Origin: Synechococcus sp. PCC 7336
GTDB taxonomy: Bacteria; Cyanobacteriota; Cyanobacteriia; Thermostichales; PCC-7336
DNA: 64,000 bases
Direction: 5' to 3'
Assembly: GCF_000332275.1 (NCBI RefSeq)
Contig: NZ_CM001776.1
Coordinates: 868,001 to 932,000, forward strand
A model generated the notes under the pieces. The model saw only the letters and a program-made list of their open reading frames with translations. It did no database searches and was not told where the DNA came from. Of this stretch, positions 1 to 64,000 are shown piece by piece. How positions within the stretch are numbered: the stretch's first letter is position 1; each line of letters opens with the position of its first letter. The position numbers and the translations under genes are program-made.

Positions 1-28
1 ATCCTTTGGGTGGAGTTGCCTATAGCGA

Positions 29-102
29 GCGCCTGTAGCTCAGTGGACTAGAGCACGTGGCTACGGACCACGGTGTCGGAGGTTCGAATCCTTCCAGGCG
101 CG
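29..102 (+). tRNA. tRNA-Arg (anticodon ACG)
   Basis: A complete 74-nt cloverleaf can be folded. The acceptor stem pairs 29-35 with 95-101 and the discriminator is G102. The anticodon stem pairs 56-60 with 68-72, and its loop at 61-67 carries anticodon ACG at 63-65. The T arm is 78-82/90-94 with loop TTCGAAT. No CCA is encoded. ACG reads CGU/CGC/CGA arginine codons after adenosine deamination. It lies about 110 bp upstream of clpC on the same strand. Confidence 0.95.
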
Positions 103-213
103 TTAAACCCTCAGCATCTGTCGAGCTGAGGACGGTTAACCGTCCTCGGTTTGGCTGGAAAGCTGTGTTACGATCGACTTTACCAGCCGCTTGCAGGTAA
201 GGGGATCGCGAGT

Positions 214-2700
214 ATGTTCGAACGCTTTACAGAGAAAGCTATTAAGGTCATCATGTTGGCCCAGGAAGAAGCTCGGCGACTCGGGCATAACTTTGTCGGA
301 ACCGAGCAGATCTTATTGGGCTTGATTGGCGAAGGCACGGGGGTTGCCGCCAAAGTCCTGAAATCGATGGGTGTCAATTTAAAAGATGCCCGCATTGAGG
401 TGGAGAAAATTATTGGGCGCGGCTCTGGATTTGTCGCGGTCGAAATTCCATTCACGCCTCGGGCCAAGCGGGTTTTAGAGCTATCGCTGGAAGAGGCCCG
501 TCAGCTAGGCCACAACTATATCGGCACCGAACATCTCCTGTTGGGGCTGATTCGCGAAGGAGAGGGTGTGGCCGCCCGCGTCTTGGAGAACTTGGGCGTC
601 GATCTGTCTAAAGTTCGCACCCAAGTGATTCGGATGTTGGGCGAGACTGCCGAGGTCTCGTCTACGGGATCGTCAGGGCGCACCAAGACCCCAACCCTGG
701 ATGAATTTGGCACGAATCTGACGCAACTGGCGAATGATGGCAAGCTCGACCCCGTGGTGGGTCGCCAAAAAGAAATCGAGCGAGTGATTCAGATTCTCGG
801 TCGCCGCACCAAAAATAATCCGGTCTTGATTGGAGAGCCCGGTGTCGGCAAAACCGCGATCGCCGAAGGCTTGGCCCAACGGGTGATTCAAGGGGATATT
901 CCAGATATTCTCGGCGAAAAGCGGGTTGTCACCCTCGATATCGGTCTGTTGGTGGCCGGCACGAAGTATCGGGGGGAGTTTGAAGAGCGGCTCAAGAAGA
1001 TCATGGATGAGATTCGCTCTGCCGGAAACATCATTCTGGTGATTGACGAAGTCCATACCCTGATTGGGGCGGGGGCGGCTGAAGGGGCGATCGATGCTGC
1101 CAATATCCTCAAGCCCGCTCTGGCTCGCGGCGAGTTGCAGTGCATCGGTGCCACCACATTGGACGAGTACCGCAAGCACATCGAGCGGGATGCCGCTTTA
1201 GAACGCCGCTTCCAACCGGTGTTGGTGGGCGAACCGTCGGTATCGGAAACCATCGAAATTCTGTTTGGGCTGCGGGAGCGTTACGAAGAGCACCACAAGC
1301 TCAAAATCACCGATAACGCCTTGGATGCTGCTGCCAAGCTATCCGATCGCTACATTTCCGATCGCTTCTTGCCCGACAAGGCGATCGACCTGATTGACGA
1401 AGCTTCCTCCCGCGTGCGCCTGATCAATTCCCAATTGCCTCCGGCGGCCAGGGAATTGGATGAAGAATTGCGGCAACTGCTCAAAGATAAAGATGATGCA
1501 GTTCGGGGGCAGGACTTCGATAAAGCGGGCGAACTGCGCGATCGCGAGATGGAAATCAAGCAGGAGATCCGCGCGATCGCTGCTGCCAAGCGGGCTGAAA
1601 TGGCCGATCGGGAAGAAATTCCCAATGTGGATGAAGAGGATATTGCCCATGTGGTCAGTTCCTGGACGGGGGTACCGGTTTCTAAGCTGACCGAGACCGA
1701 GTCCAAGCGCCTCTTGGAAATGGAAGGCACCCTCCACAACCGCATCATCGGTCAGGACGAAGCGGTGCGCGCGATTTCTCGGGCCATCCGCCGCGCTCGC
1801 GTCGGCCTCAAAGACCCCAATCGTCCCATTGCCAGCTTTATCTTCTCCGGTCCCACGGGTGTCGGTAAAACCGAGCTGACTAAGGCATTAGCCGCTTACT
1901 TCTTCGGCTCCGAAGATGCCATGATCCGTCTAGACATGTCGGAGTTTATGGAGCGCCACACTGCCTCCAAGCTGATTGGCTCTCCTCCTGGCTATGTGGG
2001 GTACAACGAGGGCGGTCAGTTGACCGAAGCGGTTCGCCGCCGTCCCTACACCGTCGTCCTGTTCGACGAAATCGAGAAGGCGCACCCCGATGTCTTCAAC
2101 ATGCTGCTGCAAATTCTCGAAGACGGTCGCCTCACTGACGCCAAAGGGCGCACGGTGGACTTTAAAAACACCCTGTTGGTCATGACCTCCAACATTGGTT
2201 CGAAGGTGATCGAAAAAGGTGGCGGTTCGTTGGGCTTCGAATTCAACACCGACGAGGACGATGCCAACTACAATCGCATTCGCTCTTTGGTGAACGAGGA
2301 GCTGAAGCAGTACTTCCGCCCCGAATTCCTCAATCGTTTGGACGAGGTTATCGTCTTCCGCCAGTTGACGAAGGACGAGGTCAAGGAGATCGCCGATATC
2401 CTGCTCAAGGAAGTGTTCGATCGCGTGGCTGAAAGGAATATTGCTCTGACGGTGACCGATCGGTTCAAAGACTTGATTGTGACAGAGGGCTATAACCCCA
2501 GTTACGGCGCTCGACCGTTACGTCGTTCCATTCAGCGGTTGATGGAAGATATTCTGGCCGAACAAATCCTTTCCGGGAAGATCGTCGAAGGCAATTCGGC
2601 TACTCTCGACCTGGATGAGGATGACAAGCCCAAAGTGATTATGAATGACGAAGAATCGGGTGAAGATCGCGTGCTCGTTTCACAGGGGGCTGAAGGCTAG
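214..2700 (+). CDS. clpC: ClpC, HSP100 AAA+ chaperone of the Clp protease
   Basis: ClpC is the ATP-driven unfoldase that feeds proteins to the ClpP3/R core in cyanobacteria. Two N-terminal Clp_N repeats come first. Walker A GEPGVGKT lies near residues 207-214, a UVR segment at about 420-455, and the second Walker A GPTGVGKT near 546. A LGF tripeptide near residue 673 fits the loop that docks on ClpP. The start is taken at ATG 214 (MFERFTEK), which has AAGGGG about 10 nt upstream and gives 828 aa, the family length. An upstream in-frame start at 151 would add 21 residues that do not look like the family. clpR and clpP3 follow on the same strand, so the chaperone and its protease are neighbours. 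Confidence 0.97.
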
Positions 2701-2706
2701 GTTGAG

Positions 2707-2736
2707 GGGGGCGTTAGGCTCGATCCTGACGCTCCC
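2707..2736 (+). terminator. hairpin after clpC
   Basis: A 12-bp stem (2707-2718 with 2725-2736, including G-T pairs) encloses a 6-nt loop just after the clpC stop codon. No T-run follows, so it is terminator-like or an RNA 3'-end stabiliser and not a classical intrinsic terminator. A second, looser dyad lies at 2761-2791 before clpR. Confidence 0.5.
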
Positions 2737-2831
2737 ATGCCAAGCTAAATCCCTTCCCTCGCCAACAACTGGGTTCATCCCCAAGGTTGGCTATTGTTGA
2801 AAGCAATTAATTTTTGCAGCTGCGGAGATTT

Positions 2832-3497
2832 ATGAACGTTCTTCCCTCGCTCCAAGCCATGCAAGCGGCCTATTACGCGGGCAGTTCCCCCATTCGAACT
2901 CCCCCCCCCGATCTACCATCCCTACTGCTCAACGAGCGGATTGTTTATTTGGGTCTTCCCCTCGTTCAACAGGCAGATATTGCCATTAATGTGCCGAAGC
3001 TGATTATTGCTCAACTGCTGTATTTGCAGTACGACGACCGGTCCAAGCCCATTTATATGTACATCAGCTCGACCGGGACTTACGGCTACGACACCGCCGC
3101 TTTTGCGATCGCCGACACGATGAACTATATCGCTCCCCCCGTCCACACCATTTGCATTGGCAAGGCTTACGGTATGGCTGCGATGCTTTTGGCCTCGGGG
3201 ACAAAGGGCTTGCGTGCCAGTCTGCCCAACGCCAGCATTATGATGCACCAACCGTTTGGCGGCACTCGCGGCCAAGCTACCGACATTCAGATTAAGACTG
3301 AGGAGTTGGTGACGATCAAGCACATGATGCTGAATAAATTGGCGACGACGACGGGGCAATCTGTCGAACGGATTGCAAAGGATATCGATCGCTTTTTCTA
3401 CATGACCCCCGCAGAAGCCAAGGATTACGGTCTGATCGATACGGTGTTGAGCAGTGCCAAAGATCTGCCCGCGCCAGTGGCTGGCATCGCTGGCTAG
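2832..3497 (+). CDS. clpR: ClpR, catalytically inactive ClpP paralogue
   Basis: ClpR is the non-proteolytic subunit that mixes with ClpP3 in the cyanobacterial Clp core. The fold and length (221 aa) are those of ClpP. The nucleophile position is Gly114 (GKAYGMAAML) in place of Ser, His139 is kept (MMHQP), and the Asp position is Phe in DRFFYM. The triad is therefore lost at two of three positions. The start at ATG 2832 has GGAG upstream; an in-frame TTG at 2814 is less likely. clpP3 follows about 100 bp downstream, the arrangement known for the clpR-clpP3 operon. Confidence 0.93.
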   Translation: MNVLPSLQAMQAAYYAGSSPIRTPPPDLPSLLLNERIVYLGLPLVQQADIAINVPKLIIAQLLYLQYDDRSKPIYMYISSTGTYGYDTAAFAIADTMNYIAPPVHTICIGKAYGMAAMLLASGTKGLRASLPNASIMMHQPFGGTRGQATDIQIKTEELVTIKHMMLNKLATTTGQSVERIAKDIDRFFYMTPAEAKDYGLIDTVLSSAKDLPAPVAGIAG

Positions 3498-3603
3498 CGA
3501 TGCCAGCCACTGAACGCTCGCTTCGGCTTGCGTTTTGCGCGTTCTTGATTTCGAACCCAGATTGTCTAACGAATCGTTGTCGCAACCACAAAGGTATTGA
3601 GTC

Positions 3604-4230
3604 ATGCCCATTGGCGAACCTAAAGTCCCCTATCGCATTCCGGGGCAAGCCTATACAGAGTGGATTAGTATCTACAGCCGCCTGCTGCTAGAGCGGATTA
3701 TTTTTATCGGCGAAGAGATCGACGATATGACCGCTAATGCTGTCGTGGCCCAGATGCTGTATATGGATTCCAGCGACGCCGGTAAAGATATCTTGATGTA
3801 CATTAACTCCCCCGGCGGCTCGGTCACGGCTGGCTTGGCGATTTACGACACGATGCAGCACATTAAGTCGGATGTGGCGACGGTGTGCGTCGGTTTGGCG
3901 GCGTCGATGGGGGCGTTTTTGCTGGCGGCGGGTGCAGAAGGTAAGCGAGTGGCCTTGCCTAACTCCCGCATTATGATCCACCAACCTTCGGGGGGGGGCA
4001 TGCGCGGACAGGCATCCGATTTGGCGATTCAGGCGAAGGAAGTGCTGCGGGTGAAAACACGTCTCAACAGCATTCTGGCCAAGCACACCAAACAACCCTT
4101 GGAGAAGGTCGAGCGGGATGTGGAGCGAGATTTCTACCTGTCGGCGGAGGAAGCCAAGGACTACGGTATTGTCGATACGGTTATTGTCGAGCAGCAGGCT
4201 AAGGACTTAGCTACAACATCTGCGCTTTAA
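3604..4230 (+). CDS. clpP3: ClpP3, ATP-dependent Clp protease proteolytic subunit
   Basis: This is an active serine protease subunit of the Clp complex, 208 aa. The catalytic triad is complete: Ser101 in GLAASMGAF, His126 in IMIHQPSGG and Asp176 in ERDFYL. It directly follows clpR on the same strand, which in cyanobacteria marks the ClpP3/R pair that works with ClpC in housekeeping proteolysis. The paralogue number rests on this gene order; the ClpP assignment itself is secure. A strong hairpin lies 20 bp after the stop. Confidence 0.95.
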
Positions 4231-4249
4231 TCCCACTGACAGCTAACCG

Positions 4250-4279
4250 AAACAGCGGACTGGTAACGGTCCGCTGTTT
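4250..4279 (+). terminator. hairpin after clpP3
   Basis: A perfect 11-bp inverted repeat (4250-4260 with 4269-4279) encloses an 8-nt loop just downstream of clpP3. There is no T-run behind it. It is probably the 3' end of the clpR-clpP3 transcript. Confidence 0.6.
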
Positions 4280-4368
4280 GGGCGATCGCAGTTTGGCATA
4301 CTGTATTCTTCATTCAATGCTGGAGAAGGTCTTGACTTTGAGATTAAACCTAAAGGAGGTTACGAGCC

Positions 4369-4523
4369 ATGACACTAGCCAACTATGATTCGATGAGTCT
4401 TGTCTCGATCGTTCCAATTTGACGGGGCGAACGATCGGCATAGATCCAAGCGATCCGAAATGGGAGGAAAAGTTGGAAAAAAGGCTTCGTCACTCAACCT
4501 CAGATACAGCAGAATCGAGTTAG
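4369..4523 (+). pseudogene. small unidentified gene, apparently frameshifted
   Basis: ATG 4369 has a near-perfect ribosome site (AAAGGAGGT, 4351-4359) but opens only 17 codons, to a stop at 4420-4422. From about 4389 another frame carries protein-like sequence with the segment GRTIGIDPSDPKWEEKLEKR, ending at TAG 4521-4523. Joining the two frames with a -1 shift between about 4389 and 4420 gives a hydrophilic protein of roughly 50 aa. The tail overlaps the purD stop by 4 bp on the opposite strand. No family is recognised. It could be a decayed gene, a programmed frameshift, or a chance open frame behind a real 17-codon peptide. Confidence 0.4.
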
Positions 4524-5797
4524 GACAGCACTCTAAACCCAATATCCGAGCGGAAATAAGCTCCTTCAAAGCGAATCTCGCGCACAGCTCTATAGGCTAA
4601 TTCGAGGGCGGCCTGCAAGGTTTCTCCCCGTCCAGCCACCCCCAATACGCGCCCGCCATCAGTCACAATCGCACCCGTTTTCCCGCTACTGGCAGTCCCG
4701 GCATGAAACACTTGCGCGCCAGTGGCCGTTGCGGCCTCTAAACCGGCGATCGCCTTTCCTTTCTCATAAGCCTGCGGATATCCCCCCGACGCCATCACGA
4801 CACAAGCGGCATAGCCGTCGTGCCACTCTAACCGCACTTCATCCAGCCTTTCCTCAACACAGGCCAACATCACTTCCGCCAAATCGGATTTGAGTAAGGG
4901 CAAAACCACCTGCGTTTCGGGGTCGCCAAACCGGCAGTTGAATTCGATGACAGATGGCTCCCCCTCGGGAGATATCATCAAGCCCGCATACAAAATGCCT
5001 TTGTAGGTAATGCCGCGATCGCGCAATGCTGCCAACACCGGCTCGAGCACCTGCAATCGCACCCGTTCCATCACCTCTGAAGACACCACGGGCGTGGGGG
5101 CATAAGCCCCCATTCCCCCTGTATTGGGACCGGTATCCCCTTCTCCCACCGGCTTGTGATCCTGAGCCGCAATCATGGGCAGGATCCGTTTGCCATCAGT
5201 AAACGCCAGCACTGAAGCCTCTTGACCCATCAAACAATCTTCAATCACCACGGGGCTGCCTGCAGCCCCGAGGCTACCGGCAAACAGAGATCGAACGGCA
5301 GCGATCGCCTCCTCGCGCGTTTGGGCCACTGTCACCCCTTTCCCCGCCGCCAAGCCGTCTGCCTTCACCACAATAGGGGCGGATTGGGATTCTAAATAGG
5401 CGATCGCCGAGGGCTCGTCCTCAAAAACGCTGCCCCTAGCCGTCGGAACGCCAGCCTCTAGCATTAGGTCTTTAGCCCAAGCTTTGCTGCCTTCCAACTG
5501 CGCGCCAGCTTGGCTGGGACCGAAGACCTCGAGACCGGCAGCGAGAAACCGATCGGCAATTCCAGCTACTAAAGGAACTTCTGGGCCGATGACTGCGAGG
5601 CCAATGTTTTGAACAGTCGCAAACCGCACGAGTCCATCAATATCGCTGACCGACAGGGGCAGCAATTGACATTTGGGTTCTCGGGCAATACCAGCGTTGC
5701 CAGGAGCGCAATAGAGTTTCGTCACGGTTTTGGATTGGGCCAGCTTCCACACCAGAGCATGTTCGCGCCCGCCAGATCCCACCACCAACACTTGCAT
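4520..5797 (-). CDS. purD: phosphoribosylamine-glycine ligase (GAR synthetase)
   Basis: PurD catalyses the second step of purine synthesis, joining glycine to phosphoribosylamine with ATP. The 425-aa length is typical. The N-terminus has the GSGGREHALVWKL motif, an ATP-grasp domain fills the middle (FNCRFGDPETQ near the metal and ATP site), and a small C-terminal domain closes it. The start is the ATG at 5797. The gene stands alone, convergent with the clp genes. Confidence 0.97.
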   Translation of the reverse strand: MQVLVVGSGGREHALVWKLAQSKTVTKLYCAPGNAGIAREPKCQLLPLSVSDIDGLVRFATVQNIGLAVIGPEVPLVAGIADRFLAAGLEVFGPSQAGAQLEGSKAWAKDLMLEAGVPTARGSVFEDEPSAIAYLESQSAPIVVKADGLAAGKGVTVAQTREEAIAAVRSLFAGSLGAAGSPVVIEDCLMGQEASVLAFTDGKRILPMIAAQDHKPVGEGDTGPNTGGMGAYAPTPVVSSEVMERVRLQVLEPVLAALRDRGITYKGILYAGLMISPEGEPSVIEFNCRFGDPETQVVLPLLKSDLAEVMLACVEERLDEVRLEWHDGYAACVVMASGGYPQAYEKGKAIAGLEAATATGAQVFHAGTASSGKTGAIVTDGGRVLGVAGRGETLQAALELAYRAVREIRFEGAYFRSDIGFRVLS

Positions 5798-5948
5798 GGC
5801 TCGGGTGTCCTCTCGATCTTCGTAGGACTATTACTGTACTGGGATTTCTCACAAAATGGGCGCTAGACTGGCTGGATTCGCTCTGGAGGGCTGCGATCGC
5901 TGGGATATTGACCGGACAGAACGGGATCCTATTCTGGCAACGAACAAA

Positions 5949-6338
5949 CTATGACTGGGCAATCGAGGAGGCGATCGCCGTCACTAACACCATGGCCAAC
6001 ACCACCAACAGCAAGCCAAATTGCAGTGAAAACAACTTGTGCAGCTCTTTTAGGCCCATCATTAAATTGTCGATGTCGTGTCCTTCAGTCGTCACAATTT
6101 GCTGAAAGGATTTGGCAGCTTCTCCCGTCCAAATACCAAACAAGATTGGGATGAATGCTTGCAAGCTGCTAGCTAGAAACGGAGTGAAGACGCGAAACCG
6201 AAGCGCTGAGGCCGTGCCGCTAGTCAAGATGGCGATTCCGAGCACGATCAACGCAAGGCTGAGATAATGCATTGCCTGGGCCAGTTTTCGCAGCGTTTGA
6301 CTTTCGGCAGCATTGAATTCGTAACGACTTTCGTTCAC
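5949..6338 (-). CDS. small membrane protein of unknown function
   Basis: This 129-aa protein has three likely membrane spans: about 25-45 (LSLALIVLGIAIL), 50-75, and a C-terminal one (LFSLQFGLLLVVLAMVL). A polar stretch between the second and third spans contains EAAKSFQQIVTTEGHD. No domain is recognised. It is divergent from glyS, with about 170 bp between the two starts, so the two probably share a promoter region. A cyanobacterial conserved hypothetical is the best description. Confidence 0.7.
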   Translation of the reverse strand: MNESRYEFNAAESQTLRKLAQAMHYLSLALIVLGIAILTSGTASALRFRVFTPFLASSLQAFIPILFGIWTGEAAKSFQQIVTTEGHDIDNLMMGLKELHKLFSLQFGLLLVVLAMVLVTAIASSIAQS

Positions 6339-6509
6339 GCCTAAACCTCTTTGAACCGATCGGACGGGAGTACCCGATCACCAAGGATTGTAGGGGTTCC
6401 CCAGCAGGAATGCCGCCGCCCGCATCTGCGAAGTACGGGGAGGCTGCAGGCTGATAGACTGGGGAGGCAGTTTTTTGTCGTTTGGGCAAACCTCGGGGCG
6501 ATCGCGTCT

Positions 6510-8636
6510 ATGGTTTCCTTTCTATTAGAGGTCGGAACGGAAGAACTTCCGGCTAGTTTTGTTCGCAGCGCGATCGCGCAGTGGAGAGAGAAGATTGCTG
6601 CTAGCTTGGCTGAGGTCAATTTAGCAGCGGGTCGAGTGCAGGTGTACGGAACGCCACGTCGGTTAGCCGTTTACCTGTCCGACCTGCCCGAGCGCCAACC
6701 CGATCGCGCTGAAGAGATTAAGGGTCCACCCGCGAGCATTGCCTACAACGATGGCAAACCCACCCAAGCCCTCTTGGGATTTGCCCGCAAGCAGGCGATC
6801 GATCTCGATGCGATCGCATTGCGAGAAGTGGGTAAAAAAGGCAAATTTGTCTTTGCCACCAAATATATTGAGGGGAAGTCCACGCCCGAACTCCTGCAGC
6901 AGTTGGTCCCTCAGTGGATTGCCGGATTGGAGGCCAAGCGAGCGATGCGATGGGGCAACGGCGAGTTTCGCTTTCCCCGTCCGATTCGATGGTTGGTGGC
7001 GCTGTGGGGCGATCGCGTCCTCCCGCTCGAAATCGAAGCTGTCAGCTCCGGCCGCACCAGCCAAGCCCACCGGGTTCTTCATCCCGAGCCACTAGACATC
7101 GCCAGTCCCGAAGCCTATGTAGAAACCCTCAAGTCAGGTTTCGTGCAGGTCGATCGGGAGCAGCGACAGGCATCCATTGTGGCGCAGGTGCAGGCCGTGG
7201 CAGAAACGGCCAACAGTGTGGCTTCTATGCCTGCAGACCTCTTGGAAGAAGTAACCGATTTGGTGGAATGGCCGACTGCGGTATTGGGCTCGTTTGAAGA
7301 GGAATTCCTAGAATTGCCGGTGCCAGTCATCAAAAGTGTGATGGTGGAACACCAGCGATATTTCTCCCTGCATCCGGCAGATCGGCCCGCAGAACTGGTG
7401 CCGTACTTTATTACCATTTCGAATGGCGATCCCGCCCAAGCGGAGGAAATTGCTGCCGGGAACGGTCGAGTCATTCGAGCCCGATTGGAAGACGGGCGAT
7501 TTTTCTATAACGAAGATCGCAAACAACCGTTAGATGCCTTTGTCGATCGACTGGAGCAAGTTACCTTCGAACAGTCACTGGGGTCTGTGCTGGCCAAGGT
7601 GAAGCGCATCGAGCAGATTAGCGGCTGGATTGCACGGCAGCTCCAATTGAATCGAGGCGACACAGCGGATGTCTTGCGCGCGGCCCATTTGTGTAAGGCA
7701 GATTTAGTTACCCAGATGGTGTACGAGTTCCCCGAAATGCAAGGGGTCATCGGTCGCGATTACGCATTGCAGGGGGGGGAGTCTGCTGCAGTGGCGGACG
7801 GGATCGAGCAGCATTATTGGCCTTTGGGGGCAGGCGATCGCCTGCCGATCGCCCTTGCGGGTCAGGTGGTGGGGCTGGCCGATCGGATCGACAGTTTGGT
7901 GGGCTTGTTTAGCATCGGCAAGATTCCGAGCGGGTCGAGCGATCGGTTTGCGTTGCGTCGCGCCGCCAACAGCATTCTCTCAATTGCGTGGCAGGCCGAT
8001 CTCGAGATCGATCTATTGGCGCTGTTCGTCGAGGCGACATCTACCTTTGCCAGCGACCCCCCCGCAACCTTCAATATCTTGCTCGAATTCTTTGGGCAGC
8101 GGGTGCAAACGCTTCTGCAGGAAGACTTTGGTCTCGATTACGACTTGATTGATGCAGTGGTCGAGCCGACTAACCCCGAGAAGGTACGGCGATCGCTGCA
8201 AGACTTGCAGGGCACGCTGCAACGGGCGCAGTACCTGCAGCAACTGCGCCGAGGGGGTACGCTAGAGCTGCTCTATCCCACCGTTAACCGCACCGCCCGT
8301 TTGGCAGAGAAAGGCGATTTAGCGGCAGAAGTACTCGATCCGGCAGCAGCAGTGGATGCGTCGCGCTTGCAGGAACCAGCAGAAAAAAATCTCTTCGCAG
8401 CTAGCCAATCAATCTATGCGCGGGGACAAACGGCAGTCCGCGAACAAAACTACACCATTCTGGTGCAGGCGCTGTTGGAGGCCGCTCCAGCAGTCGCAGC
8501 CTTTTTTGATGAGGTCTTGGTGATGGATAAAGATCCTGCGGTGCGGACCAACCGCCTAAACTTATTGTGCGTTTTGCGCAATAATGCGGGATTACTAGCG
8601 GATTTTGGTGCGGTGGTGATGGCTGGAGAATCTTGA
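6510..8636 (+). CDS. glyS: glycyl-tRNA synthetase beta subunit
   Basis: GlyS is the tRNA-binding and editing-like subunit of the alpha2beta2 bacterial glycyl-tRNA synthetase that charges tRNA-Gly. ATG 6510 begins MVSFLLEVGTEELPA, the family's conserved N-terminus, and gives 708 aa. An upstream ATG at 6351 would add 53 non-conserved residues. The C-terminal part resembles the anticodon-binding domain. The alpha subunit glyQ is not in the window, as expected for cyanobacteria where the two genes are usually unlinked. Confidence 0.96.
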   Translation: MVSFLLEVGTEELPASFVRSAIAQWREKIAASLAEVNLAAGRVQVYGTPRRLAVYLSDLPERQPDRAEEIKGPPASIAYNDGKPTQALLGFARKQAIDLDAIALREVGKKGKFVFATKYIEGKSTPELLQQLVPQWIAGLEAKRAMRWGNGEFRFPRPIRWLVALWGDRVLPLEIEAVSSGRTSQAHRVLHPEPLDIASPEAYVETLKSGFVQVDREQRQASIVAQVQAVAETANSVASMPADLLEEVTDLVEWPTAVLGSFEEEFLELPVPVIKSVMVEHQRYFSLHPADRPAELVPYFITISNGDPAQAEEIAAGNGRVIRARLEDGRFFYNEDRKQPLDAFVDRLEQVTFEQSLGSVLAKVKRIEQISGWIARQLQLNRGDTADVLRAAHLCKADLVTQMVYEFPEMQGVIGRDYALQGGESAAVADGIEQHYWPLGAGDRLPIALAGQVVGLADRIDSLVGLFSIGKIPSGSSDRFALRRAANSILSIAWQADLEIDLLALFVEATSTFASDPPATFNILLEFFGQRVQTLLQEDFGLDYDLIDAVVEPTNPEKVRRSLQDLQGTLQRAQYLQQLRRGGTLELLYPTVNRTARLAEKGDLAAEVLDPAAAVDASRLQEPAEKNLFAASQSIYARGQTAVREQNYTILVQALLEAAPAVAAFFDEVLVMDKDPAVRTNRLNLLCVLRNNAGLLADFGAVVMAGES

Positions 8637-8706
8637 GCCCTGCAGTGCTATTGACGATCGCATCGGCGATCGAGTTGTATCATTCATATCGAGACGTAAA
8701 TCGTTT

Positions 8707-9150
8707 ATGCAAGTTGAATTTCGGGAATGCAATTGGTCGGATCTGTGGATTTGGTTCGAATTTCCACAAGCACCATTGGAAATGGATAAGCAATACCTAG
8801 AACAGGTCTTGGAGTCTTGGTACACGGTGGGAATGTTGGGGGGATACAACGCCAGCACCCTGCAGGTGCAGGAGGCGGGGTTAGAGATTAGCCATATGGA
8901 ATACGATACCGAAGGCGATCGCCTGCCCTCGCTAATGCACAATATGGGCTCGATGGAATATGAAGGGAATTGGGGGCGCTGCTGGTTCGATTTAGGCACA
9001 GCGGATGCGTTAGCTTTGGATGTGTTGCTCAATGCAGTTCAGCGGCTCAGCTTGGAATATGTCGATATCGAGCGGGTGATTGTGGGCGGTCAAAGTGAAA
9101 CTTGGCCAATTGCTGCTAGCGATCGCAGCTCCACTGCCCATTTAAATTGA
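8707..9150 (+). CDS. DUF3531-family protein
   Basis: This 147-aa soluble protein has the DUF3531 pattern: an N-terminal DLWIWFEFP segment, then ESWYTVGMLGGYNASTLQ, and a Trp-rich WGRCWFDLGTADAL segment. The family is conserved in cyanobacteria and plant plastids and has no known function. It starts 70 bp after glyS on the same strand and may be cotranscribed with it. Confidence 0.8.
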   Translation: MQVEFRECNWSDLWIWFEFPQAPLEMDKQYLEQVLESWYTVGMLGGYNASTLQVQEAGLEISHMEYDTEGDRLPSLMHNMGSMEYEGNWGRCWFDLGTADALALDVLLNAVQRLSLEYVDIERVIVGGQSETWPIAASDRSSTAHLN

Positions 9151-9175
9151 GAGCGCTGGGATTTCCCTCGCCCAC

Positions 9176-9198
9176 AAAAAGCCCCGCTCGAGCGGGGC
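9176..9198 (-). terminator. intrinsic terminator of cysC
   Basis: The 18-bp perfect palindrome at 9181-9198 (GCCCCGCTC and its complement) is followed, reading the minus strand, by five T residues (9176-9180). This is a classical Rho-independent terminator about 55 bp downstream of the cysC stop. It may also act on the convergent DUF3531 transcript. Confidence 0.85.
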
Positions 9199-9253
9199 CG
9201 GTAGGACTTAAGCAGGGAAATGGGAGGAACGTCGCCGAAGCACTCAACCTTTT

Positions 9254-9826
9254 TTAGGGCATATGGGAAACATATCCCCGATCGACCAAATAAGTCAAAA
9301 CTTTATGCACCGACTCTTCTACGAGCTCTTCGCGGGTACTCAGTACAATCTCGGGATTGACAGGAGGCTCGTAGGGATCGCTTACGCCTGTAAAATTCTC
9401 GATCTCGCCAGCATATGCCTTTGCATATAAACCCTTCACGTCGCGGCGGGCACATTCTTCAATCGGACAATCCACAAAAATCTCGATGAAATTGGTCGTT
9501 TCTGCCCGAATATCGTCGCGGGTTTCGCGGTAAGGGGAAATGGCTGCTGTAATCGCAATCACGCCGTTTCGAGAGAGCAAACCACCGACAAAGCCAATAC
9601 GTCGGATGTTGGTATCTCGATCCTCTTTGCTAAAGCCCAAGCCCTTACTGAGATTTGTGCGGACGATGTCGCCATCCAACACCTCTACCTTACATCCGGC
9701 CTCTTTCAAAGCCCGGGCAACGGGCATCGAGACCGTTGATTTGCCCGATCCCGAAAGACCGGTGAACCACAAGATAAACCCCTTATGGGTTACGGTCTGC
9801 TTGGGACTTTCAACAGCTACAGTCAC
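9254..9826 (-). CDS. cysC: adenylylsulfate (APS) kinase
   Basis: CysC phosphorylates APS to PAPS in sulfate assimilation. The P-loop GLSGSGKS is at residues 23-30. It is followed by LDGDIVRTNLSKGLGFSKEDRDTNIRR, the conserved APS-binding segment, and by SPYRETRD. Length is 190 aa, the usual size of the stand-alone enzyme. A clear intrinsic terminator lies downstream. No other sulfur genes are adjacent. The 226 bp upstream to the next gene hold nothing recognisable. Confidence 0.96.
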   Translation of the reverse strand: MTVAVESPKQTVTHKGFILWFTGLSGSGKSTVSMPVARALKEAGCKVEVLDGDIVRTNLSKGLGFSKEDRDTNIRRIGFVGGLLSRNGVIAITAAISPYRETRDDIRAETTNFIEIFVDCPIEECARRDVKGLYAKAYAGEIENFTGVSDPYEPPVNPEIVLSTREELVEESVHKVLTYLVDRGYVSHMP

Positions 9827-10052
9827 AGTTTGGCCTCGTTGTGGGTACTATCAGTGGTTGAGGTCGGATTTATTGCCTTAGACCAGATCTTAATATTTTT
9901 TCCCTATTTCGGGTAGATCGATTTCAGGTTTTGTCGAGACTGGAAATCAGTGCTTTCTCTATTGACAAGCAACAACCACCCCAAAGATCGGCAAATCTGC
10001 GCTCGCATCTCTCCCGCAGAACTCGGGCTGATGGCAGCTCTGCATCGTTTGC

Positions 10053-10970
10053 CTACAGGGGAGCAATTCCGGCGCAGTCGAGAATTTTCGGGATGAGGTG
10101 CTCCGCCTTGACTGCCATTAGATGAACACCTCGGCACAGTTGACGAGCCAACTTCACCTGCTCGGCGGCGATCGCTACCCCCTCCATTAACGGATCGGCA
10201 GCCTTTTCGAGACGAGCGATGGTAGCATCTGGGATTTTGACCCCCGGCAGGTACTTGTTGATAAAACGGGCATTTTTAGCCGATTTGAGCAAAAAAATTC
10301 CCACCAGAACGGGTTTGCCTAAAGGGTTGGCGATTTTTTCCACAAACAGTTGCAGGCGTTCGAAATCCGTAATCAGCTGGCTTTGAAAGAACTCGGCCCC
10401 AGCCTGTACCTTGCGATCGCAGCGGCGCTGCAAGCTACTGAAATTGGGATGCTGCGGATCGACGGCTGCCCCCGGAAATAAAGAAACGGGACCGTCAGGT
10501 AGCGGTTTTTCGTTGCAGTCAACACCGCGATTGAGCTTGCCAATTAGCCCCAGCAATCGGACCGCTTCGAGTTCGGATACCTGTCGCGCATCTCGGCAGT
10601 CCCCCAGTTTTACCGGATCGCCAGTCAGGGCCAGTACATTCGGAATCCCGAATGCCGCTGCCCCCATTAAGTCCCCCTGTAGGGCGATACGATTGCGATC
10701 GCGACAGGCCAGTTGCATCACCGCTTCCACCCCCGCCTGTTGAATCAGTGCCGCCGCCGCTAGGGGGCTCATACGAGCCATTGCCCGACTGGAATCGGTC
10801 ACATTGACGGCATGAACCCGACCCTTGAGAGCCTTTGCCCGAACCAGCATATGGCTCGGATCGCCTCCTTTGGGGGGGGCAACTTCTGCTGTCACGAGGA
10901 ATTGACCTTGCTGAGCTGCCAACCTGAGTTGAGAAGTGGAGGGGGTTGAATCGGAATGGGGCCAGTTCAC
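10053..10970 (-). CDS. methylenetetrahydrofolate reductase family protein
   Basis: This is a 305-aa TIM-barrel flavoenzyme of the MetF family. Early landmarks are TAEVAPPKGGDP and VNVTDSSRAMARMSP, then QLACRDRNRIALQGDLMGA and NVLALTGDPVKLGD, which match the family's folate and FAD site segments. Later comes AGAEFFQSQLITD. MetF makes 5-methyl-THF for methionine synthesis. Whether this copy is the housekeeping MetF or a paralogue cannot be told from sequence alone, because the N-terminus differs from the E. coli form. It is a single gene. Confidence 0.85.
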   Translation of the reverse strand: MNWPHSDSTPSTSQLRLAAQQGQFLVTAEVAPPKGGDPSHMLVRAKALKGRVHAVNVTDSSRAMARMSPLAAAALIQQAGVEAVMQLACRDRNRIALQGDLMGAAAFGIPNVLALTGDPVKLGDCRDARQVSELEAVRLLGLIGKLNRGVDCNEKPLPDGPVSLFPGAAVDPQHPNFSSLQRRCDRKVQAGAEFFQSQLITDFERLQLFVEKIANPLGKPVLVGIFLLKSAKNARFINKYLPGVKIPDATIARLEKAADPLMEGVAIAAEQVKLARQLCRGVHLMAVKAEHLIPKILDCAGIAPL

Positions 10971-11249
10971 AAGTTGTCGAGTGAGATAGGTACGATCGAA
11001 GTTCTAGCTGCAGCTTTGGGAAGCCGTTCAAACAAATTTTTCCTACTGCACCTTGACGCGATCGCAGGTTACTCCATCGACGCGCAGTGAAGCGGGAGAT
11101 TGAGGCAATTGGCGAATGACAGCGATTCTTTCTGAGGAGGCTGTCGATTCGTTCCAGCATTCTATCGTCAATCGGTATAGCCCCCGAGGGGAAATGCATT
11201 CATCCAGCAAATACAACTTGGCCGAGATATCGATCGCAACAGCGGGAAA

Positions 11250-11552
11250 TCAACGGATGGGGTGGTGCAAGGTGACTAATTTCGTGCCGTCTGGGAACGT
11301 CGCTTCCACTTGAATTTCTGGAATCATTTCCGGGACTCCCGGCATCACGTCCTCCCGCGACAAGATCGCCAACCCCTCACTCATCAGGGTGGCCACTGAC
11401 TTGCCGTCGCGAGCCCCTTCTAAAACCGCCGAGCTCAGTAGAGCGACCGATTCGGGATAGTTGAGTTTGAGACCGCGATCGCGCCGATCTCGAGCCAGTT
11501 GACCGGCGAGATAAATTAACAGCTTGTCTTTTTCTTGGGGGGAGAGATGCAT
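11250..11552 (-). CDS. ureA: urease gamma subunit
   Basis: UreA is the small structural subunit of nickel urease, which hydrolyses urea to ammonia. The 100-aa protein shows the family signature [12 protein letters not shown], then [21 protein letters not shown] and [20 protein letters not shown]. It stands alone here, without ureB, ureC or accessory genes, a dispersed arrangement also seen in other cyanobacteria. The 280 bp between it and the MetF-like gene hold no convincing gene. Confidence 0.97.
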
Positions 11553-11722
11553 GTCGTTAAAGTCTGGATGCAGCGCTGCGGTAATCCTACCCCGTTTCTT
11601 TCAGGCTGCACGGGGCCTAGCTGAAGACGAGTCTGGGGGATGCTATGCGTTTGGGTCGCAAGCTTTTAGCATGGAGAAGTTTGCATGCGTTTGCCTTGGC
11701 AAGCGCGGGAGTGGGGACAGGC

Positions 11723-12538
11723 ATGGGTCGAGATATTGGTCTATTGGTGCTCGATATTGACGGCACGATCGCCGGGGACAGCAACGAAGTCTCCGAACCA
11801 GTACTCAATGCAATTGAGGCGGTGAAATCCAAAGGCATTCGAGTGGCGATCGCCACTGGGCGCATGTACCAATCGGCAGAACGCTTCTATCGCAAGATTG
11901 ACTCCGACATGCCTTTAGCGGCCTATCAAGGGGCGCTGCTCAAAGATCCCCGCGACGGTAGAGTCCACCACCACCACCATTTGCCTTTAGAGATGGCTCG
12001 AACCCTGTTAGCCCAGCTAGAGCAACATTCCCTCGATGCCATCCACCTCTACATCGATGACGAGTTGTATATTCGGCAAGCCAACCCCCTCAGCGATTGG
12101 TATGCCGAACGGTCCCGCGTTCGCTTGAACTATTTGGCTAACCTCGACACAGACTCTCTGACCGCCCCGCCCACCAAAATTCTCGGCATGACTCGGAATA
12201 CTGAGAAGATTGACGAGTTGTTGGCACAGATGCGCGATCGCTTTTCACCCACAGAGTTGTATCTCACCAAATCGGTCCCCACCTTCTTTGAAGCCGCTCA
12301 TCCGGGGGTTAACAAAGGGATCGCTGTGAAATATATGGCAGAGGATCTACTGGGATTGCAGGCCGAGCGGGTGATGGTGGTGGGGGATAGCCACAACGAT
12401 ATTGAAATGCTGGGTTATGCCGGTACGGCGGTGGCGATGGGTAATGCCCCTGCAGACGTGCAGGCCCATGCCAATTGGGTGGCTCCGGCGATCGAGCGCG
12501 ATGGTGTAGCCGCTGCCATTGAAGAATTTTTGCTTTAG
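11723..12538 (+). CDS. HAD-superfamily phosphatase, Cof type
   Basis: This is a 271-aa HAD IIB (Cof-like) hydrolase. The nucleophile motif is LVLDIDGTI at the N-terminus. Motif II is VAIATGR, the cap domain is central, and motifs III-IV are the Lys before GVNKGIA and VMVVGDSHNDIEML. Such enzymes dephosphorylate sugar phosphates or flavin precursors; the substrate here is unknown. The start at ATG 11723 has GGGGA upstream. An in-frame ATG at 11645 would add 26 unlikely residues. Confidence 0.9.
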   Translation: MGRDIGLLVLDIDGTIAGDSNEVSEPVLNAIEAVKSKGIRVAIATGRMYQSAERFYRKIDSDMPLAAYQGALLKDPRDGRVHHHHHLPLEMARTLLAQLEQHSLDAIHLYIDDELYIRQANPLSDWYAERSRVRLNYLANLDTDSLTAPPTKILGMTRNTEKIDELLAQMRDRFSPTELYLTKSVPTFFEAAHPGVNKGIAVKYMAEDLLGLQAERVMVVGDSHNDIEMLGYAGTAVAMGNAPADVQAHANWVAPAIERDGVAAAIEEFLL

Positions 12539-12702
12539 TTGGCGAGCATTGCGAGGTCTGGAGATTATCCGACCGAGCTCGCCCGTAAAAAAACCTGAGG
12601 TCGATGGCTCTGTCTGGCCCCCAGCCCCAGCCCCTGTCGAACTGACGTTAAAAAAAGCTCGGCGATCGCCGCGCCCTCTCAATCAATTAGCCCCAAAGGA
12701 GT

Positions 12703-13191
12703 CTACAAAGGAGGCATGTCCAAAATGTTGGGTCCCCAACCGGGGGCAACCTCAGCAGCCTTGAGGATAAACGCTTCTAACTTCAGAAGGGTAATGTCGT
12801 CCATCCAGGCGTCAGGTACCTTGCGGCACTCAAAGCTTTCCTCAGAACCGTCATAGGCGATCGGTTCCCGCTGGAACTCCATCAAGGCTGTCAGGTTCGT
12901 CCTGGGGGGATTCGCCCCAGCTAAATCATCCATCGATAGAGTCACGGTCGGATTGGGCAACGTTGCCCCCCCCACATGACAATTGATGCAATTGCTCTCG
13001 AACAGCCGCTTGCCGTCGCTTAACTCCTCTGCTGTCACAGTCACCATTGTCCCTTGCGCATCCAGCGGCAACTGAATGGGGTCGCGGACGTGGAGATAGT
13101 GAACAACATAGTTATCGAGTTTGGCCACCGCCTGCGCTGCACACTGCAGCAGCAGGACAATAGCTAAAAAGAAGGCGGCAACAGTTTTCAT
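12703..13191 (-). CDS. psbV2: PsbV2, cytochrome c-550-like protein
   Basis: This is a secreted 162-aa c-type cytochrome related to photosystem II PsbV. A signal peptide ends near residue 23. The haem site is CINCH (68-72). Where PsbV has its second axial His, this protein has Cys122 in ESFECRKV. His/Cys haem ligation is known for PsbV2 of Thermosynechococcus. It lies directly downstream of psbV on the same strand, the same order as there. PsbV2 can partly replace PsbV at the lumenal side of PSII; its normal role is not settled. Confidence 0.88.
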   Translation of the reverse strand: MKTVAAFFLAIVLLLQCAAQAVAKLDNYVVHYLHVRDPIQLPLDAQGTMVTVTAEELSDGKRLFESNCINCHVGGATLPNPTVTLSMDDLAGANPPRTNLTALMEFQREPIAYDGSEESFECRKVPDAWMDDITLLKLEAFILKAAEVAPGWGPNILDMPPL

Positions 13192-13219
13192 AAACCTTGA
13201 CTGACGCGAGGATAGGACG

Positions 13220-13756
13220 TTACTCCTTGAGTCGCCCCCAAGAAGAGTCGTGGGCGACGTTCTTAGACTTACCCCAGCCGGGAATCACTTTTGCCTGCTG
13301 CAGGATGTGAGCGGCAATGAGTTCCACATCGGATTCCGTCAAGCCGCGCATCTCAATATAGACATCGTCCATATCGAGATTGGGATGGAATTCTGCTAAT
13401 GACTCCTGCCCGTCGTAGGTGGTGGGGTTCTTGACGTAATCCACAATGCCCTCAACGGTGTCGCGGCGGGGGGTAGCGTTTGCTAGATCGTCCAAACTCA
13501 GAGCGATATCTGGATTGGTATAGGTCGCGCCAGCAATATGGCAGTGGCCGCAGGTGGGGTTGAACAGAGTTCGACCTTTATCTAACTCCGCCTCGGTATA
13601 GGTTTTGGTTTCAGTGGCGTTGTACTGAACCGTGCGATCTTCTGGGGAGAAGGTGACGGCTAGCGCGGGAGAGAAGCTGAAACCGGCCAATAGGGCAAAG
13701 ACGCTCGCTAATAGCCAGGTGGCGATCTTCTTAAACGGTGCCAATACGCGAAACAT
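13220..13756 (-). CDS. psbV: cytochrome c-550, photosystem II extrinsic subunit
   Basis: PsbV binds the lumenal face of PSII and stabilises the oxygen-evolving cluster. The 178-aa precursor has a lumen-targeting signal ending at ALA33. The haem site is CGHCH (69-73) and the second axial ligand is His124 in AEFHPN. It heads a two-gene unit with psbV2 (28 bp gap). One oddity is the C-terminus: after PGWGK it runs on with a polar tail ending WGRLKE instead of the usual short Gly-rich aromatic end. Confidence 0.95.
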   Translation of the reverse strand: MFRVLAPFKKIATWLLASVFALLAGFSFSPALAVTFSPEDRTVQYNATETKTYTEAELDKGRTLFNPTCGHCHIAGATYTNPDIALSLDDLANATPRRDTVEGIVDYVKNPTTYDGQESLAEFHPNLDMDDVYIEMRGLTESDVELIAAHILQQAKVIPGWGKSKNVAHDSSWGRLKE

Positions 13757-13912
13757 GGTTCTCCTTCAGACAGCTAAAAATTATCAAAACAGCATTGCTC
13801 AATCAGTGGCGATGCCTGCGATCGCCCGCTCGAATATTAAAACAATAAATCATTTTGTAAAGCACGAGATCGTCGTTCTCAGATTCAGCCCGCCAGATAG
13901 CCGAGATCGAGC

Positions 13913-15211
13913 CTAAGAGCGCTCCTGCGGTCGGAATTGCTTTTGCGATTCCAAATTAAACAGAACCTGCAGCGAGCGCATCGCAGCGCGGCGGGCTTCA
14001 ATGTCTCGCTGCGCTCGCAGTTGCACCATCGGGTCGTGCAGGATTTTGTTGACAATGCCGCGAGTGAGGGCGTCAATCACTTCTAAATGCTTTTCAGCAA
14101 ACTCTGAGCCCAAGCGAGACAGAGCTTTCTCCATCTCCTGCGCCCGGATAGTCTCCACTTTATCGCGCAAGCTACTGATCGTAGGCACGGTCTCCAGCGA
14201 TCGCCACCACTCGTAGAAGGTGTCGACCTCCTCCTCCAACATCGCCTCGGCTTTTTCTGCCATTTTGAGACGATAGGCGCGGTTCTCTTCGACTACGACG
14301 GACAGATCGTCCACGTTATAGCAGTGAACGTTGGGCAATTCCTCGACATCTGCAGCAATATTGCGCGGTACCGAGATATCTACCATCGAAATGAGGCGAT
14401 CGCCATCCAACAAGGGCTGTAGGCACTCTCTGTATAACAAGGGCTCGGTTGCCCCCGTGCCAGTAAAGACCAGATCGGCTCGGGCGACACACTCGAGCAG
14501 CGCTTCAATCGGCTCTACCGCCATCTCGACATCGTAATGGGAGACGAGCTTTTGAGCCTTCTCCAGCGATCGGTTGATGACGGTAATACGGTTGGCTTTC
14601 TTGGCAATCAAATGGGTCAGCAGCAGGCGGCACATCTTGCCTGCACCTACCACAGCAATATTGAGGTCGATAAGACTGCCTTGCTTGGCTTGCATCAGTT
14701 CCACAGCTGCCGAGCTAATGCTGACCGCACCAGTACCGATATCTGTGTCGGTGCGCACCCGCTTACCGGCTGTAATTGCAGACTTAAACAAGCGATTGAG
14801 AATGCGACCCATGCCCTTACTGCTTTGCCCCACCCGCTGGGCGGTTTTCACCTGAGCCAAAATTTGACCTTCGCCCAGCACGAGGCTATCTAGACCGCCA
14901 GCCACCCGCATCAGATGCATGATGGCGTCTTGGTAGAGCAAAGTGAATAAGTGGGGGCGGATCTTGGCCAAATTGAGTTGCTTGAATTCCGCCAAGAACT
15001 GCATCGACTCTCGAACGCCACTCTCCATATCGCCGGTCACGATATAGACTTCCAGGCGATTGCAAGTGCTCAGGATGGTGGCCTCTTCAATATGGGGATA
15101 GCCGCAGAGTGTGGCGATCGCCTCTTCAACCTGGGATTCGGGGATACTGAGTTGTTCTCGAATTTCAACTGGGGCAGTGCGGTGGCTCAAACCGACAACA
15201 GCAATGAACAT
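13913..15211 (-). CDS. hemA: glutamyl-tRNA reductase
   Basis: HemA reduces glutamyl-tRNA to glutamate-1-semialdehyde, the committed step to haem and chlorophyll. Starting at ATG 15211 ([14 protein letters not shown]) gives 432 aa and puts the catalytic cysteine at position 50 (STCNRLEVY), the canonical place. The [10 protein letters not shown] motif, an NADPH domain (VVGAGKM) and a C-terminal dimerisation helix follow. An in-frame ATG at 15253 would add 14 residues. Tetrapyrrole control is represented elsewhere in the window by a GUN4-domain gene. Confidence 0.97.
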
Positions 15212-15600
15212 ATCTTTCCCTATTTCCTCCCTGAGAACAGATGTCTTGGCCATCGGCTGTACTTAACACAATTGCAACCGCGCAGCCACCCCAAACGACG
15301 CTCTACCTAAAATCGATGCGTTCGACATCTTGATGAGTAGAGAGCGCAGAGTAGAGTGGAGGCTTCAACCCAGACAATAACAAAGCATGAAACGTTTTTT
15401 TATTAGGCCAGCTTTTAACAAGCGTACCTGAGTATTAATCACAGTATCGACCCAGAAGTGGCGGAATTGGCTGAAGAGTTGTTACAGTTTTAGGTCTCAT
15501 TTTTGTTTACATTTCGAAATATTTTTGCCTTTGCACAGCAACTCCTACACGTACGGGGCGAGTCAACCCCTCAACTCCAGAGGCGATTGGCCGGATCGAT
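15212..15600. other. intergenic region upstream of hemA
   Basis: About 390 bp hold no gene I can support. The stretch includes the hemA promoter region, read on the minus strand, and several T-rich runs. A 14-codon open frame at 15387 has no ribosome site and was left out. Confidence 0.5.
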
Positions 15601-15638
15601 GCAAAGACAGCAGATATCTGACGATCTGCTGTCTTTGC
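15601..15638 (-). terminator. long hairpin downstream of the FBPase/SBPase gene
   Basis: A perfect 15-bp inverted repeat (15601-15615 with 15624-15638) encloses an 8-nt loop, about 70 bp after the stop of the minus-strand bisphosphatase gene. There is no T-run behind it. The stem is strong enough to end or protect that transcript. Confidence 0.7.
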
Positions 15639-15706
15639 ACGGGGAAACCGGTCAGTTCTTGCAAGATTGCCGCAGGCGCCTGAATCGATAGCGTCGAGAG
15701 ATGCCT

Positions 15707-16747
15707 CTAGCGCAACTGTAGGTAGTTGGGCAGATGCTCTTTGACGTGGATGGTGTCCACAAAGCGGACGGTTTTAGACTGACTGGAAATAACGAGAGAT
15801 TCGGTGCGAATGCCACCCTTGAATAAACGAACGCCGCGCATTAAATCGCCGTTGGTAATGCCGCAGGCCGCGAATAGCACTTCCTTGCCACTAGCGAGTT
15901 CTTCGGCTTCGTAGACTTTATCGAAGTCCTCAATGCCTTTTTCCCGCAATTCCCGTTCGGTTTCTTCCATCGAAGGCAGATAGGTACCAGCCTTGACCAC
16001 CTCGGGATCGTAAATCAGACGACCTTGGAAGTGGGCACCCAGGCAACGCAGGGCAGCGGCAGAAATAACCCCTTCGGGGGCAGCACCAATTCCCATCAGA
16101 GCGTGAATGCCGGTACCGCTGAAGGCAGCGGACAGGGCTGCAGAGATATCGCCATCGGAGATCAGGCGAACCCGAGCACCCGTTGCGCGAATGTCCGCAA
16201 TTAAATTGTCGTGGCGGGAGCGGTCCATCACGATCACAACTAACTCTTCAACCGAGCGATCCAAGCAGTCAGCGATAATCTGCAAGTTTTTAGCGGCAGG
16301 GTAGTCGATATGCACTTTGCCTCTGCACTGAGGCGGTGCGGCCAACTTCTGCATGTAAACGTCGGGGGCATTGAGTAGACCGCCCTTTTCAGAGATGGCC
16401 AGCACTGCCATGGAGCCGTTGCGACCGGTGGCAACGAGGTTAGTTCCTTCGCAGGGATCGACGGCAATATCGATTTCGGTCAGTTCTTCGAGTCGGCAAA
16501 ACTCGGCAGCATTGGGCTGGGTACAAATGCCGACTTCCTCTCCAATGTAGAGCATGGGAGCTTCGTCGCGGGTGCCTTCGCCGATCACAATTCGACCGCG
16601 CATTTGAATTTGGTTAAACCGCTCCCGCATTGCCTCGACAGCAGCTTCGTCAGCCTCATCTTTTAGCCCCGTCCCCATCAACTGGGCGGAGGCGATCGCC
16701 GCTTGTTCGACGACCTCAATAATTTGCAATCCTAATGTGTTGTCCAC
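15707..16747 (-). CDS. glpX: class II fructose-1,6-/sedoheptulose-1,7-bisphosphatase
   Basis: This is the cyanobacterial F/SBPase, a Calvin-cycle enzyme that dephosphorylates both bisphosphates. GlpX-family landmarks are [20 protein letters not shown], the metal-site [10 protein letters not shown], and [13 protein letters not shown] take GTG 16747 as the start ([10 protein letters not shown]), because AGAGGA lies just upstream and the result, 346 aa, matches the family. An ATG at 16828 would add 27 residues with no family similarity. It is a single gene with a strong downstream hairpin. Confidence 0.95.
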
Positions 16748-17236
16748 TGTTCCTCTCTCAGATGCTCTAGCAAAATCGGAGATCGCCTCAGGCGATCCCT
16801 GCGGAAATACCTCGTTCAGTTGCGTCAACCGATCGGCTGTTAGTCCAAGGATTTAGTGTACCAGTCAGGGGCTTGTTGTAGTGTTGCAGCGACATTGGAA
16901 TCGTTACGGCAAATGGAGTGTGTGGAGGAGCTGCTGCTCGGAGCCAGCGAAGGTTGCCTCCAGTAATTTTCGCTACAATCGCAATTGCAGCAGGCTTTTG
17001 GGGTACTACTAAGGTGCGCGGCTATGCAGCACAGCCTTAACTCTGGCCTTGTCTATCAGCGGCGGCGATGGTGGCAGTCAGCAGAGCGACATCGATGGTG
17101 GCCGTTGATTGCAAGCCTCGATTGCGACCCTCGCTCGATCGTTCGTGTCGGGCGACCCATTGAACTCCTCAGTTAGATTGTGGCATTGCCCGGCACTTTT
17201 GCGATCGGGCAGCATATTGGTTAGAAATCACTGTTC
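16748..17236. other. intergenic region between divergent genes
   Basis: About 490 bp lie between the divergent bisphosphatase and protein kinase genes. I see no credible gene, RNA or repeat. Open frames across it are short, Trp/Arg-rich and lack ribosome sites. Promoters for both neighbours must lie here. Confidence 0.5.
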
Positions 17237-18907
17237 ATGCAAACTTGCTACTGTCTCAATCCCAATTGCTCTCAACCGCAGAACGAGCGAGCGGCGACCC
17301 ACTGCGCCACCTGCGGCATGAAACTACTCCTGCGCGATCGCTATCGGGCTTACAAGCGGCTGGGGCAGGGGGGATTTGGCACTACCTTTTTGGCTCGCGA
17401 TCGCGATATGCCGTCGCAACCCTGGCGAGTGATCAAGCAGTTGCGCGTTGCCGATGCGTCGGAGCAGGTAGCAGAGCTCTCCAAAGAATTATTCACGCGG
17501 GAAGCCCAAGTCTTGGAAAAGCTGGGGGAGCATTCTCAAATTCCCACACTATTTGCCTACTTTGAAGAAGGCGGTCACTTTTACCTCGTGCAGGAATTTG
17601 TTCTGGGTACCACCCTCTCGAATGAGTTGCACCGCAACGGACCGATGTCAGAGGAGCAAGTACGGCAGGTGATGCAAGAGATGCTGCTGATCCTGAGTTA
17701 CGTCCACAGTAAGAACACCGTTCATCGCGATATCAAGCCCGCCAATCTAATTCGCCGCAAAGAGGACCAGCGGCTGGTGCTGATTGACTTTGGGGCTGTT
17801 AAACAAATGGGGATCGCGGGCATGGAAGAAATGCCCTCTTCTGTGACAGCAATTCGATCGCTCGGGTTTTCTCCCCCAGAACAGGTGTCGGGGCAAACGG
17901 TGGGGCCAGCCAGCGATCTCTATGCTTTGGGGGCCACCTGCGTCAATCTACTCACCAAGCAATCTCCGACCAAATTTTACGATCACCAGTACGGCTGCTG
18001 GACCTGGCGCGACACACTGGAGCTGAGCGATCGCTTCGCCGAAATTTTAGAGCGGCTCTTACATCCGTCCATGTCCGAGCGATACGAGAGCGCAACAGCG
18101 GTGCTGCGAGCATTGCAGCAGGCCAACGGCGACACTGCTGCCATTCGACGTCCAACCGCCACCTACGCTTCAGCCGCACCGACAAAAACGCCCAATAGCA
18201 TTCCGATTTCGCAAAATTGGTCGGCCCGTCGGATCGACAGTGGATTTCAGCCAATTTCTCCCTACCGCGAGGAGCAACCAACGGTATCCAAAACCACCTT
18301 AGTGAGGGTAAATGGTCGCCAGCGAGGGGCCATCGGCCACAACAGTGACTCTCCCACTGGTTTTGGGCAGGTTAACGGGCGCCGCACCGCTGAGGTCAAA
18401 CCTCCCTCCACGTCTTTAGTAGGGGCCGATCTGCGCGATCGCAATATGGCAAAGCAAAACTTGGCGGGTGCAAGTTTGCGCAATGCTAATTTGTGCGGTA
18501 CCAACCTCTCGGGGGCCGATCTGCGCGGCGCGGATTTGCGAGGGGTGCTATTTACCGGTGCGCCCCCCGCTTGGAAGCAGATCGCGTTTCGAGTGCTGGG
18601 GGGCGCGCGCACGCTGGCTGGTATGCTTGGCGGACTGTTGTGCTTGCTGTTGGCAGTTGGGGCTGCAGGGGCTGCAATCTACTTTCTGACCGGCAACTAT
18701 TTGCTGGTGGGAGCAGCCGGATTGTTTGCCGGGATTTTATCCGGTTGGTATGTTTGGAGGTTTACGGGCGATCGCTTGGGACTCTCCCATCTCAATTCAG
18801 AGGAACCGCAGCGATATACGCTGCTGAAAGGGACTGACTTGCGCAAGGCAAAACTGGATGGTTACTTTCGCCAACATGCCAAGCGCCAGGGGGCAGTGCT
18901 GAAGTAG
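17237..18907 (+). CDS. Ser/Thr protein kinase with Cys-rich head and pentapeptide repeats (SpkB-like)
   Basis: This 556-aa protein is modular. An N-terminal Cys-rich ribbon (C4, C6, C11, C23, C26) is followed by a Hanks-type kinase domain. It shows the Gly loop GQGGFGTTF (43-51), Lys67, HRD at 163-165 and DFG from D184. A disordered linker is followed by pentapeptide repeats (A-D/N-L-x-x, about 395-430), then hydrophobic spans near 455-495, and a short ADLRKAK-like repeat at the end. The layout resembles SpkB of Synechocystis. It is probably membrane-linked and involved in signalling; substrates are unknown. It ends 4 bp from convergent hisF. Confidence 0.9.
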   Translation: MQTCYCLNPNCSQPQNERAATHCATCGMKLLLRDRYRAYKRLGQGGFGTTFLARDRDMPSQPWRVIKQLRVADASEQVAELSKELFTREAQVLEKLGEHSQIPTLFAYFEEGGHFYLVQEFVLGTTLSNELHRNGPMSEEQVRQVMQEMLLILSYVHSKNTVHRDIKPANLIRRKEDQRLVLIDFGAVKQMGIAGMEEMPSSVTAIRSLGFSPPEQVSGQTVGPASDLYALGATCVNLLTKQSPTKFYDHQYGCWTWRDTLELSDRFAEILERLLHPSMSERYESATAVLRALQQANGDTAAIRRPTATYASAAPTKTPNSIPISQNWSARRIDSGFQPISPYREEQPTVSKTTLVRVNGRQRGAIGHNSDSPTGFGQVNGRRTAEVKPPSTSLVGADLRDRNMAKQNLAGASLRNANLCGTNLSGADLRGADLRGVLFTGAPPAWKQIAFRVLGGARTLAGMLGGLLCLLLAVGAAGAAIYFLTGNYLLVGAAGLFAGILSGWYVWRFTGDRLGLSHLNSEEPQRYTLLKGTDLRKAKLDGYFRQHAKRQGAVLK

Positions 18908-18911
18908 TCCT

Positions 18912-19679
18912 CTAAAAGCGTACGGGAATTTGATGGGCGGCCAAGTCGTCTTTGATTTGTCGGACGGATAGTTGGCCGAAGTGGAGTAGAGATGCCAGGA
19001 GGGCAGCTTCGGCTTTGCCCTCGGTGAGGGCTGCGCGGATGTGGGTGGTGTTACCTGCCCCCCCCGAAGCGATGACGGGAATTTCAACTGAGTCGGCCAC
19101 TTGGCGGGTGAGCTCGAGATCGTAGCCTGCTTGGGTGCCGTCGGCGTCCATGCTGGTGAGCAGAATTTCGCCTGCGCCTCGGGCGGCCATCTCTTTGGCC
19201 CAGGCGATCGCATCTAACCCTGTGGCCTCGCGACCGCCTCGCACGTAGACTTCCCAGCCAGCTTCGTCTGCCCCTGTTTTGCGGCGGGCATCGATCGCTA
19301 CCACAATGCACTGTTGGCCGAATAACGTACTGGCTTCGCTGACGAGCTCGGGGGTGCGGACTGCGGCGGAGTTGATGCTGACTTTATCGGCTCCAGCTCG
19401 CAGCAGGTCTCGGATATTCTCAACTGTGCGGACGCCCCCGCCGACGGTGAGAGGGATAAAGACTTGTTCGGCGGTGTGCCGGACGATGTCGTAGAGGATG
19501 CCGCGATCTTCGTGGGTGGCGGTGATGTCGAGGAAGACCAGTTCGTCGGCTCCGGCTTCGTTGTAGACGCGGGCCAGTTCGACGGGATCGCCCGCATCGA
19601 CGAGGTTGACGAAGTTAATGCCCTTGACGACGCGACCGGCATTAACGTCTAGGCAGGGCAGAATGCGTTTGGCTAACAT
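18912..19679 (-). CDS. hisF: imidazole glycerol phosphate synthase cyclase subunit
   Basis: HisF closes the imidazole ring in histidine synthesis using ammonia from HisH. The 255-aa TIM barrel starts [12 protein letters not shown] with catalytic Asp11. The second catalytic Asp lies in VVAIDARRK. Phosphate-binding segments VGGGVRT and ASGGAGN are present. It is a single gene, convergent with the kinase gene. Confidence 0.97.
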
Positions 19680-19737
19680 GGCGAGCGATCGCGACAGCAG
19701 TAGTTTGAGTGTGGCATATCGCGATCGCGCGGCGGAT

Positions 19738-19863
19738 CTATAACGCGATCTCGAAAACAGGCAGAATTCTGGGCTGATTGTCGAGCTGACCCACTTGTCG
19801 GGCTCCCATGCGCTCGTAGAACCCGGCAGCGTTTGGAAGCGATCGCAGGATTCCTAAATCGAG
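19738..19863 (-). pseudogene. relic of a GNAT acetyltransferase (C-terminal end only)
   Basis: The last 35 or so codons of a minus-strand frame read [20 protein letters not shown] and then LPVFEIAL, the typical C-terminal pattern of GNAT N-acetyltransferases (asparagine-alanine, phenylalanine-tyrosine, glycine). The acetyl-CoA-binding core that should precede it is absent. What lies upstream does not fit the family, so this is a truncated remnant. Confidence 0.6.
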
Positions 19864-19953
19864 TGGGCACATTAGGGTGTCTACACTGCACACCCATCTG
19901 AAGTGCGGGTCCCTGCAGGCTTGCAATCCCAACTGGAGCAGAAGGTCGGTCTT

Positions 19954-20034
19954 ATGTCTACGGAACAAATCAGAGCGATCGTGGGCCTCTCAACGGCTTT
20001 GCTAATACTGATTGCCTTTAGTCTGCTGACTTAG
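19954..20034 (+). CDS. possible 26-aa single-span membrane peptide
   Basis: ATG 19954 opens 26 codons to TAG 20032-20034, with a GAAGGT ribosome-site candidate about 8 nt upstream. The peptide has a short polar head (MSTEQIR) followed by about 18 hydrophobic residues (LSTALLILIAFSLL), the shape of tiny photosystem and cytochrome b6f subunits. It matches none I know. About 120 bp separate it from raf1 downstream. Confidence 0.4.
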   Translation: MSTEQIRAIVGLSTALLILIAFSLLT

Positions 20035-20153
20035 AGCTGTCCAAAATTATTTGACAGCTAATCGGGATCGCAGACAAGAGCTGGGGCGATCGCTCAACTA
20101 CTATTGGAGAGAGGGGCAGCTTGTCCCCCTTCTTCTAACCTGTCAAAACTGCA

Positions 20154-21224
20154 ATGCCCGAGACCAATCCCGCGATCGATACAGAAGCGCTCATCATTAA
20201 GCTGCGCCGCAAGCAAGGCAACTGGGTGGAGTGGGGAGAAGCCTGCCAGCACTTGCAAAAGGCTCAATTCTCCCCCCAACAAATCTTTGAAGACACCGGC
20301 TTCGAGCCCATCCAGCAAAATCAAATCATTGTCGCCGCTCAAGTCTTTCGATCCATCGAAGCTGAAGCTGCTCCTGCCTCTGTGCTCGACCATTTTGGCA
20401 TTCGGGGTAGCGATGTCTTGTACGAATTAAGATTGCTGGCCCAGGGCGATCGCGCTGCTGCTGCCGAACTCGCCCTCAAACACAATCTCGAGTTCGAACA
20501 AACCCGCGACGCAGTTAAAGCAATCAAAGACTACGCTCGCCTCAAGCAGCTTCCCGAGGGTTACGATTCCAGTCCGGGCGATGCTGTGGCATATCAAAGT
20601 TGGCGTTTGACGCGGCAAAAGGAAGATCTGCAAGCCCGATCGCGTCTCATCGCACGCGGCCTCCAATTCGCGACAAGTGATGCCGCTCGCCAAGCGCTCG
20701 AAAAATTATTGACCGACTTTACGACAGTCAAAGCCCGTCCGGCCCCTCGCTTGCCTCTGTTTCGATTGGAATCTGAAGACGAATTGCCCCTGATTGTGCC
20801 GGTAGTCGGTCGCATGCCTCTGAGCAAAGCCGATTTACAATCTGCCCCGATTGTGGAACCGGAGGGGGCATTCGGCCTGGTCAAATTCTCGGGCAATGGG
20901 GCTTGGGTAGCACTGCCCGGTTGGCAGGTGTTGATGAGTGCTGCAGATGTAGTGGCGATCTTGGCTGATGGGGAAGAGTTAGCGGATTTTCCCAGCTATA
21001 GCGATAAACGCTTGGCGGGAGAACTCTTAATGGCGATCGATCGCGACGATCGCAACTGGCGCGATGATGGCTATTTCATGGTGGAGGAGAAGCAGCAATT
21101 GCGGATCGTTTGGCAGGAGACCGAGCCCGACCTGCCGATCCTCGGTCGCCTGCTCTGCGTTCTGCGTCCGAAGGCTATCTTGGACGAGAATCTAGCCAAA
21201 GATCCCTGGCAGATTGATGAATAG
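20154..21224 (+). CDS. raf1: RuBisCO accumulation factor 1
   Basis: Raf1 is a dimeric assembly chaperone that brackets RbcL dimers during RuBisCO biogenesis. The 356-aa length and domain order fit: an N-terminal helical part (LRRKQGNWVEWGEACQHL), a long helical middle ending YQSWRLTRQKEDLQARSRL, a linker, and a beta-rich C-terminal part (RLPLFRLESEDELPLIVPVV) with the dimerisation function. It is a single gene, far from rbcL. Confidence 0.9.
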   Translation: MPETNPAIDTEALIIKLRRKQGNWVEWGEACQHLQKAQFSPQQIFEDTGFEPIQQNQIIVAAQVFRSIEAEAAPASVLDHFGIRGSDVLYELRLLAQGDRAAAAELALKHNLEFEQTRDAVKAIKDYARLKQLPEGYDSSPGDAVAYQSWRLTRQKEDLQARSRLIARGLQFATSDAARQALEKLLTDFTTVKARPAPRLPLFRLESEDELPLIVPVVGRMPLSKADLQSAPIVEPEGAFGLVKFSGNGAWVALPGWQVLMSAADVVAILADGEELADFPSYSDKRLAGELLMAIDRDDRNWRDDGYFMVEEKQQLRIVWQETEPDLPILGRLLCVLRPKAILDENLAKDPWQIDE

Positions 21225-21284
21225 GTGGGCAATACACTAGACAGTTTTGCAGATCGGTTAGTTGGCTCGCGCGCAAAAAGTGCT

Positions 21285-21622
21285 TCATGGAAGACCACTT
21301 CCAAAAGTAAGGTCTATCGATACGACAATCAACTCCAGCTCCCACATCAGGAAGAACAAGAGCAAATCGCGGGCGGCGAAGACGCCTATCTGAGCGGCAA
21401 ACAGTATCAACACTAGGGCAAAGAAAAGACTTGCCTTTTGCTTCACTCGACACGCCGCCCAAATAGCGAAGGTATTGACGAATCCAGCCAGAAGCATCAA
21501 AGGCATGGAAATGCCGTCTGCTGCCACCGCCCAGTTTAAGCTCAGTGCGGTATCCAGCGATAAGTTTCGGCAAGCTGGTACCCAGACTGAGCGATGTCGT
21601 AGTGCCGCACCAGCAGTCTCTC
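21285..21622 (-). pseudogene. ndhD: ndhD (NDH-1 subunit 4) relic, frameshifted and truncated
   Basis: Minus-strand codons read RHYDIAQSGYQLAETYRWIP, then after a frame break ALSLNWAVAADGISMPL, an IGVFAARDLLLFF segment and MWELELIVV. These are consecutive conserved parts of NDH-1 subunit NdhD. The break is at a stop (TGA) right after the IPH codons. The protein match stops after WELEL, and the rest of the roughly 500-aa subunit is missing on both sides. It is a decayed internal fragment of a paralogous ndhD. Confidence 0.8.
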
Positions 21623-21676
21623 GGCCAGTTGGAATTCTGGCAGACCCCCCTTGCGACTAGACATCAAGAGGGCGAG

Positions 21677-21988
21677 TTAGCGATCGAGGGCTTGCTTCAT
21701 CTTGTGCCAACTCCACAGATTGCGCAGGCCGAGCAAGAGAAAAATGCCACCGGGAACATAGGTGGGAACCTGCGCGCTATTGAAGGGCAGCGTAGTGCCG
21801 CGCACGAGCCCGTCCAGAATGAATTCGAGCCCCAGAATCGTAAAGGATAGGGCCACGATCGACAGGGTTCTCAACAGCCAGGGAGGAGGGGGTAGGGCGC
21901 TGTCTTTAAGCTTCAGCTCGGGGTCGGGCGGCGAGTCCGGTTGGGTCGCCGGTCGAGATTGCGATCGCTGATTTCGTCCCACCACCAT
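21677..21988 (-). CDS. small membrane protein of unknown function
   Basis: This 103-aa protein has a Pro/Ser-rich basic N-terminal half and two likely membrane spans, LLRTLSIVALSFTILGLEFI and VPGGIFLLLGLRNLW. No domain is recognised. It lies between the ndhD relic and the Lrp relic, so it may itself be conserved only locally. The frame is clean and ends in a charged tail. Confidence 0.6.
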   Translation of the reverse strand: MVVGRNQRSQSRPATQPDSPPDPELKLKDSALPPPPWLLRTLSIVALSFTILGLEFILDGLVRGTTLPFNSAQVPTYVPGGIFLLLGLRNLWSWHKMKQALDR

Positions 21989-22008
21989 TCACCCAGTGAC
22001 CGGCACCA

Positions 22009-22345
22009 TCATATCAGTGGGCTGACTCGATGCGCTCTCCTGCGATCTATTGCGCTTTCGGGACCGAGAACGAGTGCCCGAGCCCCGTAGAAGCTGAGCT
22101 TCTCTGGGATCGGCCATACTAGCAGCTTGATAGTTCCAGCTTGAATCAGGCGCTGCACGCGATCGCGTGCTGTTGTTTCTGGAATATCTATCCGTTTAGC
22201 AATGGTTGTGTTTAGCGATGACTATTACCGCCATCTGTCCGTCTTCTCGCAGAAATTCAATAATTTGCCGATCCGATCTGATGTCATCAGGCTCAAGCGC
22301 TGAACTGGAACGTTTTGTAGCAGGCATGAAAGTCTGCGATTTCAT
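22009..22345 (-). pseudogene. Lrp/AsnC-family regulator relic, broken by a 16-bp duplication
   Basis: ATG 22345 opens codons including SDRQIIEFLREDGQMAV, then a stop. In another frame it resumes as RIDIPETTARDRVQRLIQAG followed by WPIPEKLSF, the helix-turn-helix and linker of Lrp/AsnC regulators. The break lies at an imperfect tandem repeat of 16 bp, both copies ending GCTAAAC. Removing one copy restores IAKRIDIPETT in frame. The ligand-binding RAM domain is absent. It is divergent from the creatininase operon, where such a regulator would be expected. Confidence 0.8.
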
Positions 22346-22572
22346 TAAATAAATTACCTCTGAAATAAGGGAATCTTAATCAGGCGTCTATATTTCTAAC
22401 TTTGTAGCATATATATCAATATGGATTTGTCGAATCCGCTATGTTGTATCCATCTTGTAATTCAAGCTAATTGAATATAGCCAAATGCCTGGTTCTCTTG
22501 TCTTCTTTGTGTTTGAGCAAGACAAGGAATCGCAGTATCCAGAAGTCCAGTCGTCAAATTCATCCTTCAACT

Positions 22573-23364
22573 ATGAATAAGCTTGCTCAGACTACGGATC
22601 GACCTGTCTTGTGGGAGGAACTGACTTGGGAAGAAATCGCGGCTCTACGAGAAAGCGGACGAGACTTAGTCATCTTGCCGATAGGCGCGACGGAACAGCA
22701 TTCTCTGCATCTTCCCGTCGGTGTAGATACATTTTCCGTCATGGCTGTGGCTGAGGGAGTATCGGCCATGACAGGTTTTCCCGTGCTGCCGCCTCTAGCT
22801 TATGGCGTTTCCCTAGGCCATACTTCAAAATGGCCTGGAACTATTTCCCTTCGCCCTGAAACTCTCTCTGCCATAGTTTTAGAGATTGCTGAGTGGATTG
22901 TGAACGCTGGATTCAGCCGACTGGTGATACTCAATGGGCACTATACCAACTGGGCACCTCTACGATGTGGTTTAGAAAATATCCGTCACCGATATCCATT
23001 GCTTAAAATTGCTCTTCGTTCGCTCTGGGAAATCTCCTCCAACATCAACGAGTTATATCAACAGGACGCAGCTAATTTCCACGCTAACTGCGCTGAAACA
23101 TCCGTCATGATGGCGGTGAGGCCAGACTTAGTGCAGTCTGAAAAAGCAAAAGATGAGCCCGATCGCTCATCCCACTGCTTTTTTTCTTACACTGTTGCTG
23201 ATGAGAGTGTTTATGGTGGGGTTGGCAAACCGAGTGATGCAACAACGCAATTTGGACGAAGACTTTTAGACGCTTGTATTGAGACTCTCAGTCAGCAGCT
23301 CAAAAAGGCTTTAGTAGAAAAAACTCCTCTGGAAACAATGCCACCAAGCGTACCGATGACCTAA
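22573..23364 (+). CDS. creatininase-family amidohydrolase
   Basis: This 263-aa enzyme belongs to the creatininase family, metal-dependent hydrolases of cyclic amides such as creatinine and formamidopyrimidine-type compounds. Metal-site motifs are clear: GATEQHSLHLPVGVDT, the ILNGHYTNW segment, and the Glu in HANCAETS. I take ATG 22573 (MNKLAQTTD), which places the LWEELTWEEI helix at the usual N-terminal position; no strong ribosome site decides it. It is first in a five-gene unit with a GlnT-like ligase and an ABC importer. The substrate is unknown. Base composition is AT-richer than flanking genes. Confidence 0.88.
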   Translation: MNKLAQTTDRPVLWEELTWEEIAALRESGRDLVILPIGATEQHSLHLPVGVDTFSVMAVAEGVSAMTGFPVLPPLAYGVSLGHTSKWPGTISLRPETLSAIVLEIAEWIVNAGFSRLVILNGHYTNWAPLRCGLENIRHRYPLLKIALRSLWEISSNINELYQQDAANFHANCAETSVMMAVRPDLVQSEKAKDEPDRSSHCFFSYTVADESVYGGVGKPSDATTQFGRRLLDACIETLSQQLKKALVEKTPLETMPPSVPMT

Positions 23365-23444
23365 TAGGCTTGCTAATTCCAAACTCATTTTGCCGTCATG
23401 CCGATTGAGATGTATCTACTTCTATCATACTAAAGAGATTTCTA

Positions 23445-24827
23445 ATGACTCTCACTTATCCCGCTCGTGTTTCTGGTTCTACTTCTGAGCGTATCTCTCT
23501 TAAAGCACGTTTAAAGGAGCAAGGAGTTAAATACGTTTTGGCTAGCTATGTTGATTTACATGGCATGTGTAAAGCAAAGATGGTGCCTCTGACGCACCTA
23601 GATAACATGCTGGAAGGCTCTGAGCTATTTACTGGAGCCGCATTAGAAGGTATTCCTCAATCTATTAATGATGACGAAGTAGCGGCTTATCCCGACCGAG
23701 ATAGCGCTACTATTTTGCCCTGGAACCGGGAGGTTGCTTGGTTTGCAAGCGATCTTTATCTCCAAGGAAAGCCTTTTGAATCGTGTTCTCGCAATATTCT
23801 CAAGCGTGTAGTGCAGCAGGCGACTGAGATGGGGTTTATCTGCAACTTAGGGGTCGAGACAGAGTTTTTTATTCTTAAAGATCGAGAAGGTGGAGGGTTT
23901 AGTGCAGTTAGCGATCGCGATTCTCTAGTTAAAGCTGCTTATGATGTCCCCACGTTGCTCGATAACTATGCTGTGATTGACCAGCTAGTTACCGCTATGA
24001 ATGAGTTGGGATGGGATGTTTACTCCTTTGACCATGAGGATGCCCAAGGCCAATTTGAAATTGATTTCAATTACAGTGATGCCCTCACAATGGCAGATCG
24101 CTTTACCTTTTTTCGGTTAATGGCGAAAGAAATTGCGCGACAGCACGGCTATTTTGCTTCTTTCATGCCAAAACTAGCGGCCGATCGAACTGGAAGCGGT
24201 GCCCACTACAACATGTCCTTAGGAGATCTCGAAACAGGTAAAAATCTCTTTGTCGAGTTCAACGATGCTAGAGGCTGCAAATTATCTACCTTGGGCTACC
24301 AGTTTATTGCCGGAATTCTGCGTCACGCTCCAGCCATCTGTGCAGTCACCTGTCCTACCGTCAATAGCTACAAGCGACTGGTGCGACAGGGGGCAATGTC
24401 TGGCTCTACTTGGGCACCAGTCTATATCTGCTATGGCGGCAATAATCGTACTAACATGCTGCGAATTCCTTCAGCAGGTGGGCGAGTCGAATGCCGCGCC
24501 GCTGATATTTCAACCAATCTTTATCTCGGCGCAGCCATGATGCTAGCCGCAGGTCTCGAAGGCATTCGAGAACAGCTCGATCCGGGAGAACCTCACACAG
24601 AAAACATGTATGACTGCACTCTCGATGAATTGAAGGTTCGAGGTATTGAAATGCTGCCACGGACATTGGATGAAGCCGTCACTGCATTTGCCGCTGACCC
24701 CTTAAGCAAAACGGTCATGGGTTCATCTATGTATCGAGCTTTTATCGACTACAAGCTTAACGAATGGGAAGAGTACCACAACCATGTCTCTGACTGGGAA
24801 ATTCAGCGGTATCTGAAGTTTTTCTAG
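23445..24827 (+). CDS. glutamine synthetase superfamily, GlnT (type III-like)
   Basis: The 460-aa protein has the glutamine-synthetase fold: N-terminal SYVDLHGMCKAKMVPL, the metal site GVETEFFIL, DHEDAQGQFEIDF, ADRTGSGAHYNMSL and the late RIPSAGGRVECRAADISTN. It lacks the features of classical GlnA and fits the GlnT group annotated as type III glutamate-ammonia ligase. That group includes gamma-glutamyl-methylamide synthetase. In this operon it may capture ammonia or an amine released by the amidohydrolase, but the acceptor substrate is inferred. It ends 37 bp before the importer lipoprotein start. Confidence 0.9.
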   Translation: MTLTYPARVSGSTSERISLKARLKEQGVKYVLASYVDLHGMCKAKMVPLTHLDNMLEGSELFTGAALEGIPQSINDDEVAAYPDRDSATILPWNREVAWFASDLYLQGKPFESCSRNILKRVVQQATEMGFICNLGVETEFFILKDREGGGFSAVSDRDSLVKAAYDVPTLLDNYAVIDQLVTAMNELGWDVYSFDHEDAQGQFEIDFNYSDALTMADRFTFFRLMAKEIARQHGYFASFMPKLAADRTGSGAHYNMSLGDLETGKNLFVEFNDARGCKLSTLGYQFIAGILRHAPAICAVTCPTVNSYKRLVRQGAMSGSTWAPVYICYGGNNRTNMLRIPSAGGRVECRAADISTNLYLGAAMMLAAGLEGIREQLDPGEPHTENMYDCTLDELKVRGIEMLPRTLDEAVTAFAADPLSKTVMGSSMYRAFIDYKLNEWEEYHNHVSDWEIQRYLKFF

Positions 24828-24864
24828 CCACTTGAGTCTTGCTCGCGATTTAAAGGACATTCAC

Positions 24865-25899
24865 ATGAAGATTTCCAAATGGTTGACCCGCTTAGGTCTC
24901 GTCTTCGGCAGCCTAATGGTAGTTGTCAGTTGCGCCACTTCAAACCCTACTCCCAATGCATTGTCAGATGTTCCAGTATCAGTCGCTGGCGATCCCATTA
25001 CGTTAGGCTACAGCAATTGGATAGGGTGGCTGCCATGGGCGATCGCAGAAGAGGAAGACTTATTTACAGCAAATGGAGTCAATGTTGAACTTAAATGGTT
25101 CGAGAGTGCTTTGACTTCCTTAGAAGCTATGGTAGCCGGACAGCTAGATGCAAACTCTCAAACCCTTAGTGAGACAATTACTTTTGCTCCCAGTGCTCGA
25201 AACGGCGAAGTTATTGTTCTAGTCAATGATAACTCGGATGGAAATGACAAAATAATTGTGGCAGAAGAAGTGAATTCTGTTGCTGACTTGAAGGGGCGTC
25301 AAGTAGCTTTAGAGGAAGGAATCGTTGGCGACTTTTTACTCAGCTTAGCGCTAGAAGAGGAAGGGCTTTCGCGTGATGAAATTACCATCTTAAATATGGA
25401 GACAGGTGCTGCTGCTGTCGCATTTGCTGTGGGGCAAGTAGATGCTGTTGCGGCTTGGGTACCATTTACGCAGACAGCTTTGAAACGGAACGGGAGCAAA
25501 GAGCTAGTAAGTTCAAAGGACTTTCCAGGTGCAATTCCAGACCTTCTCGTAATGAGCCAAACTCTGATAGATGAGCGCCCCGAGCAAGTTCAAGCCATTG
25601 TTAATACTTGGTATGACACTCTCGAATTTATTGCTTCTAACCCACAGAAATCCTACGAGATTATGGCTAAGCGGGCAGGGATTTCAGCTAATGAAATTCA
25701 AAACTTCCAATCAGGTGTCAAAATGTTTACCCCACAAGACAACTTAGAAGCGTTTTCCTCAGGAAATTCTATGAAGCATCTCAATTTTGCCGCTCAAAAA
25801 ATAGCTAAATTCATTACAGATATTGGATTTGTCCAGCAGATTCCTAGCACTGATGGGCTGTTTGATAAATCTTTTGTTCGGGCTTACGTTGCACCTTAG
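24865..25899 (+). CDS. ABC importer substrate-binding lipoprotein (NitT/TauT type)
   Basis: This 344-aa binding protein has a lipoprotein signal ending VVVSC (Cys23). The mature part begins with GYSNWIGWLPWAIAEEEDLF and continues with GQLDANSQTLSET, the pattern of nitrate/taurine/sulfonate-type binding proteins (SsuA/TauA, NMT1-like). The start is set at ATG 24865, with AAAGGA about 8 nt upstream. An in-frame TTG at 24832 has no such site. The ligand is unknown; the two upstream genes suggest a small nitrogen compound. Confidence 0.9.
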   Translation: MKISKWLTRLGLVFGSLMVVVSCATSNPTPNALSDVPVSVAGDPITLGYSNWIGWLPWAIAEEEDLFTANGVNVELKWFESALTSLEAMVAGQLDANSQTLSETITFAPSARNGEVIVLVNDNSDGNDKIIVAEEVNSVADLKGRQVALEEGIVGDFLLSLALEEEGLSRDEITILNMETGAAAVAFAVGQVDAVAAWVPFTQTALKRNGSKELVSSKDFPGAIPDLLVMSQTLIDERPEQVQAIVNTWYDTLEFIASNPQKSYEIMAKRAGISANEIQNFQSGVKMFTPQDNLEAFSSGNSMKHLNFAAQKIAKFITDIGFVQQIPSTDGLFDKSFVRAYVAP

Positions 25900-25963
25900 T
25901 AATGCCTGAAAATGCAAGGCATGCTTAAATGCTTGTCTGAATTATTTTTAAAGATGGGAGTGC

Positions 25964-26860
25964 GTGAGTGAATGCTCTCATCTCGACCAACCAGTTCTTA
26001 CCAGAATTATTACTATGAGTAGTGTTTTCTCCCATTATACTGTACATTCCAAGCCTGCTCCAAAGCGAGTTTCTAGTAATGTTTTCTGGCGTATTGCTGA
26101 AGACATCCCTCCTTCTTTACGCTGGCGCTTATTAGGGCTCTCTATCGCAATTCCCCTCTTTCTCTGGGGATTTTTGTCATCTCTTCAAATCGTCGATTCT
26201 CAATTCTTACCATCGCCTTTACAGGTTATTAGTGCACTTAAGTCTCTCTGGACATCGGGGCTGCTATTGCAAGATACATCCACGAGTATAATTCGCGTTT
26301 TTGCAGGATTTAGCTTAGCCGCAATAGTAGCTGTTCCAATTGGTATCGCTATGGGTGCCTTTGCCAGTATTCGAGCCCTGCTCGAACCTATTTTAGGTAT
26401 TCTGCGGTATATGCCACCACCGGCTTTTATTCCGCTGTTTGTGATCTACTTAGGGATTGGGGAAGAACCCAAAATCGCCCTTATTTTCATCGGTACTATT
26501 TTCTTCAATATTTTGATGATTATGGACGCCGTAAAATTTGTTCCTAAGGAGCTGATTGAAACGACTTATACCCTTGGTGGGGTACGGCGGCAGGTCCTTT
26601 TTCGAGTCATTGCACCTTATGTTGTACCTAGCATCATTGACACCTTTCGAGTAAATATTGCTACTTCTTGGTCGCTGCTGGTAGTGGCTGAACTTGTGGC
26701 TGCTGAGCAAGGTCTAGGTAAACGTATTTTATTAGCACAACGATTCTTTAAAACTGATGAGATTTTTGCCTGCCTAATTGTATTAGGTCTAATTGGATTT
26801 TCTATTGATATGACTTGCCGTTGGCTACAGCACAAAACCTGTCGATGGAGCATCGACTAA
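25964..26860 (+). CDS. ABC importer permease (NitT/TauT type)
   Basis: This 298-aa inner-membrane permease has about six spans. The EAA-like coupling loop is TYTLGGVRRQVLFRVIAPYV. The N-terminus is soluble, with WRLLGLSIAIPLFLWGF as the first span. GTG 25964 has GGGAG a few bases upstream; ATG 26015 is in frame but has no ribosome site, so I keep GTG with some doubt. It forms the transporter with the flanking lipoprotein and ATPase genes. Confidence 0.9.
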   Translation: MSECSHLDQPVLTRIITMSSVFSHYTVHSKPAPKRVSSNVFWRIAEDIPPSLRWRLLGLSIAIPLFLWGFLSSLQIVDSQFLPSPLQVISALKSLWTSGLLLQDTSTSIIRVFAGFSLAAIVAVPIGIAMGAFASIRALLEPILGILRYMPPPAFIPLFVIYLGIGEEPKIALIFIGTIFFNILMIMDAVKFVPKELIETTYTLGGVRRQVLFRVIAPYVVPSIIDTFRVNIATSWSLLVVAELVAAEQGLGKRILLAQRFFKTDEIFACLIVLGLIGFSIDMTCRWLQHKTCRWSID

Positions 26861-26912
26861 CAATTCAAGATGTACTGTTCTTTGGTTGGCTTCAGCAAGG
26901 GCTTTATTAGCA

Positions 26913-27680
26913 ATGACTTTGACTATTTCTGGGTTAAGTAAACGCTTTTCTACCCGTCAAGGTAAAATCACAGCTCTCCAAGATATCAACATTCATGTCA
27001 AGCGAGGAGAACTGATCTGCATGGTTGGAGCTTCCGGCTGTGGCAAATCTACACTGTTACGTCTGATTGCTGGGCTGGATACTCCTTCAGATGGCGAGAT
27101 TCAGGTAGACGGGTACCCAGTATCAGCGCCTGGAGCTGATAGAGGGATGGTTTTTCAGCAGTATACCTTATATCCGTGGATGACAGTTGCTCAGAACGTT
27201 GGCTTTGGACTCGATCTACAAGGAACACCCCGTCAGCAATTGCGGCAGAAAGTTGGTTATTACCTGAGCGTAGTAGAACTTTCGGGGTTTTCCCAGAGCT
27301 ATCCTAAAGAGTTATCAGGAGGAATGAAGCAGAGAGTCGCTATTGCTCGCGCTTTGGCTTGTGAGCCTAAGATCTTACTCTTAGATGAACCTTTTGGCGC
27401 TCTAGATGTGCAAACGAAAGAGGCCATGCAAAAGTTCCTGATGAGAGTCTGGCTACAAACAGGTATTACTATTTTAATGATTACTCATGATGTTGAGGAA
27501 GCAATATTTCTATCTCAGCGCATCTATGTCATGAGATCTCGCCCTGGAAGTATTCGTGAGGAGCTCTCTATCAATTTGCCTGTCGATAAATCTATACAAG
27601 ATTCGTTTGAGATGCGACAGTTAAATGAATTTCAATTCTATCGAAGCTACATCACCCGATTGCTGCATCAGAGCGAGTAA
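26913..27680 (+). CDS. ABC importer ATPase (NitT/TauT type)
   Basis: The 255-aa ATPase has Walker A GASGCGKS (39-46), the Q-loop in VFQQYTLYPW, signature LSGGMKQRVAIARAL, Walker B ILLLDEPFGALD and the switch His in ITHDVEEA. This arrangement is standard for SsuB/TauB/NrtD-like subunits. The start is ATG 26913, with AAGGG upstream; the open frame extends to 26886 without support. It is last in the operon, and a strong hairpin follows 50 bp later. Confidence 0.93.
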   Translation: MTLTISGLSKRFSTRQGKITALQDINIHVKRGELICMVGASGCGKSTLLRLIAGLDTPSDGEIQVDGYPVSAPGADRGMVFQQYTLYPWMTVAQNVGFGLDLQGTPRQQLRQKVGYYLSVVELSGFSQSYPKELSGGMKQRVAIARALACEPKILLLDEPFGALDVQTKEAMQKFLMRVWLQTGITILMITHDVEEAIFLSQRIYVMRSRPGSIREELSINLPVDKSIQDSFEMRQLNEFQFYRSYITRLLHQSE

Positions 27681-27729
27681 TCAAACAGAACAAAACATAC
27701 ACCAATCAAATAGCGGAATTATGCGACGT

Positions 27730-27760
27730 CAAAGTCCTCCGGCTATGTCGGAGGACTTTG
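27730..27760. terminator. bidirectional hairpin between importer operon and DUF2808 gene
   Basis: A perfect 12-bp stem (27730-27741 with 27749-27760) encloses a 7-nt loop between the convergent importer ATPase and DUF2808 genes. Its position suits transcript ends from both sides. There is no long T-run. Confidence 0.65.
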
Positions 27761-27783
27761 AACTCAGAAGGCTAGACAGGACA

Positions 27784-28320
27784 TTAGTTTGCAGGCAAAG
27801 TCCACATGCAGCCCATGAAGTAGGGAGCTGGATTCTCAGCATCGGCACTGGCAAACACGCCGATCATGCTGGGACCGCCCCGAGTAATGCGGGGACCCTC
27901 TAACTCGACCGTGACGAGACTGCCAGGGGCTGCAGCTTCGGTTAAGGCAACCTCCAGTAGTGTCAGGCCATCCGTTTCATTACTCGCGATCTCGGCTGCC
28001 ACCTCTTCGCCCCCCACTTCAACTACTGCAGAATTGCTGTAGAAGAGCATTTCAGAGGCGCCGGCTACAGGCCGGAAGGAGATGGTTTTGAGAGATTCGC
28101 CAGCATCTTCCGGCACGGTGATGGTAAAGCGATAGCGCTCGCGCATACCGATCGAACGCTGCGACGAACTGGCGATGAGGGGATTGTGCTCGAAGGCCGT
28201 AGTGCCATCACTCAGCTCTAATGCACGTACTGAAGAGAAGGGTACAGCTAAAGCTGTTAAGGCCACTCCACCCAGCACAGCGACGAATTTGGAACTGCGA
28301 GAAAGAAGTTTATGGGTCAT
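27784..28320 (-). CDS. secreted DUF2808-family protein
   Basis: This 178-aa precursor has a signal peptide (KFVAVLGGVALTALAVPF, cleavage near VRA). It is followed by a beta-rich DUF2808 domain with RYRFTITVPEDAGESLKTI and PYFMGCMWTL at the end. The family is common in cyanobacteria as small secreted proteins of unknown role. ATG 28320 is preferred; a GTG at 28347 would add nine residues before the signal. Confidence 0.8.
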   Translation of the reverse strand: MTHKLLSRSSKFVAVLGGVALTALAVPFSSVRALELSDGTTAFEHNPLIASSSQRSIGMRERYRFTITVPEDAGESLKTISFRPVAGASEMLFYSNSAVVEVGGEEVAAEIASNETDGLTLLEVALTEAAAPGSLVTVELEGPRITRGGPSMIGVFASADAENPAPYFMGCMWTLPAN

Positions 28321-28347
28321 AAGTCGTGTTAATCGCGACACCCACAA

Positions 28348-28685
28348 GTTATCAATCTCACCTCAGATTGGGACGGCGATCGCCAAATCGTATTGTGCTG
28401 CAATGTAAATCTCAGAATTTGCTGTTGCAGGGAGGGATGCCTCAGTTCCAAATTTACTCCGCCAAAATGTGGAAGATCTGCCTGAGTTCGCGCGGGCTCG
28501 CTAAACCCATCAACTTCAAGCTCGGCAGTCGCTGCGATCGTCACTTGCGATCGCCTTGGGTTTACAAAATTTTGTAAGTCGAAACATTCTGTAACTTCAG
28601 AGCTGAGACTTCGAGCAGATTGAAGTCCAAACAAACTGAAAAGACTTTACTTTCCTTTGCACAGCTTCGCATTCAATCAAAAGAA
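28348..28685. other. intergenic region, no gene seen
   Basis: The roughly 340 bp between the DUF2808 and CobW-like genes show no supported gene. The longest minus-strand frame (28329-28634) is low in family-like features and runs antisense into the DUF2808 5' end. Confidence 0.5.
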
Positions 28686-29246
28686 TTATTGTTCGGTAGG
28701 GCGATCGCCCATATTCCTCAACAACTCCTCTGCAGGCAAGTCGGGAGAGACTCGCACCATCGGAACGCCTTTTACCGATTGAATGGTTGCCTGACAAGCG
28801 CGGATTTGCTCGACAGTGGCGCGATCGCAGTGGGTGAGGGCAATCCGATCGGCAAAAAAGATGTGATTTGTGACCAGCCAAGTGGGGGCGCGATCGGGAG
28901 GGAACTGGGTAACGTCGATCGCCGTCACGATCTCGCTGAGAAACAGGGGCGTTGCGGCAAAGCGATGGCGAATGGCGCGCATGACAGGGACTGGATCGGT
29001 AGCATCGCTGCCTTCGATAAACAAGCGCTTGTAAGGCTGTTCCAGATGTTCGGCCAGCCGCTGGGTCAACTGGGCGTGTAACAGCTCGGAGCCACTGCAG
29101 CAAATGCAAGCCTGCGGCGTCCTTTCATCTCCACTGCCGATCGCGGCAATCGGACCGGAGATTTGGCGGCAGAGATGGGCAATCAAACTGGACTTGCCAC
29201 TACCGGACAATCCGATCGTCAAGGTGACGGGGAGGGGAGAGGGCAC
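28686..29246 (-). CDS. short CobW/COG0523-like P-loop GTPase
   Basis: This 186-aa protein has Walker A GLSGSGKSS (12-20) and the CXCC metal motif as CICC (47-50) inside the first domain. Both mark the COG0523 family of metal-chaperone GTPases. It lacks the C-terminal CobW_C domain that full members (about 320 aa) carry, and the NKxD motif is seen only weakly. It may be a natural single-domain form or a truncated gene. sufE lies just upstream on the same strand, so a metal or Fe-S link is possible but inferred. Confidence 0.7.
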   Translation of the reverse strand: MPSPLPVTLTIGLSGSGKSSLIAHLCRQISGPIAAIGSGDERTPQACICCSGSELLHAQLTQRLAEHLEQPYKRLFIEGSDATDPVPVMRAIRHRFAATPLFLSEIVTAIDVTQFPPDRAPTWLVTNHIFFADRIALTHCDRATVEQIRACQATIQSVKGVPMVRVSPDLPAEELLRNMGDRPTEQ

Positions 29247-29297
29247 GAAGGGCAGGTGGGGATGGGGTAAGAGGCGATCGGCCAGCAGAACACTGAG

Positions 29298-29735
29298 TTA
29301 GGCGGCAGGAGAACTCGATAGCAGCTCGGCAGCTTTTTGCTGCATGGTTTTGAAAATGTTGATGAAGCCGTTGGCCCGCGAGGGGGTGAGGCTGACTTGT
29401 AGGCCGGTGTCTTGTATGAAATCGGGCTCGATCGGGGCAATTTCTGCCGGTGTCAGCCCATCGAGGCCGCGAATTAAGAAAGCCACCAATCCCTTGGTCA
29501 ATTGCGAGTCGGAATCCCCGCTGAACCTGAGCTTGCCCTCTTCTAGAGAGGCTGCGATATAGACGTTGGATACACAACCGGACACTTTGTTCTCGGGCAC
29601 TTTGGCTGAGGCAGGCTGCTCCTCTAGCTGATTGGCCAACCACAACAACTGTTCGTAGCGCTTCTTATTACTGGTAGCGCGGGCAAAGCGTTTGACTAAT
29701 TTTTCGAGGGCGGGAGGTAGGGAGTTTGCCGACAT
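29298..29735 (-). CDS. sufE: SufE-family sulfur acceptor protein
   Basis: SufE takes persulfide sulfur from the cysteine desulfurase SufS and passes it on for Fe-S cluster assembly. The 145-aa protein carries the active-site Cys54 in KVSGCVSNVYI. RYEQLLWLANQLE precedes it, as is typical. The other suf genes are not in this window. The short CobW-like gene follows about 50 bp downstream on the same strand. Confidence 0.93.
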   Translation of the reverse strand: MSANSLPPALEKLVKRFARATSNKKRYEQLLWLANQLEEQPASAKVPENKVSGCVSNVYIAASLEEGKLRFSGDSDSQLTKGLVAFLIRGLDGLTPAEIAPIEPDFIQDTGLQVSLTPSRANGFINIFKTMQQKAAELLSSSPAA

Positions 29736-29842
29736 AGATAAAGATTTGCAACGGATGCGTCTTTATTGTAGGGGCGGATTCGTCGAAATGCTCTCCTGTG
29801 TCGCCTCGATGTAGTTCTCTTATGCCCCAGTGACCCTATACC

Positions 29843-32800
29843 TCAGAAGGCAGAAGTTTCCCGTTCGCTAGGAGAAGAGGCTGGATCGGATTCTCCAGAA
29901 GCGTTCCCGTTGCGGGATGGGGAGGTAAGTCCATTAGAGCTGACCGGAGAATGTCCCTGGGTCGAACTGGGTGAGGCTGCTGCGATCGCCGGTTTCCCCC
30001 AGTGGCGCAAGCGCTCTTCGAGGGTGCGAATCACAATGTAGAGCACGGGCACTACCAACAGGCTCAACAGGGTAGACACCAACATGCCCCCAAACACTGC
30101 CGTGCCCAGCGATCGCCGACTGCCCGCCCCAGCCCCAGAGGCCAACACGAGGGGCATGACCCCCAAGATGAAACTAAACGCCGTCATCAAAATCGCCCGA
30201 AAGCGAGCTTCGGCCGCATCGAGGGCGGCGGCGGCGATCGAGTGCCCCTGCTGCCGCAATTGATTGGCAAACTCCACAATTAAAATGGAGTTTTTACTCG
30301 CCAGACCGATCAGCATCACCAGCCCCACCTGGCAGAAAATATCGTTGGTCAAACCGCGAGCCAGCACAAACAGCAGCGCCCCCAAGATCGCCAGTGGCAC
30401 CGACAGCATCACAATGAAGGGATCGACAAAGCTCTCGTATTGCGCCGCCAGGAATAGAAAAACGAACACCAGACCCAGCAGAAAGAGCAGTGCTGACTGT
30501 CCCCCCGATTCCAGTTGCTCTAACGAAACCCCCGTCCACTCGAACCCGATCCCCGGAGGCATCAACTGCGAGGCTAAGTCTTCCATAACCGCGATCGCCT
30601 GACCGGAGCCAAAGCCCGGATTGGCACTGCCACTCACTTGCACCGAGCGAAACAGGTTGTAGTGATTGATAATCGGCGGCCCCGTCACCGTTTCCACCGT
30701 CACCAAGCTGTCTAGCGGGATGATGCTGTCGGTGGTTTGCGATCGCACGTAAAACTGGCCGATGTCTTCGGGATTGGTGCGATATTGTTGGTCCACTTGC
30801 ACGTAGACGCGATAGCTGCGGTTAAAGGCATCGAAATCGTTGACGTAATTGCTGCCCAGCAGCGTTTGCAGGGTATCGAAAATATCGGGGAGTTCTACCC
30901 CCAAAAGCTGGGCCTTATCGCGATCGACGGTCACCAGCAACTGGGGGGTGTTGGCGGAGAAGGTGGGAGGGTTGACAGAAATTTCTGGCCTCGACATCCC
31001 CTGTCCGAAAAACCCTCCAGCCGTCTCAGATAAGGTGTTGAAATCAGTCTGCGATCGCCCTTGTAACTGCAGGTCGAAGCCGCCGCCAGTGCCCAAACCG
31101 CGAATGGCAGGCGGATCGATCGGAATCACCAAACCTTCACTAATGCCGCCGAGCAGACGACCTCGCATCTGACCCACCAAGGCGGTGGCCGATTGCCAAG
31201 GTTTGGCTCGTTCGCTCCAGGGTTTGAGCGGCACAAAAATCAGACCGCCCGTAGGGGAATTTCCAGCAAAACTAAAGCCGCCGATTGCCACCGTACTTTC
31301 GACTTCGGGCACCTCTTGCAGAGCATCCACCGCTTCGTCGAGAATCTGCTGCGTGTAGTTGAGGGAAGTGCCGGGAGGCCCCTGCACGATATTGATGAAA
31401 TACCCCTGATCTTCAGTGGGTAGAAATCCGGTCGGCACCGCTCGATACAGCCAAGCCGTCGCCACCGTTAGGGCGACAAACGCCACCACCATGCCCGTTT
31501 TGAACTGGGCCACCCAGTTGAGCAGGTGGCGGTAGGTTTGGCGCAGGCGATCGATAATGCCCGAAATGGTCCGAAAAATAGGGTGTTGCGTCTCGCTAGC
31601 CGGACGGCTGAACAGAGCAGCGAGGGCCGGGGACAGGGTCAGCGCGTTGAAGGTGGACAGCCCGACCGAGAAGGCGATCGTGAGGGCAAATTGGCGGTAA
31701 ATTTGGCCGCTGGTACCGGGGAAAAAGGCGACCGGAATAAACACGGCAAATAGCACTAACGTCGTGGCAATTACCGCCCCAAAAATCTCCTGCATCGCCG
31801 TCAGCGATGCCTCCACCGGCGAGAGCCCCTGCTCCACTTTGGAGGTAATATTCTCCACCACCACGATCGCGTCATCCACCACCAGACCCGTTGCCAGCGT
31901 CAGCCCGAACAGGGTGAGGGTATTAATCGAAAAGCCCATCACCTGCATAAAGGCAAACGTGCCCACCAGCGACACGGGGATGGTAATAGCGGGAATCAGA
32001 GTGGCTCGCCATTCTTGTAAAAACACAAAGATGACCAGCACCACCCAAAAGATGGCCTGCAGCAGGGTGAAAATAATTTCGAGGATGGATTGATTGACGA
32101 ATTTCGAGGTGTCGTAGGGAATTTGGTAGGTCAAGCCGGGGGGGAAATCATCGGCGAGTTCCGCCATGGTCTGCCGAACTTGCTGGGTGACGGCCAACGT
32201 ATTGGCGGAATTGAGCTTGGTGATGCCCATCCCCACCGCTTCCTTGCCATTCACCGTAAAGGCAGTGTCGTAGGACTGTGCCCCCAACTCCACCCGACCC
32301 ACATCCCGCACCCGCACCAACGAGCCATCCGACCCCGTCAAGAGCACGATATCGCCAAATTCTTCTGAGGTTTGCAAGCGTCCCCGCGCCCGCACGCTGA
32401 ATTGAAACAGTTGCTCTTCGGGGGACGGAGACTGACCCACTGCCCCTGCCGCCACCTGCACGTTTTGGTCTTCAACCGCCTCCACCACATCCTCTGCCGT
32501 CAAGCCGCGACTGGCCAGCTCGAGGGGGTCGAGCCAGATGCGCATGGCGTAACGACGCTCGCCAAAGATGCGCACGTCACTGACGCCATCAATGCGGCGC
32601 AACACGTCCCGCACGAACAGGTCGGCGTAATTGCTGATGAAGAGGCGATCGTATTCGCCGCCGGGAGCCGAAAAATTAATAAACTGCACGAACGCACTGT
32701 TATCGGCTTTCGCAACCGTCACCCCCGTTTGCAGCACCTGCTCGGGCAACTGGCTTTCCACCTGTTCGATGCGCCGCTGCACGTCGATCGCCGCCGCATC

Positions 32801-33103
32801 CAAATTGCGCCCCTGCTGGAATGTCACCAATAGCTGACTGGTGCCGTCGCTGGAACTGGTGGAGGAAATGTAGCGCATCCCCTCTGTCCCATTAATGGCC
32901 CGCTCCAAAATATTGGTGGTGGCCGTTTCCACCACCTCGGCACTGGCCCCCGTGTAGTTGGAGGTCACCGAAATGGTGGGGGGGGAAACCGTAGGGTAAT
33001 AGTCCACCGGCAACAGGCTTGCGGACACAGCCCCCACTAACACAATCAGGAGCGAGCAAACGGTGGCGAGAACCGGTCGCCGAATAAAGGTGGCTGAAAA
33101 CAT
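29843..33103 (-). CDS. RND efflux pump, HAE1 (AcrB-like) inner-membrane transporter
   Basis: A 1086-aa proton-driven RND transporter. It starts with the membrane span FIRRPVLATVCSLLIVL and has the duplicated layout of two periplasmic loops. The paired aspartates for proton relay are in GLVVDDAIVVVENI, and the C-terminal half repeats the transmembrane bundle. The tail after the last span is Ser/Pro-rich. It follows its adaptor gene by 38 bp on the same strand, forming a two-gene efflux operon; an outer-membrane TolC-type gene is not present here. Confidence 0.95.
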   Translation of the reverse strand: MFSATFIRRPVLATVCSLLIVLVGAVSASLLPVDYYPTVSPPTISVTSNYTGASAEVVETATTNILERAINGTEGMRYISSTSSSDGTSQLLVTFQQGRNLDAAAIDVQRRIEQVESQLPEQVLQTGVTVAKADNSAFVQFINFSAPGGEYDRLFISNYADLFVRDVLRRIDGVSDVRIFGERRYAMRIWLDPLELASRGLTAEDVVEAVEDQNVQVAAGAVGQSPSPEEQLFQFSVRARGRLQTSEEFGDIVLLTGSDGSLVRVRDVGRVELGAQSYDTAFTVNGKEAVGMGITKLNSANTLAVTQQVRQTMAELADDFPPGLTYQIPYDTSKFVNQSILEIIFTLLQAIFWVVLVIFVFLQEWRATLIPAITIPVSLVGTFAFMQVMGFSINTLTLFGLTLATGLVVDDAIVVVENITSKVEQGLSPVEASLTAMQEIFGAVIATTLVLFAVFIPVAFFPGTSGQIYRQFALTIAFSVGLSTFNALTLSPALAALFSRPASETQHPIFRTISGIIDRLRQTYRHLLNWVAQFKTGMVVAFVALTVATAWLYRAVPTGFLPTEDQGYFINIVQGPPGTSLNYTQQILDEAVDALQEVPEVESTVAIGGFSFAGNSPTGGLIFVPLKPWSERAKPWQSATALVGQMRGRLLGGISEGLVIPIDPPAIRGLGTGGGFDLQLQGRSQTDFNTLSETAGGFFGQGMSRPEISVNPPTFSANTPQLLVTVDRDKAQLLGVELPDIFDTLQTLLGSNYVNDFDAFNRSYRVYVQVDQQYRTNPEDIGQFYVRSQTTDSIIPLDSLVTVETVTGPPIINHYNLFRSVQVSGSANPGFGSGQAIAVMEDLASQLMPPGIGFEWTGVSLEQLESGGQSALLFLLGLVFVFLFLAAQYESFVDPFIVMLSVPLAILGALLFVLARGLTNDIFCQVGLVMLIGLASKNSILIVEFANQLRQQGHSIAAAALDAAEARFRAILMTAFSFILGVMPLVLASGAGAGSRRSLGTAVFGGMLVSTLLSLLVVPVLYIVIRTLEERLRHWGKPAIAAASPSSTQGHSPVSSNGLTSPSRNGNASGESDPASSPSERETSAF

Positions 33104-33141
33104 GAGGCGAGCTCCTGGGGGTAGCCGGTGACTCGAAAAAG

Positions 33142-34434
33142 TTAGCTGGAGGGGCGATCGGGGTCTGTGGGTAATTCACCTACGGTGTCTGCTTCGGGAA
33201 CGATGGGGGCGAGATTGAAGATTTTTTGAACGCCGGTCACCACCAACTGTTCGTCCCCCGTTAACCCCGACAGCACCTCGTAGGCGTTGTCCTGCAGTTG
33301 GCCTAACTGCACGGGTTGTTGCGTGGCAACATAGCTGGGCATCCCATCCGAGCCATCGGCCTGAGGTTGTGCCAAAAAGACAAACCCCTGTCCCCCCAAC
33401 CAAGTCACGGCGGTGACGGGAACGATAAGACTGGGTCGCTCGCTCCAAATCACCCGAGTGCGCACCAATTGCTCGGTGCGTAACAGCCCCTGCTGGTTGT
33501 CAAATACTGCCTTCACCAAGACCGATTGAGTGGTGACATCGGCTTGGGGCGAAATAAACGAGATTTCGCTGCTGCCGACAATCCCGTTACGGCCATCGAG
33601 CAATTCGACCGGCGTGCCAATCTCCACCTCCGCCACTCGCTCCAGCGGAATATTGAGGGACACTTCGAGGGAATCGCTTTGACTGAGGGTGGTCAGGGTC
33701 GTGTCGGGCGTAACGTAATCCCCCGGCTTTACCGCGACGTTGCCCACCAGGCCAGAAAACGGCGCTCGCACGAGGTAGTTGCCGAGCACGACCTGCTGCT
33801 CGCTCGCATCCGCTCGCGCTTCTTCCAAATCCCGTTCGGCCTCGGCAATATCGGCCTGTTGGGCTCGAATCGTTTGCTCCTGGCTGCGAACGGCGGCTTC
33901 TGCTTGGCGCAAATTGCGATCGCTTTCATTAAACGCATCTCGGGAAATGGCCCCCGATTCTGCCAGACCTCGATTGCTCTCCAGGCGTCCCCGCGCCAGT
34001 TCCACCTCGGCCTGGAGTTCGTCTAAGCGGGCTTGGCTGGCGGCAAAGGTGGCGCGGGCGCTGTCGAGGGCGGCCCGGGCGGAGGCGATCGCCGCAGTGC
34101 GACTATCCACTGCGGCCTGTTGGCGGGCGGGATCGATTTGCAGGATGGGCTCTCCGGCAGAAACGCGATCGCCCAATTGGGCGGAGACTTGGGTGATGCG
34201 ACCGCTGACCTGCGGCCTCAGGGCCGTAAACTCGCTGGCCCCCAAGCTGGCAATAAAGATTGAGCTATCGCGAATGGTAGCGGTTTCAACCGGCGCGACC
34301 CCCACTGTTGTGGGCGGCGGTCCCCCACCCCGAGGCGGTCCGCCACAGGCTGCGAGCAGCGTCACCGCTGCCAGCAGCAAGCCCCACTGTCGCCAAGAAT
34401 TTTGCTTGAGTGTCACAGTCTCGAACCTCTGCAC
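33142..34434 (-). CDS. RND efflux periplasmic adaptor lipoprotein
   Basis: This is a 430-aa membrane-fusion protein of the AcrA/HlyD type. A lipoprotein signal ends LLAAC near residue 30, followed by a Gly/Pro linker. The lipoyl halves flank a long Ala/Glu-rich coiled-coil hairpin (RAALDSARATFAASQARLDE through QQADIAEAERDLEEARAD). A beta-barrel part with FSGLVGNVAVKPGDYV follows. It is the first gene of the adaptor-pump operon. Confidence 0.94.
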   Translation of the reverse strand: MQRFETVTLKQNSWRQWGLLLAAVTLLAACGGPPRGGGPPPTTVGVAPVETATIRDSSIFIASLGASEFTALRPQVSGRITQVSAQLGDRVSAGEPILQIDPARQQAAVDSRTAAIASARAALDSARATFAASQARLDELQAEVELARGRLESNRGLAESGAISRDAFNESDRNLRQAEAAVRSQEQTIRAQQADIAEAERDLEEARADASEQQVVLGNYLVRAPFSGLVGNVAVKPGDYVTPDTTLTTLSQSDSLEVSLNIPLERVAEVEIGTPVELLDGRNGIVGSSEISFISPQADVTTQSVLVKAVFDNQQGLLRTEQLVRTRVIWSERPSLIVPVTAVTWLGGQGFVFLAQPQADGSDGMPSYVATQQPVQLGQLQDNAYEVLSGLTGDEQLVVTGVQKIFNLAPIVPEADTVGELPTDPDRPSS

Positions 34435-34653
34435 CTTGGAACCCGATCGTCCGATTTAGCCGGATGAGTGCTGCTCCGGCTGTCTGCGAAATGGCCGGAG
34501 CGCTCGTTGGCTCGGACTGGTTTGAAAAAGCTTTCGCGCTACTGTCTTAACATACCGTCACAAGGAGCATCACTGGTTCTCAGAAGCTTTTAAGCTGCGA
34601 TGCAGCCGTATGACTTTGAACGGGAATCAGTTCTCCCCAACCAGACGCAAGTT

Positions 34654-34858
34654 CTGTGACTACTCTCACCGCTAACCCTACGGGTCTAGCGGGAGCTTCT
34701 CAGACTCACGAATGAGAGTTGCTGTTTCACAGGCATCCCAGCGGATAAGCCTCCACAGCCAGAGAGCGGTAGTCCAACCGCCCTGCGTCTAACTATCCTA
34801 TCCCCCTCACCGCCAAACGCTCTGCGTTCTAGCGGGAGTACCCCGGAGGTCATGATGG
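34654..34858 (-). repeat. 205-bp element, copy A (IS200/IS605-like nonautonomous end)
   Basis: This 205-bp unit matches 35150-35354 with four transitions and no indel (98% identity), in the same orientation. Read on the minus strand it has a compensated hairpin near each end. One is around 34810-34836 (CCGC..GCGG with AACGC/GCGTT inside). The other is at 34670-34693, CCGCTA and TAGCGG with CCC/GGG inside, followed by GTGAGAGTAGTCACA. This palindrome-near-end design and the pseudo-coding tail resemble right ends and omega-RNA segments of IS200/IS605 elements. No transposase gene is attached. The family call is inference. Confidence 0.75.
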
Positions 34859-34867
34859 CGACCCAAA

Positions 34868-35077
34868 CTACACTTCCTCGAGCTGGCCGAGACTCAGCCA
34901 TACTGCGGGTGTGGGGACGGAGCCAAATTTCACCAGCGCGTAATCGTCCCGGACGTCCAGCACCTCTCCATCTGTTTCGTAGATGTAGGTGGGCATAAAG
35001 GGGTCGTTAGCTTGGGCCTCTAGGCTGCCCTCGACTTCTTCGGGAATTGCTCGCACCATGGAGCTGCGCTTGATAGC
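34868..35077 (-). CDS. ndhO: NDH-1 complex subunit O
   Basis: NdhO is a small stromal subunit of the cyanobacterial and plastid NDH-1 complex in cyclic electron flow and respiration. From ATG 35077 it is 69 aa. Conserved parts are [11 protein letters not shown], the [20 protein letters not shown] stretch and [14 protein letters not shown]. An in-frame ATG at 35110 would add 11 residues; neither start has a strong ribosome site. The gene sits between two 205-bp repeats, one 9 bp after its stop and one about 70 bp upstream. Confidence 0.92.
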
Positions 35078-35149
35078 CATATTGTGAAGCGTTTGAGCGG
35101 ACTTACTCATCCTAAGAGATGTTTTGTCGCTTGGGGAGTCGGTTGTTGG

Positions 35150-35354
35150 CTGTGACTACTCTCACCGCTAACCCTACGGGTCTAGCGGGAGCTTCTCAGA
35201 CTCACGAATGAGAGTTGCTGTTTCACAGGCATCCCAGCGGATAAGCCTCCACAGCCAGAAAGCGGTAGTCCAGCCGCCCTGCGTTTAACTATCCTATCCC
35301 CCTCACCGCCAAACGCTCTGCGTTCTGGCGGGAGTACCCCGGAGGTCATGATGG
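35150..35354 (-). repeat. 205-bp element, copy B (IS200/IS605-like nonautonomous end)
   Basis: Second copy of the element at 34654-34858, same length and orientation, four base differences. One of the four improves the inner hairpin here (CCGCC/GGCGG fully paired). Both copies share exact outer limits, so the unit is a discrete mobile sequence and not a leftover of chance duplication. It lies upstream of ndhO and could carry or displace its promoter. Confidence 0.75.
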
Positions 35355-35539
35355 AGAACCTGGCGTTAAGACCATTTGGCGAGGACTGCGGCGGTTGCAT
35401 GATATTGCCTCAACCTGGAAATCGATCTGCTCACAACCCTCTGCTAGAGAGGCTCCTGCGACTTGTGGGTAAAGAATAGACCTAAGCCTGGGGGTGACCC
35501 GAAAACTATTTAAACCCCATATTCATATTCAAAAAGCAT

Positions 35540-35755
35540 TTAATTGTACTCTCCAGGAAGATCATTTTTTCTGACAGTAACCCTGCCAACTTTCTTACCT
35601 GACATTCTTAATAATTCATCACCTGAAAATTCAAAACCAAGCTTTAGTGCTATTCGCGCAACATCATCTGCAGTTGATGTTGCGAGTACCTCATTTTTAA
35701 GTGCAGGTTCAGACTGCATTTTCTTTAAAAATGCCTCGAGTTGATCTAAAGCCAT
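35540..35755 (-). CDS. Nif11-like leader-domain protein
   Basis: This 71-aa protein starts MALDQLEAFLKKMQSEPALK and continues TADDVARIALKLGFEFSGDELL, the Nif11-like leader pattern found in many peptide natural-product precursors. The rest (SGKKVGRVTVRKNDLPGEYN) has no Gly-Gly cleavage site and no Cys, Ser or Thr-rich core. AGGAA lies 10 nt before the start. No modification or export enzymes are nearby. It may therefore be a stand-alone Nif11-family protein and not a precursor peptide. Confidence 0.75.
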   Translation of the reverse strand: MALDQLEAFLKKMQSEPALKNEVLATSTADDVARIALKLGFEFSGDELLRMSGKKVGRVTVRKNDLPGEYN

Positions 35756-35861
35756 ATTTTAAATTCCTATTTTCACTAGCTGCTCGTATGTCAAAAAGGA
35801 AAACCATTATAGGTTCCAAGCAAATTCTACTATTCTTTTAAGATATAGGCAATGAGTGGAA

Positions 35862-35928
35862 GGCCCCATGCCTAGTAAGGCGTTGATGCCTATTCTGCAG
35901 ATTTTTACACGTATCTCGGCATGGGGCC
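35862..35928. repeat. inverted repeat of unknown role
   Basis: GGCCCCATGCC at 35862-35872 is repeated inverted at 35918-35928 with 45 bp between. The enclosed segment has no gene. It may fold as a long-looped stem or mark the ends of a small mobile element. It lies between the Nif11 gene and the toxin gene. Confidence 0.4.
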
Positions 35929-36019
35929 AAACAACAGAGTGAGCAATCTCCCCCGCGTTTTCTCGCTCTCCAACTATTGCTTCATATGTAATACTAAGTG
36001 TGATGCCTGAACGCGAGGT

Positions 36020-36393
36020 ATGACAATCCGTATTTTTCGAAACGCTTGGTTTCAGCGGTTTTCACGGCGACAAGGCATCCAGAAAAGCGTCTTAATAGAT
36101 GCCGTTTCCCGCGCAGAGAGGGGGCTCATTGATGCCGATCTAGGAGGCGGGCCGCTCGAGCAACGCATTGCACGGTCTGGACAGGGGAAGTCGGGGGATA
36201 TCGGACGATTATCGTTTTCCGCAAAAACAGTCGAGCATTTTTCGTTTGCGGCTCTGCCAAGAGTAGCCGCGATAATCTCACCAAGGATGAATTCGAGGCT
36301 TTCAAAAAGGCAGCACAAGAGCTTTTAGCACTGTCGGATGAACAGATAGAGACCTTGATAGCAACGGGCGGATTAATGGAGATAGAACCATGA
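36020..36393 (+). pseudogene. RelE/HigB-type toxin gene with one-base frameshift
   Basis: ATG 36020 begins MTIRIFRNAWFQRFSRRQGI and continues GPLEQRIARSGQGKSG. The frame then breaks in the G-run 36193-36197. One extra G would restore GYRTIIVFRKNSRAFFV, the hallmark of this toxin family, then LTKDEFEAFKKAAQELL and a stop at 36393, 124 aa in all. The stop overlaps the antitoxin start (ATGA, 36390-36393), the usual coupling. So this is a toxin-antitoxin operon in which the toxin is inactivated, or phase-variable, through a homopolymer. Confidence 0.85.
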
Positions 36394-36722
36394 CGATCGG
36401 CGAGGAAGATAAACAGTACCGTTCGGATGCATTTGCAGCCATCCATGAAACTATGGAGGCGTTACATGAGGCGAGGGCCATACCTCAAACCACCATGCGT
36501 CAGTTTGATGAAATGTGTCTCGAACCGGCCCCAATTTTGACAGGAGAGGATATTCGCAGCTTAAGGGAACGGGAAAATGTGTCACAGCCCGTGTTTGCGA
36601 AGTATCTTAACGTTTCTAAGAACTTGGTTTCCGATTGGGAAAGGGGGGTGAAGAAGCCGGGTGGTCCTGCCCTGCGCCTCCTAGCCATTGTGGAGAAGCA
36701 TGGCTTGGAATTACTGGCATAA
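36390..36722 (+). CDS. XRE-family antitoxin (HigA/NadS-like)
   Basis: This 110-aa protein has an N-terminal toxin-binding region and a C-terminal helix-turn-helix (LTGEDIRSLRERENVSQPVF through SDWERGVKKPGG). It overlaps the upstream toxin gene by 4 bp. Such antitoxins bind the toxin and repress the operon. The gene is intact while the toxin is broken, the tolerated direction of decay. Confidence 0.88.
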   Translation: MTIGEEDKQYRSDAFAAIHETMEALHEARAIPQTTMRQFDEMCLEPAPILTGEDIRSLRERENVSQPVFAKYLNVSKNLVSDWERGVKKPGGPALRLLAIVEKHGLELLA

Positions 36723-36839
36723 GTGGTCGAGTAGTGCATCATCAGAAATCCCCGCCGATCGACTGCCGGTAGTGTGCAGCCGCTTCCTCTCTGTCCATTG
36801 GGGCAGCCTTGAGGCTGTTGTAGCTCGCTTACTCGTCCG

Positions 36840-37304
36840 ATGGAGCAGTTTTCGGAGGTGTGTGGGGAGTCGTTAGCGGGGTTTGCTCGCACGTTCGAGC
36901 GGGGAGAGGCGGAATGCCCGATTCATCCCTGTCCCCTGCGGTTGTAGGAGGGGGAGATGGAAGGGCGGCAGTTGGCGTTGGATTTGTTCGCGCAGTTGGA
37001 CGAAGCCGTTCGCCTGCCGGAAGAGATGTCGGTGAGTGAGTTGCTCGGTCGTCTGGAGCGGACGTTGATGGGGATGCCCCGTTCCCAGCAGATGGCGGTA
37101 GCTGGGGAAGCGCTGACTCAGTTGGTGGGGGCGTTTGCGGAGCGGGCGGAGCTGCTGAGGTTCTTCCTTAACCATCGGACATTTATGCGCAGCCAGTGTC
37201 CCGAGCGGGTGGGCAAAAGTCCAGCCGAACTGATGACGGGGCAACCGCATTCTCATTGGCTGGAGCTGTTAGGATTTGAGCGCTTTCGACGCAATCCAGC
37301 CTAA
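36840..37304 (+). pseudogene. transposase-like C-terminal remnant with in-frame stop
   Basis: An open stretch from ATG 36840 is interrupted by TAG at 36945-36947 and continues in the same frame to 37304. The last part (FLNHRTFMRSQCPERVGKSP, then HWLELLGFERFRR) resembles the C-terminus of a group of bacterial transposases. The N-terminal catalytic part is missing. A downstream ATG at 36957 could express 115 aa, but I think it is a relic. The family assignment is from memory and modest. Confidence 0.5.
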
Positions 37305-37401
37305 AATCACACCTTGACGTCAGTTTGCGAGCGCTCCCCACAGCCATCATGAAGGGGGGGCATTTTCGCTTATTTTGTCACCCTAAATTGCCCACTTCTG
37401 A

Positions 37402-37542
37402 ACCACGCCCACTCGCCACCTGATTGAGAACTTTTCTGCCAAGCCCAAGCAATATCGAGCGATTGCTACTCGTTACAACAAAATCGCTCGTAACTTCCTC
37501 AGAACAATTTATTTAGCCACTTCCATTGTCTGGCTTAACTAA
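37402..37542 (+). pseudogene. IS5-family transposase C-terminal remnant
   Basis: Codons from about 37402 read TTPTRHLIENFSAKPKQYRA, followed by IATRYNKIARNFLRTIYLA and a stop at 37540-37542. The RHLIEN-F-KQYRAIATRYDK pattern is the conserved C-terminal end of IS5-type transposases. Everything upstream is missing. It ends just before the convergent glycosyltransferase gene. Confidence 0.75.
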
Positions 37543-37559
37543 TGATATGCCCTAGTGAA

Positions 37560-38426
37560 CTACGAAGAACTAAAGATCGCCTGCAAGGTTCTATCTTCCA
37601 CAACGACGTTCTCTTTAATATCTTGTTGAAGCCTTTCTGATGATGGTAGTGCTTCGGACATCACACTGCTAACGCCTGCTTCAATCAACTTTCGATACCA
37701 TCTCCGCCAGTGCCAGCACATCCTTTCTGATAGCTGCTGATTTTGCAAAATTGCCTTGCCACCCTGAGTAATCTTTTGTTGAAGCTGCTTGGCAGATATG
37801 ACAGGGAAATGGTAAATCTTAATCTCAGACTGAATCGAGAATGACGATCCTGAAAAAGTTGCTGTATGATTCCCCATGTGAATGCTCCGTATATTCTCTG
37901 CACGTACCATTACTTTTGGCGGCAGGGCTAGATAGAAATAAATGTTTTGTAGTGGTTCTGTATAGATATCGGACAATTGAGGCACAGGGAAATGCTTTTG
38001 AACTCGATAGATATTTTTCTGCGACCAATGGCGATTGTCGGGACGATCGTAGGGAAAGAGCATGTTATACCTTTGACAGAACAGCATAGAGGCTGTCTGG
38101 TGCCTCAAACAGCTTTGTAGATTTCCGTCCGGGGGATACCAAAACTCATCTGTATCATTGTTTAATATCCAGTCAGCCCCAAAATCATCCTTTGCAACAA
38201 ATGCTGCACGAGTCATCCACTCTGATTGGGAAAAAATTCGGCTTGGCTCGTCAATAACAGTTACTAAACCTAGCTTTTCATATTCTGTTAAGATATCTCT
38301 ACTCCCATCCACCGACCCATTATCAATGACGACAACATAATCGACTCCTCTTGCTAGATGGAAATCAAGATTCTCTCGAATATAGTCGAGTCCATCTCGA
38401 ATCAGTAATGTCATCACTAGCTTCAA
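37560..38426 (-). CDS. family 2-type glycosyltransferase
   Basis: This 288-aa GT-A protein begins MKLVMTLLIRDGLDYIREN. Early motifs are VVVIDNGSVDGSRDIL and the DxD-like NNDTDEFW, both typical of glycosyltransferase family 2 members that act on glycans. The last third (HWRRWYRKLIEAG) is basic. It resembles cell-surface glycosyltransferases; donor and acceptor are unknown. The gene is AT-rich and surrounded by mobile-element relics, which suggests transfer. Confidence 0.85.
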   Translation of the reverse strand: MKLVMTLLIRDGLDYIRENLDFHLARGVDYVVVIDNGSVDGSRDILTEYEKLGLVTVIDEPSRIFSQSEWMTRAAFVAKDDFGADWILNNDTDEFWYPPDGNLQSCLRHQTASMLFCQRYNMLFPYDRPDNRHWSQKNIYRVQKHFPVPQLSDIYTEPLQNIYFYLALPPKVMVRAENIRSIHMGNHTATFSGSSFSIQSEIKIYHFPVISAKQLQQKITQGGKAILQNQQLSERMCWHWRRWYRKLIEAGVSSVMSEALPSSERLQQDIKENVVVEDRTLQAIFSSS

Positions 38427-38634
38427 AGTAAATTGACCTTCTACGAGTTTATCTGCAATATCTTATCAGTTTTTCCGATTGAAATTCTTCGAAGATATTT
38501 CTGTTACGAACTGAAATGATTTGCATACATTCCAATTCGACAGTAATTGATTCAAGTCGAAGTCATTGGGAAGATCGACATTTTTCTGGCAAGAATTTGA
38601 CAGGAATAGCAAGAGAGAATCTTGTGGATCTACA

Positions 38635-38663
38635 GAGCCCTTAAGAGATTCTGTTAAGGGTTC
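38635..38663 (-). terminator. hairpin after the 62-aa frame
   Basis: A 10-bp stem (38635-38644 with 38654-38663, one G-T pair) encloses a 9-nt loop about 10 bp beyond the stop of the minus-strand 62-aa frame. It could end a transcript from that frame. Confidence 0.45.
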
Positions 38664-38673
38664 AAAACCTGCG

Positions 38674-38862
38674 CTAGCATATTCCTCCTTCAGCGATTGG
38701 TCGGCACTCCATATGCTTCAAGCCAATAGACGCGGCAAAATTAACAATGTCTGCATACGTCTGGAATGGAGCAACCAGTTCTTGCACTGACTTTAGAGAC
38801 ACGACAACGTCAGATTTACCTTTTGCAGTTCTGATTCTGTCTGTGACTTGCGTTGTAGACAT
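38674..38862 (-). CDS. possible 62-aa protein of unknown function
   Basis: The frame from ATG 38862 has a basic N-terminal third (TDRIRTAKGKSDVVV) and a middle helix-like part (LVAPFQTYADIVNFAASIG), and it ends EGGIC at its stop. No family is recognised. A hairpin directly downstream supports it being expressed, but no strong ribosome site is seen. A chance frame is quite possible. Confidence 0.4.
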   Translation of the reverse strand: MSTTQVTDRIRTAKGKSDVVVSLKSVQELVAPFQTYADIVNFAASIGLKHMECRPIAEGGIC

Positions 38863-38960
38863 AAACGATGCGATTCTCTGTTTTTATAAATTCAACGGGT
38901 GAAAACCTCAACTGTGGGGCATTACCGCGAACTAGTTTTGGCGATCGATCGCCCCAGAAC

Positions 38961-39800
38961 CTAGGCTTCATCCGGGTCAACCCCCAACGCCCGCAACCGT
39001 TCTGCCAATCGCTCCGCCCGCTGCCGCTCAATCTCCGCCCGCTGCTTCTCAACCTCCGCCCGCTGCCGCTCAACTTCTGCTCGCTGCCTCTCAACCTCCG
39101 CCTGCTGCCTCGCCTGCTCCGCCTGTTGCCTCTCAACCTCCGCCTGCTGCCTCGCCTGCTCCGCCAACTCCCCCTCAAACGGCAGCACCTCCCCCGCCAA
39201 AGTCGCCCACCGCAGCCAATCCGCCTCAATCTCCTCAAACACCCCGTGCCAGCGCACCAACGCCAGCCCCAACACCTCCGAAACCAAGCGATCGCCCTCC
39301 CCCACTGCGATCGGTACATATCTCTCCTGAGTCAGCGAAAACCCTGCCAACTCTCCTCCAAAGGGATCGAACCAAAAATACTCCGGTACCCGCAGGCGAT
39401 CGCGATAGATTGCCTTCTTCTCCGTCTTATCCCGCCCCGCCGTACTCGCCGACAACAGTTCAATCACCACATCCGGTCCCTTACCTTCTTCCCACACCAC
39501 CCAACTCTTGCGCTCTCGCTTCGGCACCCCCAACACCGCAAAAAAATCTGGCCCCTTAAAATCGCGATCGCGCACCTGCTCCAAGCTGTAATACACAAAC
39601 ATATTCCCCCCCACAAACCCCTCGTCGCGATCGCGCCAAGACAACCGCAACGGCTCGATCAGCAGGTGCATTTGAGCGGCATGGCGAGGGGTTTCCATCG
39701 GCACTCCATCGTCATAGGGCAGCTCGTCTTGCGTGGGAGGCAATGTCACGCCGTGCTCGGCGAGTTGCGCCAGCCTTGCCTCATCTAGTTGAATCGCCAT
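38961..39800 (-). CDS. Uma2-family (DUF820) endonuclease-like protein with coiled-coil tail
   Basis: This 279-aa protein has the Uma2 fold of the PD-(D/E)XK group: an N-terminal RHAAQMHLLIEPLRL segment, PDVVIELLSASTAGRDKTEK with the catalytic-type Asp-Glu-Lys pattern, and YRDRLRVPEYFWFDP. The last 80 residues are a Gln/Ala/Glu/Arg heptad repeat (QAEVERQRAEVERQ) that must form a long coiled coil. This tail makes the DNA at about 39000-39170 repetitive. Uma2 genes are plentiful in cyanobacteria, and no specific function is proved. Confidence 0.9.
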   Translation of the reverse strand: MAIQLDEARLAQLAEHGVTLPPTQDELPYDDGVPMETPRHAAQMHLLIEPLRLSWRDRDEGFVGGNMFVYYSLEQVRDRDFKGPDFFAVLGVPKRERKSWVVWEEGKGPDVVIELLSASTAGRDKTEKKAIYRDRLRVPEYFWFDPFGGELAGFSLTQERYVPIAVGEGDRLVSEVLGLALVRWHGVFEEIEADWLRWATLAGEVLPFEGELAEQARQQAEVERQQAEQARQQAEVERQRAEVERQRAEVEKQRAEIERQRAERLAERLRALGVDPDEA

Positions 39801-40199
39801 CAGCTCTTGCCTCCAGCGGCAAACGTCTTCAGTAACCAGTGGTTCGCACCGTCATCCTCAGTCTGACTGCGTTTCAAAGCCCGTTCCACCACAGAGAGCT
39901 TCAATCTTGGCAGCACTCGAAACTCCTGGATACGACCGCTATATCCTCATCTGACCGCGATCGCAATCAAATCGGCTCCCTGCCAATGCAGGGCTATCGA
40001 CCAAAGCGTCAAACTCAGCCCAACTCCCCTTCCTCCACCGATCGGCGTGAATGTTTGACGGCTGAGACAAAACGCTAACCATTGCGGCTGGCCTCCACAA
40101 TCTCAGTGTATTCAAATTCATTCGGGCTCGGGCTCACCAGTGGGTAGCTCGCCCCCTACAGTCACAATTTGAAGAACTCTGAAGAGTTCTCACTTAACG
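39801..40199. other. intergenic region, no gene seen
   Basis: About 400 bp between the Uma2 gene and a recombinase relic. Short open frames on both strands lack ribosome sites and family features. I see no repeat or RNA here. Confidence 0.4.
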
Positions 40200-40345
40200 T
40201 CAACTGGTCCAAGCCTGCTTGCCGCGTGGAGAACAAATACCCAAGCCATAGAGATGTTTACTGAGTTGTGCCAAACTCATACCTGGTTGAACATAGCTGT
40301 TAAAAATCTCACGTACTACAGCGGCTTCAACTGGATTGACACTGA
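40200..40345 (-). pseudogene. serine-recombinase domain remnant
   Basis: Minus-strand codons read VNPVEAAVVREIFNSYVQPG and then LAQLSKHLYGLGICSPRGKQ before a stop at 40200-40202. This is the Recombinase domain pattern (Pfam Recombinase) that follows the catalytic domain in large serine recombinases. The catalytic domain and zinc ribbon are absent, so this is a relic. Confidence 0.7.
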
Positions 40346-40417
40346 CTCCAGCCGCATCTCGGGGATGTTCCAGGCTACTGCTGTCGCCCGCCGCTTCACC
40401 ACCCCCCAAGCCTGCGG

Positions 40418-40877
40418 CTATGGGCGGAGCACTGCGACGGAATTTCGGTAATTTCTCGCCCCATCTTTTTCACCCGAATAGACAACCGTTGTAATTATCT
40501 TGGCTTCAAGATTCTCTGCTTCTTCTTGCTCGATAACAGTGAAGTTATCCCGTTTGGATTCTAAATCATCAATATGCGCCTCAAAAACATACTGAGATTT
40601 GAATCTGCCGCTAAATCTTCTGACTTGTACAAGAATACGCCAGTATTCATACGCCGTCTTTCTGAGAGGTACTGGATATCGTCGGAATGGCCCTCATCAG
40701 TGTTAAATCATCCAAGTGGGAATTGGATCTCAATCAAACCGCCCGCGAATGTAATACGTTGATTTTCTGAATCTTTCTGTTCCTCTGTAATGGATGCTTT
40801 CTGGAGGACTTGCTGCTCCACCGTACACCCTGCTACCGTCAGAAATGGGCTCGCAATGGCCAGAACAATTTTTTCAT
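40418..40877 (-). pseudogene. decayed gene starting with a lipoprotein signal
   Basis: ATG 40877 has AGGAAG about 9 nt upstream. It runs into a stop after 12 codons, but one more A in the six-A run after the ATG would give KIVLAIASPFLTVAGCTVEQ, a lipoprotein signal, followed by about 35 further codons to a stop. Further down, another frame stays open for about 80 codons (YVFEAHIDDLESKRDNFTVI onwards) to TAG at 40418-40420. At least two frame changes would be needed to join them. No family is recognised. Confidence 0.5.
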
Positions 40878-41054
40878 TATTGTGGACTTCCTAGATAACA
40901 TCGCTTCTCATGCTTGGGTAAGGATACCCAGAAGCTGATTTCACTGCCTGCTCCTGCCCCGACTGCAGATTGAGATGTTCTTAAGCTTAAATAGTCAATC
41001 CTGACAATTTCCTGTTATAGCTCTTAATAAATCTAGTTAGGAGCGATCGCGATT

Positions 41055-41768
41055 GTGTTTCCCTTTCGCTGGCGTGAGCGCGCTGAAGATAAGTACCTGC
41101 AACTGCTGTTTGCTTTCTTGTTTTTATTTCTGGCTGCCCCACTGATATTGCGCATCGGCTTTTGGGGCGAGTTCCTGCTAGCTTACATCTTGCTTGGAAC
41201 GATTTTGCAAGTCATCCGCACCTTCAACGTGGGCAAGCGCCTGTTTCGAACCTTTCTTCTGTTAGGCGCAACCGGGGTTGTCAGTGGAACCGCGATCGCT
41301 TTGGCTGAGCTGCAGACTCCCATCGAAACAATCTTACAAGTTGTCAACGATCTGAGCACAATCGCGTTTTTCCTGCTGGTCATTCTCCTATTCGTGGCAA
41401 AAATCTTTCGAGATAAGACCGTCACTATTGACACGCTAGTGGGAGGGATTTCGGTCTATCTCACGATTGGATTGATGTGGGCAACAATTTACCAACTCAT
41501 CCTAATCTTTGACCCTTTGGCGTTTGCCTTGCCGGAAACGCAGGAGTCGGCGCGCAGCGGCATGTTTTATTTCAGCTACGTCACACTCACCACGTTGGGG
41601 TATGGAGATATTGCGCCCGTCCAGCCAGTTTCAATGCTGCTCGCCGCCCTGGAAGCGATCGTCGGTCAAATCTTTCCGGCTATATTTATTGCTCGTCTCG
41701 TCGGGCTCTACACAGCCCGCGAAGCCAGCGATCGCGCCAGTTCGGAAAATCGAGACCCTTCTGAGTGA
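41055..41768 (+). CDS. two-pore-type potassium ion channel
   Basis: This 237-aa membrane protein has several N-terminal spans (LLFAFLFLFLAAPLIL, FLLAYILLGTILQ, LLLGATGVVSG, ILLFVAKIF). A pore helix and selectivity filter TLTTLGYGD follow, then a last span (ALEAIVGQIFPAIFIARLV). The filter is that of K+ channels. There is no regulatory C-terminal domain. GTG 41055 with AGGAG about 11 nt upstream is the start. The adjacent small frame and RND gene run the same way. Confidence 0.9.
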   Translation: MFPFRWRERAEDKYLQLLFAFLFLFLAAPLILRIGFWGEFLLAYILLGTILQVIRTFNVGKRLFRTFLLLGATGVVSGTAIALAELQTPIETILQVVNDLSTIAFFLLVILLFVAKIFRDKTVTIDTLVGGISVYLTIGLMWATIYQLILIFDPLAFALPETQESARSGMFYFSYVTLTTLGYGDIAPVQPVSMLLAALEAIVGQIFPAIFIARLVGLYTAREASDRASSENRDPSE

Positions 41769-41829
41769 ATTGAGGGCTATGCACCTTTAGGCCGATCGAT
41801 GACCCCCTCTCCAGAAAGGGTCGAGGCAC

Positions 41830-41943
41830 ATGACAATTGCTGTAAATTTGTTGGTTGGCGAACCAGACCTGTTGCGGCAACCGAGCTACTATGGCGCTAT
41901 CCCCAAAGGGGGTGGCGTGCTGTTACTTGAAGCCCGACCATGA
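41830..41943 (+). CDS. 37-aa leader frame overlapping the RND gene start
   Basis: ATG 41830 opens 37 codons (with LLVGEPDLLRQ and YYGAIPKGGGV) whose stop TGA overlaps the ATG of the next gene (ATGA at 41940-41943). GAGG lies just upstream. Such an overlap usually couples translation, so the peptide may set the level of the pump. No family is recognised. Confidence 0.45.
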   Translation: MTIAVNLLVGEPDLLRQPSYYGAIPKGGGVLLLEARP

Positions 41944-44900
41944 TTTTGTTCGTTAACGCTTTTATCAAGCGTCCCGTGCTGACCACGGTCTGCTCGATCT
42001 TAATCGTGTTACTGGGTGCGGTCGGACTGCTGTTTTTGCCCATTCAACAACTGCCTGAAATTGCGCCACCCCAAATCACTGTCGATTCACTCTTTATTGG
42101 TGCTGATGCCCAAACGGTAGAAACTACCGTCACCACTCCGCTCGAACGCGAGATTAACGGCGTCGAAGGGATGCGCTATATTTCCTCGCAGAGTAACAAC
42201 GACGGCACCAGCCAAATCGTCGTCACCTTCGAGCCTTCGCGGGATAAGGATTTAGCCACAGTAGACGTGCAAAATAAGGTTTCGACGGCCCAGTCCGACC
42301 TGCCGAGCGAAGTGTTGCAAACGGGAATTACCGTTCAGGCTGCGTCTACAAATATTCTCCTGGCCTATGCCTTCTATCCCGAAACCGACCAATTCGACGA
42401 GACATTTGTCAGTAACTACCTCGATCTATTTGTCTTAGATGAAATCCGTCGCATACCGGGTGTGGGTAGGGCTGATATTTTAGGCGAACGCAAGTACGCC
42501 ATGCGGCTGTGGCTCGACCCCAATAAGATGGCTGGCCGGGGTCTGGCGGCGCAAGATGTCGTGGCGGCCCTACAAGAGCAAAACATTCAGGTGAGTGCGG
42601 GACAAGTGGGGTTGCCCCCCTCGCCTCAGGGTCAAGAGTTTCAAATTAGCTTGCGGGCGCGAGGGCGACTGGAATCGCAAGAGGAGTTCGAGAACCTCGT
42701 GATTGCCACAGGGGAGGCGGGCAATCTGGTTAAGCTAAGGGACGTGGGCCGAGCCGAACTCGGGGCAGAAGATTACCAAATCGCCGTAGACTTCAACGAT
42801 CGCCCTGCCGTCTTTTTTGCCGTCTATCAATTACCGGGCAGTAACGCCCTGGCAGTGGCACAAGCCGTCAAAGCCAAGATGGAAGAATTATCTCAAGCTT
42901 TTCCTTCTGGGGTGCAAGGTACCCTGGCTTACGACACCACTAAATTTGTCGAGGTGTCTCTGGCGGAGGTGATTTCCAACCTGGTTCAGGCGATCGTGCT
43001 GGTCGTTCTGGCGATCTTTGTGTTTTTGCAAGATTGGCGGACGACGCTCATTCCGGCTGTGGCGATTCCGGTGGCTTTGCTGGGAGCCTGCGCCATGTTG
43101 TTCGCGGTGGGTTTCTCAGCCAACACGCTGACCCTGTTTGCCTTTATTTTGGCGACTGGCCTCGTGGTGGATGACGGCATTGTGGTGGTTGAAGCTGTCT
43201 CTGTCAAAATTTCCCAAGGGATGCGGCCGCGTCAAGCTGCGATGGACGCCATGAAAGAACTGACCGGGGCGATCGTCGCCACGTCTCTGGTGTTGATGGC
43301 TGTCTTTATCCCCGTCTCTCTCCTGCCCGGTTCTACTGGGATTGTTTACCGCCAATTTGCCCTCACTATTGTCTTCGCGATTCTCTTTTCCACCTTTAAC
43401 GCCCTCACGTTTTCGCCCACCATGTCGGCGCTATTACTGCAGGCCAATCAAGAAACCAACGGTAGCGGACTGTTGGGTCGTTTGTTTGACAGGTTCAACC
43501 GAGGGTTTAGCTGGATTATCGATCGCTATCGGGGGCTAATGGGCAATTTGAACCGCGCCAAGGCACTCGTAATGGTTGCTTTTGTGGGCGGTTTGGCGCT
43601 GATGGTCTGGATGTACCAAATTGTGCCGACGGGCTTTATTCCCGAAGAAGATCAGGGGTATGTGCTTGTAGTCGGTCGCGCCCCAGAAGGAGTATCGCTA
43701 GACTACACCCGCAATCTGGCGAGCCAAATTTACGAGGTCACCCAAGATTTTCCCGAAGTTGCTACCTTTTCTGGGCTTAGCGGCTTTGGCTTTGACGGTC
43801 GCGGCTCCAATCAAATTACGGGATTTATCACGCTCAAAGACTGGAGCGAACGCAAACAACCCCAACAGTCTGCGTTCGCCTTGCTCGATCGCCTCAATGG
43901 CAGACTGTCAGAGATTACCGATGGCATTGTATTGGCGGTCAATGCGCCTCCAGTGCCGGGGTTGAGTAGCACGGGGGGCTTCGAATTCCAACTGCAGGAT
44001 CGCACTGGCACCTTGACGTCACAGGAATTCCTCGGGGTTGCCCGAGATGTGATTGATGTGGCCAACGATGGCAATCCAAATTTGTCCGGTGTGTTTACGC
44101 AATATTCGGCCAATACTCCTCAGTTTTTGGTAGAAGTCGATCGCGAGCGTGCCAAAGCTTTGAATGTCAACGTCGACGATATTTTCTCGACGCTGCAAAT
44201 CTATTTGGGATCGGCCTTTGTCAATCAATTTACCTTAGGTCAGCGCCAGTATCGGGTTTACGTTCAGGCAGAGTCTGAGTTTCGCTCCGATCCCGCCGAT
44301 ATCGACCAGCTCTACGTTCGTTCCACCACCGGATCGCTCGTTCCGCTCGACAATTTGGTGCGGAGAGAAGCGATTGTCGGTCCTCAATCCATCAACCACT
44401 ACAACCTGTTTCGCTCCATCAAGCTGCAGGGCAGTCCCGCTGCCGGCAAGAGCTCCGGGCAGGCAATTCAGGCTATGGAGGAAACATTCGAGCGAGCCAC
44501 CATCCCTGGCGTTACGTTTGAGTGGACGACGACGGCTTTAGAGGAAGTCAGAGCTGGAGGATTGGTGGTCTACGTCTTTCTGCTGGGCATTATCGTCGTC
44601 TTTTTGGTGCTGGCGGCCCAATACGAAAGCTACGTCGATCCAATCATTATTCTGCTGACAGTGCCCCTCGCAATACTGGGTGCTCTCGTGGCAGTTTGGC
44701 TGCGAGCCAACCTATTGGGTACCAATATCACCAATGACATTTACTGCCAGGTGGGTCTGGTGATGCTGATTGCCCTGGCCAGTAAAAATACAATTTTGAT
44801 TGTGGACTTTGCCAACCAGGAAGTCGCCAAGGGACTGAGCATCCCCCAAGCGGCATTGCGAGCTGGCGAGCTGAGGTTCCGACCGATTTTGATGACGGCA

Positions 44901-45260
44901 TTTTCTACCCTGGTGGGCTTTTTGCCGCTGCTGACCGCATCTGGGGCCGGGTCGGTGAGTCGCTGGTCGTTGGGAACGGCGGTATTCGGCGGCATGTTGG
45001 TGGCGACGGTGTTGAGTCTGTTCTTTGCCCCCATTCTCTATATTGTGATTAAACAGTTGGCCCAATCGTTCTCCGGCGGCCAACCCGCACCGCCGAGCGA
45101 TCGCCCGAAGAATGGCAAGGGGGACATTACAGGCTGGCTGCGATCGCTCTTGCCCCACTCGGGCGATCGCGAACTCGCCTCCACCCCCCCCCACGCCTCT
45201 GGAAACGGAGCATCTAGCCAGTCATTCACTGCAGATAGAGAAGACAAATCCTCAGTCTAG
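41940..45260 (+). CDS. RND efflux pump, HAE1 (AcrB-like), second copy
   Basis: A 1106-aa RND transporter like the one at 29843-33103 but clearly a different paralogue. It starts ILFVNAFIKRPVLTTVCSIL. The proton-relay aspartates are in GLVVDDGIVVVEAVS. The C-terminal half has the repeated bundle, and the tail is Pro/Ser-rich. Its natural partner is probably the adaptor at 46381-47703 on the other strand, since no adaptor precedes it. Two HIP1 sites form a hairpin just after its stop. Confidence 0.94.
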   Translation: MILFVNAFIKRPVLTTVCSILIVLLGAVGLLFLPIQQLPEIAPPQITVDSLFIGADAQTVETTVTTPLEREINGVEGMRYISSQSNNDGTSQIVVTFEPSRDKDLATVDVQNKVSTAQSDLPSEVLQTGITVQAASTNILLAYAFYPETDQFDETFVSNYLDLFVLDEIRRIPGVGRADILGERKYAMRLWLDPNKMAGRGLAAQDVVAALQEQNIQVSAGQVGLPPSPQGQEFQISLRARGRLESQEEFENLVIATGEAGNLVKLRDVGRAELGAEDYQIAVDFNDRPAVFFAVYQLPGSNALAVAQAVKAKMEELSQAFPSGVQGTLAYDTTKFVEVSLAEVISNLVQAIVLVVLAIFVFLQDWRTTLIPAVAIPVALLGACAMLFAVGFSANTLTLFAFILATGLVVDDGIVVVEAVSVKISQGMRPRQAAMDAMKELTGAIVATSLVLMAVFIPVSLLPGSTGIVYRQFALTIVFAILFSTFNALTFSPTMSALLLQANQETNGSGLLGRLFDRFNRGFSWIIDRYRGLMGNLNRAKALVMVAFVGGLALMVWMYQIVPTGFIPEEDQGYVLVVGRAPEGVSLDYTRNLASQIYEVTQDFPEVATFSGLSGFGFDGRGSNQITGFITLKDWSERKQPQQSAFALLDRLNGRLSEITDGIVLAVNAPPVPGLSSTGGFEFQLQDRTGTLTSQEFLGVARDVIDVANDGNPNLSGVFTQYSANTPQFLVEVDRERAKALNVNVDDIFSTLQIYLGSAFVNQFTLGQRQYRVYVQAESEFRSDPADIDQLYVRSTTGSLVPLDNLVRREAIVGPQSINHYNLFRSIKLQGSPAAGKSSGQAIQAMEETFERATIPGVTFEWTTTALEEVRAGGLVVYVFLLGIIVVFLVLAAQYESYVDPIIILLTVPLAILGALVAVWLRANLLGTNITNDIYCQVGLVMLIALASKNTILIVDFANQEVAKGLSIPQAALRAGELRFRPILMTAFSTLVGFLPLLTASGAGSVSRWSLGTAVFGGMLVATVLSLFFAPILYIVIKQLAQSFSGGQPAPPSDRPKNGKGDITGWLRSLLPHSGDRELASTPPHASGNGASSQSFTADREDKSSV

Positions 45261-45266
45261 GTTCTG

Positions 45267-45298
45267 GCGATCGCGATTCTCCAGAGGGTCGCGATCGC
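45267..45298 (+). terminator. hairpin made of two HIP1 sites
   Basis: GCGATCGCGA at 45267-45276 pairs with TCGCGATCGC at 45289-45298 (10 bp, 12-nt loop), 6 bp after the RND stop. Two copies of the HIP1 octamer supply the stem. It may act as the 3' end of the pump transcript. Confidence 0.45.
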
Positions 45299-45345
45299 TT
45301 CGGAGGATCGGCCATCCTGACAAGCTGTTGAGGTAAGCAAAAACC

Positions 45346-45699
45346 ATGCCAGTTTACAAAGATCGCGAAAACATCGAACTGCAAGTCAGTATGCGAGATA
45401 TCAATCGCGGTCAGTTCCCCATCGTTTGCGCTCTGCTGCGCACCTTCACCGAGACCCTCGACGGCAGCGACGCCCAATTGATCGTCTATCAGGAAGAGCT
45501 GAACCGCTTAGTGGAGGACTACGGTCTCTATGCCGATGTCTTCCATCGCTTTAAGCTAGATGATTGCGAATGGATTTGTCGGTCGTATCAGCGCACGCTA
45601 CCGCCTACGCCTCCCGGCATGATTTATAGTCTGACCCTATCCGAACACTTGCGTCGCTTCCGTTCGCAGTTGGGGGCAAAGGTAAAGACTTCATCCTAA
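45346..45699 (+). CDS. conserved-looking 117-aa protein of unknown function
   Basis: A soluble, acidic protein starting MPVYKDRENIELQVSMRDIN, with a helical middle (LIVYQEELNRLVEDYGLYAD) and a basic C-terminus. I do not recognise a domain. The clean frame and codon usage similar to neighbours suggest a real gene. It lies between the RND gene and the GUN4-domain gene on the same strand. Confidence 0.65.
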   Translation: MPVYKDRENIELQVSMRDINRGQFPIVCALLRTFTETLDGSDAQLIVYQEELNRLVEDYGLYADVFHRFKLDDCEWICRSYQRTLPPTPPGMIYSLTLSEHLRRFRSQLGAKVKTSS

Positions 45700-45825
45700 A
45701 TAGAATGGATTCCGGTTCTGTCTTGCCAGCTTTAGAGATGGCAGCTCGACGATGACAGCTTCGAAAAGAATGGCGATCCGCCGGAGTAACTAGCTAACAA
45801 CTCAGTTCGAGGGAGAAGGAAAGCT

Positions 45826-46374
45826 GTGTCTGATACCGATCTAGCAGCACTGGTGGCCCAATTAAGCGATCGCGTTGCCAAGCTGGAAGGAAAAATGGCC
45901 ATGGTGGCCGATGTCTACCGCTTCGGGCGGCTGCGCGATTGTCTGACCGCTGGCGACTGGAAGGAAGCCGATCGCGAAACGGCTCGGGTGTTATTAGAAA
46001 TTGCCGGCCACGATCGAGACTCCCTCGCGCCTGAAGACATTGCAACATTTCCCTGTGGCGAATTGCTGGCGATCGACCAACTCTGGTCGATCGCCAGTGG
46101 TGGGCGGTTTGGATTTAGCGTCCAGCTTGCGACTTATCGCGGTGTGGGCGGCTCTCTCGATTCCACCCGCGAAGACGATATGGACTTACTGCGCCAACTT
46201 GGCGAACGACTGGGCTGGTGCGTCAACGGACAATGGCAGGGAGACACCTACGACACCTGGACTTTTAGTCTCGATGCCCCCTCGGGCTGCTTCCCTGCTG
46301 CCTGGTGGAAGTCGCCCTACGGAGCCAAAATGGTGAATTCGTTTTTGGCTCGATTGATGGCTTGCAGTTTGTAA
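45826..46374 (+). CDS. GUN4-domain protein
   Basis: The GUN4 domain binds porphyrins and activates magnesium chelatase in chlorophyll synthesis. The 182-aa protein has an N-terminal coiled helix (LVAQLSDRVAKLEGK), then LRDCLTAGDWKEADRETARV, LLAIDQLWSIASGGRFGFSV and the late CFPAAWWKSPYGAKMVNSF, all typical. GTG 45826 with GGAGAAGGA upstream is the start. Whether this is the main gun4 or one of the extra GUN4-domain proteins common in cyanobacteria is not decided by sequence alone. Confidence 0.88.
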   Translation: MSDTDLAALVAQLSDRVAKLEGKMAMVADVYRFGRLRDCLTAGDWKEADRETARVLLEIAGHDRDSLAPEDIATFPCGELLAIDQLWSIASGGRFGFSVQLATYRGVGGSLDSTREDDMDLLRQLGERLGWCVNGQWQGDTYDTWTFSLDAPSGCFPAAWWKSPYGAKMVNSFLARLMACSL

Positions 46375-46380
46375 CTGAAA

Positions 46381-47703
46381 TTAGGATGCAGCCTCGGCAG
46401 AGTTCTCAGCCTCTGCTTCAGACAGTTGGGTGATGGGTGTGTTGTTACGCAGTTTGAGAATGCCGCTGGTGACAATGCGATCGCCTGGGTTTAAGCCATC
46501 TTTAACGTGATAGCTTTGTCCCTGAATGGCTCCTAGTTGGATGGGAGTTTGTACTGCAATCACTTCGTCGGCGTTCTCGACAGGCTCCGCTTCGCCAGAC
46601 TCGACCCCTGCAGGTGACGCGACAAACACAAAACTCTGACCGCCAATGCGCGAAATAGCTGAAGTCGGGACCAACAGCCCCGGCGACTCGCTCCAAATGA
46701 CGCGAGCGCGGACAAATTGGCTATTGCGCAACCTGCCGTCCAAATTTTCGTAAATGGCCTTCACCAAGATGGACTGGGTTTCATTGTCCACCCTTGGGTC
46801 GATAAAGGAAATTTCGCTGGTTCCAATGGTCTCGTCGGTCTCGCTCAAAAAATCCACCGGCAACCCCGAAGCAATTTGCGGTGCGCGTTCGAGTGGAATG
46901 CGAATTTCCACTTCCAGTGCCCGATCCTGCGTCAGTGTAGTCAGCACTGTACTGGTCTGGACAAAATCGCCCACTTTGACCGGAACTTCACCGATGGTGC
47001 CGCTAAAAGGAGCGCGAATCGTAAAAAATTCGAGCTGAGAGGCACTCGCTTGGGCCGAAGCTTCTGCTTCTTCTGCCTGGGCCCGCATCTCGGCGATCGC
47101 CACTTGCGATTCCCGCACGGCTTCTACCTGAGCAGCCACATCTGCTTCCGCCTGACGAATGTTGCGACTCGCCTCGTCCAGAGCTTGCTGCGAAACCACT
47201 CCTTCTGTTTGCAAAAAAGTATTGCGCTCGAATTCGACCTGGCGCAGCTCGACCTCGGCCTCAGCACTACGTTGTTGGGCCAGGGCGCGTTCCAGTGCTG
47301 CTTCCTGGCGACGCATCGCCTGCTCTCTGGCAACTACGGTAGACCGTGCAGCATCGAGTTCGGCCCGAGAGACACCAGCATCGATTTGCATGAGTGGGTC
47401 TCTTGCTGAGACCTCATCCCCCAAGCGAACGTAGACGGCGCTGAGATTGCCCGACACGCGCGGGCTAATGGTGGCAAATTCCTCAGACACGATGTTGGCG
47501 AGATACACTGTGCTATCTCGCACAAGGGCTTCTCGCACTGGCTCAATGTCCACCGGCACCGCCCGATCGGCCTGCGGACCACTACCGCCACCGCCACAGG
47601 CCGCCAGTACGACTAGGGCAGCGATCGGCATTAAGGCGCGGCCAAATTGGCCTGGAAACAGGGTTGGCTGGCTGGAGTGCGCGTTACCTTTCGTACCAAT
47701 CAC
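46381..47703 (-). CDS. RND efflux periplasmic adaptor lipoprotein, second copy
   Basis: A 440-aa HlyD/AcrA-like adaptor. The lipoprotein signal ends VVLAAC. The coiled-coil hairpin is long and Ala/Glu/Arg-rich (VVAREQAMRRQEAALERALA onwards), between lipoyl halves. The later barrel part contains FSGTIGEVPVKVGDFV. It is convergent with the RND gene at 41940-45260, with the two genes in between, so it could serve that pump as a separately transcribed partner. Confidence 0.92.
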   Translation of the reverse strand: MIGTKGNAHSSQPTLFPGQFGRALMPIAALVVLAACGGGGSGPQADRAVPVDIEPVREALVRDSTVYLANIVSEEFATISPRVSGNLSAVYVRLGDEVSARDPLMQIDAGVSRAELDAARSTVVAREQAMRRQEAALERALAQQRSAEAEVELRQVEFERNTFLQTEGVVSQQALDEASRNIRQAEADVAAQVEAVRESQVAIAEMRAQAEEAEASAQASASQLEFFTIRAPFSGTIGEVPVKVGDFVQTSTVLTTLTQDRALEVEIRIPLERAPQIASGLPVDFLSETDETIGTSEISFIDPRVDNETQSILVKAIYENLDGRLRNSQFVRARVIWSESPGLLVPTSAISRIGGQSFVFVASPAGVESGEAEPVENADEVIAVQTPIQLGAIQGQSYHVKDGLNPGDRIVTSGILKLRNNTPITQLSEAEAENSAEAAS

Positions 47704-47938
47704 TTTAAGTTTTCTCGCGGCGAGCCTTCTCGATAATTATAGATAGAGAAATTGTTTGCAGCGGCTAACCAGCTGGTTTTGAAGGTGACTGGCTGTCAAG
47801 TGTCGACTTGCATTGAGAGGAAATCCTGAGGGTATGGAGAAGACAGACATAGCTGATAAAGCTGATAGAATTTTGCGAGGTGTTCGAGATCGCGGCATTC
47901 ATACAACGATTCATACAACGATTTCAAAGGAAGTTGTG

Positions 47939-49594
47939 ATGCGAGGAATCCAAAGATACACTGCCAACTGGTTTCTCTCTCTAGGGGTTCTCGGTTGCGT
48001 GCTACTCTCGACCTCACTCATCAGTTTTCCGGCACAGTCAGCTGAGGAAATCAGCATTAGATATCGTGTCGCGCAGCGATCGATCTCGGTAGAAGATTTA
48101 GACACCTTCGTCACAACCGGCGAGATTCCCCGCAGTTTGCAGTGGTATGCCAACCGCCTGACTGAAGAAGAGCAAGCTATTCTGCGTACCGTATTGCAGC
48201 GACCTCTTGCAGTTGAGCCCAATGTCATCACAACTTTTGTCAGAGATCCCGCTGGAGAATCTTTGTTGCGACGCCTGCTGGTGATGTTTTGGGGCGGGCT
48301 AGACGATGAAGCCCTGTTTAAAGCTCTACGAGCTTCATTGGTTTTGGCCGCTACTGATGACACGGGGCTAACCATTATGAACTTCATCCAAAAATATCCC
48401 CTGAGTCAGGTGCGGATCGATTTAAACGTCGCGTTGGAAGCGGCTGAAGACCTCAAGAAAATCATTATTGACAGCGACAACATCTTTGCTGCAATTCAGC
48501 AGAAGGCGATCGCTCCATCCCCAGACCAGTTACCGCCGAACTTCACTGCCCCCGGAGATCCCGGAACGCTGACCTGGGAAAAGAGGGAGATTGCGTTTAA
48601 TAATCCCAAACGGGGCTTCCAAGAATTAGTGACTGCTGATGTCTACTTGCCGCAGGGCCTCGATGTGCCTGCGCCACTCATTGTTATCTCCCACGGCGTT
48701 GCCTCCAGCCGTGCCACCTTTGCCTATCTGGCAGAACACCTCGCCTCCCATGGCTTTGCAGTTGCGGCGATCGAACATCCCGATACAGACGCACTTCGAT
48801 TCCAACAATATATCAATGGTTTCGCCGAGCAACCCAATCCCAAACTCTTTGTACAACGACCCAACGACATCACGGCTCTGCTAGACGATCTCGAGCAAAA
48901 GATTGCTGAGCTCCCCACTTGGCAGGGGAGATTGCGTACCGATCGCGTGGGAATTTTCGGCCAATCTTTGGGCGGGTATACCGTTTTGGCTGCTGGCGGG
49001 GCCCAACTCGATTTCGATTACCTAATGCAAAGTTGCCAAGACGCTGAAAAAGAAATTCTGCCGTTCAATTTGTCACTTTTATTGCAATGTCAACTGCAGG
49101 AATTGCCCCAGTCAGATGGCAACTTGCGCGACGATCGCGTCGCCGCTGTTTTAGCTGTCAACCCAGTCAGTAGCTCGCTCTTCGGCCCTCGCGGCATGAG
49201 TCAGCTGCAGGTACCCATCATGATGGTGGCAAGTTCCCATGACTTCGTGACGCCCGCAGTTGACGAGCAAATCGTTCCTTTCACTTGGTTGGAGACCGAA
49301 GAACGATACTTGGTTTTTATCGAAAATGGGACCCACTTTACCTTTTTAACAGGCAGTGAAGATGCCATTGTCGAACTTCCCAAGCAACTGATCGGTCCCG
49401 ATCCGGAACTGGCCCAACCTACAATGCAATGGATGGCGACAACCTTTTTCGAAACGTATATCAACGGGTCGAGCGAACACGAGTCTTTTCTCGCGGAACT
49501 CTTGTTGCCGTCAAGCAGCGGGGATTTTGAGTATGCATTAACACGATCGTTTACTCAAGCCGATCTAGACGCAGCTGTGAGGCTGTCTGAGTAA
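47939..49594 (+). CDS. exported alpha/beta hydrolase with DUF1400 domain
   Basis: This 551-aa precursor has a signal peptide (WFLSLGVLGCVLLSTSL, cleavage near QSA). The N-terminal DUF1400 domain lies at about residues 35-180. An alpha/beta-hydrolase (dienelactone-hydrolase-like) domain follows, with the nucleophile in FGQSLGGYTVL and the oxyanion-side ISHGVASSRATF. The acid and His are probably in VASSHDFVTP and ENGTHFTF. ATG 47939 has AAAGGAAG upstream. A 12-bp motif, ATTCATACAACG, is repeated in tandem just before it (about 47898-47921). The substrate is unknown. Confidence 0.85.
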   Translation: MRGIQRYTANWFLSLGVLGCVLLSTSLISFPAQSAEEISIRYRVAQRSISVEDLDTFVTTGEIPRSLQWYANRLTEEEQAILRTVLQRPLAVEPNVITTFVRDPAGESLLRRLLVMFWGGLDDEALFKALRASLVLAATDDTGLTIMNFIQKYPLSQVRIDLNVALEAAEDLKKIIIDSDNIFAAIQQKAIAPSPDQLPPNFTAPGDPGTLTWEKREIAFNNPKRGFQELVTADVYLPQGLDVPAPLIVISHGVASSRATFAYLAEHLASHGFAVAAIEHPDTDALRFQQYINGFAEQPNPKLFVQRPNDITALLDDLEQKIAELPTWQGRLRTDRVGIFGQSLGGYTVLAAGGAQLDFDYLMQSCQDAEKEILPFNLSLLLQCQLQELPQSDGNLRDDRVAAVLAVNPVSSSLFGPRGMSQLQVPIMMVASSHDFVTPAVDEQIVPFTWLETEERYLVFIENGTHFTFLTGSEDAIVELPKQLIGPDPELAQPTMQWMATTFFETYINGSSEHESFLAELLLPSSSGDFEYALTRSFTQADLDAAVRLSE

Positions 49595-49640
49595 ATATGC
49601 ATATTTAACGAAATACATTTAGGACAACGGAGATACCAAA

Positions 49641-50399
49641 ATGGCGCAGCAAAAAGGGTTCGGAGTCGCGATCGCCCTCGCAGGATTTTTTGCAGGGGCG
49701 ATCGCCCCTTTACCAGTCCTAGCCCAAGAGAGTAGTGCAACCGAGTCCAGCGAATTATCGGCAGATATTGCTGTCCGAGCACAAGTTCTGGAGGAGAGAG
49801 CAGAAGAGTTTATCGACGCTCTCAATCAGGGCAATTTTGCCCGCGTGCGGGGGTTCATTGCTGAGTCGCTGAGGGAACAATTTACGGAAGCAACCATCGA
49901 GCAGGAATGGCAGGAGATTTTGGAGACAGCGGGGCCGTTTGCTCGGCGGGGTCAGTCTCGATACGAATGGGCTGTCAACACCGATTTTGTCGCGATTGAG
50001 TTGGAATTTGAACATGCGGCTGGCGATTTATTAATGGTGTTCGATCGCCAGCAACAGATTGTGGGCTTAGATTTCCCGCCGTTACGCACCCAGACGGCGA
50101 TGGAGATCGCCGAGCAGATGGTCGATGCACTCGCTGCCAGCGAGTTTGTCGAGGCCCGTCGAGACCTACACCCGGTGCTAAAGGGGGAATTGCTGCCGGA
50201 AGATCTGCAGGAAAAATGGGATCGCCTGCAGGCGATCGTCGGTCCGTTCCAGCAACGACTGTCTTCAGAAGTACGACAAACATCTGAACTCGACATCGTA
50301 TTCGTCACATTGGAGTTTGAGAATGTGACTGAGAATTTGCTGATCTTTGTCAATCGGGAGCGACAGATTGTCGGCGTGGATTTTCCCCGACAGATATAG
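49641..50399 (+). CDS. secreted protein with two DUF3887 domains
   Basis: This 252-aa precursor has a signal peptide ending LPVLAQ. Two homologous halves follow: AEEFIDALNQGNFARVRGFI ... LLMVFDRQQQIVGLDFPP and AEQMVDALAASEFVEARRDL ... LLIFVNRERQIVGVDFPR. Each ends in the IVG-DFP motif of DUF3887. The role of this domain is unknown. The stop lies 3 bp from the truncated end of a MerR-type gene on the other strand. Confidence 0.8.
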   Translation: MAQQKGFGVAIALAGFFAGAIAPLPVLAQESSATESSELSADIAVRAQVLEERAEEFIDALNQGNFARVRGFIAESLREQFTEATIEQEWQEILETAGPFARRGQSRYEWAVNTDFVAIELEFEHAAGDLLMVFDRQQQIVGLDFPPLRTQTAMEIAEQMVDALAASEFVEARRDLHPVLKGELLPEDLQEKWDRLQAIVGPFQQRLSSEVRQTSELDIVFVTLEFENVTENLLIFVNRERQIVGVDFPRQI

Positions 50400-50401
50400 G
50401 G

Positions 50402-50530
50402 GTAGCGTCGATGGCCGTTGGCCAGCCGACTGATGGGCGCAATCAGATTGCAGCGCTCGTAATAGCGCAGTGTGTGAACGCTCAGTCCGGCTGCCTCCGC
50501 AACTTGCTGAATGGTGAGTTCCTCTGCCAT
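50402..50530 (-). pseudogene. truncated MerR-family regulator (N-terminal HTH only)
   Basis: From ATG 50530 the frame reads LTIQQVAEAAGLSVHTLRYY then ERCNLIAPISRLANGHRRYP, the HTH and wing of MerR regulators. The family match ends there. Beyond 50402 the frame continues open for 140 more codons, but only as the antisense of the DUF3887 gene. The effector and dimerisation parts are missing. The MerR-type promoter upstream is intact, so a short or chimaeric product might still be made. Confidence 0.75.
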
Positions 50531-50536
50531 ATCCCT

Positions 50537-50567
50537 AGCCTAGAAATTAGAGCGCGCTCTAAGTCAA
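50537..50567 (-). promoter_or_regulatory. MerR-type promoter/operator with 19-bp spacer
   Basis: On the minus strand, TTGACT (-35, 50562-50567) and TAGGCT (-10, 50537-50542) are 19 bp apart and hold a perfect 16-bp dyad, TTAGAGCGCGCTCTAA (50547-50562). Over-long spacers with a central dyad are the hallmark of promoters controlled by MerR regulators. The start codon of the truncated regulator is only 7 nt past the -10, so its mRNA would be nearly leaderless, as expected for autoregulation. Confidence 0.75.
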
Positions 50568-50781
50568 GCACAAGTTTGCGAGCTGCCTACTTCATCAGTA
50601 GGCTGAAAGTCTGCAAACAATCTCGATGCGAAAGAGCAGGGGCAATCCATGACGAGCAAGGAAGACGCGATCGCCCAGAAATAAGAGATGCCCTTTGCTT
50701 AGCGCGATCGCAGACTCTAGCAGCTATGGGCGCTAGTCTGGTACAGATCGCTATTTGGCACCATTGCCCGTAGGAGACTTC

Positions 50782-52431
50782 GTGCTATCTCGCTTTGCCC
50801 GCATCACTTCCCGTCAAAGGGAAATCGTCGAGGTCGTGCTTCGCAACGGCTGGGGTTACATGCGACAGTTGCTCACCGGTCGCAAGGCCGGAGAACCCGT
50901 TCTGCCTCCTCCAGCGGTGTTACGCAATATTTTGGTAGAGCTGGGGCCAGTTTACGTCAAGCTGGGCCAACTGCTCAGCACCCGTCCCGACCTCTTGCCC
51001 GCCGCCTACATCGATGCTCTTTCCGACCTACAGGCCAACGTTCCACCGGTAGCGTGGGTGCAGGTGGAAATGCTGCTCGAAGAGCAATTTGCCGATCGCG
51101 AGCTAGAGGAGATCTTTACCGCGATCGACCGCGAGCCCGTCGCGGCAGGCTCGATTGCCCAAATTCACCGCGCCACGCTTGCCAGAGGTCGAGAAGTGGC
51201 GGTTAAAATTCAGCGCCCCGACCTCGATCGGCTCGTTGCGCGAGATATTGAGCTGATTAAATTGGCGGCTGACTTGGTTGCCTCGACCGAATTCGGTCGT
51301 ACCTACGACATCGTCGAATTAGCGAATGAATTCGCCGAGTCTCTGCAGGCAGAACTCAACTTTACACAAGAGGCAAAACACACCGATCGACTGCGTCAAA
51401 ACTTGGCCGACAGTCGCTGGTTTGAGGGGGAAAGACTGGCGATTCCCGAAGTGATTTGGGAGGTCACCACCGACAAAGTGTTGGTGTTGGAATGGCTGGA
51501 GGGAACGTCGCTGCTGTCAGCCGAGATGTCTGGCAAACCAGAAGCAGTACAAAAAGAGCGGAAAGCGATCGCCCGTTTGCTGCTGCGGGCCTTCTTTCAG
51601 CAAATTTGCCTGGATGGTTTCTTCCATGCCGATCCCCATCCCGGCAATCTGTTTTATCTGCAGGGGGGACAGATCGCCCTACTCGATTGCGGCATGGTGG
51701 GCAACCTCGATCCCCGCACCCAAGACATTTTGGTGGAACTGCTGCTGGCCATCTCCACCCTCGATTCCCAACGCTGTGCCCGACTCATTCTCAAACTTTC
51801 CCCTCCCGAGACCCCGATTCGGTTGGTGTCTTTGCAAAACGACTTGACGCGCCTGCTCCGCCGCTATGCTGGCGTCAGTCTGGCACAGCTCAATTTCGGG
51901 CAGCTCTTTTACGAAGTGCTGGAAGCGGCGCGCAAAAATCAGATTCGCGTACCGGGGAATTTGGGACTCTGTGCGAAGGCCCTCGCCAATCTAGAAGGGG
52001 TGGGTCGATCGCTAGACCCAGAGTTTGATGTGGTGGCAGAAATTCGACCGCTGGCCACCGATCTGCTGCAAGAACAAGTGCTGGGCAATCGCCCTCTGAC
52101 AACTGCGCTGAGGGCACTGCTAGATATTCGCGCGCTCTCGCTGCAATCTCCTTATCAGTTCGGATTAATCTTAGAACGATTCGCCAATGACACATTGCAG
52201 TGGAATCTCAGCTTGAGGGAGCTCGATCCCCTGCGCAAAAGTCTCGATGACTCGGCCAACCGCCTGTCCTTCAGTATTGTGGTGGGAGCTCTGATTATTG
52301 GAGCTGCTACGATCGCGACCCCCGACCCCACCAGTCACCTGTTTTGGGTTGGCAATGCTCTGTTTATTGCGGCCAGTGTTTTAGGCGTTTGGCTCTTGGT
52401 GGAAATTATCCGTTCGGGCGGCCCGAAGTAG
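50782..52431 (+). CDS. ABC1/UbiB-type atypical kinase
   Basis: This 549-aa protein is of the ABC1/AarF/UbiB family, needed for quinone synthesis or plastoglobule-like lipid functions. Motifs are GPVYVKLGQLLSTRPDLLP, VAAGSIAQIHRATL, VAVKIQRPDL and FHADPHPGNLFYL with ALLDCGMVG. Two hydrophobic C-terminal segments suggest a membrane anchor. GTG 50782 has AGGAGA upstream; the open frame extends to 50755 with weaker support. Cyanobacteria carry several paralogues, so the precise role is open. Confidence 0.92.
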   Translation: MLSRFARITSRQREIVEVVLRNGWGYMRQLLTGRKAGEPVLPPPAVLRNILVELGPVYVKLGQLLSTRPDLLPAAYIDALSDLQANVPPVAWVQVEMLLEEQFADRELEEIFTAIDREPVAAGSIAQIHRATLARGREVAVKIQRPDLDRLVARDIELIKLAADLVASTEFGRTYDIVELANEFAESLQAELNFTQEAKHTDRLRQNLADSRWFEGERLAIPEVIWEVTTDKVLVLEWLEGTSLLSAEMSGKPEAVQKERKAIARLLLRAFFQQICLDGFFHADPHPGNLFYLQGGQIALLDCGMVGNLDPRTQDILVELLLAISTLDSQRCARLILKLSPPETPIRLVSLQNDLTRLLRRYAGVSLAQLNFGQLFYEVLEAARKNQIRVPGNLGLCAKALANLEGVGRSLDPEFDVVAEIRPLATDLLQEQVLGNRPLTTALRALLDIRALSLQSPYQFGLILERFANDTLQWNLSLRELDPLRKSLDDSANRLSFSIVVGALIIGAATIATPDPTSHLFWVGNALFIAASVLGVWLLVEIIRSGGPK

Positions 52432-52483
52432 AGGTGAAGGCGATCGTAACCGGATAAAACAGGGATAGATAGCAAACGATCTC

Positions 52484-54601
52484 ATGCACAGACTGCTCCC
52501 CCCCTTTGCCCGCCTCAACATTTTTAGACTCTTGCCGCCCACGCGCCTGCGCCGGCAGCTCGCTATCATCGGCGGGTTAACCTTCGGCATTGCGGGAGTC
52601 TGGTTGATTCAGCAGTTGGGAGACGAGGGCCTCCTGCGGTTGCGCGTGTCTCCTGCCGTTGCCAGAGCAGTCCGATCGTTTCGCTCTGCCAATCCGCTGC
52701 CCAACATGGAACTGGGGGTACAAACCCTCTTCACCCGCATGCGGGGGTACACCCCTCCCCCTAACTCCATCGTCATCCTCAGTATTGATAACGCTTCGAT
52801 GGAACCAGTCATTTTTGAGGAGGATATTGCAGAAAATCCTCTACTGGCAGAGATCGGAGTCTGGCCCTGGCCCCGCAGCGTCCACGCTCAAGCGTTGGAG
52901 TTACTGATGGAGGCGGGTGCAAGAGTGGTTGTGTTCGACATCTTATTTAGTCTCCCCAGTACCGATACAGAAGCCGATCTTGCTTTTGCCCGAGCCTTAT
53001 CTAAGTACAGCGATCGCGTCGTTCTGTCAGCTCAATGTGAAAATCGCTTGGACAGGGGACAACTGCTGCTGCAACAAACTGTGATGCCCCATTTCTGGCA
53101 AGACAATCCCGATCTTGCCGTCGGATTTATCAACGTGAAGAAAGAATCGGACACCGCTGTTTACGAACTGGCTAGAATTCATCCCTACAACTGTCCTTTG
53201 CTCGGTCGCTCCTCTCGACTCCCCTCTCTCTCCGAAGCAGCAGCGATCGCGAGTGGTTTGGACGCTATCCCCAACCGAGGAGAGTGGATTTATTATTACG
53301 GCCAGCCCAATACCTTTCCGATCTATTCCTATCTAGATCTGCTCGTCCCCGAAGTGCGTCGGAAAAATTTGCAAGACGGTGCCATCTTTCGCGACAAAAT
53401 CGTCATTGTAGGGGCAACTGCCGACATTTTGCAAGACCATCACCTCACCCCCTGGGACTCCATGTCCGGTCCCGAAATTCAAGCCAATAATCTGGCTACT
53501 TTGCTCGAAGATCGGGGTTTGCGAGTCCTGCCCAAGTCATGGCAATTTCTTGTGTTGATTGGGCTTGGGTGTGGGGGCGGTTGGTTGGTGACCCGCTGGA
53601 CCACTACCACCAAGATTGTGCTGTCGACGGCAGGGGTGGTAACGCTTTGGGGAGGGATCGCTTACCTCCTCTTTCTAGCGGGGTGGGTGGTGCCCGTGAC
53701 GGTCTGGGCGGGGGCAATCGTGTCGGGCATTGGCCTATTCGATGGTGTGAATTGCGCGATCGCCGAGCGCACCAACCGCCTGCGCCTGCGCCGCACCCTC
53801 GAACGCTATGTATCTGCCCCGATCGCCGCCGAGATCGTCAGCCAAAAGGACGACTTTCAGCAGATGCTCAAAGGCCGCAACCTCAATGTTGCGGTCCTGT
53901 TTTCCGATATTCGCGGGTTTACCACCATCTCCAACCAACTGCCGCCCGACCTATTGGTTCCGCAACTGAATCGCTATTTGGGCACGATGGTGGAGGCCAT
54001 CACCCAGCAACAGGGTTGCGTCGATAAATTTATCGGCGATGCCGTCATGGCCGAATTTGGCTTCCCCATCAGCGTTGGCCCCCAGCAGGATGCCCTCAAT
54101 GCCATCAAAGCTGCCCTCGCCATGCGCAAAGCATTGGAGCAATTGCGTCAGGAGTGGCAGCAGCAAGGCAAGCCGCTCATGTTTAACGGCATTGGGATTA
54201 ACTTTGGCGAGGTGGTGGCAGGCAATATTGGTTCGCCGCAGCGGCTGGAATATACGGCGATTGGAGATGCCGTGAATGTGGCCAGCCGAGTGGAGTCCCT
54301 GACCAAAACCCTCGGGACCGATTTACTCGTAACTGAATCAGTTTACGAGCTGGTGAAGGAGGCGATCGAGGTGCGATCGCGCGGTCGCCACCAACTGCGG
54401 GGGCGCAGCTCCGAGACAGAACTGTATGAAGTGATTTGCCTCAAAGGAGGGAGCCGAGACCTGTACGATCGCGTGCAAACAGACTTTGCTAACTATCGCG
54501 AGCAACGGCAATCTCCTGCAGAGCTGCACACCTCTCAGTTGGACGATCCCAGTCCTTCAGGAGCGGATGCGAGTATTGATGTAACGGTTGAGAATGTCTG
54601 A
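52484..54601 (+). CDS. adenylate/guanylate cyclase with CHASE2 sensor
   Basis: This 705-aa receptor cyclase has one N-terminal span (LAIIGGLTFGIAGVWLI). An extracytoplasmic CHASE2 domain is at about 80-330 (NSIVILSIDNASMEPV, GVWPWPRSVHAQALELLMEA). Three closely spaced spans follow, about 345-410. The class III cyclase domain has VLFSDIRGFTTIS, KFIGDAVMAEFG and ARVESL-like signature residues. It makes a cyclic nucleotide (cAMP more likely than cGMP). The ligand is unknown. Confidence 0.92.
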   Translation: MHRLLPPFARLNIFRLLPPTRLRRQLAIIGGLTFGIAGVWLIQQLGDEGLLRLRVSPAVARAVRSFRSANPLPNMELGVQTLFTRMRGYTPPPNSIVILSIDNASMEPVIFEEDIAENPLLAEIGVWPWPRSVHAQALELLMEAGARVVVFDILFSLPSTDTEADLAFARALSKYSDRVVLSAQCENRLDRGQLLLQQTVMPHFWQDNPDLAVGFINVKKESDTAVYELARIHPYNCPLLGRSSRLPSLSEAAAIASGLDAIPNRGEWIYYYGQPNTFPIYSYLDLLVPEVRRKNLQDGAIFRDKIVIVGATADILQDHHLTPWDSMSGPEIQANNLATLLEDRGLRVLPKSWQFLVLIGLGCGGGWLVTRWTTTTKIVLSTAGVVTLWGGIAYLLFLAGWVVPVTVWAGAIVSGIGLFDGVNCAIAERTNRLRLRRTLERYVSAPIAAEIVSQKDDFQQMLKGRNLNVAVLFSDIRGFTTISNQLPPDLLVPQLNRYLGTMVEAITQQQGCVDKFIGDAVMAEFGFPISVGPQQDALNAIKAALAMRKALEQLRQEWQQQGKPLMFNGIGINFGEVVAGNIGSPQRLEYTAIGDAVNVASRVESLTKTLGTDLLVTESVYELVKEAIEVRSRGRHQLRGRSSETELYEVICLKGGSRDLYDRVQTDFANYREQRQSPAELHTSQLDDPSPSGADASIDVTVENV

Positions 54602-54708
54602 AATGTTAGCTCGAACACCCGAATTGCTCGAAGGCGATCGCGGCAAGATATCCACCCCACTGCCCTGCAGGTATGGAATAGTAAGAGGGAACCTTTGGAG
54701 CTGCCGTC

Positions 54709-55341
54709 GTGGGTTTGCCAGACTTTCAAATTTGCGATAACGATATTTCGACAGACATTCTGGAGTCCTACTCGACCGAGCCTGTCTTAGCCATAGACAC
54801 CGAAACAATGGGATTGTTACCTCAACGCGATCGCCTCTGTACCGTGCAACTTTGCGACAGCAGCGAGCACATCGTCGTCGTTCGCCTCGAGCGAGGCACG
54901 TCCTCCGCCCCCAATTTAAAAATGTTAATGGAAGCCGAGTCGGTGGAAAAGATCTTCCACTTTGCCCGCTTCGACGTCACTGCCCTGAAATACCATCTCG
55001 GCATCCAAACCCAACCCCTCTTCTGCACTAAAATTGCCAGCAAACTCGCTCGCACCTACACCGATCGCCACGGCCTCAAAGATTTAGTGAAAGAGCTGTT
55101 AGGCGCCGAACTCGACAAAACCTCGCAATCCTCCGATTGGGGAGCCGTCTACGAACTCACCGAAGCGCAACTCCAGTACGCCGCCAACGACGTTCGCTAC
55201 CTCATTCCCGCTCGCGATCGCCTGATCCGCATGCTCGAACGAGAAGAACGCTGGGACGTAGCCCAACGCTGCTTCGAACACATTCCCACCCGCGTCGATT
55301 TAGACATTCTGGGATATGGCAATATCTTCAACCACCATTAG
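54709..55341 (+). CDS. 3'-5' exonuclease, RNase D type
   Basis: This 210-aa DEDDy exonuclease has exo I LAIDTETMGL, exo II in FHFARFDVTAL and exo III in YAANDVRYL. It lacks the HRDC domain of full RNase D, so it is the short form common in cyanobacteria. GTG 54709 is used. It probably trims structured RNAs such as tRNA precursors. It ends at a hairpin shared with the convergent gene. Confidence 0.88.
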   Translation: MGLPDFQICDNDISTDILESYSTEPVLAIDTETMGLLPQRDRLCTVQLCDSSEHIVVVRLERGTSSAPNLKMLMEAESVEKIFHFARFDVTALKYHLGIQTQPLFCTKIASKLARTYTDRHGLKDLVKELLGAELDKTSQSSDWGAVYELTEAQLQYAANDVRYLIPARDRLIRMLEREERWDVAQRCFEHIPTRVDLDILGYGNIFNHH

Positions 55342-55368
55342 TCAATCATTTCGGCAGGCGCAACAAAG

Positions 55369-55396
55369 GGCGATCGCTGTATTGCTTGCGATCGCC
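55369..55396. terminator. bidirectional hairpin made of two HIP1 sites
   Basis: GGCGATCGC (55369-55377) pairs with GCGATCGCC (55388-55396), 9 bp with a 10-nt loop. It lies in the 64-bp gap between convergent genes, so it may end transcripts from both strands. As at 45267, HIP1 octamers make the stem. Confidence 0.5.
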
Positions 55397-55405
55397 TCCG
55401 AACCC

Positions 55406-55744
55406 TTATTCTTCTCGCAAGAAATACACACTCATCAACGAGGCATTGACCGCTAGAGCAAAAAAGGCAATGCCCGACACGAATTGCCAGCCCGCCGAGT
55501 AACCCGCGAGCCTGCTCTCGATCTCGATCGGCTGGGAAGATCCTTCTATGGCGCTACCGCCACGTTCAACTGAGATCGGAGTCAATTCTGACCCACCCAT
55601 AGCAGGGCGAAAATCGCGGATCGTAGAGGTAGCGACTTCATTGTCTGCAACAGCAACTGACGAGGCCGTAGAAGGGGCGAGCGTACCAAAACCCGCTAAC
55701 GCTAGCGCTCCAGCGGCGAGCCAAACCTTTGCTCTGTGCAACAT
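55406..55744 (-). CDS. small exported membrane protein of unknown function
   Basis: This 112-aa protein has an N-terminal signal segment (VWLAAGALALAGFGTLA), a Ser-rich middle and one C-terminal span (FVSGIAFFALAVNASLM) followed by a short charged end. No family is recognised. The length and design suggest a thylakoid or plasma-membrane protein. Confidence 0.6.
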   Translation of the reverse strand: MLHRAKVWLAAGALALAGFGTLAPSTASSVAVADNEVATSTIRDFRPAMGGSELTPISVERGGSAIEGSSQPIEIESRLAGYSAGWQFVSGIAFFALAVNASLMSVYFLREE

Positions 55745-55870
55745 GACTGGGTCTCCTGGCTAAATGCATTCATAGTTTTTCTCGTAAAGACATTGACCCC
55801 AAATGTTGGCAGCTAAACCAACGGCTTCTTATTAAGAAGTATTCTCATCTGAGAATAACACAGGCAGTTG

Positions 55871-56065
55871 TCAATAGTCGCCATAGTTTTGCTTTGCTTG
55901 CCTAGCTTGAGGGGCGAGGTCCGTGGAGGGCGATTGGAGCTGTTCGGCCAATTGGTCCCGATCTCCCATGGATGTCATAGCATGGAGTTTGGGTGAAGCC
56001 TTAAGCTTGCCAGAGTAGACAGCTCGAAGGATTGGGGGTTGGGATGCATTGGCCGATTCAGTCAT
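55871..56065 (-). CDS. possible 64-aa hydrophilic protein
   Basis: The frame from ATG 56065 codes a hydrophilic, Gln/Ala-rich protein (KLKASPKLHAMTSMGDRDQL and so on). It has no ribosome site and no known domain. Its start overlaps the start of the divergent RluA-like gene by 2 bp, so a chance frame is possible. Confidence 0.35.
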   Translation of the reverse strand: MTESANASQPPILRAVYSGKLKASPKLHAMTSMGDRDQLAEQLQSPSTDLAPQARQAKQNYGDY

Positions 56066-56972
56066 GAATCGGGGCTGGATTTATCGAGAACAGGTCGATC
56101 GCTGTGCTGCCGGTCAAACCGTCTTGGCCTACTACACCCAACAGCATCGACATTCCAGCCAGACAGAATGGCTCGCCCGGATTGAGGCAGGTCAGATCTG
56201 GCTCGACAATCGCCCCGCCACCGCCGCTACCCTCCTTCGAGTCGGCCAACATCTGGCCTATCGCCGCCCCCCCTGGCAAGAGCCCGAAGTTCCCCTCGGG
56301 TTTGACATACGCTACGAAGACCCCGATTTATTGGTGGTGGCAAAGCCTGCAGGACTGCCCGTACTGCCGGGAGGAGGATTTCTAGACCATACGCTGCTGA
56401 AGCAGCTCGAAGTTCGATATCCGCAAGCCCCGCCTGTCCCCGTGCATCGATTGGGTCGCGGCACTTCGGGGTTAGTCTTGTTGGCGCGATCGCCTCTGGC
56501 TAAAGCCGATTTGAGTCGCCAAATGCGCGATCGCCAAATCCATAAGCTCTATCGAGCCTTAATCGGTCCTGGCGATCTGCCCGATCGCTGTGCGATCGAA
56601 ACGACAATCGGTAAAGTTCGCCATCCCTTGCTGGGATATCTTTACGCTGCGACTGAAACCGGTAAATTTGCCCGCAGTGATTGTCAAGTGCTAGAGCGGC
56701 GTTCCGATGCCACCCTGGTAGAGGTGGCGATCTTGACGGGCCGCCCCCACCAAATCCGCATTCATCTGGCTTCAGTCGGCTATCCGCTTTTGGGCGATCC
56801 GCTATATGCGATCGGGGGTGTCCCAAAACCCATCCCCCCCACCTCGACGGATAAAGTTCCCCTGCCGGGGGATGGTGGCTATCACCTGCACGCCTGTCGC
56901 CTATCGTTTAACCATCCCCGCACCGACCGAGCGATCGCGGTGGAGTGTCTGGCCCCAGAGATTTTATCCTGA
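56064..56972 (+). CDS. RluA-type pseudouridine synthase homologue with Gly at the catalytic Asp
   Basis: This 302-aa protein has the RluA fold: an S4-like N-terminal part (EWLARIEAGQIWLDN), RYEDPDLLVVAKPAGLPVLP and TGRPHQIRIHLASVGYPLLG. The active-site segment reads PVHRLGRGTSGLVLLA, so the catalytic Asp of HRLD is Gly. A plant and cyanobacterial subgroup with this change exists, so it is a lineage feature and not a fresh mutation. RNA modification activity is therefore uncertain. ATG 56064 (MNRGWIYREQ) is used; TTG 56049 is in frame. Confidence 0.88.
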   Translation: MNRGWIYREQVDRCAAGQTVLAYYTQQHRHSSQTEWLARIEAGQIWLDNRPATAATLLRVGQHLAYRRPPWQEPEVPLGFDIRYEDPDLLVVAKPAGLPVLPGGGFLDHTLLKQLEVRYPQAPPVPVHRLGRGTSGLVLLARSPLAKADLSRQMRDRQIHKLYRALIGPGDLPDRCAIETTIGKVRHPLLGYLYAATETGKFARSDCQVLERRSDATLVEVAILTGRPHQIRIHLASVGYPLLGDPLYAIGGVPKPIPPTSTDKVPLPGDGGYHLHACRLSFNHPRTDRAIAVECLAPEILS

Positions 56973-57003
56973 GGGTATAAGTCCGCTCATTTTGGATCTT
57001 GCA

Positions 57004-57582
57004 ATGCCAGCCACCTCGACCCCAATATCGACCGCGAGGGTTTTTCAGATTTCGCCGCTGATTCGATTCACACTACTCGCGCTGTATTTAGCCCTGACGA
57101 TTCCTCTACCGATCTTGGCTGAAGTAACGGGAGCGCCCGTGCCGCCGCTGGGCTTGGCCGTCGGTATCGCGATCGGATTAGTGGTTCTGGTTGGAGTATT
57201 GAGCGAACGGGTGGAAAGCAGCGATCGCGAGGTTGGCGTGACCTATCCCGTCTGGATTCGGTGGCTGCGCAAGGGCTGGTCGCTACCCTGGTCTGACATT
57301 CGCGATCTGTCTTTTCGCACGACGGGCCAAGGGGGTCTCATCTACTATTTTGTCAGCAAGTCTGGCCGAGCCTATCTGCTGCCGATGCGAATTGTGGGCT
57401 TTCAGCAATTCCTCGCAAGCGTGCGGGAAAACACAGAAATCGATACCTCGACTGTGCGGGCATTGGCGCAGCCGTGGATGTATATCGCACTGTTGGGATG
57501 TACCCTATTGCTACTCTTGACCGATGCCTGGGCGATCGCGACTGGCTTGCAGCAGTTGGGCATCAGTTTGGCGGTGCTTTGA
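57004..57582 (+). CDS. membrane protein of unknown function
   Basis: This 193-aa protein has hydrophobic spans at about 17-35 (FTLLALYLALTIPLPI), 45-65 (LGLAVGIAIGLVVLVGV) and 155-180 (MYIALLGCTLLLLL). A soluble part between the second and third spans contains GWSLPWSDIRDLSFRTTGQG and resembles a PH-like (bPH2-type) fold. ATG 57004 is chosen; the frame extends upstream into the RluA-like gene without support. No function is known. Confidence 0.65.
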   Translation: MPATSTPISTARVFQISPLIRFTLLALYLALTIPLPILAEVTGAPVPPLGLAVGIAIGLVVLVGVLSERVESSDREVGVTYPVWIRWLRKGWSLPWSDIRDLSFRTTGQGGLIYYFVSKSGRAYLLPMRIVGFQQFLASVRENTEIDTSTVRALAQPWMYIALLGCTLLLLLTDAWAIATGLQQLGISLAVL

Positions 57583-57685
57583 GGCGATCGCCGATCGTCC
57601 GAGCCGTCACTTTCCCCATAGCACTCAGCAGCCGCTGGGTTAGAATGCATCTCAATACTCAATCGTTTTTTCCACAATCCCCCCG

Positions 57686-59170
57686 ATGGGTGAACCTCCA
57701 TCATGGCTGGCAGCAGTTGCTGCCGAAACCGCCAGTACAACCAGCGAGGCCGACATTCTGATTCGTCTCTTGTGGGTGGTACTCCTACTGCTGGTGAACG
57801 CATTTTTTGTGGCTGCCGAGTTTTCCATTGTCTCCGTTCGCCGCTCCCGCATCGCTCAGTTAGCGAGTCAAGGAGATGCCAACGCTCTGTTAATTCAGCA
57901 AGAACAAGAACAGCTCCGTCAGTTTCTCTCCACGACGCAACTGTGTATCACCATCTCTAGCTTGGCTTTGGGCTGGATTGGGGCAATGCAGGTGGCGCCC
58001 CTAATGCAGATAGGCATCCTAGCCATTCCCGGGCTTGGCGGCTGGCTCGAGCGCCCCTCAGTCAACGCTGGTGCGATCGCTGTACTGCTCACCTTTTCGC
58101 TCCTCACCTATCTGCAAGTGCTGCTTGGCGAGTTAATTCCTAAAACCCTCGCCATTATTTATTCCGAACCCACCGCCCTGCAACTGATTAAACTCAGCAG
58201 TTGGACTAAGTTGCTGTTACTGCCCCTCATCAGCCTGCTGGACTGGTCCTCTGACTTGCTGCTCAAACTGTGCCGCATTCCAGTTCCTGACTCCGCCACC
58301 CTCTACGATGCCGTGACCTCCGAAGAGTTACAGCTATTGATTGCCTCGTCAGGCGAATCCGGTAGCTTGGAAGAAGAAGAACGGGAGCTATTGGCGAACG
58401 TGTTCGAGTTTGGAGACACGGTGGCCAGTGAAGTGATGACCCCGCGCACCAGTATCGATGCGATCGCCCAGGGCGCTACAGTGCGGGACTTACTGGCAGA
58501 GGTGGCCGAGTCCAACCACTCCCGCTATCCCGTCATGGAAGAATCCCTCGATACCATTCAAGGCACTGTCCAGGTGAAAGATGTGGTGGGGGCCTTAGGC
58601 CGGGAAGAATGCAGCCTCGACAGCGCGATCGCCCCCTTTGTTAAAAGCGCCCACTTCGAGCACGAAAACAAGCGGGTGGGAGAACTCCTGTCAGAAATGC
58701 AGGAGCAACGGCTGCCGCTGGTCATGGTGGTGGACGAGTTTGGCGGCACTGCCGGTTTAATTACCGTGCGGGATTTGGTGGAAGAAATTGTGGGACGCAT
58801 CTCCGATGATGGAGACGGTCAGCAAGAACCCGAGTTTCAGCGCGTGAGCGACAGCCGCATCTTAGTGCAAGCCCAGGTGGATCTGGATGAAGTGAATGAG
58901 GAGTTATCCCTCGAATTGCCCCTGCAGGACGATTACCAAACTCTGGGAGGCTTTTTAATTTATCACATGCAGAAAATCCCCAAAATTGGCGAAACGTTTG
59001 TGTACAACAATCTGATTTTTACCGTTGTGGGGGTAGATGGCCCGCGACTCGATCGGGTTCAGATCGAAATTGTCGCTCCTGCTGCGGTAGAGGAGAACGA
59101 GACACTGGAAGAGGCCGAAGTGGCAGAGGAGCGATCGATCGCCAGTCCGCCACCCCCGGCACAGTCTTAA
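57686..59170 (+). CDS. CorC/HlyC-type CBS-domain membrane protein (DUF21)
   Basis: This 494-aa protein has an N-terminal DUF21 membrane domain of about four spans (LLLVNAFFVAAEFSIVSVRR, LLGELIPKTLAI). Two CBS domains follow (VMTPRTSIDAIAQGATVRDL; MVVDEFGGTAGLITVRDLVE), and the C-terminal CorC_HlyC domain starts near FQRVSDSRILVQ. Members act in Mg2+/Co2+ export or resistance. The tail is Glu-rich. It is the last core gene before the accessory block. Confidence 0.92.
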   Translation: MGEPPSWLAAVAAETASTTSEADILIRLLWVVLLLLVNAFFVAAEFSIVSVRRSRIAQLASQGDANALLIQQEQEQLRQFLSTTQLCITISSLALGWIGAMQVAPLMQIGILAIPGLGGWLERPSVNAGAIAVLLTFSLLTYLQVLLGELIPKTLAIIYSEPTALQLIKLSSWTKLLLLPLISLLDWSSDLLLKLCRIPVPDSATLYDAVTSEELQLLIASSGESGSLEEEERELLANVFEFGDTVASEVMTPRTSIDAIAQGATVRDLLAEVAESNHSRYPVMEESLDTIQGTVQVKDVVGALGREECSLDSAIAPFVKSAHFEHENKRVGELLSEMQEQRLPLVMVVDEFGGTAGLITVRDLVEEIVGRISDDGDGQQEPEFQRVSDSRILVQAQVDLDEVNEELSLELPLQDDYQTLGGFLIYHMQKIPKIGETFVYNNLIFTVVGVDGPRLDRVQIEIVAPAAVEENETLEEAEVAEERSIASPPPPAQS

Positions 59171-59200
59171 TACAGCCATGCGCGAGAGGGACTCATACAT

Positions 59201-59340
59201 CTATTTCTCTTCGTCGGCTTGATTGACCAAAACAGCCACTTCCTCGTTGAGTTGTTCTCCGACTGCATCTTCTGTCACATCTAAATCGCAATCCATTTCA
59301 AGGCACACTCGCCATTGATTGTTTTGGAGTTTTATAAATC
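59201..59340 (-). pseudogene. tail of an unidentified gene next to the integrase
   Basis: Minus-strand codons before TAG 59201-59203 read NNQWRVCLEMDCDLDVTED, then VGEQLNEEVAVLVNQADEEK, an acidic protein-like end. The frame cannot be followed upstream into the integrase end at 59332 as any known protein. It looks like the 3' stump of a gene cut by the integrase segment. An ATG inside would leave 31 codons. Confidence 0.35.
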
Positions 59341-60316
59341 CAAGGGGCTACGGATTCCCATAGCGCCACGGTTGAGGACATGAGTATAAATCATGGTTGT
59401 TTTTACGTCTTTGTGTCCCAGTAATTCCTGAATACTCCGAATGTCATAGCCGTTTTGCAGCAGATGGGTTGCAAAGCTATGGCGTAGGGTATGGCAGCTT
59501 ACCTTCTTTGAGATTTGGGCTTGTTGAGCTGCTTTTTTGAGCGATCGCTGCAGGAAGCCGTCATCTAAATGATGCCGCCTTATGTTGCCACTGCGAGGAT
59601 TGGCACTCCGCCGTTTTGCAGGGAAAACATATTGCCAAATCCATGCCCTTTCGGCTTTGGGGTATTTGCGGGCTAGAGCATAGGGTAGGTATACAGTCCC
59701 ATAACCCTGGGCGAGATCGTCCTGGTGTAATTGCTTGACTTGGACCAAATGGGCTTGCAAGAGTGCGGTGATGCTTTGGGGAAGTATAGTGATGCGATCG
59801 CGATTCCCCTTGGCATCCCGCACAATAATTTGAGATTGGCCAAAATCGATATCTTTGACCCGCAGGCGTAGTCCCTCTTTACCTCGAATTCCCGAGCCGT
59901 ATAGCAGCTTGGCCAGTAGCTGATGAGTGCCCTCCAAAAATTGCAACAAGCGTTGAACTTCGTCTACTGTCAAAACCGTCGGCAAATGCTTGGATTGCTT
60001 TGCTCTGACTGCTTCAATGGATTCTGCAAGGGGCTGCTTCAGGACATATCGATAGAGGAAGAGTAAGGCACTGAGGGCTTGATGTTGGGGTAGAGGCTGC
60101 CACATTGCCTTGTACTGCCAAGTGGGTGAGGAAGGCTTCTACCTCAGCTTCTCCCATCTCATTGGGATGACGTTTATTGTGGAAGAGAATAAAGCGGCGG
60201 ATCCATTGAACGTAACTTTCTTCCGTGCGATAGGCATAGTGCTTGGTGCGCAGTGCATCTCGCACGCGATCGAGCAGTTTTCTGGGCTTGGTTGATTCAT
60301 CTATGGTGGGCCGCAT
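59332..60316 (-). pseudogene. intI: integron-type tyrosine recombinase, frameshifted
   Basis: ATG 60316 opens an N-terminal segment ([39 protein letters not shown]), then the frame breaks at a four-C run (plus-strand G 60087-60090). Removing one C would continue as [15 protein letters not shown]. The rest has the catalytic Arg in [40 protein letters not shown] and the extra [11 protein letters not shown] segment of integron integrases. The gene would be about 325 aa if repaired. It is the IntI type by pattern, probably inactive. Confidence 0.85.
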
Positions 60317-60872
60317 AAGATTCCATTTTCAGTGTGTACAAGTGCATATGCAGCCTAAGTACTGCCCAATTTAAAGTAGCAAAGTGGCTGGGATGCTTGT
60401 CTGGCAAAGACTACAGCTACTTTTATACTGGTTTCTGTATTTGCATTTTGCCCAGTGTTGTCACTTAATTATCTGAGTGCTACTCTTCTAGTGTGCTGTC
60501 TAGGCGAGGACTGTAATGACTTAAGGTTCAAAAAAGGTCTGCGGCTTAGTCTGCAAGTAGAGCCCTAAGTATAGTTAGGTTTCTGCTGTCCTTAAGTTTT
60601 GTGGGTACAATTGGGAGGTGCTAACCTGCGATCGCCCTAATGGGTTTAGCTACCGCAAGTTGGCCATCAAACCTAACCATAGGCCCTGAGGCGTACGAAG
60701 TCAAGATACGACTAAAAGATATTGTCTAATTGGCTCAGACTTTGGCTTGTCTCTAGATTCTATCAACTATTTTTCGTACTCGACTTTTTGCCGATTATTG
60801 CGACATTTTTTGGATTTAATTACTTTTTCTCGATAGTCTGTAGACAGCTTAAGTGAAATGGTTGACTATAAC
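60317..60872. other. intergenic region between integrase and IS110, no gene
   Basis: About 555 bp show no gene. A 9-bp inverted repeat, GTTAGGTTT (60574-60582) and AAACCTAAC (60669-60677), spans 86 bp. GTTAGGT fits the GTTRRRY recombination core of integrons, but the order of the two halves is opposite to a normal attC. So I do not call an attC site. In an integron this side of intI would hold attI and cassettes. Confidence 0.4.
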
Positions 60873-62171
60873 TTAAGCTGCCTCAGTCGCAATATTTTTT
60901 ACTAATGGAGAGCCTTTCCTTTTGAGAACCATCAAGTATTTGGCTTCGTCATAAGGCTGACGATCTTGCCAGCATCGATATACGATACGAATCCATTTAA
61001 ATGCCAAGGCACGAATAGCCATCTGATGTGTTTTTCCAATCTGCTTTTGGCGATCGTAAAACTCACTCGCCCAAAATGAATAATGCCGAGAATGATTTGC
61101 CCATTCAACAAACGTCTGTCTCAAAAAGGTTGGGCAACTCCAGCGCCAATGAATCCATTCCTTCTTGCCACTCTTTTCCTTGACTGGAGAAATGCCAGAA
61201 TAACATAATATCTCCTGAGCTGATGTGTAGCGGCTACGATCTTCTCCAAAGGCAACTAATAGGCGGGGAGCTAAGTGGGGACCAGCACCTGGGAAGGATG
61301 AAAATAGATCGGAATCAGGGTGAGTAGTGAATATCTTCTCAATTTCTCGATCGAATGACTGAATACTCAGCAGTAACATTTTTAACTGTTGCACCCATGT
61401 TCTCATCAGTAACTCCATTGTCTCAATCACACTCTTATCCTCTGTAAGCGGTGTACTATCTTTGATTTGCTCCAAGCGTCGATTGATTGCTGCCTTACGA
61501 ACGACATTGTGCATATGAAAGAATTTGATTAATTCCTCTGAACTAGCTGCCTGTGCGGCTTTGAGGGTTGGGTGCTCTAACAAGAATTCACAAAAGACCT
61601 GGGTGTCCTTATCTTCAAACCACTCCAACACTTGAGGATAATAATTCTTTAATGTCGCAATGATTCGATTGCTCAATCTGACTTTGTCACCCACTAGCTT
61701 GCGGCGACTTTCCACAAGTTGGGTTAGCTTTCTTAACTCAGTACTCTGGGGTTCCCAAACATGGAGATGTTCGCGATGTTTGCTCAGTAGTTCTACCAGC
61801 AGGGCTGCATCTGTTGGATCGTCTTTGGCACGACTGGGCTTAAAGGCTTGTCGGTACTTAGCGACGGTTCTGGGATTGACAGGATAGAGCACTAGAAAGT
61901 CATATTTACATAAGGCATAGATGAGAGGACCGCACTTTTGTTCTGTACAGATTGCGATGCGACTACCACCATAACGTTTTCGTAATCCCTCTACCCATTC
62001 GTTAATCGTTTCTGGCCGATGCTCAATAATACAGAATTCGTGAGTTTGTTGTTCGACATCATATAAGCAGATGTCGTGTTTACGGTCAGACCAGTCAATA
62101 CCAATGTAGGCTGCTTCTGTGGGGCCTGCTGGCGAAGCATTTTGCAAAGAATTGATGATATCCATGTCCAT
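60873..62171 (-). mobile_element. IS110-family transposase
   Basis: This 432-aa transposase has the N-terminal RuvC-like DEDD domain (YIGIDWSDRKHDICLYD with Asp26; RAKDDPTDAALL). The C-terminal Transposase_20 part reads FPGAGPHLAPRLLVAFGED and ILCYSGISPVKEKSGKKEW with the family's serine region. The frame is intact. IS110 elements lack terminal inverted repeats and use a bridge RNA encoded in a noncoding end. The long noncoding stretch before this gene fits that. Exact element ends could not be fixed. Confidence 0.9.
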
Positions 62172-62619
62172 CTTTCCTTGTTGATGTCACAATAGAGCCA
62201 GCTCGGAACCCTTGCCTCTGGCGAAAAGATTATGGAAGGATTCAGTGTATCCTTGCCCTGAGGATTCGTTAGTAGAAAGTAAGGGATTAAGGAGAGAGTG
62301 CGATCGCTATGGTTATAGGCATCTTACTGCCAGTCACCGCACAGTCGTCACCCTCTCCCTCCGAGCCTGACATCGAGTCTATCTGACCCCTGCGTGGCTC
62401 GTCTCCCCATAATTCGCCGCAGCGGATGCTTGGCTAAACTATTGCTCTTCGTTGAGAGTTGATCTAGCACCGCTAACCTCAAGGACGTTAGGCGACTCTG
62501 AGCTAACGGGCTGGAATCATCTGAAAGTCTACTTCTAGAAAATGCCATGCTCATTAGGGTTGCCATTTGAAGTTGCTGTAGATTAGAACCGTTTAAACTA
62601 ACTACTTTCTAAGGCTTTC
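62172..62619. other. noncoding region between IS110 start and DUF3644 gene
   Basis: About 450 bp hold no gene. The part next to the transposase start (62172 to roughly 62340) is the expected place of an IS110 bridge RNA on the minus strand. The rest should contain the DUF3644 promoter. A GTTAGGC at 62487-62493 fits the integron core pattern GTTRRRY but lies in no clear attC. A minus-strand frame at 62348-62566 has no family features. Confidence 0.4.
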
Positions 62620-63942
62620 ATGAAAGTGGCTCGCTCCCACGAAAATCTGCTGGAACTCCTACAAAAGAAGGAGCTAGGTGGTGATACCATCTCTGAGGAA
62701 GAAATTCTTGAAACGACTGGATGGCAAAAGTCAACTTTCTTAACATATTGGAATAAAGGTCAACTTTCAGATTTTCTGAGTGAAGTTAAGGATGGATATT
62801 TTGAAGCCTCTAATTCTATAGACCTTTCTGTTCAAACATTTACACAACTGCTTTCACAAAGTAAGCACAGAAGAGGCTTAGGACACAATTGTAAGTCAAG
62901 GTTGGCAAAAGCATTACTCAAGAAATCCAGAGATAATATGCTGTTAGCCCTAGAGCTTTATAATAGGCCTTCTCTGGAAAATAGAATGGATGGCTTTGTC
63001 CTTTGTTTCTGTACCGCTTGGGAACAACTCTTGAAAGCTATCTTGATAGAAGAAAAAGGCGAAGAAGCAGTTTTTAGAAAAAGTCGAAATACTAAAGGAA
63101 TTCGAGAAACTATTTCACTCCGAGATTGCCTAGATAAACTCTACAAAACAGACAATCTGGTTAGAAAGAATATTGAACGAGTTGCATTTTATCGAGATCA
63201 AGCTGTTCATCTTCTAATGCCTGAAGTGCAAGGCATAATGTCCAGGGTTTTTCAGTCTGGTGTTTTGAACTATTCGACTAGATTTCAAGAATTTACTGAA
63301 CTCCCTTTTATTTCATCTACACATTCGGGGATGCTTTCGCTTGTTGGAGATTTAAGACAGCCCTCCATTGCCGCATTGCATAGTAATTACGGTCAAGAAA
63401 TTGGAAATGAAGTTTCTAGCTTAATTGCTGACTTAACGGAAGAAGCTACAAATACGGATGACATTCAGTTCGCTATACCCCTCAATGTAAGACTTGTTTT
63501 TGCTCGAAACGATGAGCAAGGTAATATGATCACTCTGGCAAGAGCGGAAGAGGGAATTGAAGGACTAAAAAAGGCAATTATCCTTGAAAAACCAACAGAC
63601 CGTGACAAAACACATCCCTTCAAAGAAAGCGCCGCAATAAACGAAATCAACAGGAGACTTTATGAACATTATTCAATCAATGTCCTAGCAGATAAACTGG
63701 TTGCCCGTAATAAGATAACTACAAAGCCTGAAATTAACAGTCACTGCTTCCGTTCTGTTGCTGCCAAACTTAAATGGAAAAATAGCAATAATAAATATCA
63801 TTATAAAAACAAAGATCCTGTTATTCACTATTATTCAGATTTTGCCGTTCAAGAGTTTATTGATAAAGTCATGAACATCGAAGGATATTTAGAAAAAGCT
63901 CGGAAAGGCAATTCAAATAAATCTAAGAGAAAAAGAAAGTGA
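62620..63942 (+). CDS. DUF3644-family protein with HEPN-type RX4H motif
   Basis: This 440-aa protein has an N-terminal helical part that looks like a winged helix (SEEEILETTGWQKSTFLTYW). The DUF3644 core is at about 100-220, with SRDNMLLALELYNRPSLENR and RDQAVH (192-197), an R-X4-H motif as in HEPN ribonucleases. A later basic part (INRRLYEHYSINVLADKLVA) and a Lys-rich tail follow. HEPN proteins are frequent in antiviral and toxin systems. The gene is AT-rich and lies beside a broken integrase and an IS110 element. The defence role is inferred. Confidence 0.75.
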   Translation: MKVARSHENLLELLQKKELGGDTISEEEILETTGWQKSTFLTYWNKGQLSDFLSEVKDGYFEASNSIDLSVQTFTQLLSQSKHRRGLGHNCKSRLAKALLKKSRDNMLLALELYNRPSLENRMDGFVLCFCTAWEQLLKAILIEEKGEEAVFRKSRNTKGIRETISLRDCLDKLYKTDNLVRKNIERVAFYRDQAVHLLMPEVQGIMSRVFQSGVLNYSTRFQEFTELPFISSTHSGMLSLVGDLRQPSIAALHSNYGQEIGNEVSSLIADLTEEATNTDDIQFAIPLNVRLVFARNDEQGNMITLARAEEGIEGLKKAIILEKPTDRDKTHPFKESAAINEINRRLYEHYSINVLADKLVARNKITTKPEINSHCFRSVAAKLKWKNSNNKYHYKNKDPVIHYYSDFAVQEFIDKVMNIEGYLEKARKGNSNKSKRKRK

Positions 63943-64000
63943 TTGAGGGAATTATTTGAGTGGCCTTCCAATATTCTAAGACTTCTAGTGTAGAAGATAA

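Follow-up and report, generated by a model that had tools for sequence, protein, structure and literature searches.

The ndhO locus and its flanking repeats

The window analysed here, a 64,000-nt stretch of the Synechococcus sp. PCC 7336 genome, contains an intact minus-strand ndhO gene set between two copies of a short repeat (34654-34864 and 35150-35360), which are direct, in one orientation, 97% identical and offset by 496 bp. The ndhO stop codon lies 9 bp from copy 1, and the end of copy 2 is separated from the gene by 71 bp when counted to the homology-consistent start at 35080, or by 41 bp when counted to the ATG at 35110; the spacings of 9 and about 72 bp given in a first-pass annotation of this DNA are confirmed by these measurements. 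On its other side, copy 2 is adjoined by an ORF for a 71-aa Nif11-like leader peptide (35540-35755, minus strand), a name that was given from sequence alone. Loci of the sister family (L111, L115, L117 and L118) have an ftsQ-like gene immediately after ndhO, in contrast to the PCC 7336 locus (L137), where this neighbour is missing. The features of the gene and the repeat pair are as follows, in window coordinates:

34868 to 35110, minus strand: ndhO, intact, likely start codon at 35080 (PF11910, E = 4e-27)
34656 to 34853, minus strand: mobile body of copy 1, a probable PATE, ~198 nt (12-copy alignment and edges)
34854 to 34858, minus strand: CCATC bordering copy 1 on the left, the target and predicted TAM (shared by 14/14 own elements and by 36/36 relatives aligned to the left edge)
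34665 to 34695, minus strand: right-end hairpin of copy 1 (ssDNA fold, z = -3.1)
34806 to 34838, minus strand: left-end hairpin of copy 1 (ssDNA fold, z = -1.5)
35152 to 35349, minus strand: mobile body of copy 2, a probable PATE (12-copy alignment and edges)
35350 to 35354, minus strand: CCATC bordering copy 2 on the left, the target and predicted TAM (same 14/14 own elements and 36/36 relatives)
35161 to 35191, minus strand: right-end hairpin of copy 2 (ssDNA fold, z = -3.1)
35302 to 35334, minus strand: left-end hairpin of copy 2 (ssDNA fold, z = -2.9)

Over the 203-nt aligned unit, copies 1 and 2 show four differences, two private transitions in each, and a 12-copy comparison revealed that both carry C147T, which is found in only one other genomic copy. 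The annotation had described two same-orientation units of 205 bp, four transitions apart. Orientation and transitions hold, but the mobile unit is about 198 nt long (203 nt with its target), with edges formed by CCATC, the insertion target, and TCAC; the two extra bases that give a count of 205 bp are present in the window pair and just two other copies, and are alike by chance. The annotated hairpin near each end of the unit was recovered when the copies were folded as ssDNA: the right-end hairpin has z = -3.1 in both copies, and the left-end hairpin, with z = -2.9 in copy 2, is weakened in copy 1 (z = -1.5) by one C-to-T change at unit position 28. The strand of the right end had likewise been given correctly as minus, with the right edges at 34656 and 35152. 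GGTA and GAAG, as read from the sequence, occupy equivalent places 5' of the left and right hairpins, and the leading dinucleotide of each could pair with that of CCATC and TCAC, respectively. This arrangement resembles that of IS608, in which guide sequences pair with the cleavage sites.

Genomic copies, parent elements and history of the pair

When the 5.07 Mb genome was queried with the 205-bp unit, 12 full copies were recovered that are 97-100% identical to it, which excludes a chance origin of the repeat pair. At two other loci, unit positions 1-136 and 143-205 are split to opposite ends of ~1.8 kb. These full-length elements (G000:C1:160685-162490, L017, and 2103808-2105614, L018; ~1.8 kb each) both encode a 143-aa Y1 transposase, TnpA (PF01797, E = 8e-41), and, divergently, the RNA-guided nuclease TnpB of 416/419 aa (PF01385, E = 2e-22; PF07282, E = 3e-17); in the PDB, TnpA matches IS608 TnpA and TnpB matches ISDra2 TnpB. 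The short unit is composed of a 63-nt left segment, CCATC included, 6 nt that are absent there in the parents, and a 134-nt right segment. Since the two elements with tnpA and tnpB are bounded by identical ends, the 12 copies are non-autonomous derivatives. Counting copies and searching for tnpA or tnpB with matching ends, the check that accompanied the annotation's proposal of non-autonomous IS200/IS605 (PATE-like) elements, thus yielded 12 copies and two autonomous IS605 elements, in agreement with that proposal. Five of the 12 PATEs are identical to the consensus, which indicates that the family is young.

In an oriented alignment, all 14 own elements have CCATC at the left edge and GTCAC at the right edge, and their flanks are unrelated and free of target duplication. 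The parent shows the features of the IS605 group, namely subterminal hairpins and a fixed 4-5 nt 5' target without a terminal inverted repeat, and the short copies show those of palindrome-associated transposable elements (PATEs): they are multi-copy, 198 nt long and too short for a transposase, with near-terminal palindromes and IS605-type ends. Each window unit is very probably a non-autonomous IS200/IS605 PATE with an intact omegaRNA scaffold. The PATE was most probably produced by one internal deletion of a resident IS605 element and later multiplied, and TnpA acting in trans would peel the element out as a single strand and paste it 3' of CCATC; the copy number suggests that the PATEs were mobilised in trans by the parent TnpA. 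At one copy (L008, G000:C1:1116518-1116720), a 404-codon frame spans the insertion site once the element is removed, and could be an interrupted gene or a spurious frame.

CCATC-type IS605 elements of Acaryochloridaceae, Nostoc, Scytonema, Microseira and others share the CCATC/TCAC edges and the right-end fold described below, although their loci, unlike the PATEs, have tnpB. The TnpB proteins of the relatives are 66-74% identical to that of PCC 7336. CCATC followed by variable bases was observed at the left edge of 36 of 36 cyanobacterial relatives with a left end alignable to the edge, and TCAC at the right edge of 40 of 40 aligned at the right end. One copy in genome G005 has CCATG instead, and the target is thus CCATC or CCAT. 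No relative was found in a plasmid collection, and viral contigs contained no exact match to the right end.

Two separate same-strand insertions that left ndhO intact are the simplest and most likely history of the pair. Independent insertions were one of the histories that the annotation had offered; the other was that ndhO had been moved or duplicated together with one copy. Duplication is unsupported, as ndhO is single-copy in the genome, and a move with one copy is the less favoured history. Alternatively, a composite unit of 694 nt, running from the left end of copy 2 to the right end of copy 1, could have brought ndhO as cargo. The strand and order of the copies are as a composite needs, and the sharing of C147T by the window pair and only one other copy would fit it, as would the low chance that, among 14 insertions placed uniformly, a pair lies within 500 bp (p ~0.02, or ~0.11 if only 15% of the genome is tolerant). 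Moreover, ndhO adjoins the ftsQ-like gene in three sister-family genera and does not do so in PCC 7336. However, this neighbour is also absent at 14 outgroup ndhO loci, which makes a departure of ndhO from ftsQ a weak proposition, no scar was seen at ftsQ, and each window copy carries two private changes; we regard transport of ndhO within a composite as unlikely. A simple local duplication of host DNA, which the annotation had held as the alternative if the unit were absent elsewhere, would explain near-identical direct copies at a 496-bp offset, but ten other copies and two parent elements with identical edges lie elsewhere and the flanks are unduplicated, whereas a tandem duplication would run beyond the element edges, and this origin is rejected as exceedingly improbable. 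The pair most likely does nothing for ndhO.

A conserved predicted RNA fold at the right end

Alignment of 46 right-end sequences (own, window and relatives) revealed a conserved fold that consists of an 8-bp hairpin, a longer branched stem, a 4-bp stem and a terminal hairpin. Standard pairs are found in 98.0% of the cells and compensatory changes in 20 of the 32 pairs, and the covariation of 0.389 compares with 0.140 for shuffled and at most 0.085 for slid controls, with all shuffles and slides lower; copy 2 is without one pair of helix 1. Most of the fold is located 5' of the terminal hairpin, in what used to be tnpB coding sequence, and a transposition end alone is therefore insufficient to account for it. 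A covariance model built on this alignment recovered every one of the 14 own loci, with scores of 128-143 bits, and gave one further, weak match, the scores of both window copies and one autonomous copy being partly by construction because these belonged to the training set. The 3' end of tnpB is predicted to encode a structured RNA that ends at the right edge and is conserved by structure.

The reRNA of ISDra2 TnpB is ~150 nt long, with the last ~16 nt derived from the flank (PMC8612924), and reRNAs/omegaRNAs range in size from 79 to 466 nt (PMC10278001). In both position and anatomy, the 130-nt right end fits the scaffold of a TnpB omegaRNA, as predicted from the alignment, and each window copy should encode such a scaffold with its own guide:

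34656 to 34785, minus strand: right end of copy 1, predicted omegaRNA scaffold (covarying fold, 46 sequences; 142.9 bits, training-set member)
34640 to 34655, minus strand: predicted guide of copy 1, 16 nt of flank (from reRNA anatomy, PMC8612924)
35152 to 35281, minus strand: right end of copy 2, predicted omegaRNA scaffold (covarying fold; 138.6 bits, training-set member)
35136 to 35151, minus strand: predicted guide of copy 2, within the ndhO leader (from reRNA anatomy, PMC8612924)

An omegaRNA had been guessed at in the annotation, and the conserved covarying fold predicted across the 46 sequences lends this guess strong structural support. No Rfam family was detected at the window copies, where the sole match (PVT1_3, 15 bits against a cut-off of 45) reflects chance, and promoter-like sites near the copies do not exceed the number expected by chance.

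Whether independently arisen derivatives also retain the scaffold was examined in part in genome G028, where the scaffold model led to 18 loci with differently deleted tnpB remnants, 16 of which keep the full 5' part, a count that is biased because the loci were found via the scaffold. This cyanobacterial genome of 2.9 Mb gave 23 model matches in all. Among the 18 fetched loci (L180-L197), most have varied internal tnpB deletions and some are without any tnpB, which together form a natural series of tnpB-deleted, scaffold-bearing elements. Another genome of 2.6 Mb (G036:C1) contains 22 near-identical, weaker matches of 56-59 bits (for example, 2170438-2170579), two of which were fetched: a distant TnpB (28% identity) accompanies the first, and the second lacks TnpB within 1.7 kb.

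State of the proteins, possible role of the RNAs and comparison with known systems

The HUH motif of TnpA reads RVH in both own full-length copies, with the Y kept, whereas HVH is present in about 30 relatives and HIH in IS608 TnpA. A third, unrelated IS605 element in the genome (G000:C1:1724000-1727600, L206) has RVY, and the HUH motif is thus broken in all three tnpA genes found; the third RuvC motif of the L206 TnpB is degenerate as well (PRDVAS). RVH is damage to an IS605 member and no evidence of another family. A published survey of HUH proteins retained a protein as likely functional only if it carried both motifs (PMC6006769). Judging from the motifs, no fully intact TnpA seems to remain in the genome, and because every TnpA found has a damaged HUH motif, the family probably no longer transposes. 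The two RVH elements differ at 8 of 1800 bases, sit at unrelated sites and share the H-to-R change, and therefore moved recently; either another TnpA mobilised them or the altered motif is tolerated. Where the motif was read in relatives, it is HVH except in two G005 copies (L125 and L132), which have YVH in its place, thus indicating that motif-damaged copies have spread in more than one lineage. The D, E and D motifs of TnpB are kept in both own copies, and the tail of one is frameshifted beyond residue 391.

A minus-strand transcript across the right end could yield an omegaRNA whose last 16-20 nt would be flank, and such an RNA from a PATE could load the TnpB that the two full-length copies supply. 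The complex would cut CCATC plus flank, which is the site without the element, and would thereby favour restoration of the element; the occupied site would be spared, with TCAC rather than CCATC before the guide. For the same reason, TnpB is unlikely to repress ndhO at the ndhO locus. If the RNAs are made, cutting of emptied sites combined with sparing of occupied ones would help the element to persist. We judge the chances to be evenly balanced that PATE RNAs are made and used in trans by TnpB.

It is also quite possible, at somewhat below even chances, that the PATEs are inert fossils with no present role, untranscribed or unused by TnpB, whose fold is left over from the parent. This would be consistent with the broken HUH motif in three of three genomic TnpA genes and the lack of a recognised promoter, and with the G028 series, where two of 18 derivatives lost the scaffold 5' strand and several decayed; retention of the scaffold also counts as one event, since all 12 copies descend from one deletion. 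On the other hand, the whole 130-nt scaffold survived that deletion, far past the ~50-nt hairpin end, the family is young (5/12 copies at consensus) and the TnpB motifs are intact. A doubtful further proposal is that the 12 solo scaffolds act as dispersed trans guides for TnpB, with a dead transposase and selection that keeps TnpB and the guides, not transposition. If true, such selection would mean either element retention or a host-used RNA-guided system. The genome combines 12 guide-only elements with two TnpB genes and lacks an intact TnpA, which provides a clean natural setting for the question of TnpB and non-autonomous RNAs, and poses the question of whether TnpB use alone holds dead elements in place; otherwise, this is ordinary mobile-element biology next to an intact photosynthesis gene.

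As in ISDra2 (PMC8612924), the parent combines a Y1 TnpA with TnpB and a 5' pentamer target (TTGAT there, CCATC here), and the ~150-nt right-end RNA of ISDra2 with its ~16-nt guide has a predicted counterpart here. In contrast to ISDra2, the TAM, RNA and cleavage are predictions in PCC 7336, the TnpA motif is damaged and most copies are without tnpB. PATEs in which the tnpB tail and a complete right end are retained have already been described in Halanaerobium: in the PATE-like element of H. hydrogeniformans (PMC7290912), a left-end hairpin segment is joined to the terminal 58 nt of tnpB and the complete right end, without tnpA, which is the same build as here when compared by description rather than sequence, although it is present in one copy versus 12 and the RNA fold was not tested there. 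Haloquadratum likewise offers a published case of large, homogeneous PATE families that occur alongside broken IS200-type transposases. The PATEs of H. walsbyi (PMC3119063) resemble those of PCC 7336 in their many near-identical copies, near-terminal palindromes and lack of target duplication, and are also core-deletion derivatives of IS605 type, with IS200-type transposases that are broken in one strain; they differ in being archaeal and of other sequence, and were reported without omegaRNA analysis. The points of interest in PCC 7336 are the clear parent, the tested RNA fold and the damaged transposase.
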